Position numbers and translations under genes: made by a program. Under the pieces are notes generated by a model that saw nothing but the letters and a program-made list of their open reading frames with translations, was not told the origin of the DNA and did no database searches. Of a DNA stretch of 22,487 nt, positions 1 to 22,487 are shown one piece after another (the stretch's first letter is position 1; every line of letters starts with the position of its first letter). This DNA comes from a virus. The stretch is taken from IMG/VR virus record IMGVR_UViG_3300005613_000438, positions 1-22,487 of that record. The stretch is one strand, 5' to 3'.

Positions 1-48
1 AATTGATACCAGCACACACATAAAGGTATGTGCAGAGAAAGTATCTGG

Positions 49-84
49 GATTGCAAAAATGCAATCATATTGCAGAAATGCAAT
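49..84. repeat. Tandem palindromic 16-mers, operator-like
   Basis: ATTGCAAAAATGCAAT (50-65) and ATTGCAGAAATGCAAT (69-84) differ at one central base. Each is a perfect ATTGCA-N4-TGCAAT dyad, and the first extends to GATTGCA/TGCAATC (49-66). Starts are 19 bp apart, about two helical turns, so a dimeric regulator could bind both on the same face. The repeats fall in different reading frames of the short open frame that crosses them, which argues for a DNA-level rather than protein-level role. They lie about 170 bp upstream of the promoter at 252-280. Confidence 0.6.
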
Positions 85-251
85 GTTAACATAATGTTCG
101 TTATCGGATGTTAGAACAAAGTAAAGGAATTACAAGCACTTAGGGCCCCTCCATTTATCTGAGAAGGCCCCCAGTGAAATATAGCGACAGGGCCTCTACC
201 ACAATTTTTTCAGTTTCCCCCACGGGATTGCACCCTCCCAAGATTTTTTAC

Positions 252-280
252 TTGACAGGGTGTGCATTGGGGTCTATAGA
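252..280 (+). promoter_or_regulatory. Sigma70-type promoter for the terminase operon
   Basis: A perfect -35 box TTGACA (252-257) is followed after 17 bp by TATAGA (275-280), which matches four of six bases of the -10 consensus. Transcription would begin near 287 and read through the leader into the gene at 439 and the terminase genes. Spacing and strand fit the only downstream genes present. Confidence 0.55.
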
Positions 281-287
281 ATAGGTG

Positions 288-388
288 TACCGGGGGGTTC
301 CTTTCCCCCTTTTATATACAGTTTTAAGGAGCTTGTGCATGTTAAGTAAACTCCTAACCCCCACACTTCCCCAAGAGGCCCCCCGGTA
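288..388 (+). promoter_or_regulatory. Possible attenuator: G-run with two alternative C-run partners
   Basis: TACCGGGGGG (288-297) is perfectly complementary to CCCCCCGGTA (379-388). The same G-run can instead pair with CCCCC (305-309) across a 7-base loop; that short stem is followed by TTTTA and so looks like a weak intrinsic terminator. The distal arm lies inside a 27-codon ORF (339-422), so ribosome movement could decide which pairing forms. The complementarities are seen directly; the switching role is inference. Confidence 0.3.
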
Positions 389-422
389 TTCCCCCCTAAC
401 GTACAACTTTTGGACATTGTGA
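339..422 (+). CDS. Candidate 27-codon leader peptide
   Basis: ATG at 339 is preceded by AAGGAG (326-331) at 7-base spacing and runs 27 codons to TGA (420-422). Four bases later comes the AAGGAG that serves the gene at 439. The peptide (MLSKLLTPTLP..., proline- and leucine-rich, ending in NFWTL) matches nothing I recognise. The good ribosome-binding site and the overlap with the inverted-repeat arm at 379-388 make a leader peptide plausible. It could also be a tiny phage gene or chance. Confidence 0.3.
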   Translation: MLSKLLTPTLPQEAPRYSPLTYNFWTL

Positions 423-438
423 AATAAGGAGAAAAGTC

Positions 439-606
439 ATGTCAACCACACAAACAGGAACATTTGGATCAGTATTAATGGGCACTCCCAAACCCTGTAC
501 GGGAATTATGGAGAAGAGCTTCATTGGACACATGGAGGATGTCTCAATCGAACTTCCCCCCTTTTCAGGCATTTGCGAGAAGGATGAGGAGGAGGACAAA
601 GGATGA
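439..606 (+). CDS. Small phage protein of unknown function (55 aa)
   Basis: I do not recognise this 55-residue protein. The start ATG at 439 has AAGGAG (426-431) at 7-base spacing. The stop TGA at 604-606 overlaps the next start as ATGA, a sign of translational coupling with the small terminase gene. The N-terminus is rich in Thr/Gly/Ser, there are two Cys, and the C-terminus is strongly acidic (EKDEEEDKG). No membrane segment or known motif is visible. It is the first gene after the leader promoter. Its function could relate to packaging by position only. The coding call rests on the ribosome-binding site and the overlap. Confidence 0.6.
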   Translation: MSTTQTGTFGSVLMGTPKPCTGIMEKSFIGHMEDVSIELPPFSGICEKDEEEDKG

Positions 607-1106
607 ACATACCACACAAATATGCGGAAGACATAGGTTCTATGAAGATAAAGAGGGGTACTGTCGGGGGACAGGTGAAGATGTACTCCTTTGATGCAGT
701 TCCCATATGTCTTGAGGAGGAGTGCCCTGCCTATGGCATTTGCCACTATCACCAATCAGAGGGCCACAAAAACGCCAAGTGCAAGGTGCATCTTGATTAT
801 ATGAAGGCAATAACAGATGTCATGTTTCGCAATTACTCGGAGTGCCTGACTGAGGGGAAGTTTTTCAGGGTTGGAACCCAGCTTATGAGCCTGTATGGAA
901 CCCTTTGCAGGATTCAGATAGAGAAAGTTGGTACATCAAGTATTACAATGCTCAACTCCAGAGGGACTCTTTCCGCACATCCAATATTTAAAGAAGAGAG
1001 GGAAACAATCAAGGTCATTGAAAGTTTGTGGAGAAGTATAGGGCTGAAACCAAATCATGAGGTTCCAGAGCCAGACTTTGGAACTTCTGAAGAAGAAAGG
1101 GAGTAA
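603..1106 (+). CDS. terS: Terminase small subunit, P27-like, with four-Cys motif
   Basis: The 167-residue protein ends with a segment (about residues 125-150, SAHPIFKEERETIKVI... to GLKP) that matches the shape of the P27 family of small terminases: an 'HP' followed by an amphipathic helix and 'GL.P'. Small terminases recognise the phage packaging site and load the large subunit. The N-terminal third holds C36-x4-C41-x5-C47-x12-C60 with a CPAYGIC core, which could bind zinc or an iron-sulfur cluster; this is inferred from spacing alone. It overlaps the preceding stop by 4 bases and sits two genes before the large terminase, the usual place. Family assignment comes from pattern and context, not a search. 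Confidence 0.65.
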   Translation: MNIPHKYAEDIGSMKIKRGTVGGQVKMYSFDAVPICLEEECPAYGICHYHQSEGHKNAKCKVHLDYMKAITDVMFRNYSECLTEGKFFRVGTQLMSLYGTLCRIQIEKVGTSSITMLNSRGTLSAHPIFKEERETIKVIESLWRSIGLKPNHEVPEPDFGTSEEERE

Positions 1107-1107
1107 T

Positions 1108-1503
1108 ATGGAAGAAGAACACGAAGTGCCTGAAAAAAGAATGGATATAAAGGAGTTCAGGGAGCTTGGGTATTTGCAGGAGTTGAACAGGAATTTCCTT
1201 CATCCACTTGGGTTATCTCTTGAAGTTATTATAGATGAAGAAACAGGGGGGGAGAGGTTCGGGGGGATTTGGGACTACCGGGATGATCCTGAAGGGCTTC
1301 TGTTTGCTGAAAATACCATTACTATGGAAAAAGCAGCTTATGTGGCAAGGTGTAAAATGTTAAAAGTCCAGATTCGGGATGAGAAGCATAACTGTGTGGA
1401 TGGAGTACAATTGCCGTATAGGAATGAAAAAGAATATCGGAAATGGGAGAGCATGGTTGCATGTCTTGATGAGGAGATGAATAAACTAGGTGGAGGTGGC
1501 TGA
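1108..1503 (+). CDS. Conserved phage protein of unknown function (131 aa)
   Basis: The start chosen is ATG 1108, one base after the terS stop, with a GGGAG-type site just upstream; a longer reading from 1057 would overlap terS and lacks support. The segment from about residue 12 (DIKEFRELGYLQELNRNF, then FLHPLGLSLEV) through FGGIWDYRDDPEG is of a type I recall in phage genomes without known function. Charged residues dominate and there is no signal peptide or membrane segment. Its place between the two terminase subunits suggests a packaging or early-assembly role, but that is position-based inference. The end GGGG is encoded by the G-rich stretch that also forms the ribosome-binding site of the large terminase. 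Confidence 0.75.
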   Translation: MEEEHEVPEKRMDIKEFRELGYLQELNRNFLHPLGLSLEVIIDEETGGERFGGIWDYRDDPEGLLFAENTITMEKAAYVARCKMLKVQIRDEKHNCVDGVQLPYRNEKEYRKWESMVACLDEEMNKLGGGG

Positions 1504-1505
1504 AA

Positions 1506-3437
1506 TTGGCAAGAACAACCATAGCAGATGCAATGAATGGTGTGAAAAAGGGTAAAGCCCCTTCCCAGAAAAAATCCCACCACTCAAAGAGGAAGAAGGA
1601 AGCGGAAAAGTATCGTGATTCTTGGAGGGGGTTCAAGCTTTGGTGTGAGGAGAAGGCCTGTATCCCCATATATCCTGAAGGAAGTGATATTGCTGAATGG
1701 TTTCCTGTGGGGGAGCTTCCGACTGAGCCTCACCCTGAAACGGGGAAGTCTTACAGGCATATATGGGAGCAGCAGCTAGAGATATGCAAGGAAGCACTCA
1801 GGATGGAGAATAGCCGGTTTGTTTATAACCTGATTATTTTCTGCTGGATGCGGGGGGAGGGGAAATCACTTCTTGCCTGTCTGATTGAGCTTTGGAAGTT
1901 TTTCAATTGGCCCAATCAAAAGATAATGCTTGGGGCTAACTCCAAAGAGCAGACCAAATTTGTCCACTATGACATTATGAGGGACATTGTTCTCAATTCT
2001 CCCAAGCTGCTTGAGGATATAGGGGGAAAGAGGAACATACAGGAAAAGGAATTGCGGATAAGGGATGAGAAGGGGGATATAATGAGCATTGTGCGGTCAA
2101 TCTCCTCCTTTTCTGGTATTGTATCAAATATTACGGGGTTCACCTTCTCTGAGATTTTTGACATGAAAAACCCCAAGTTCTATGTGCAGCTATATGGTTC
2201 AATTCGTAATGTGCCCAATGCCCTTGGCGTTATAGATTCCACTGTTTCGGAAAAGACACACACGCTGTTCCTTCTTTTTGACAGGGTTATGAAGAAGAAG
2301 ACGAAGAAGGTTTTCTTCTCCTACCGATGCGCTCCCAAAGGGATTCCTGATGAGTTCTGGAATCCAATAATGACCGAAGATCAGCTTAATGACTATAAGG
2401 AGACTTTCCCCTTTGGTGAGTATGAGAGGTACTTTCAGAATCTTTGGAGTGCTGGTCAAAAGCAGATATTCAGTGATGCCATGATAGATGAAACAGAACT
2501 TCTTGGGATAGATGGGGGCCTGTTGAATCATGCGGATATTGTTGCGGAGTTGGGGAAGAAATATGATGTGCTGAACAGGCAAAAGGATTTGGAGGCTACG
2601 GGGAAAAGGAAAGAGGAGATACTAAATCTTCTTGATGGTTCCCAAATTATAGATGGAATTGAGAAAAGGTTTTCAAGAGTTTCAGACTATTACACGCTGA
2701 GGGGGAAGTATAGTGAGAATTCCTATTGCAGCATAGAGCAGTTGCTGAAGCTTGGGGAGATGCTTGATACTGATTGGGCCATCCTTAGTGGGACTGACTT
2801 TGGAGACCCTTATGCTGTTACGGGGCTTGCACGGTCAATTCTTACCATAATTGCGAAAGGACTTCCCGGCAGTAAAAGCAATCCATATAAGTTTCTGTCG
2901 GAAGATGCAAGTCCGAAGTACATTTATTTCCTGTTGAGATTTTTTAATGTGGAAGAGCATTCCCTTAGCGTGGTAAAGGGGTATCTTGATGATGCCCATA
3001 CAGAGTATGATGGAATTGATACATTTTGCAGCGAGAGGCATGGTGTGTGGGACATGGAGAAGTGGTGTGAGGAGAGAGACATTGTCTTTGAGCCAGTGTA
3101 CCCCAGTTACGAAAGACAGAGGATGGCATTTAAAGAGCTTCTTCTTGCTGTAAAATTTGGGCTATTTAAAAAGCCACTACTTGCTGTTCCCGGTTCCAAA
3201 AAGGATGATATTATGCGTGAGGAGATGGAAGTGTTCATGCATGACAGTGGGAGACACTGGTTTGGCTCTCCTCAAAAAGAGGAGAAGCACGGGATACAGG
3301 ATGATACCATCTTTTCTAATGGCTGGACACTCTATGGGGGAAGGACACTGGGAGTGGAAGATTTCAGGATAAGAAAGGCGCATGGAATCTCTTTTGGCAG
3401 TTTTTATTCTACAAAAGACCTTGTTGGCCTCTACTAA
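1506..3437 (+). CDS. terL: Terminase large subunit (ATPase and nuclease)
   Basis: The 643-residue protein has the two-domain plan of large terminases, the motor that pumps DNA into the prohead and cuts the concatemer. The N-terminal ATPase shows a Walker A-like WMRGEGKS (residues 114-121), the variant P-loop common in this family, and a hydrophobic strand ending in acids (GFTFSEIFD, 211-219) that fits Walker B. The C-terminal nuclease shows GTDFGDPYAV (429-438, likely metal-binding Asp431) and a late acidic pair (QDDTIF, 598-603). The start is TTG 1506, supported by GGAGGTG (1492-1498) at 7-base spacing. It ends the first operon segment and is followed by a 184-bp gap. The family call is firm; individual catalytic residues are proposed from position. 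Confidence 0.9.
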   Translation: MARTTIADAMNGVKKGKAPSQKKSHHSKRKKEAEKYRDSWRGFKLWCEEKACIPIYPEGSDIAEWFPVGELPTEPHPETGKSYRHIWEQQLEICKEALRMENSRFVYNLIIFCWMRGEGKSLLACLIELWKFFNWPNQKIMLGANSKEQTKFVHYDIMRDIVLNSPKLLEDIGGKRNIQEKELRIRDEKGDIMSIVRSISSFSGIVSNITGFTFSEIFDMKNPKFYVQLYGSIRNVPNALGVIDSTVSEKTHTLFLLFDRVMKKKTKKVFFSYRCAPKGIPDEFWNPIMTEDQLNDYKETFPFGEYERYFQNLWSAGQKQIFSDAMIDETELLGIDGGLLNHADIVAELGKKYDVLNRQKDLEATGKRKEEILNLLDGSQIIDGIEKRFSRVSDYYTLRGKYSENSYCSIEQLLKLGEMLDTDWAILSGTDFGDPYAVTGLARSILTIIAKGLPGSKSNPYKFLSEDASPKYIYFLLRFFNVEEHSLSVVKGYLDDAHTEYDGIDTFCSERHGVWDMEKWCEERDIVFEPVYPSYERQRMAFKELLLAVKFGLFKKPLLAVPGSKKDDIMREEMEVFMHDSGRHWFGSPQKEEKHGIQDDTIFSNGWTLYGGRTLGVEDFRIRKAHGISFGSFYSTKDLVGLY

Positions 3438-3621
3438 AAAATAGTTGGAATTCCTTATTTTTTTCTTGACAAATCACCATAAATCTACTAAGTTTTCTGG
3501 TAGAGGGAGAAAATGTCAAGTCTTGCAAATGCTAAACCCTTATTTTTCCTTACCTTTTGACATTTCGTTTTATTTAGTATTTGTGAACTTTCTGGCATTT
3601 TCCTAAAGATTTGGGGGATTC
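3438..3621 (+). promoter_or_regulatory. Intergenic control region between terminase and portal
   Basis: This 184-bp AT-rich gap is the largest break between genes after the leader. It has TTGACA (3466-3471) with TAAGTT 17 bp downstream (3489-3494), which keeps the three best-conserved -10 bases. AAATGTCAA (3511-3519) and TTGACATTT (3557-3565) form a perfect 9-bp inverted repeat, so the TTGACA word appears twice on the + strand and once on the - strand. A 6-bp stem CTACTA/TGGTAG (3485-3503) lacks a T-run and is not a good terminator. I read the region as a capsid-operon promoter with a possible operator. Confidence 0.45.
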
Positions 3622-5262
3622 ATGCCAAATATTCAAAAATCTGTAAATTTCCAAGAAGTGGTAAGAAATGCTATTTTGAACATGCCCGATGAGGAATTGC
3701 AGAAAATCACTTTTTCTAATCCTTGGCAATACAGTCCAGATACAGGAGATTATGAAGACCCAGATAAGAAGGAAGGTGTTACCAATATGGATAACACCTC
3801 AAGGGAAAGCCTTCATGACCAGTGTTGGGAGAAACTCCACAAGAATCCACAGGTGAATACGGCTGTCAGGGGTCTTGCTGGTCGTATGACAGGTTGGGGA
3901 TTTGAGGTAACTTCAGAGAACTACAAAATTCAAAGAGAGATATTTCTTCTTGAAAAAGACCCAAGAAACAGACTGTTCAGTTTTTATCCAAAATTTGCCG
4001 CAAGATCAATAGTTGAAAATGAGCTTTTTATCAGTCTAACATGCCATGATGATGGATTTATTGAAATTGATTTTATTGATCCCTCTACAGTTCGTGGAAT
4101 AGGTACAAATGATGAAGGAATAATATTTCACCCCACTAAAGCATGGTTCCCCCTTTTTTTTAACATACGTTCACGCTTTGGGTATGATGCCACTGAGGAG
4201 GATGTTCAAATACCCAGCATTAACATTGCCTACTTCCCCAATCTTGTTCAGATTGCGAAGAAGTCTGAGTATTATGACAGGAAGCTTCAGATAGATTCAA
4301 GGCCGGGGACAGGGAAGTACAGAAAGTTTGGTGGATATAATAGATTTATAGTTGCTTGGGACAAAGGTTTTATCACAAAAAGAGCAATTTCCTACCTTGT
4401 GACCACACTTGAGTGGCTTAACCACTATGAAAATCTCAAAAAGTATGAAATAGACCACAAAAAGTCTTCAGGGGCCTACCTTTGGCTGTTTAAGATAACA
4501 GATGCCAAGTCTTTTAAGTTATGGCTGTCTCTTACTGATGAAGAGAGGAGAAAGACAGGCATAACAGAGAAGAAAACCCCCGGTGGGTCTCTTGTTATCC
4601 CCCCCGGCATGGATGTGGAGTGTAAAAATCCTAATCTTACTGCAATAAAGGATCAGGACACAGATATAATGCATATGGCAACAAGTGGACTTAATGAGCC
4701 AGCTGATATTACAACTGGAGAATCAAAAGGCACGTTTGCATCTGTTAAAGCCTCAAGGGGGCCGATGAGTGACAGGACATCTGATGAGATAGCTTCATGG
4801 GACAATTTCCTCAAATGGGATTTTTGGAAAGGTGTTTTCTTTCTCAAGTCCAGAATAAGCAAATTTCCTAAAGTTTTCAAGGAAAGGGAATGTGTTGATT
4901 TTGTAAAAGGGGAACCCCAATTTGAGATGGTTGAGAAGTTTCCAGAGGAGCTTATTGATATTTCTTACCCTGTTTCCGAAGTTGTTGATTTTGAAAGCAG
5001 AGCCAAAGCTTTTCTTGGTGTGAAACATGGCCCGCTTGCTGAAACAATGGGGATGGATAATAAGTCAATTGCAAAGAGAATGGGTATTGGTGGCTATGCA
5101 AACACAAGAAGGAAAAAAGCCACTGAGGATGATAAGTATCCAGAGCTTGATTATGCTGTTGACTCTGAATCATTACAAGAGACCACAGAGGGGGAAACCC
5201 CAAAAAAAGTGGTAGTAAAAAAGGGAACTTCTACCAAAAAGACTAAAGGAAAGGAGAAGTAA
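3622..5262 (+). CDS. Portal protein
   Basis: The portal is the dodecameric ring at one prohead vertex through which DNA enters and to which the neck attaches. This 546-residue protein follows the large terminase and precedes the protease and capsid genes, the usual portal place, and its length is typical. Supporting text includes VNTAVRGLAGRMTGWGF, an ENELFISL strand followed by FIEIDFIDPSTVRGI, and a C-terminal region listing TSGLNEPADITTGESKG before a polar helical segment, all common in portals. The tail is lysine-rich (about the last 25 residues) and probably disordered. The ribosome-binding site is poor (GGGGGA at 3613-3618, 3-base spacing), unlike its neighbours, so translation may be modest, as suits a 12-copy protein. 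Confidence 0.82.
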   Translation: MPNIQKSVNFQEVVRNAILNMPDEELQKITFSNPWQYSPDTGDYEDPDKKEGVTNMDNTSRESLHDQCWEKLHKNPQVNTAVRGLAGRMTGWGFEVTSENYKIQREIFLLEKDPRNRLFSFYPKFAARSIVENELFISLTCHDDGFIEIDFIDPSTVRGIGTNDEGIIFHPTKAWFPLFFNIRSRFGYDATEEDVQIPSINIAYFPNLVQIAKKSEYYDRKLQIDSRPGTGKYRKFGGYNRFIVAWDKGFITKRAISYLVTTLEWLNHYENLKKYEIDHKKSSGAYLWLFKITDAKSFKLWLSLTDEERRKTGITEKKTPGGSLVIPPGMDVECKNPNLTAIKDQDTDIMHMATSGLNEPADITTGESKGTFASVKASRGPMSDRTSDEIASWDNFLKWDFWKGVFFLKSRISKFPKVFKERECVDFVKGEPQFEMVEKFPEELIDISYPVSEVVDFESRAKAFLGVKHGPLAETMGMDNKSIAKRMGIGGYANTRRKKATEDDKYPELDYAVDSESLQETTEGETPKKVVVKKGTSTKKTKGKEK

Positions 5263-5264
5263 AG

Positions 5265-5717
5265 ATGCCTACCTATAGAAATGACAGCACACACACTATA
5301 AGGGTTTGTGGGTTTGAATATTCTGGGGAAATAGACATACCACCGGGGGAGCAAAGAGCAACTCCTTATTATCAGCACACTTCTGATCTTGTTAAGATAT
5401 CAGACACCCCTTATTATAATCCAGTTATGGAATTGCATGAGGTTTCTTCAGGAGAGAGGATTGTCCCAATAAACAAGGACACTGAAATATTAAGGATACA
5501 GAAGGTATCTGGAACCACTGTTTCTGTTTATCTTCAATCTGAGGACAACACACCAGCACTTGTTAAGAGTTGGGATTCAACTGATCCTGTTATTGATGTT
5601 CCCATGAAAGGGCTTGCAACTCAGGCAATTGTGTGTTTTGCTGGTGAAGGTTCTGTTCAAATTATGGAAATAAAGAGCAGGGATGATGGGGTAATACCAA
5701 TAACACAAAATGCTTAA
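5265..5717 (+). CDS. Unknown phage protein, beta-rich (150 aa)
   Basis: I do not recognise a family. The protein is 150 residues, hydrophilic, and reads as alternating short strands and turns (TIRVCGFEYSGEIDIPPGEQ, then STDPVIDV and IVCFAGEGSVQIMEI), as in small virion decoration or fibre-base proteins. The start ATG 5265 follows the portal stop by two bases with AAGGAG (5251-5256) at 8-base spacing. It has no signal peptide or membrane segment. It lies between portal and protease, a slot that often holds minor head proteins. A structural role is inferred from context only. Confidence 0.7.
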   Translation: MPTYRNDSTHTIRVCGFEYSGEIDIPPGEQRATPYYQHTSDLVKISDTPYYNPVMELHEVSSGERIVPINKDTEILRIQKVSGTTVSVYLQSEDNTPALVKSWDSTDPVIDVPMKGLATQAIVCFAGEGSVQIMEIKSRDDGVIPITQNA

Positions 5718-5733
5718 GAGGAGCATTAAAAGC

Positions 5734-5889
5734 GTGAAAATTACAATTATCATAGAGGAAGAGAAGGAAGATGATCAGGAGATAAAGACAAGAAGGGTTC
5801 CACATCCCAGTGTTTATTATAATGACCCTTTTGCTCCTAATACTAATAATAACTTCCCTCCTCCCAAAAATGGTGAAATTTATTGTTAA
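5734..5889 (+). CDS. Small phage protein, GTG start (51 aa)
   Basis: This short gene fills the gap between the genes at 5265 and 5901. GTG 5734 is preceded by AAGAGGAG (5716-5723) at 10-base spacing; an in-frame ATG at 5710 would overlap the upstream gene but has no ribosome-binding site. The protein starts KITIIIEEEKEDDQEIKTRR, a strand followed by a charged turn, then VPHPSVYYNDPFAPNT and an Asn/Pro-rich tail ending in Cys. The stop TAA (5887-5889) overlaps the AAGGAG of the next gene. No function can be assigned. Confidence 0.65.
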   Translation: MKITIIIEEEKEDDQEIKTRRVPHPSVYYNDPFAPNTNNNFPPPKNGEIYC

Positions 5890-5900
5890 GGAGAAAAACA

Positions 5901-6209
5901 ATGGGAGAAACAATCAAGAGGAAAATACAGGTGGTGTCCCCTGATGGAAAAGAAATTGAGGAACTTCAGTTGGATATGGGGCTGAATGACAAACTTGTAT
6001 TTCAGTTTGAAGATGTTGCAGTATACAAAATGTATGTTTTTGATGAAAAAGCAAGAGAGGCTTTTCTTGAAATGGTACAAAAGTTTATGTCTGAAACAAC
6101 AACTGTTTTATTTGTTCCACCGGGAGTAAGATTACGTGTTCTCCATATTGAGGAAGGGGAAGTTTTATTAGCTGAAGGAGAGGCAGCAAGTAATGCCTTG
6201 GACAGTTAA
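5901..6209 (+). CDS. Unknown phage protein (102 aa)
   Basis: ATG 5901 has AAGGAG (5888-5893) at 7-base spacing, so I prefer it to a longer TTG reading from 5883. The 102-residue protein begins with KRKIQVVSPDGKEIEELQLD, then an acidic helix (about 45-75), then VLFVPPGVRLRVLHIEEGEV, suggesting a small mixed alpha/beta fold. Its 3' end overlaps the protease gene by 17 bases. No known family is recognised. Its place just before the protease fits a minor head or assembly factor; this is positional inference. Confidence 0.7.
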   Translation: MGETIKRKIQVVSPDGKEIEELQLDMGLNDKLVFQFEDVAVYKMYVFDEKAREAFLEMVQKFMSETTTVLFVPPGVRLRVLHIEEGEVLLAEGEAASNALDS

Positions 6210-7584
6210 GGATGTTGACAAATTTAAAAAAGGTCTTAATGCAGCACAAAAGAAGAAATGGGTTGGTATTGCAAACAGTGTTTTGAGGGATTGCATAAAA
6301 AACGGAGGAAAAGATAAAACATGTGCTCCAAAGGCCATTCGTATAGCAAACTCAAAATTCAGCAGGGGAGATAGTAAAATGTCAAAGAAAATTAAAGTAC
6401 CTGTCACAGCCTTTAATATTGTGGATTCTGGCTGTTCTGCCTTTTCAAAGGCAGTTGAGCTTAAGGATGGGGGGAAGGAGCCAAAGCTTCATATGGTTTC
6501 TTATAGTGGTAAAATAGTAAAGAATCACTTTTGGTGGGGTGATCTTGTTATAGATGGCAAGGGTATAAAGTTCAATCAGACAAGAAATCCTGTTCTTGAA
6601 GATCATATGTCTTCAAGGAAAATTGGATTCAGTGATAAGGTGAATGTTGGGGAAGATGGCAAAGTTACTATTGATCCTGACAAGGCTGGGTTTGTGGATA
6701 CAGAGGAAAGTCTTGAGTTTAGAAGGATATCTGAACAGGGGTTTCCTTTTCAGGCAAGTATTTCAGTAAGACCCCTTGTTATTGAGCGTCTTGCTGAAGG
6801 GACTGAAGCAGAAGTTAATGGTTTTACCATGAAAGGGCCGGGAACTATTTTCAGGGAAAGTCTGTACCGTGAAAGCAGTGTCTGCGTCTGGGGGTATGAC
6901 CATAGGACGAAATCATCAGCTTTTTCAAAAGAGGGAGCAGATGAAGTTGAACTTGAATTAAAAGAAATTGAAACAACAGTAAAATTACAAGAGAAAAAGG
7001 AGGTGACAAAAATGGCAGAAGGAACAAAAGAAAAAGAACTGACCTATGAGGAATTTTGTGAACAGAATGCAGACATGATCAAAAAGGTGAAAGAGGAGGC
7101 AGTTACGGAAACTACTTCAAGTTTTTCCACTCAGCTTGCAGAGTTAAAAAAGCAAAATGAGAAGGTTATGACTGTTCTTGGAGAAGTTCAGAAGGAGAAC
7201 AAAAACATCCAGAAGACCAATGTTTTGCTGAAGGAAGACACGGCAAAAGCAAAGGCCAATGAAATTTGGATAGCAAAGTTGTCTGATACTTCCGTCCCCC
7301 CGCATCTTTTTGATAAGGTAAAGGGCATGAAGTCATATTCTGACTTTATGGACGAAAACAACAATCTTAAGGTTTCTGAGTTCACTGAAGCAGTTGATGC
7401 TGAGATTAAAAGTTGGGAGGATTTGGGGCTTAAATCAGAGGCTCCTGTTAAGGGAACTGGGACAACCGGGAGAGATACGGAAAGTTCTGAAGCAAAAGAA
7501 GAGGCACGTCTGTCCAAAGAAGATGAGGAAGATGCTGAGGACATGCTGCGTCTTGCTGGTATTTCAGTTAAAAAAGAAGAATGA
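6193..7584 (+). CDS. ChaB-like / prohead protease / scaffold polyprotein
   Basis: The 463-residue protein has three parts. Residues 1-53 (MPWTVKDVDKFKKGLNAAQ..., with C34 and C44) resemble the ChaB-like helical domain seen at the N-terminus of other phage proteases. Residues about 64-240 fit a phage prohead protease: His138 in NPVLEDH and Ser189/Ser191 in FQASIS are the likely catalytic His and Ser. Residues 274-463 are charged and helical with a coiled-coil stretch (about 310-350) and acidic end, as expected of a scaffold. Internal in-frame ATGs with good ribosome-binding sites at 6379 (GGGGAG, 8-base spacing) and 7012 (AAGGAGGTGA) suggest nested shorter products. The scaffold directs shell assembly and the protease then removes it. 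Domain calls rest on pattern and gene order. Confidence 0.8.
   Translation: MPWTVKDVDKFKKGLNAAQKKKWVGIANSVLRDCIKNGGKDKTCAPKAIRIANSKFSRGDSKMSKKIKVPVTAFNIVDSGCSAFSKAVELKDGGKEPKLHMVSYSGKIVKNHFWWGDLVIDGKGIKFNQTRNPVLEDHMSSRKIGFSDKVNVGEDGKVTIDPDKAGFVDTEESLEFRRISEQGFPFQASISVRPLVIERLAEGTEAEVNGFTMKGPGTIFRESLYRESSVCVWGYDHRTKSSAFSKEGADEVELELKEIETTVKLQEKKEVTKMAEGTKEKELTYEEFCEQNADMIKKVKEEAVTETTSSFSTQLAELKKQNEKVMTVLGEVQKENKNIQKTNVLLKEDTAKAKANEIWIAKLSDTSVPPHLFDKVKGMKSYSDFMDENNNLKVSEFTEAVDAEIKSWEDLGLKSEAPVKGTGTTGRDTESSEAKEEARLSKEDEEDAEDMLRLAGISVKKEE
6997..7006 (+). promoter_or_regulatory. Internal full-length Shine-Dalgarno for nested scaffold
   Basis: AAGGAGGTGA is a ten-base perfect complement of the canonical 16S rRNA 3' end. 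It lies inside the protease-scaffold frame, with 8 bases between its GGAGG core and the in-frame ATG at 7012. The identical ten bases precede the decoration gene (7585-7594) and the capsid gene (8269-8278). In-frame placement at the protease/scaffold boundary makes chance unlikely. Confidence 0.8.
7012..7584 (+). CDS. Nested scaffold protein from an internal start (190 aa)
   Basis: Translation from ATG 7012 yields the last 190 residues of the protease polyprotein, beginning MAEGTKEKELTYEEFCEQ. The product is rich in Glu/Lys, has a predicted coiled coil, and ends in an acidic run (RLSKEDEEDAEDMLRLAG). These are hallmarks of phage scaffolds, which fill the prohead and are lost on maturation. 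The arrangement parallels phage lambda C/Nu3, where the scaffold is made in excess from an in-frame start inside the protease gene. The strong ribosome-binding site at 6997-7006 would give far more scaffold than protease. The nested start is seen in sequence; its use is inferred. Confidence 0.72.
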   Translation: MAEGTKEKELTYEEFCEQNADMIKKVKEEAVTETTSSFSTQLAELKKQNEKVMTVLGEVQKENKNIQKTNVLLKEDTAKAKANEIWIAKLSDTSVPPHLFDKVKGMKSYSDFMDENNNLKVSEFTEAVDAEIKSWEDLGLKSEAPVKGTGTTGRDTESSEAKEEARLSKEDEEDAEDMLRLAGISVKKEE

Positions 7585-7600
7585 AAGGAGGTGATTTAGT

Positions 7601-8266
7601 ATGGGTAGAGATATTCCTAGTATAGTTAGAGGAGTGCAGGATGACTATAGGAAGCTTTATTATTCAGATGATCAAGCTTCTTTGAAAGTTCCTGTTACTA
7701 TTATGGCTGGATATGGACAGATAATTGCGGGGACGGCCCTTGCAAAGAATGGTTCTGCTGCGGGAGGTATAGGAAAAGTTATCCCTTATGATCCCAGTTC
7801 AATAACTGGGGCAGAGGAGGCCCCTGCCAGACTTTATCTGGTTCAGGATTCAGGCACTACTGAAACAGAACTGTATGTTACCATAGATGACAGCTATAAA
7901 GTTGGTGTTGCGGATGATGTTTATATTGTTGATGATACGACTGCCAAAGAGCAGCTTGGTGCTATCACGGCAATTGATCGGACAACCTATACCAACAGGG
8001 CAAAAATAACAGTTACTACCGCAACAGGTAGTACAAGCTTCACAACAGCAAGGTTTGCTTATCTTGCAGTTGAGGGGGCCGATACCTGTGTTGGTATAGC
8101 TGAAAAATCTACAGATACCGGAACTGGTGCAGATGCAAAAGGAGCATTAAGTGTCAATATCCTTGGAAATTGTGTCCTCTATACAGAGGTTCTTTCCAAT
8201 TTTGATGCTGCTGCTATTGCTGATCTTTCTGCTGGTAGTTGGGGTATTTATACATATTTGAAATAA
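7601..8266 (+). CDS. Head decoration / capsid-stabilising protein
   Basis: The 221-residue protein sits between scaffold and major capsid protein, the usual place of a decoration protein that binds the expanded shell. It is low in charge, rich in Gly/Ala/Thr, and largely beta. 'AGTALAKN' (43-50) resembles the strand-turn of gpD-type decoration proteins. Residues about 86-155 (TTETELYVTIDDSYKVG... to TTARFAYL) form a beta domain that resembles an insertion in the capsid protein (residues 275-340 of the next gene). A perfect AAGGAGGTGA (7585-7594) predicts very high expression. The exact family was not confirmed. Confidence 0.7.
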   Translation: MGRDIPSIVRGVQDDYRKLYYSDDQASLKVPVTIMAGYGQIIAGTALAKNGSAAGGIGKVIPYDPSSITGAEEAPARLYLVQDSGTTETELYVTIDDSYKVGVADDVYIVDDTTAKEQLGAITAIDRTTYTNRAKITVTTATGSTSFTTARFAYLAVEGADTCVGIAEKSTDTGTGADAKGALSVNILGNCVLYTEVLSNFDAAAIADLSAGSWGIYTYLK

Positions 8267-8284
8267 GAAAGGAGGTGAAGTAAT

Positions 8285-9532
8285 ATGCCACGTGGACTTG
8301 GAGATATACCGTCTTTGAGATTAGAAAGACTACAAAAGTTTGTAACAAAGTTTAGTGCTCAGTTTACACTTAAGCTTGCTAACATGTTTCCTTCCCAAGA
8401 CTCACCATCAAGCACAATTGAATGGGAAAGTCAGGATGGAACACGGGAAATGGCTAAGTTTAAACCACCGGGAGCACCCACGGAACAGTCTGCCCCGTTG
8501 GGAGTGGCCCCCCATTCAGCAGAAGCTGCTTTTTGGGGAGATAAGATGTTTTTTGATGAAGAGTTCCTGAACAATGTTCGTAAAGCTGGAACCGAATCAC
8601 AATATCTTAAAGCCAAACAAAGACTGTCCAGAGAACTTGCAAATATGACCAGTCGTGTACTTAGAAGGCAAGAGTGGATGACTGCCCGTATGTTGTTTGC
8701 TGGTGAATTTGCTTATGAGGTTGCAGAAGGAGTTAAGGCAACTGTTGATTATGACATACCGTCAGATCACATTGTTTCTCTTTCTTCTGAGAGTCTTTGG
8801 AGCACCGGGAATAAGAAGGACATAATGGGAGATGTTACAGATGCTAAAGAAAGGGTGAGCCTTGATTGTGGAGGTAAAGTAAACTGGGCTGTATGTAACA
8901 CATCCGTTTTTAAGTATTTGGCCACTGACACCACCATTCAAACCCTTCTGCAAAAATCAACATTTGGTGAAGGAACCCTCTTTAAGGGTGCTGTTGAAAA
9001 ACTTACTGGGGTGAATCCTAAACCGATAGCAGCCCTGCTTGATATTGATAATTTTCTTATCTATGACGAGCAGTATGAGGTTCGTACATTCCTGACTGCA
9101 AATGTTACTGGTGGTACTACAACAGTTATTTATGTTGGGAACGCTCAGGACTTTCTGGCAGGTGGAACCCTTCGTTTTGTAAATATGTCCACAGGTGCGA
9201 AAGAGGACGAAACCATTGCCTCTGTAGATGTTGAGGCTGGAACAGTTACTGTATCTACAGCACCTACTGCTTCTTTCAGGGCAGGGCGTGACATTGTTTT
9301 CATGCGGAGGAAATTTATCGAAGATGATAAAATTGTCTTCTTTGCGGATAATGTTGAAAATCAGCCAATTGCTGAGTATTGGAAGGCCCCCTTTGGCCTT
9401 GACAGGCATTATGGGGTAAAACCCGACCGTTGGGAAAAGAAAGACCCTGATGGTATATATTTGAGAGTGGAGAACAAAGGTTTACCTGTTCTTTACTTTA
9501 CAGATGCCGTCTATATTTTAACTGTTGCTTGA
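8285..9532 (+). CDS. Major capsid protein, lambda gpE-like (HK97 fold)
   Basis: The 415-residue protein follows protease, scaffold and decoration genes and has an AAGGAGGTGA ribosome-binding site (8269-8278) as expected for the most abundant virion protein. Residues about 105-145 (AKQRLSRELANMTSRVLRRQ..., MLFAGE) form the long spine-helix region, and 244-262 (NPKPIAALLDIDNFLIYDEQ) with 343-356 (KFIEDDKIVFFADN) resemble the beta-hinge text of major capsid protein E (PF03864). Between these halves lies an extra beta domain, about 268-341, that is not part of the basic fold. No N-terminal delta domain is obvious, in agreement with a separate scaffold. Fold assignment is by pattern. Confidence 0.82.
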   Translation: MPRGLGDIPSLRLERLQKFVTKFSAQFTLKLANMFPSQDSPSSTIEWESQDGTREMAKFKPPGAPTEQSAPLGVAPHSAEAAFWGDKMFFDEEFLNNVRKAGTESQYLKAKQRLSRELANMTSRVLRRQEWMTARMLFAGEFAYEVAEGVKATVDYDIPSDHIVSLSSESLWSTGNKKDIMGDVTDAKERVSLDCGGKVNWAVCNTSVFKYLATDTTIQTLLQKSTFGEGTLFKGAVEKLTGVNPKPIAALLDIDNFLIYDEQYEVRTFLTANVTGGTTTVIYVGNAQDFLAGGTLRFVNMSTGAKEDETIASVDVEAGTVTVSTAPTASFRAGRDIVFMRRKFIEDDKIVFFADNVENQPIAEYWKAPFGLDRHYGVKPDRWEKKDPDGIYLRVENKGLPVLYFTDAVYILTVA

Positions 9533-9551
9533 TAGAAAGGGGAGATGAATC

Positions 9552-10022
9552 ATGACTGATGTTTTAGGGCCAAGAACTTCCCCGAACTTTGAGAAACAGG
9601 TGGCTCATGATGTGCTGGCTCCCCTGAATCTTTTGATATCAGGGGAGTTTACAAACAGTGTGTATGGGTCTGTAGTAGGTGCTGCTAGGTTTGCTGGTAA
9701 AGTTGTGAATGTTTGGTGGTCTGTTGGTGCTTGTGGCAGAGATGATGATAATCAGCTAAGTGGTGAAGTTGATGTTAAAATCAATGGAACTACTTGTTTA
9801 TCTACCAAACCTTCTATCCGCTACGTAAGTGGAGAGACAAGCCAGCAGAAAACAACCAAAGTTACTGGAGATACTGGTATTACCAAAGGTGTGGTTAATA
9901 GTAGCAATGCTGCGTTTGAAGCCGGGGACATTTTCACAGTTGATCTTGTTCTTGTTAGTCAGTCCAGTCCCGATGTAAAAATGGGAAGTGCTGTTGTAGT
10001 TGTGGAACTGGAACCTGATTGA
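9552..10022 (+). CDS. Virion structural protein of unknown family (156 aa)
   Basis: This 156-residue protein reads as a beta sandwich: SVYGSVVGAARFAGKVVNVW, VDVKINGTTCL, FEAGDIFTVDLVLVS and MGSAVVVVELEPD are alternating strands joined by polar loops. The pattern 'F.aGD.f.vdlv' is common in jelly-roll virion proteins. ATG 9552 follows the capsid gene by 19 bases with a GGGGAG-type site. A minor decoration, head-fibre or receptor-exposed protein is the likely role, given its place directly after the capsid gene, but I cannot assign a family. Confidence 0.7.
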   Translation: MTDVLGPRTSPNFEKQVAHDVLAPLNLLISGEFTNSVYGSVVGAARFAGKVVNVWWSVGACGRDDDNQLSGEVDVKINGTTCLSTKPSIRYVSGETSQQKTTKVTGDTGITKGVVNSSNAAFEAGDIFTVDLVLVSQSSPDVKMGSAVVVVELEPD

Positions 10023-10046
10023 TAAAACAAAGAAAGGAGCAATTTG

Positions 10047-10550
10047 ATGGAAATTGACAGAATCAGAAAAGTTAAAGTAGTGACTTATCTGAAGACACCA
10101 ACAAAAGAATATCACAAGGGGGCTGAGTATGAAGTCCCCAACATTCCAAAGGAATTAATTGCTGAAGTTTTGGCAAAGAGAGATACAGTAGAAGTAGTGG
10201 AAGTAAAAGAGGATGATCTACAGCCAGCCCCTGTTGGAGGGGGAGATGTTGAAGACCAAACTTCTGATGTTCCTGAAGAAAGCACTACTTCTGCTGATTC
10301 TTCTTCTGATGGGGATGATGAAGATTATGTACCAACAGAAGATGAGTTTTTGGGAGGAGGAGTCTCCCAAAGCATTAAATCAGATGGTGCTGCTGAAGAA
10401 AATGAGCAAACAGGCATCAATGAGAATAAAGAGAAAGACGAGATATCCAAAACTTCCTCGGAAGGTAAAGAGGAAGATGAGAAACCAAATAGCAGGCAGA
10501 AAGCACTATCTTTTGCTACAAACAAAAGTAGAAGAAGAAGGAATAAATAA
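10047..10550 (+). CDS. Short N-terminal domain with long acidic disordered tail
   Basis: ATG 10047 is chosen because AAAGGAG (10033-10039) lies 7 bases upstream; TTG 10044 would be too close. Residues 1-52 (KVKVVTYLKTPTKEYHKGAE, YEVP..., AEVLAKRDTVEVVEV) resemble a small domain common next to phage connector genes. The remaining two thirds are a low-complexity acidic, Ser/Thr-rich segment (DSSSDGDDEDYVPTEDE) that ends abruptly in a basic cluster (KSRRRRNK). No membrane segment is present. A neck or head-interior role is inferred from position; the basic end could bind DNA. Confidence 0.68.
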   Translation: MEIDRIRKVKVVTYLKTPTKEYHKGAEYEVPNIPKELIAEVLAKRDTVEVVEVKEDDLQPAPVGGGDVEDQTSDVPEESTTSADSSSDGDDEDYVPTEDEFLGGGVSQSIKSDGAAEENEQTGINENKEKDEISKTSSEGKEEDEKPNSRQKALSFATNKSRRRRNK

Positions 10551-10552
10551 TT

Positions 10553-10996
10553 ATGACAAAGGATGAACTTATAACCAAGCTTCAAGAAGAATCAAAGGAT
10601 TTAAGCAGCTATCTTTCATCTGATGATTATTCTAATGCTGCTGATAGAGCCTCTTATGATACTGGATGGGCTTACCCTGTTTCTACCAGTTTTAGAATAA
10701 CATGGCAGTTACAAAGGAGCTTTAGATGGTTGTATTTTTACCTTTTGAATAATTATGCCACAAAGTTCAAATTTGAGCAGATTAATCTTCAGCAAAGGTG
10801 GGAACACTTTCGCCAGATGATAAAGGATATTGATGAACAGTTTGAGAAAGCTGTTCAGGAGAACCCTGCTGAGTTTGCTGATGTGGATACCTATAAAATG
10901 TTTGGAACAAAGATTGATGCTGGATTTGCCTATGAGAATGGTACTGGTAGAGATATTACCTATGATGAAGATCAGGAAGTAATTGTGAAACCTTAA
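10553..10996 (+). CDS. Head-tail adaptor-like protein (147 aa)
   Basis: The 147-residue protein is mainly helical. Its central part, RASYDTGWAYPVSTSFRI then QRSFRWLYFYLLNNYATKF and a long charged helix (QQRWEHFRQMIKDIDEQFEK), resembles adaptor proteins that bind the portal base. It starts two bases after the previous stop, with AAGGAA (10538-10543) at 9-base spacing. It is immediately followed by a head-closure-like gene, as in siphophage and myophage neck modules. The functional call is inference from helix pattern and gene order. Confidence 0.6.
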   Translation: MTKDELITKLQEESKDLSSYLSSDDYSNAADRASYDTGWAYPVSTSFRITWQLQRSFRWLYFYLLNNYATKFKFEQINLQQRWEHFRQMIKDIDEQFEKAVQENPAEFADVDTYKMFGTKIDAGFAYENGTGRDITYDEDQEVIVKP

Positions 10997-11011
10997 TGTA
11001 GTTTATATAAA

Positions 11012-11635
11012 ATGGCAATTGGAATAGGCCCAGATATAAAAGAAGCAATACAGGAAGTAGGGACTGGTTATACAATTGTTGACATTGGTGTGAGTGGAGA
11101 AGTCCTGAAATCTGAGTCAAATGCCCAAGTGACAAAGCCCTTTATCAGGGAGTTTTTTCTTGAGGCAATGATGGCTTATGATACTTCTGGTGAGGTTGGT
11201 AACATCCTTGAGTTTGAGAGGAATCAAAATAGATATGTGGTGATGAACATTACCGATGATATCTTTGAGAATGAGGTGTTTCGGAAAAATGCTGTTTTGT
11301 ATAAGTGTAATATTAATGATGGTGTTCTTATGCGACCTTCTGGAGAGGATAACATAAGGGACACCTACCACACTCAAACACATTGGAGTCACATTACAGG
11401 GGAAATATCTGCTCTGATGACACAACCTCTGTTTGGAAATGATCCAGATACAGATGAAGAATTGGGAAGAATTGGTATTGAAAGACATGAATTGTACATC
11501 CCATCTTCTATTGGCATACAGGAGCTAGATAGGTTTGAGGCTGTTTCTGGTGAATATTATGTTGTTTCAGAGGTTATAAAAAGGAGGTACCAGTCTGTTG
11601 ATGTTGTAAGATTAGAAGAAGACCAAAGAGAGTAA
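11012..11635 (+). CDS. Head-closure / neck protein
   Basis: The 207-residue protein has a C-terminal half (RHELYIPSSIGIQELDRFEA, then SGEYYVVSEVIKRRYQSVDV) typical of phage head-closure or stopper proteins: a strand, 'lDRf', and a 'Y.V..v....' strand ending the fold. Such proteins sit below the adaptor and hold DNA in the filled head. No clear ribosome-binding site precedes ATG 11012, which is unusual in this window; the 15-base gap is AT-only-like. In related phages the next gene is normally a tail-completion protein. Here that partner appears 10 kb later at 21591, after the glycan cassette. Confidence 0.65.
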   Translation: MAIGIGPDIKEAIQEVGTGYTIVDIGVSGEVLKSESNAQVTKPFIREFFLEAMMAYDTSGEVGNILEFERNQNRYVVMNITDDIFENEVFRKNAVLYKCNINDGVLMRPSGEDNIRDTYHTQTHWSHITGEISALMTQPLFGNDPDTDEELGRIGIERHELYIPSSIGIQELDRFEAVSGEYYVVSEVIKRRYQSVDVVRLEEDQRE

Positions 11636-11661
11636 TAATCAATCATTGGGAGAACCTAATA

Positions 11662-13731
11662 ATGAAGAAAAGAATACTTTTCGTTGGAGAGCATCCGTTT
11701 GCACATACTGGGAATGCGGGGATGCTTGATACTCTTGTCAGGGAACTGGATAAAGAAAAATACTTTCCTGTTTTGTTTCTTTCGGATACGGGGGTTGACC
11801 CTGCTCAATTTGTTGCAAACACCATACCTTACCCAGTAATTCACGCAAAAGATGGGCACGATGTTTGGGGGGGACAAAGGCTTTTGGATGTTCTGTCAAG
11901 GGCAGAATTCAGTGCCGTTGTTACTGTTGGGCTTGATATTTGGAGATATGCAGAAATACTCCCCCAACTTGTTAAGCTTAAAGAAGATATGGGATTTAAA
12001 CTTGTTCCCATATTTCCTTATGATCTTCAGTATATTCGTAAAGATTGGGTAAATTGGATAAACAAGCATGATTTCCCTTGTGTTTACTCACGATATGGGG
12101 AAATGGCACTTAAAGAGTATGTGCCAAAGTTAAGATATTTTAGACCCAATGTAAGAAATGCTAATCTTTGGGGGGTTCTTTCAGAAGGAGACAGGAAGAA
12201 CATAAAGAGTTCCCTTTTTGCTCCAATACCAGAAGACCACTTCATTTTTGGTTTTGTTGGTGTAAATCAGGTTAGAAAAGACCCACAGAGACTTGTAAAG
12301 GCTTTTTCTCTTATACACAAAGAAAATCCCAAAACTACCTTATATCTTCATTCAAATGTTGTTAATGGGTTTTATAATTTAAGACAGTATGCTCTTGATT
12401 GTGGACTCAGAACAGGGGATGTTGTATCAAGACCAGAACACACTGTGTTTGCCCAAGAGGAGATGGTAAGGGTGTACAATGGAATTGATTGCCTTGTAAA
12501 TTGTTCTATGCAAGAAGGTTTGTCTTGGACACCACTTGAAGCAATGTTGTGTGGTTGTCCTGTTATAGCTTCTGATTCTACTTCTCATATTGAACTTGTG
12601 AAAGGGGCCGGGGTTCTTGTTCCCTGTGATGAACTGTCATACTTGCCGTTGAAGGGGAAAGAGGGGCAAACATGGATGGAGGCACGAAGTTGCAAGGTTT
12701 CTAATATTGTAAAGGCTATGAAAGAGGTTATGGAAAATGATGCCCTGAGAAAAGAGATGAAGGAAAAGGGACTCAGAAGGGCAAAGGAATGGGTATCTGA
12801 GAAGTCAAATGTTAATACATTGCTTGATGAAGTTGTTAAAGAAAAACCCCTTGAGATTGTAGAGACTACTGGAAAAGTAGATGCTGTGTTGTTTGTGCAA
12901 CATTCTTCAGCAGGGGATGTTCTTATGTCTACCCAGTGTTTTAAAGGTATTAAGGAAAAATACAGGGGGAAGAAACTTATATATATGACACAACCACAGT
13001 TTAGGGGGATTGTTGAGGGAAATGAATATTTAGATGAAATTGTTGATTTTGATATAAGATCAATTGGTAAGTATGAGGTTGTGTACAACCCACATGGTGA
13101 GAAGATATTGCCGGGGGGATGGAACAATCTTGATGTAAAGCTTCATTATATGTATCCGTATTTTTGCAAAGTAACTCCTGATTCTATTTGTATTGTTCCC
13201 CAGACTCCCAAAAAGATTGTGGAGGAAGGTGGTTTTGATTTTGATCAGGATTATATTGTTTTGAATTCTGGGGGTAAATCAGCATATAGACAATATACTC
13301 ATTTTGATACAGTGTTTAAAGGTATTTCTCTTCCTGTTGTTCAAATAGGTTCAGAAGATGACCCAGAAGTTGGAAATGTTGTTGATCTGAGGGGGAAGCT
13401 TTCTTGGCGTGAGAGTGCGTGGGTGATGGGGAAAGCTCATGTAGCGGTTACGGTTGATAGTTTTTGTGCCCATCTTGCTGGTGCTATGGATACTCCTGTT
13501 GTTGTTCTTTTTGGCCCTGCCCCCGCAAGAGTCACAAGCCCCAGAGTATTTGATGAAAAAAGGCTTGTGTGCCTTGAGCCAAACTTACTTGATGTGTGTA
13601 GTATTCTTTCTCATTGTTGGGGGAATATTCCTTATGGTAAGGAAAGGTGCAAATCCCCCTGTATAAATACAATCTCCCCTCTTAAGGTGAGGAGAGAACT
13701 AAAAAAACTGTTAGAGGAGACACAATCATGA
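11662..13731 (+). CDS. Two-domain glycosyltransferase, GT4-like fused to GT9-like
   Basis: The 689-residue protein joins two GT-B enzymes. Residues 1-400 are GT4-like: KRILFVGEHPFAHTGNAG at the start, FIFGFVGVNQVRKDP (194-208), and the EX7E motif E285-GLSWTPL-E293 followed by GCPVIASD. Residues 405-689 are GT9-like (ADP-heptose-type heptosyltransferases): SAGDVLMSTQCFKGIKEKY (416-434), DLRGKLSWRESAWVMGKAHV (575-594), VDSFCAHLAG (598-607) and VVVLFGP (613-619), plus the C-terminal Cys-rich end of GT9 enzymes. It would transfer two sugars from nucleotide donors in sequence, with no signal peptide or membrane span. It opens the island, with GGGAG upstream and a 4-base overlap downstream. Donor and acceptor are unknown. 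Confidence 0.85.
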   Translation: MKKRILFVGEHPFAHTGNAGMLDTLVRELDKEKYFPVLFLSDTGVDPAQFVANTIPYPVIHAKDGHDVWGGQRLLDVLSRAEFSAVVTVGLDIWRYAEILPQLVKLKEDMGFKLVPIFPYDLQYIRKDWVNWINKHDFPCVYSRYGEMALKEYVPKLRYFRPNVRNANLWGVLSEGDRKNIKSSLFAPIPEDHFIFGFVGVNQVRKDPQRLVKAFSLIHKENPKTTLYLHSNVVNGFYNLRQYALDCGLRTGDVVSRPEHTVFAQEEMVRVYNGIDCLVNCSMQEGLSWTPLEAMLCGCPVIASDSTSHIELVKGAGVLVPCDELSYLPLKGKEGQTWMEARSCKVSNIVKAMKEVMENDALRKEMKEKGLRRAKEWVSEKSNVNTLLDEVVKEKPLEIVETTGKVDAVLFVQHSSAGDVLMSTQCFKGIKEKYRGKKLIYMTQPQFRGIVEGNEYLDEIVDFDIRSIGKYEVVYNPHGEKILPGGWNNLDVKLHYMYPYFCKVTPDSICIVPQTPKKIVEEGGFDFDQDYIVLNSGGKSAYRQYTHFDTVFKGISLPVVQIGSEDDPEVGNVVDLRGKLSWRESAWVMGKAHVAVTVDSFCAHLAGAMDTPVVVLFGPAPARVTSPRVFDEKRLVCLEPNLLDVCSILSHCWGNIPYGKERCKSPCINTISPLKVRRELKKLLEETQS

Positions 13732-14462
13732 TTATTTTAATGAAATCTCTAAATGAGGAGAAGGTGGTAAAAAGATGTCTTGATGACTTTCATGATCTGG
13801 AGTGGGTGGACAGGGTAATTGTTATTGATGGGAAAAGTACTGATTATACAGTACAGGAACTGGAAAGGTATACCAAAACTGAAGTGTACATACATCCTTG
13901 GAATGATTGGTATCATGACATGGAGGTGTGCCAGAGTAATATTGCTTTGAGCTATGTTCCTAATGGGGAGCTTGCCTTTATCCTTGATTTCGATGAGAGG
14001 ATAAGTCCTCAATTAAAAGAGGAATTGGCACAGTTTGATACTGAAGGGGTACAGTGTGATGTGACAGGAGTTGCCAGAAAAACAATTGAAGTATTACGTC
14101 ATGAAGACAGCCCACATGCTATAATTGATACGGATGGTTGGCCCATTGAATCACACCAAATAGGGCAATTCCCAGATTATCAGTGCAGACTGATAAGGAG
14201 ACATCCCGATCTTCATTGGGTAAATTCTCCTCACCATGTCATGAGAGGTCAAAAATCTGAGGGGGATATTAAAAACACTTTGGCCTATATTCTTCACTAT
14301 GAGAAAGATGACTACAGGGACAGGGAGAGAATTGAAAAAAAATGGTTGAGGTGTCAAGCAAGAAGAAAGATGTTGAATCTTCCCCATGATGTTTTTGAAA
14401 CAAAGATTAAGCCTGAAATTGGAGAGTATGCTGATCCTACCTTTTGGGATTGGAGGGTATGA
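13728..14462 (+). CDS. GT2-like glycosyltransferase
   Basis: The 244-residue protein matches short GT-A family 2 enzymes: MIILMKSLNEEKVVKRCLDD at the start, the nucleotide-binding acid in VIVIDGKSTDYT (residues 31-41), and a DXD-like LDFDERI (86-92) for metal and diphosphate binding. The remainder holds the acceptor region with RLIRRHPDLHWVNSPHH, as in this subgroup. No membrane helices are present, so it is cytosolic. Its ATGA start overlaps the fusion transferase by 4 bases, showing translational coupling. It should add a hexose-type residue to the same glycan; sugar and linkage cannot be read. Confidence 0.8.
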   Translation: MIILMKSLNEEKVVKRCLDDFHDLEWVDRVIVIDGKSTDYTVQELERYTKTEVYIHPWNDWYHDMEVCQSNIALSYVPNGELAFILDFDERISPQLKEELAQFDTEGVQCDVTGVARKTIEVLRHEDSPHAIIDTDGWPIESHQIGQFPDYQCRLIRRHPDLHWVNSPHHVMRGQKSEGDIKNTLAYILHYEKDDYRDRERIEKKWLRCQARRKMLNLPHDVFETKIKPEIGEYADPTFWDWRV

Positions 14463-14722
14463 TGGAATTAAGCAAACAGTTACTGGATGGACAAAAAATG
14501 TCAAATGAGGAATTAAATTACTCTTTTGGTTCTTGTCCAAATTGTGGTGCGATTGATTTTTGTGTTTTGTATGATAAAACTGAAAATGTTTCAATATTGT
14601 GGTGCTCCTGTGGGTTGTGCCTATATATTCCTAATACAATGGATGTCCTTAAAGATTTTTGGAACAGGATGAGAAGTAAGGAAGAGGAAACAGAACCAAT
14701 CTCTGGAAATGATAATTTATAA
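14462..14722 (+). CDS. Small zinc-ribbon protein, Lar-like
   Basis: ATG 14462 overlaps the stop of the GT2 gene by one base; GGAGGG (14452-14457) lies slightly close, so an alternative ATG at 14459 is possible. The 86-residue protein has CPNC at 25-28, then WCSCG (47-51) and DFWNRM (65-70). This order (CPxC, a second Cys pair with Gly, then 'WN.R') resembles the Lar family of restriction-alleviation zinc ribbons. The second knuckle is offset (C48, C50, C53), so metal binding may differ. Phages often carry such proteins against host type I restriction, yet here it sits among glycan genes. Function is uncertain. Confidence 0.55.
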   Translation: MELSKQLLDGQKMSNEELNYSFGSCPNCGAIDFCVLYDKTENVSILWCSCGLCLYIPNTMDVLKDFWNRMRSKEEETEPISGNDNL

Positions 14723-14732
14723 AGGAGAATAA

Positions 14733-15482
14733 ATGGATAACAAGCTTGAAGTGTTACAATCAATAAAAGAAGTCCCCGGTGCTGTAAGTACTGCTGAAAT
14801 GATGGCAGTATATGATACTATAACAAAATATTTAATTTGTCCAAAAGGTGGCCTCTCATTTGCTCTTGATTTTGGGTCTCATGCTGGCAAGTCTTCCATA
14901 GTTGGGGCCGCAGCTTTGAGTAATATTGGCAGAAAGGATATGTTTTGTATGATTGATCCTGTTTATGATCTTTCAAATGAATCTGCTTGGAAGCACACTA
15001 TTCAGGGTAGTTCTGATAAGATGCCTTGGGGATACTGTAGGAAGGAAACATTTAAGGAGGATGTTAGAAAAAGAGTAGTAAGACATACAGATTTGGGAGT
15101 AAGATTGATTGGACAAACTTCAATTAAATTTCTTGAAGACCTTTCAGATGTGGCAGTGTCCTATGTTTTTATTGATAGTGATGATCATCAAATTGAACTT
15201 ATTATGAGGGAAGTGGAACTTCTTGAAACAATGGTTATGGTTGGTGGTATAATAATGTTCCATGATTTTGAAAATCAGTATACTTCCCCCGCTACTGCTG
15301 CAAATTGGCTTGTAGCTGGGGGGAACTATGAAAAACTTTCAATAGATTGGGATTATATTCTTACATATGTAAAAGCAGTTTCTCTTGAAATTGGTAATGA
15401 TACTTGGCAGAATCCTAATGCAGATAGGACAAAGGTTGATGAAATTCCCAATTTTGTTGGGGCTGTTCGGAGGATAAAATAG
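14733..15482 (+). CDS. Class I SAM-dependent methyltransferase
   Basis: The 249-residue protein fits the Methyltransf_24/CmcI-like group. Motif I is ALDFGSHAGKSSIVG (44-58), the acid after strand 2 is in CMIDPVYD (72-79), and strand 4 with the metal/substrate acids is VFIDSDDH (145-152) followed by GGIIMFHDFE (171-180). Members of this group methylate sugar hydroxyls or small molecules in polysaccharide and antibiotic pathways. The start ATG 14733 has AAAGGAG at good spacing. With glycosyltransferases on both sides, O-methylation of a sugar is the likeliest role. Protein or nucleic-acid substrates cannot be excluded. Confidence 0.78.
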   Translation: MDNKLEVLQSIKEVPGAVSTAEMMAVYDTITKYLICPKGGLSFALDFGSHAGKSSIVGAAALSNIGRKDMFCMIDPVYDLSNESAWKHTIQGSSDKMPWGYCRKETFKEDVRKRVVRHTDLGVRLIGQTSIKFLEDLSDVAVSYVFIDSDDHQIELIMREVELLETMVMVGGIIMFHDFENQYTSPATAANWLVAGGNYEKLSIDWDYILTYVKAVSLEIGNDTWQNPNADRTKVDEIPNFVGAVRRIK

Positions 15483-15877
15483 TGGGTAATGTAAGAGACA
15501 TTCTTTCCAGAATATTTCTTAAAACAGATCAATTGTTTAAAAAGCAAATAAGAATTGAGCAAGCTGAAAAGATACATGTTCATTGGAGTGATATTAGGAT
15601 TCTTATGGAACCGTCACAGTTCAGGTCTTTTTTTGTGGCAATGACTTTAGCAATAAAAGCATGGGATGGTGGGTTAAGTCCCGACAGTGATAAAGTTTTG
15701 TCCCATATTGAATTTGATGAGGAGGTTGTTTTTAACAGGGAAGTGTCAATAGAACTTCAAAAAGATGGTAATTTTCATTTTCACTATAATGATTTAAGAA
15801 TTGAAATGACTCCTGACACATTTGTTATTTTGGCTAATCTGTTTTGTGATGCAAGGAAGATATATGAAAACATTTAA
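15482..15877 (+). CDS. Protein with two HxH-type repeats (131 aa)
   Basis: GTG 15482 is supported by GGAGG (15469-15473) at 8-base spacing and a one-base overlap with the methyltransferase stop. Residues 31-63 (IHVHWSDIRILMEPSQF and a following helix) and 98-130 (FHFHYNDLRIEMTPDTF and helix) repeat one unit: H-x-H-x2-D-[IL]-R-I-x-M-x-P-x2-F then an amphipathic helix. The H, D, R, P and F fall 67 residues apart in each unit. I recall similar motifs in short proteins next to glycosyltransferases in environmental genomes, without a known role. Metal or sugar binding by the paired His is a guess. No signal peptide is present. Confidence 0.7.
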   Translation: MGNVRDILSRIFLKTDQLFKKQIRIEQAEKIHVHWSDIRILMEPSQFRSFFVAMTLAIKAWDGGLSPDSDKVLSHIEFDEEVVFNREVSIELQKDGNFHFHYNDLRIEMTPDTFVILANLFCDARKIYENI

Positions 15878-16223
15878 AATGATATCAATAAGTGAAATAA
15901 ATCCGTTTGATGATGGACACCCCAATAAAAGTGAATTGTGGGACGAAAAGGAGCTTGAAATGCACAATGAAGGGGCTTTGTTTATACTTAGTGGTATTAG
16001 AAAAGGTGGAGAAGTAAATCCGATTGCAGTAAGAGAAAGGGTGGTTGATTATTTTAACATGAAAAAGAAGTATGAAAGGCTTGATGGATATAAAAGGTAC
16101 TGTGCTTGTGTTCTTTCTGGTATGACAAAAATACCTTGTTATATTTATTCAGGGGAGGAAGCTACCCCCGGTTGTCAGTATGGTGAGGAATTATGGAATA
16201 TTCCTCCAAAGGAGGCAGCATGA
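15864..16223 (+). CDS. ParB/sulfiredoxin-like domain protein (119 aa)
   Basis: ATG 15864 has AAGGAAG (15853-15859) close upstream and overlaps the previous gene by 14 bases; ATG 15879 is an alternative. The pattern NPIAVRE ... YERLDGYKRYCACVLSGMTK then IPCYI is that of the ParB N-terminal/sulfiredoxin-like fold, in which 'G..R..A....G...Ip' forms the nucleotide-binding part. A partner ParB helix-turn-helix is absent, so this is a stand-alone domain. Such proteins act as nucleases, CTPases or kinases, or may bind nucleotides in unrelated pathways. A nearby start-like MKIAFMV peptide begins at its stop. Its role in this island is unknown. Confidence 0.65.
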   Translation: MKTFKMISISEINPFDDGHPNKSELWDEKELEMHNEGALFILSGIRKGGEVNPIAVRERVVDYFNMKKKYERLDGYKRYCACVLSGMTKIPCYIYSGEEATPGCQYGEELWNIPPKEAA

Positions 16224-16243
16224 AAATAGCTTTTATGGTTTGA
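16220..16243 (+). pseudogene. Seven-codon vestigial start (MKIAFMV-stop)
   Basis: ATG 16220 overlaps the previous stop as ATGA and has a strong AAAGGAGG (16208-16215) upstream, then codes MKIAFMV and stops at TGA (16241-16243). MKIAFMV-like openings are typical of GT4 glycosyltransferases. A coupled, well-initiated ORF that dies after seven codons suggests the stub of a deleted gene. A short inverted repeat TTCTCT-A-AGAGAA (16247-16259) follows at once, where a deletion could have closed. A chance start or a regulatory mini-ORF is also possible. Confidence 0.35.
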
Positions 16244-16271
16244 CAATTCTCTAAGAGAAAGGAGAAAGAAA

Positions 16272-16631
16272 ATGAGTGTGTTTTATGTTTGTAAAATGTG
16301 TGGCAGAAGCCTAAGAATTCAATCAGGCCCCCCTCCCAAATTCTGTTATTTTGACAGGATGAGTGCAGTAGAGAATATCAGTGAGGAGGATGCTGAGAAA
16401 ATGGGACTTTTTTCAGGATATGCAGACAAGGAGGCTGTTTTTAAAAATGTTTTGGCCTTTGAGTTTCCAAAAGATATTAACTATGATCCCTTTACAGGAA
16501 ATCCAGTAGGGGGTGCTGTTAAGAAGTCTTTTGTTAATGAGTATTCCCTAAGTGACTGGCAAGATGTGATAATGAGCAGAGTGAGGGGAGTATTTCATTT
16601 TGAACAGAACATGGAGGGGAGTGATGGATAA
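16272..16631 (+). CDS. Zinc-knuckle protein with an incomplete Cys set (119 aa)
   Basis: ATG 16272 has AAAGGAG (16258-16264) at 7-base spacing. The N-terminus FYVCKMCGRSLRIQ (C7, C10) followed by PPPKFCYFDRM (C25) matches a rubredoxin-like knuckle as in rubrerythrins, but the expected fourth Cys is Asp28. The site may use Asp, or may be lost. The rest (EEDAEKMGLFSGYADKEAVF, FEFPKDINYDPFTGNP) is unfamiliar; the text 'NYDPFTGNPVGG' suggests a defined small domain. It overlaps the following GT-A-like gene by 8 bases. I cannot assign a function. Confidence 0.62.
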   Translation: MSVFYVCKMCGRSLRIQSGPPPKFCYFDRMSAVENISEEDAEKMGLFSGYADKEAVFKNVLAFEFPKDINYDPFTGNPVGGAVKKSFVNEYSLSDWQDVIMSRVRGVFHFEQNMEGSDG

Positions 16632-17475
16632 AGACAAAAAGACAATAAGTTTGGTAATTAATACAGATACAAGAAGTGGATTCATGGAAGAAGTTTCTGA
16701 ATTGTCCCAGTCTATGCAAGGGGGTACAAAGTCAATAGATTTCTTTATAGGTGGTGTTTATAATAAGATAAAGTTCTTTAGGGATTATAATGTTGAGGTT
16801 ACTTTATATGTGGACATTCATGAGCCTATTCCAGATGTTTTGCATGATGAATTTAAGTATATGCTTGAAAATGGAATGGTGGAGAACATACTTCTTTGTA
16901 AACATACCAAGCATTATGGTGGAAATTACTATCCAAAATGGTTAGATTTGAACATACTTAATGCAATAGTTATGTCTAGGAGTGAGTATCTTGTTCATTG
17001 TGATTGGGACACTGCTCTTTTCAGGAGGGATTCTTTTGATGTTGTTAGATATTTTATCACGATGATAGAGGGGAGGAAGTGTGATTTTATATCGTACCCA
17101 AGTATATACTCTCCTGACCCAGTAATAGACAATGATTTTGAGTATTGGTGGGCAAGTACAAGATTTTTTATGTGCAGAAGAGATGCCATTGATTATACAG
17201 AAATATTTAAATGTTTGGGAAGTAATGAATATTTGTATGGAAAATATGGTGAGAAGAATAGGAAATGTCCTTGGCTTGAACACATTCTTGGCATAACTTC
17301 AAAAAATGGGGTGTTTTATCCTCCAATTAATAACAAGGAGTACCTTATATTTTGTTGGAAAAGGTACATGAAGGGTTTGTTTGATAGGCTTAATGCTTTT
17401 GAGTATGACCAAGTAAAAGAGTATGTAGCCAAATGTGGTGGTATTCAATATCCCTGTGATGTCAGGGCAATCTGA
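16624..17475 (+). CDS. GT-A-like glycosyltransferase (283 aa)
   Basis: ATG 16624 is preceded by GGAGG/GGGGAG within 16612-16620 and overlaps the prior gene by 8 bases. The protein begins KKTISLVINTDTRSGFMEEV, a strand-turn typical of GT-A transferases, and has YLVHCDWDTALFRRDSF (122-138) with a DxD-like D127-W-D129 for metal/nucleotide binding. An aromatic-rich acceptor region follows (ISYPSIYSPDP, FEYWWASTRFFMCRRDA). The C-terminus (CPWLEHIL, YLIFCWKRYMKG) has no membrane span. It probably adds a sugar to the island glycan. Family number cannot be fixed by eye; a GT2- or GT27-like group is possible. Confidence 0.68.
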   Translation: MDKDKKTISLVINTDTRSGFMEEVSELSQSMQGGTKSIDFFIGGVYNKIKFFRDYNVEVTLYVDIHEPIPDVLHDEFKYMLENGMVENILLCKHTKHYGGNYYPKWLDLNILNAIVMSRSEYLVHCDWDTALFRRDSFDVVRYFITMIEGRKCDFISYPSIYSPDPVIDNDFEYWWASTRFFMCRRDAIDYTEIFKCLGSNEYLYGKYGEKNRKCPWLEHILGITSKNGVFYPPINNKEYLIFCWKRYMKGLFDRLNAFEYDQVKEYVAKCGGIQYPCDVRAI

Positions 17476-17494
17476 AAAGAAGAAAGGAATTATT

Positions 17495-18586
17495 ATGAGT
17501 AAATTAAATATAGCATTTACAGGCAACGTGTTCCCCTTTGGAGAGGGGTTTGCTTATGGTGGAGAGAGAATTTTATATTATCTTATTAGGGAACTGAGCA
17601 AATTGGGACACAATATTTATCTGTTTTCAAGGGAAGGTACAAATGTTCCGAGTAAGTATATTAAGGATTATGTCCCTATTGGGGAGCTTCAGAATGATGT
17701 TGATTTACACTATGAGGCTGTTGTGGAATATGTAAACAGGACAAAGACAGAGTTTGATATTTATATGTGTAACTATTTTGGGGATGGGTGGAATCCTGAT
17801 GTTATTGATAATTTTAACTATGTGGAACTTGTATGGTGTGTTTGGTGCCACATTAGGTGGAATATGAACAAACTTCCATTTAATACCATAACGTACTCAA
17901 GAGTTCTCCAACAGGATTTTGCAAGGCTTGGACTTCCCACAAGTATGATACATTATGGTATTCCTAAAGAGGACTATGTACCATGTTATGAACCAGATGA
18001 TTATGCGGTTTGGATTGGTAAAATTGAGGGGGGCAAAGCTCCACATCTTGCTATTGAGACAGCAAAGAAGGCAGGGATGAAAATTGTAATTATGGGGCCT
18101 CCTTATAATTCAGGTTGTTTTTGGGAGAAGGTTTACCCTTATATAGATAATAAGGATGTTTTTTGGGTTCGTGGTGTGGATGATGCCATGAAGCAAAAGA
18201 TAATGAGCATGGCAAAGGTATTTATTTCAAGCAATGACAACACATGGAAGGAACACTTTGGAATAGTGAATGCTGAATCTCTTGCAATGGGAACTCCTGT
18301 GCTTGCATTTAACAAGAGAAATCAGGATTGTGCTGTTGTTGTTGATCAGATAGTTAAGGACATGAAGACAGGGTTTATCCTAAATTATATGGATTCTAAT
18401 AATGTTGATGAAATTACTTCAGATGGTGCCAATATGCTGAAGAATTTGAAATATATCGACAGAAGAGATTGTAGAAAGGAATTTGAAGAAAGGTTTACCT
18501 CTGAACTGATGGCAAAGAGATACGATTGGTTTTTTGATAAGGTAAAAGAGGGGGAACGTTTTAATACTGTGGAGGTGCCATTCTAA
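17495..18586 (+). CDS. GT4-like glycosyltransferase
   Basis: ATG 17495 has AAAGGA (17483-17488) at 6-base spacing; a longer reading would overlap the prior gene without a site. The 363-residue protein is a GT-B enzyme: LNIAFTGNVFPFGEGFAYGG (4-23) is the acceptor-side glycine loop, YAVWIGKIEGGKAPHLAIE (170-188) is the donor-binding opening, and E253-HFGIVNA-E261 is the EX7E motif, followed by MGTPVLAF. Retaining transferases of this family use nucleotide sugars. It is cytosolic by sequence. Along with the fusion enzyme it gives the island two GT4 domains. Sugar donor is unknown. Confidence 0.82.
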   Translation: MSKLNIAFTGNVFPFGEGFAYGGERILYYLIRELSKLGHNIYLFSREGTNVPSKYIKDYVPIGELQNDVDLHYEAVVEYVNRTKTEFDIYMCNYFGDGWNPDVIDNFNYVELVWCVWCHIRWNMNKLPFNTITYSRVLQQDFARLGLPTSMIHYGIPKEDYVPCYEPDDYAVWIGKIEGGKAPHLAIETAKKAGMKIVIMGPPYNSGCFWEKVYPYIDNKDVFWVRGVDDAMKQKIMSMAKVFISSNDNTWKEHFGIVNAESLAMGTPVLAFNKRNQDCAVVVDQIVKDMKTGFILNYMDSNNVDEITSDGANMLKNLKYIDRRDCRKEFEERFTSELMAKRYDWFFDKVKEGERFNTVEVPF

Positions 18587-19245
18587 TGATAAATGTACTT
18601 GGGAGCAGTCATATCAGCTTGTTTTCTGGTGTAAACTCTTTCCCCTCTGACAATGGGGATGGTCGTAATGTAAAAGACACACTTAAAGATTTTAGGACTT
18701 GGTATACGGGGGCACATTTGTCTTATAATCTTTGTAATAAGGAGCATCCAGCAAGAAAGACATTTGATGCATGTATAGATAAACTTGACAGAAACACACC
18801 AGTACTTCTTATGATGGGTGAAATTGATTGCAGAAATCATCTTGTTAAGCAGAAGAACCTAAAGAGTGTTTCTTCTTTTGATGTTGTTTTTGAGTGTGTT
18901 GAAAAATGTATGGAAGTAGTGAAAGACATAAAAGATGAGTTTTCAGATTTAGTGGTGTGGGGGCCTCACCCAATATTATGGGAGGATTCTTTTAATGGTG
19001 TTAAAGAGTCTACCCTTTGCTGTGGTTCTTATGAAGAAATTTGTCTGATAGAGTATCTGTTTAATAGTTATTTTTCTCTTTTGTGTGATAAAGAGGGTAT
19101 AAAGTTTGCCACTCTTTACTATCTTATGATGGAGACTTTTATGAATCTTGAGAAAAAGAATTATATGATTGATCAATTTCATTTGTCTCAAGAAATGCTT
19201 CCTTATGCTTTGGATGAATTAAAAGCTTGTGGGGTGAAGATATGA
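18586..19245 (+). CDS. SGNH-like esterase/acyltransferase domain protein
   Basis: The 219-residue protein starts on the last base of the preceding stop (TAATG). INVLGSSHISLFSG (2-15) carries the block I Ser of SGNH-type folds, LLMMGEIDCRNH (74-85) is a conserved 'GEIDCR.H' block I associate with this type in polysaccharide loci, and DQFHLS (196-201) supplies the Asp-x-x-His of the catalytic pair. SGNH enzymes add or remove acyl groups on sugars. No signal peptide is present, so it acts in the cytosol. With methyltransferase and sulfotransferase neighbours it is likely a tailoring enzyme. Direction of the reaction cannot be told. Confidence 0.68.
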   Translation: MINVLGSSHISLFSGVNSFPSDNGDGRNVKDTLKDFRTWYTGAHLSYNLCNKEHPARKTFDACIDKLDRNTPVLLMMGEIDCRNHLVKQKNLKSVSSFDVVFECVEKCMEVVKDIKDEFSDLVVWGPHPILWEDSFNGVKESTLCCGSYEEICLIEYLFNSYFSLLCDKEGIKFATLYYLMMETFMNLEKKNYMIDQFHLSQEMLPYALDELKACGVKI

Positions 19246-19970
19246 AGTATGATGTTGTTTTTGTTTTTGGAGTAGGACGATGTGGCAGTGGTTTTACTTC
19301 TACTGTTTTGTCCCTTCACCCTGATATTCTTTTATTTGCTGGGCCACCATTTGGATATTTGAGAGAATCAAAGAAGAAAGTTTTTACTTTTGATGATTTG
19401 AAAAGTAATTGGAAGGTAAATCCAGAACTTGAATTTGAACAGAATATAAACAAAAAAGAAGGGTATGAAAAATATTATGAATATCTCAAAAACAAACAGA
19501 AGGAAAATGGTATTATAAACATATGGGACAATAGGGGGGAGTGTCACTATAGCTCATTATTAAATAGGATACAGGGAAGACATTTGATGCTTTATTGTGC
19601 TAGACCAATAATAGACCACTGTAGATCATTTAAGAGATTTTTTGGACAACAGGCTGGTGGCAGATATTTCCTTGATCATTTACAAAGGTCTTTACAGTCT
19701 ATAAAGGAAGCAAAGGGTGTTGATATTGTTATTCTTAATGTATGCCCCAAGAGTCCTGAAGAAAAAATAACTATATTTGAGAAAATACATAATATTATTG
19801 GTTTTACTATGACAGACCTTCAGAGAGATTTTGTTATGGAAAACAGAAGGATAGGGGGAGTTAGAGAAGAGAAGAATAACTATTCAGATGCTGAAATAAT
19901 GTCTGAAATAAATTATAATAAAAATCCTTTAGTTTTGGACTATGAAAAATTATTAGAGGAGGCCCTGTGA
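19242..19970 (+). CDS. Sulfotransferase-like P-loop protein
   Basis: ATG 19242 overlaps the previous stop by 4 bases. The 242-residue protein begins with a hydrophobic strand and FGVGRCGSGFTSTVLSLHP (9-27), the 5'-phosphosulfate-binding loop pattern of PAPS-dependent sulfotransferases. YCARPIIDHCRSFKRFF (118-134) places Arg121 and Ser129 as the 3'-phosphate contacts. Length is normal for a carbohydrate sulfotransferase. A Cys replaces the usual Ser in 'R-S-G', which is tolerated in some members. It would transfer sulfate from PAPS to a sugar hydroxyl, giving the glycan negative charge. Kinase-like P-loop proteins are a less likely alternative. Confidence 0.72.
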   Translation: MKYDVVFVFGVGRCGSGFTSTVLSLHPDILLFAGPPFGYLRESKKKVFTFDDLKSNWKVNPELEFEQNINKKEGYEKYYEYLKNKQKENGIINIWDNRGECHYSSLLNRIQGRHLMLYCARPIIDHCRSFKRFFGQQAGGRYFLDHLQRSLQSIKEAKGVDIVILNVCPKSPEEKITIFEKIHNIIGFTMTDLQRDFVMENRRIGGVREEKNNYSDAEIMSEINYNKNPLVLDYEKLLEEAL

Positions 19971-21184
19971 AACCAGACATAACTTTAATATTTCCAAATA
20001 GTGTGTTTCTTATAAATGATGGGGTGTTCCCTCCTCTTGGTATAATGTATTTGTCTGCATATTTGAAGAAGAAAGGGGTAAGGGTTCAATGTCTTGATTT
20101 TGGTATTGGACATAAAAAGGAGGAGGCAGAGGCCAATATTGTTGGTATTTCTTTTACCACTCCTCAGAGGAAGGAGGCTTTTGGTCTTCTTGATTACTAT
20201 AAGGAAGAGGGGAAATATGTAATTGCTGGAGGCCCCCATGCGACACATATGCCAGAGGAGTGTTTTAGAAATGGGTTTCACTGGGTAATTAGCGGGTATG
20301 GTGAAGAGGACTTATATCAATGTGTTTATATGCTTATTAAGGATAAAATTGAACCTAGATTTTGTGGGGAGAGTGAAAACATAGACCATTACCCTTTTCC
20401 AGATAGGAACTGTGTTCCAATAAAAGAGTATACCTATACTATTGATGGAATTCCCGCAACTACCATTATGACAAGCCGGGGGTGTCCATATAACTGTTCT
20501 TTTTGTGCCAGAATAGACAAAACATATAAGAGCCAGTCAGCAGCAAGAACACTGTCAGAAATATATTCAATTAATAATCAGTTTGGATTTGAAGCATTTA
20601 TGATTTTTGATGATACTTTTATAGCAAACAAGAAAAGACTCTCTTATATTGCAAATGGTGTTAATGGTTCCAATTTTAAGTTTAGGTGTTTTTCAAGGTC
20701 AAATTTAATTAATGAGAAGACATGTAGAGAAATGGAAAGAATGGGGATTGTTGAAGTTGGCATAGGCATTGAAAGTGGTTCAGATGCTGTTCTTGAAAGG
20801 AACATGAAGGGAACTACCAGACAAGTAAATTTAAATGCAGTTCATATGTTACATGATCATGGGATAAGAGCAAAAGCTTTTCTTATAGTAGGTCTTCCCG
20901 GTGAGACTGAAGAAACGGTAAAAGAGACAGAAAGTTGGATAAGAGAAGCAAAACCCTATGATGTAGATATAAGCATATTTCAACCACTACCAGGGTCTAT
21001 TCTCTTTGAAAATCCCAGTAAATATGGCTTGACTTTTAAATATGATGGTGATTCCATGTTTTATAAGGGTAAGCCGGGGCAGTACAAATCCAATTCAAGA
21101 ACAGAAGGTCTTGATTGTGAAACCATTGAACAATTAAGGCAGACCTTGGAAGACACTTTTAAAAGAAGGGAGTTGTTAAAATGA
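19967..21184 (+). CDS. Radical SAM enzyme with B12-binding-like N-terminal domain
   Basis: GTG 19967 overlaps the prior stop as GTGA, with AGAGGAGG (19955-19962) 4 bases upstream. Residues 1-125 form a Rossmann-like domain as in B12-binding radical SAM proteins (VFPPLGIMYLSAYLKKKG, IVGISFTTP, GKYVIAGGPHATHMPEE), but no DxHxxG cobalamin ligand is visible. The radical SAM core has TSRGCPYNCSFC with C173-x3-C177-x2-C180 for the 4Fe-4S cluster, FDDTF (214-218), GIESGS (267-272) and LIVGLPGET (306-314). Such enzymes methylate, rearrange or couple inactive carbons in natural products and sugars. Length (405) suits the class B-type architecture. Substrate is unknown; context suggests a sugar. Confidence 0.86.
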   Translation: MKPDITLIFPNSVFLINDGVFPPLGIMYLSAYLKKKGVRVQCLDFGIGHKKEEAEANIVGISFTTPQRKEAFGLLDYYKEEGKYVIAGGPHATHMPEECFRNGFHWVISGYGEEDLYQCVYMLIKDKIEPRFCGESENIDHYPFPDRNCVPIKEYTYTIDGIPATTIMTSRGCPYNCSFCARIDKTYKSQSAARTLSEIYSINNQFGFEAFMIFDDTFIANKKRLSYIANGVNGSNFKFRCFSRSNLINEKTCREMERMGIVEVGIGIESGSDAVLERNMKGTTRQVNLNAVHMLHDHGIRAKAFLIVGLPGETEETVKETESWIREAKPYDVDISIFQPLPGSILFENPSKYGLTFKYDGDSMFYKGKPGQYKSNSRTEGLDCETIEQLRQTLEDTFKRRELLK

Positions 21185-21597
21185 GCAAACTAGATATATT
21201 TGTTCTTCCACACTGTGGTGCTGGTATTGGAGACATCAAAAAGTTGGAAGAGTTGTTTAGTTGTTTTGATGTTTCCTTTAATACTAATTGTACCACATAT
21301 GATGAGATTAATAATACTAAAAAATCTGGAGAATGGTTTTTTGTCATATATGACAATGAGATTGTTGATGTCCCTCTTCTTGAGGCACTTCCAGACATGT
21401 TGGAGGTTTTTCATGTTAATGTTTGGGTTTTTTATAAGAGGAGAAGTAAAGAGGACAAATTTGTACCTGAGAGATCACCAAGAATGTTTAGAAGTGATAT
21501 TAAATTACAATCAGGATCGTTAATCCCATTATATGACCCTGAGAAGAAGATAGAAACTGAAACTATACTTGATGGATGGATTATTGAAGAATGTTAA
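21181..21597 (+). CDS. Short GT-A-like fragment (138 aa)
   Basis: The 138-residue protein overlaps the radical SAM stop by 4 bases and the tail-completion start by 7. GEWFFVIYDNEIVDVPLLEALPD lines up with GELAFILDFDERISPQLKEELAQ of the GT2 enzyme at 13728, that is, the strand before and after the DXD motif. A following strand (HVNVWVFYKRR) and SPRMFRSDIKLQSGS resemble the 'RLIRRHPDLHW' acceptor region. The nucleotide-binding first half of a GT-A fold is reduced to about 45 residues. It may be a degraded transferase or a compact member of its own family. Its even codon usage and coupling argue that it is expressed. Confidence 0.55.
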   Translation: MSKLDIFVLPHCGAGIGDIKKLEELFSCFDVSFNTNCTTYDEINNTKKSGEWFFVIYDNEIVDVPLLEALPDMLEVFHVNVWVFYKRRSKEDKFVPERSPRMFRSDIKLQSGSLIPLYDPEKKIETETILDGWIIEEC

Positions 21598-22151
21598 AGG
21601 TGAATGTAGACAGAAGGCAGTTAGATCAGATAATAAGAGCACTTGGGAGAGTAGAATCTAAAATTCATTATGAGACCAAGCATAATTTACCTAAAAGGGG
21701 GGCCATAAGGGCAAGGGACATGCTTTTTGAGAACATTCATAACCAAAAGTTTAGTGGTGGTTCTTATGGCTATAAGTCTTATGATGAGTATAATAAAACG
21801 TATTCTGAGTGGAAGTCTGAAATGGGAATGGGGTTTAAGGGATTCTGGAGGCTGTTTGATGATCTGGTTTCAAGTTTAGAAGTTTTTAATTATAGAAAGG
21901 GAGTTATGGCTGGCATTCGCTCTGGAATTCTTGATTCTGGGGGGAAGTCCATGTTTACTGCTGGTGGGGGTCAGAGGAAGGAAATAGCATGGATTGCTAG
22001 GCTTATGGAATGGGGTTGGACAAACCCTGTCACACATGCTCATGTGGGAGAGAGACCTTTGTTTCGACCAACAAGAGTTGAGTTTAAAAGGAAGGAACTT
22101 GGGAAACTTGGTGATTTGGGGATAAAGAAAATAAGGAAGGAGTGGAGGTAA
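21591..22151 (+). CDS. Tail-completion / neck protein (HK97 gp10-like)
   Basis: The 186-residue protein has the layout of tail-completion proteins that cap the tail tube: an N-terminal helix (RRQLDQIIRALGRVESKI), a central 'YDEYNKTYSEWKSEMG...' then FWRLFDDLVSSLEVFN, and a C-terminal VGERPLFRPTRVEFKRK. The last block (ERP.FRP....) is common in HK97 gp10-like and phage morphogenesis families. It resumes the structural order that stopped at 11635. ATG 21591 lies in the end of the preceding gene, with only a weak GAAGA site, so translational coupling to the island gene is likely. Confidence 0.72.
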   Translation: MLKVNVDRRQLDQIIRALGRVESKIHYETKHNLPKRGAIRARDMLFENIHNQKFSGGSYGYKSYDEYNKTYSEWKSEMGMGFKGFWRLFDDLVSSLEVFNYRKGVMAGIRSGILDSGGKSMFTAGGGQRKEIAWIARLMEWGWTNPVTHAHVGERPLFRPTRVEFKRKELGKLGDLGIKKIRKEWR

Positions 22152-22363
22152 TGCAGCTATTAAATGTAGTCCCAAAAGAGGTACATGCAACCTTTGATAT
22201 GAGTATGGAGGAAATAGACAAGTTTATTGTAGCAATGTCCTTAGCAAAAATTAATTATGATGGTGAGAGTGAGAAGGAAAAGAAAGCAATTGAGTTTCTT
22301 GTAAAGGAAATGTTTCCCATGTTGGAAGAGGTTCACCAAAAATTTTCAAAGGGTGGTGATTAA
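22151..22363 (+). CDS. Small helical phage protein (70 aa)
   Basis: ATG 22151 overlaps the previous stop by one base (TAATG), with AAGGAG (22137-22142) at 8-base spacing; a GTG 9 bases earlier is less well placed. The 70-residue protein has a strand (VVPKEVHATFDMS), then two amphipathic helices (EEIDKFIVAMSLAKINYDG, KKAIEFLVKEMFPMLEEVHQ). The first helix and preceding strand resemble the unit in the HxH-repeat protein at 15482. It lies between tail-completion and tail-terminator-like genes. No function is known. Confidence 0.68.
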   Translation: MQLLNVVPKEVHATFDMSMEEIDKFIVAMSLAKINYDGESEKEKKAIEFLVKEMFPMLEEVHQKFSKGGD

Positions 22364-22364
22364 A

Positions 22365-22487
22365 ATGTCACTAGATGCAACTGCTAGAGAAAGTAATGTC
22401 AGAGACAGCCTAAAGAAGTATTTTACAGATAGTTTAAAATCTTCTGAAAAAATACCAATTACTTTTGACACTTCTCTTTCTGTTCCC
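22365..22487 (+). CDS. Start of a tail-terminator-like gene (partial at window end)
   Basis: ATG 22365 follows the previous stop by one base, and the frame stays open for 41 codons to the window edge. The visible N-terminus, SLDATARESNVRDSLKKYF followed by TDSLKSSEKIPITFDTSLS, has the helix-then-strand form of tail-terminator or tail-completion proteins ('...sl..yf.d.l......v.fD...'). Gene order supports this, since terminator genes follow completion genes. The 3' end is missing, so length and family cannot be checked. Confidence 0.55.
   Translation, partial: MSLDATARESNVRDSLKKYFTDSLKSSEKIPITFDTSLSVP

Follow-up and report, generated by a model that had tools for sequence, protein, structure and literature searches.

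A modular glycosyltransferase island between the neck genes of an uncultured siphovirus lineage, with a probable role in virion glycosylation

In a lineage of metagenomic phages, an island of genes for sugar transfer and modification lies at one fixed site between two neck genes, and its cargo varies from genome to genome. With somewhat better than even confidence, the island is read here as directing cytosolic synthesis of a glycan late in infection, for the virion. It is best read as a variant of the phage virion glycosylation that is already known, its new features being the placement in the neck and the modular exchange. The DNA analysed (the window) is the entire IMG/VR record IMGVR_UViG_3300005613_000438, a linear fragment of 22,487 bases.

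Window and phage lineage

The window runs in the order terminase, portal-like, protease/scaffold, major capsid, head proteins, adaptor, head closure, island and tail completion, with the terminase identified by a PHROG match and the major capsid by PF03864 (99 bits). Neither protein had a match among 50,697 phage records, so at that sensitivity there is no cultured relative; the island belongs to an uncultured siphovirus lineage. No Pfam or PHROG model matched the head-closure and tail-completion genes (Table 1), which are named from position and conservation: the former is present in all relatives at 38–52% identity, and a homologue of the latter lies directly 3' of head closure in island-less relatives. 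The locus also occurs on two MAG contigs (Melioribacter and Alphaproteobacteria), both phage-contig-like and possibly mis-binned, so no host is assigned from them.

Fixed site of the island

Profiles of the capsid, head-closure and GT4-GT9 proteins were used to scan for relatives and yielded >200 loci, several per contig in places; the contigs are fragments, and E-values within the collections are relative to the candidates. The GT4-GT9 fusion gene that opens the island is present in about 110 related metagenomic loci, and in nearly all relatives that have it the start of this gene lies no more than about 100 bp from head closure, a position that exceeds chance. A few have other genes ahead of it, such as a heptose kinase and an adenylyltransferase (L019). 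The spacing between head closure and tail completion has a bimodal distribution, with 2.4–11.2 kb in the presence of the fusion gene (32 complete islands, a few near-identical) and −3 to 621 bp without it.

The original prediction placed 13 genes between head-closure and tail-completion genes in an otherwise compact neck module, and this held on both counts. In the ORF list, 13 same-strand ORFs fill positions 11662–21597, between ORFs 11012–11635 and 21591–22151, and in some forty related loci the two neck genes are adjacent with no island between them, which shows the island to be a discrete unit set into a compact run of head and tail genes. It had also been viewed as an oddity, which was not upheld: the island is the usual state in the lineage, and the island-less state is limited to one clade. 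In two loci (L091 and L093), a 3-kb neck gap holds a Ser/Thr-rich protein of 729 aa and no fusion gene.

The nearest relatives (L003 and L109, from the same sample and probably one genome) have nearly the same gene order, with twelve matched island genes at 38–71% identity and backbone genes at 39–68%. Island GC follows that of each genome, from 0.31 to 0.59, which argues that the island is old. Recent horizontal insertion was rejected on this ground, and on the ground that the site is common to deep branches. The backbone tree is unrooted and fixes neither gain nor loss as the direction of island change.

Table 1. Island genes, flanking neck genes and a candidate acceptor in the window
Feature	Coordinates	Strand	Support and remarks
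Jelly-roll (TNF/C1q-like) head protein	9552..10022	+	island-bearing relatives only
Head-closure-like neck gene, upstream anchor	11012..11635	+	name from position and conservation
GT4-GT9 fusion glycosyltransferase, 689 aa, core island gene	11662..13731	+	PF00534 50.4 bits, PF01075 32.4 bits
GT2 glycosyltransferase	13728..14462	+	PF00535 33.9 bits; DxD present
Small zinc-ribbon-like ORF	14444..14722	+	ATG at 14459/14462
SAM-dependent methyltransferase	14733..15482	+	PF13578 35.5 bits
Small ORF, no profile match	15482..15877	+	present in 3 other islands
ParB-N-like small protein	15822..16223	+	PF02195 E 8.5e-4, below cut-off; ATG at 15864
Small Cys-rich protein, no profile match	16272..16631	+	8 relatives
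GT-A-like protein	16600..17475	+	D-x-D (D135, D137) invariant in 12-sequence alignment; ATG at 16624
Second GT4 glycosyltransferase	17435..18586	+	PF00534 42 bits; probable ATG 17495
SGNH/GDSL-like hydrolase or acyltransferase, by motif	18586..19245	+	S8, D196, H199 invariant in 6 sequences
Sulfotransferase-like, by motif	19227..19970	+	GxGRCGSG loop, R126, S134; ATG at 19242
B12-binding radical SAM enzyme	19967..21184	+	PF04055 76.4 bits, PF02310 52.4 bits; CxxxCxxC present
Miniature GT-A-fold protein, 138 aa	21181..21597	+	AlphaFold pLDDT 93.3
Tail-completion-like gene, downstream anchor	21591..22151	+	name by position

Island-encoded enzymes

All thirteen genes had been assigned to sugar transfer and modification. 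That count is too high, since the ORFs starting at 14444, 15482, 15822 and 16272 have no shown sugar function. Among the enzyme names proposed, the GT4, GT9, GT2, methyltransferase, the second GT4 and the radical SAM enzyme score above their Pfam cut-offs, whereas the GT-A-like, SGNH and sulfotransferase names are carried by conserved catalytic motifs, these three proteins having no Pfam or PDB profile match in sequence searches. For the sulfotransferase-like protein, both the 5' phosphosulfate loop and an R-x7-S motif were found in an alignment of three sequences only.

Profile searches against the PDB matched the fusion protein to chlorovirus B736L, the best match for its GT4 half, and to WaaF/WaaC. 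Residues E285 and D419 are invariant across 8 sequences, and the GT4 E-x7-E and GT9 SxGD motifs are present, with the second Glu replaced by Gln in 3 of the 8 GT4 halves. The neighbouring GT2 gave a weak match to SunS. As judged from these alignments, the core GTs of the island keep intact catalytic motifs.

The last gene encodes a miniature GT that was placed by fold search only, a sequence search against the PDB having given no match. Its best solved-structure matches in Foldseek are the peptide S-glycosyltransferases ThuS and SunS (E 1.4e-4), and many viral GT-A enzymes are among the further matches (E 2e-7). It shares the GT-A fold with SunS and ThuS, but it is half their length or less, has 10–12% identity to them, and is degenerate at the DxD position (YDNE or YDDE), which makes activity doubtful, and the protein may be inactive. 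Profile comparison with the island GT2 gave a probability of 15%, suggestive but weak. The gene had been counted as island cargo, in keeping with its fold; it occurs in nearly all complete islands, but about half of the island-less clade carries it as well, in the space between the two neck genes, and it is therefore better described as neck-associated.

Operon layout

Most gene junctions of the island in the window are overlaps or leave gaps of no more than about 20 bp; of the 292 junctions in the 32 complete islands, 216 are overlaps and 244 fall at ≤20 bp, in agreement with the tight coupling originally proposed. The predicted lack of a visible promoter or terminator was likewise supported, with matches within the island at chance level for promoter-like patterns (40, against 42.3 expected) and for terminator-like patterns (6, against 7.9 expected). 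On this layout the island would be transcribed together with the head and tail genes, as one segment of their late operon.

Island-less clade with Ser/Thr-rich tails

On the tree the loci without an island group as a single clade (35 rows), which has full SH-aLRT support. In this clade the capsid, head-closure and tail-tube proteins carry Thr/Ser-rich C-terminal tails of 11–70 residues, and such C-terminal composition was found in 107 of 920 ORFs in the tailed loci and in 0 of 2716 in island loci (duplicate contigs included). For the tail tube, identified by PHROG 476, the count is 32/32 in the island-less clade versus 0/39 in the clade of the window, whose capsid likewise has no Ser/Thr tail. 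In a later scan, eight informative contigs (seven compact, one with an island) agreed, with one exception (L237), whose head-closure ORF had no tail called. Since the island-less state is a single clade, it represents one evolutionary switch, and the association between island and tails is not a replicated correlation; repeated independent gain of the tails was rejected on the same tree, which shows one change.

Thr codons in the tails are used as in the rest of the protein, which indicates that the tails are kept at the protein level and led to the rejection of a DNA repeat as their origin. The island-less clade also has a different GT cluster after the tail-fibre genes, comprising a GT4, GT2s, methyltransferases and a sulfotransferase-family protein (PF03567, 28.9 bits). 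The tails on the three proteins are likely the acceptors in this clade. A search of the literature brought up no description of Ser/Thr-rich tails on phage capsids. The jelly-roll head protein (model pLDDT 80, Foldseek E about 2e-3) is distributed the other way, in 76 of 105 island loci versus 0 of 44 Ser/Thr-tailed loci, and is put forward as a candidate surface acceptor in island-bearing phages.

Proposed product and target of the island

A simple hydropathy test revealed no multi-span membrane protein or flippase among 405 island proteins. Fifteen of these have a marginal hydrophobic stretch, mostly within GT folds (none of them in the window), and the lone protein with two such stretches is a GT4-GT9. 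That the island proteins are soluble argues against lipid-carrier pathways. Soluble cytosolic enzymes would instead build a short glycan, started by the GT4-GT9 fusion and the paired GT2, decorated with methyl and probably with sulfate and acyl groups, and attached to virion proteins during particle assembly. The GT9 half probably uses ADP-heptose, a donor that fits the presence of both HldE domains, kinase and adenylyltransferase, in one island (L019). The virion target has indirect support from the Ser/Thr tails and GT cluster of the sister clade, together with mycobacteriophage glycans at the same C-termini.

Core LPS transferases also need no membrane span: GT9 enzymes classically build the LPS core at the inner membrane without one. 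With a GT9 half of WaaC/WaaF type, HldE-like genes in one island tested, and a varied surface-sugar chemistry of the kind typical of envelope glycans, the island could alter the host envelope late in infection, for example at the LPS core heptose, masking receptors against superinfection or against progeny sticking to debris. This was judged unlikely, as no island holds a flippase, polymerase, ligase or Gtr-type protein, the genes lie among neck genes and not at an early or prophage-expressed locus, and in the sister clade a GT cluster occurs together with Ser/Thr-tailed virion proteins.

Modular exchange of cargo

The 32 complete islands follow one plan: head closure, GT4-GT9, GT2, variable cargo, often a radical SAM gene, the 138-aa gene, and tail completion. 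With partial islands included, GT4-GT9 is present in 51/51 genomes and GT2 in 46/51. Over the 32 islands 68 families were counted, of which 33 occur in a single island, and the sugar-tailoring families include methyltransferases, radical SAM enzymes, DegT, dehydratase, WbqC, and carbamoyl-, acetyl- and hexapeptide transferases. Several islands also contain homing-endonuclease-like genes.

Pairwise identities showed that the GT4 half of the fusion tracks the head-closure gene (rho 0.64) and the GT9 half tracks GT2 (rho 0.78), while the two halves agree poorly with each other (0.30). GT9 occurs in two types and so does GT2, with the two GT2 types only 20% alike, and each GT9 type goes with one GT2 type without exception (28 and 15 cases, 0 mixed; relatives share history, so these counts are not independent observations). 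The GT9-type signal starts near residue 440 of the fusion, where GT9 begins, and the GT9/GT2 type changes six times on the backbone tree, five of the changes being forced by well supported branches. Type B islands have their own cargo, with one radical SAM family (cluster 5) in 12/15 versus 0/35. By these identities the GT4 half evolves with the neck gene and the GT9 half belongs to an exchangeable module, and the cargo is taken here to be exchanged as that module, with the joint inside the fusion gene. Recombination would thereby swap cargo between the two neck genes and alter the glycan.

A recombination hot spot for fitness cargo unrelated to the virion, at a neck site that merely tolerates insertions, would account for the many singly seen families and the homing-endonuclease-like genes, as well as for a GC content about 3 points under that of the head module in 30/32 islands. 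It was considered improbable, since almost every named cargo gene belongs to sugar chemistry, the two leading GTs are so constantly kept, the island is old by its GC, and the clade lacking a neck island retains GT cargo too. Glycosylation of hypermodified phage DNA as a counter-defence, in the manner of T-even phages, has in its favour that phage GTs can modify DNA (PMC12619734) and that small ParB-like and zinc-ribbon proteins occur in the island, and was held very improbable because no thymidylate-synthase-type hydroxymethylase (PF00303) was found in 18 large relatives, with control genomes positive, a search for TET/JBP, run without a control, was negative, and carbamoyltransferase, WbqC and DegT cargo is typical of cell-surface or protein glycans. 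A defence island was rejected after PADLOC gave no model match for ten island proteins.

Relation to known systems

Gtr cassettes have a membrane flippase and a lipid-carrier GT. The Gtr serotype-converting cassettes of temperate phages resemble the island in being phage GT genes that alter a surface glycan (PMC3636060, PMC3688519), but no flippase was found in the islands, which are always in the neck, and most large relatives have no integrase. A tyrosine integrase was found in 3/18 and a serine integrase in 0/18 large related records. The layout had been predicted to be unlike that of lysogenic conversion; this was sustained, and Gtr-type conversion was rejected.

For mycobacteriophages, glycans are reported to sit at the C-terminal ends of the capsid and tail-tube subunits (PMC12619734, citing Freeman 2023; for the capsid also PMC11256854). 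Virion glycosylation in phages Che8 and Rita relies on phage-encoded GTs, which the island also supplies (Freeman et al. 2023, as cited in PMC11256854 and PMC12619734), and the capsid and tail tube reported to be glycosylated in these phages are the same proteins that bear Ser/Thr tails, the candidate acceptor sites, in the island-less clade. The GT genes of the F1 phage Maravista are near the genome 3' end (PMC11256854), whereas here up to about 15 genes lie in the neck, in exchangeable modules. Chloroviruses have their own GTs, sugar enzymes and a multi-domain GT protein, as does the island (PMC7019647), and they supplied the best PDB profile match to the GT4 half; they differ in being eukaryotic large DNA viruses with proven N-linked capsid glycans, and the GT4 relation is distant. 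Microcystis phage Mae-JY09 (PP395641) has an annotated RfaG-type GT and three unknown genes between its capsid and head-tail adaptor genes, but this single annotated GT is only weakly similar to the GT4 half (25%), and the capsid is another one.

Two possible sugar-coating architectures

The virion reading can be extended, tentatively and at less than even confidence, to a phage family with two sugar-coating architectures. One would be an exchangeable neck cassette that sets virion 'glycotypes', and the other, in the island-less clade, mucin-like protein tails as the likely acceptors with a GT cluster elsewhere, after the tail genes; the miniature GT would serve as an attaching or anchoring factor. 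Sugar-coated phage particles are known from few isolates. If the two-architecture reading is true, virion glycans would vary by module exchange, as bacterial O-antigens do, and a widespread uncultured lineage would have made its virion glycans hypervariable. The Ser/Thr-tailed clade would then offer short, defined acceptor peptides for tests of the chemistry.

Ser/Thr-rich proteins and neck-gene gap

Ser/Thr-rich C-termini were found in one clade, L002 and some 45 further related loci, on the capsid, head-closure and tail-tube proteins, and such tails on these proteins were present in none of the island-bearing relatives. In the window, the protease/scaffold-region ORF opens with a putative ChaB-like segment (MPWTVKDVDKFKKGL...), which the relative L002 has as well. 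In the island-less relative L091, a Ser/Thr-rich protein of 729 aa lies between the neck genes, the only such filling seen; in five island-less genomes lacking the miniature GT-A-fold protein (L041, L073, L087, L081 and L057), a small zinc-ribbon ORF fills this gap.

Coordinates of features in the window and related loci
Locus	Positions	Feature
Window	6193-7584	Protease/scaffold-region ORF, ChaB-like segment
L002	8108-9427	Protein with Ser/Thr-rich C-terminal tail
L002	9995-10666	Protein with Ser/Thr-rich C-terminal tail
L002	12555-13184	Protein with Ser/Thr-rich C-terminal tail
L091	5330-7519	Ser/Thr-rich protein
L145	12015-12695	Homing-endonuclease-like
L006	6433-7038	Homing-endonuclease-like
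L102	15956-16624	Homing-endonuclease-like

Genome context and gene exchange

Nearly every glycosyltransferase cluster beyond the tail genes, including that of L177, is opened by the same GT4 (ILTTFQEFxPGYSLTGIVKDQ), which differs from the GT4-GT9 fusion gene of the island. In L015 (G005, 92,469 bases), this fusion gene is divided between both contig ends, which makes it probable that the contig covers the whole of a circularly closed genome, about 92 kb in size. The locus is also present on two MAG contigs, DYLN01000029.1 (L172) and MNUG01000004.1 (L173), whose labels, Melioribacter and Alphaproteobacteria, are possible host hints; perhaps both are mis-binned phage contigs. Several islands contain homing-endonuclease-like genes (GIY-YIG-like, HNH/NUMOD), which are possible agents of exchange.
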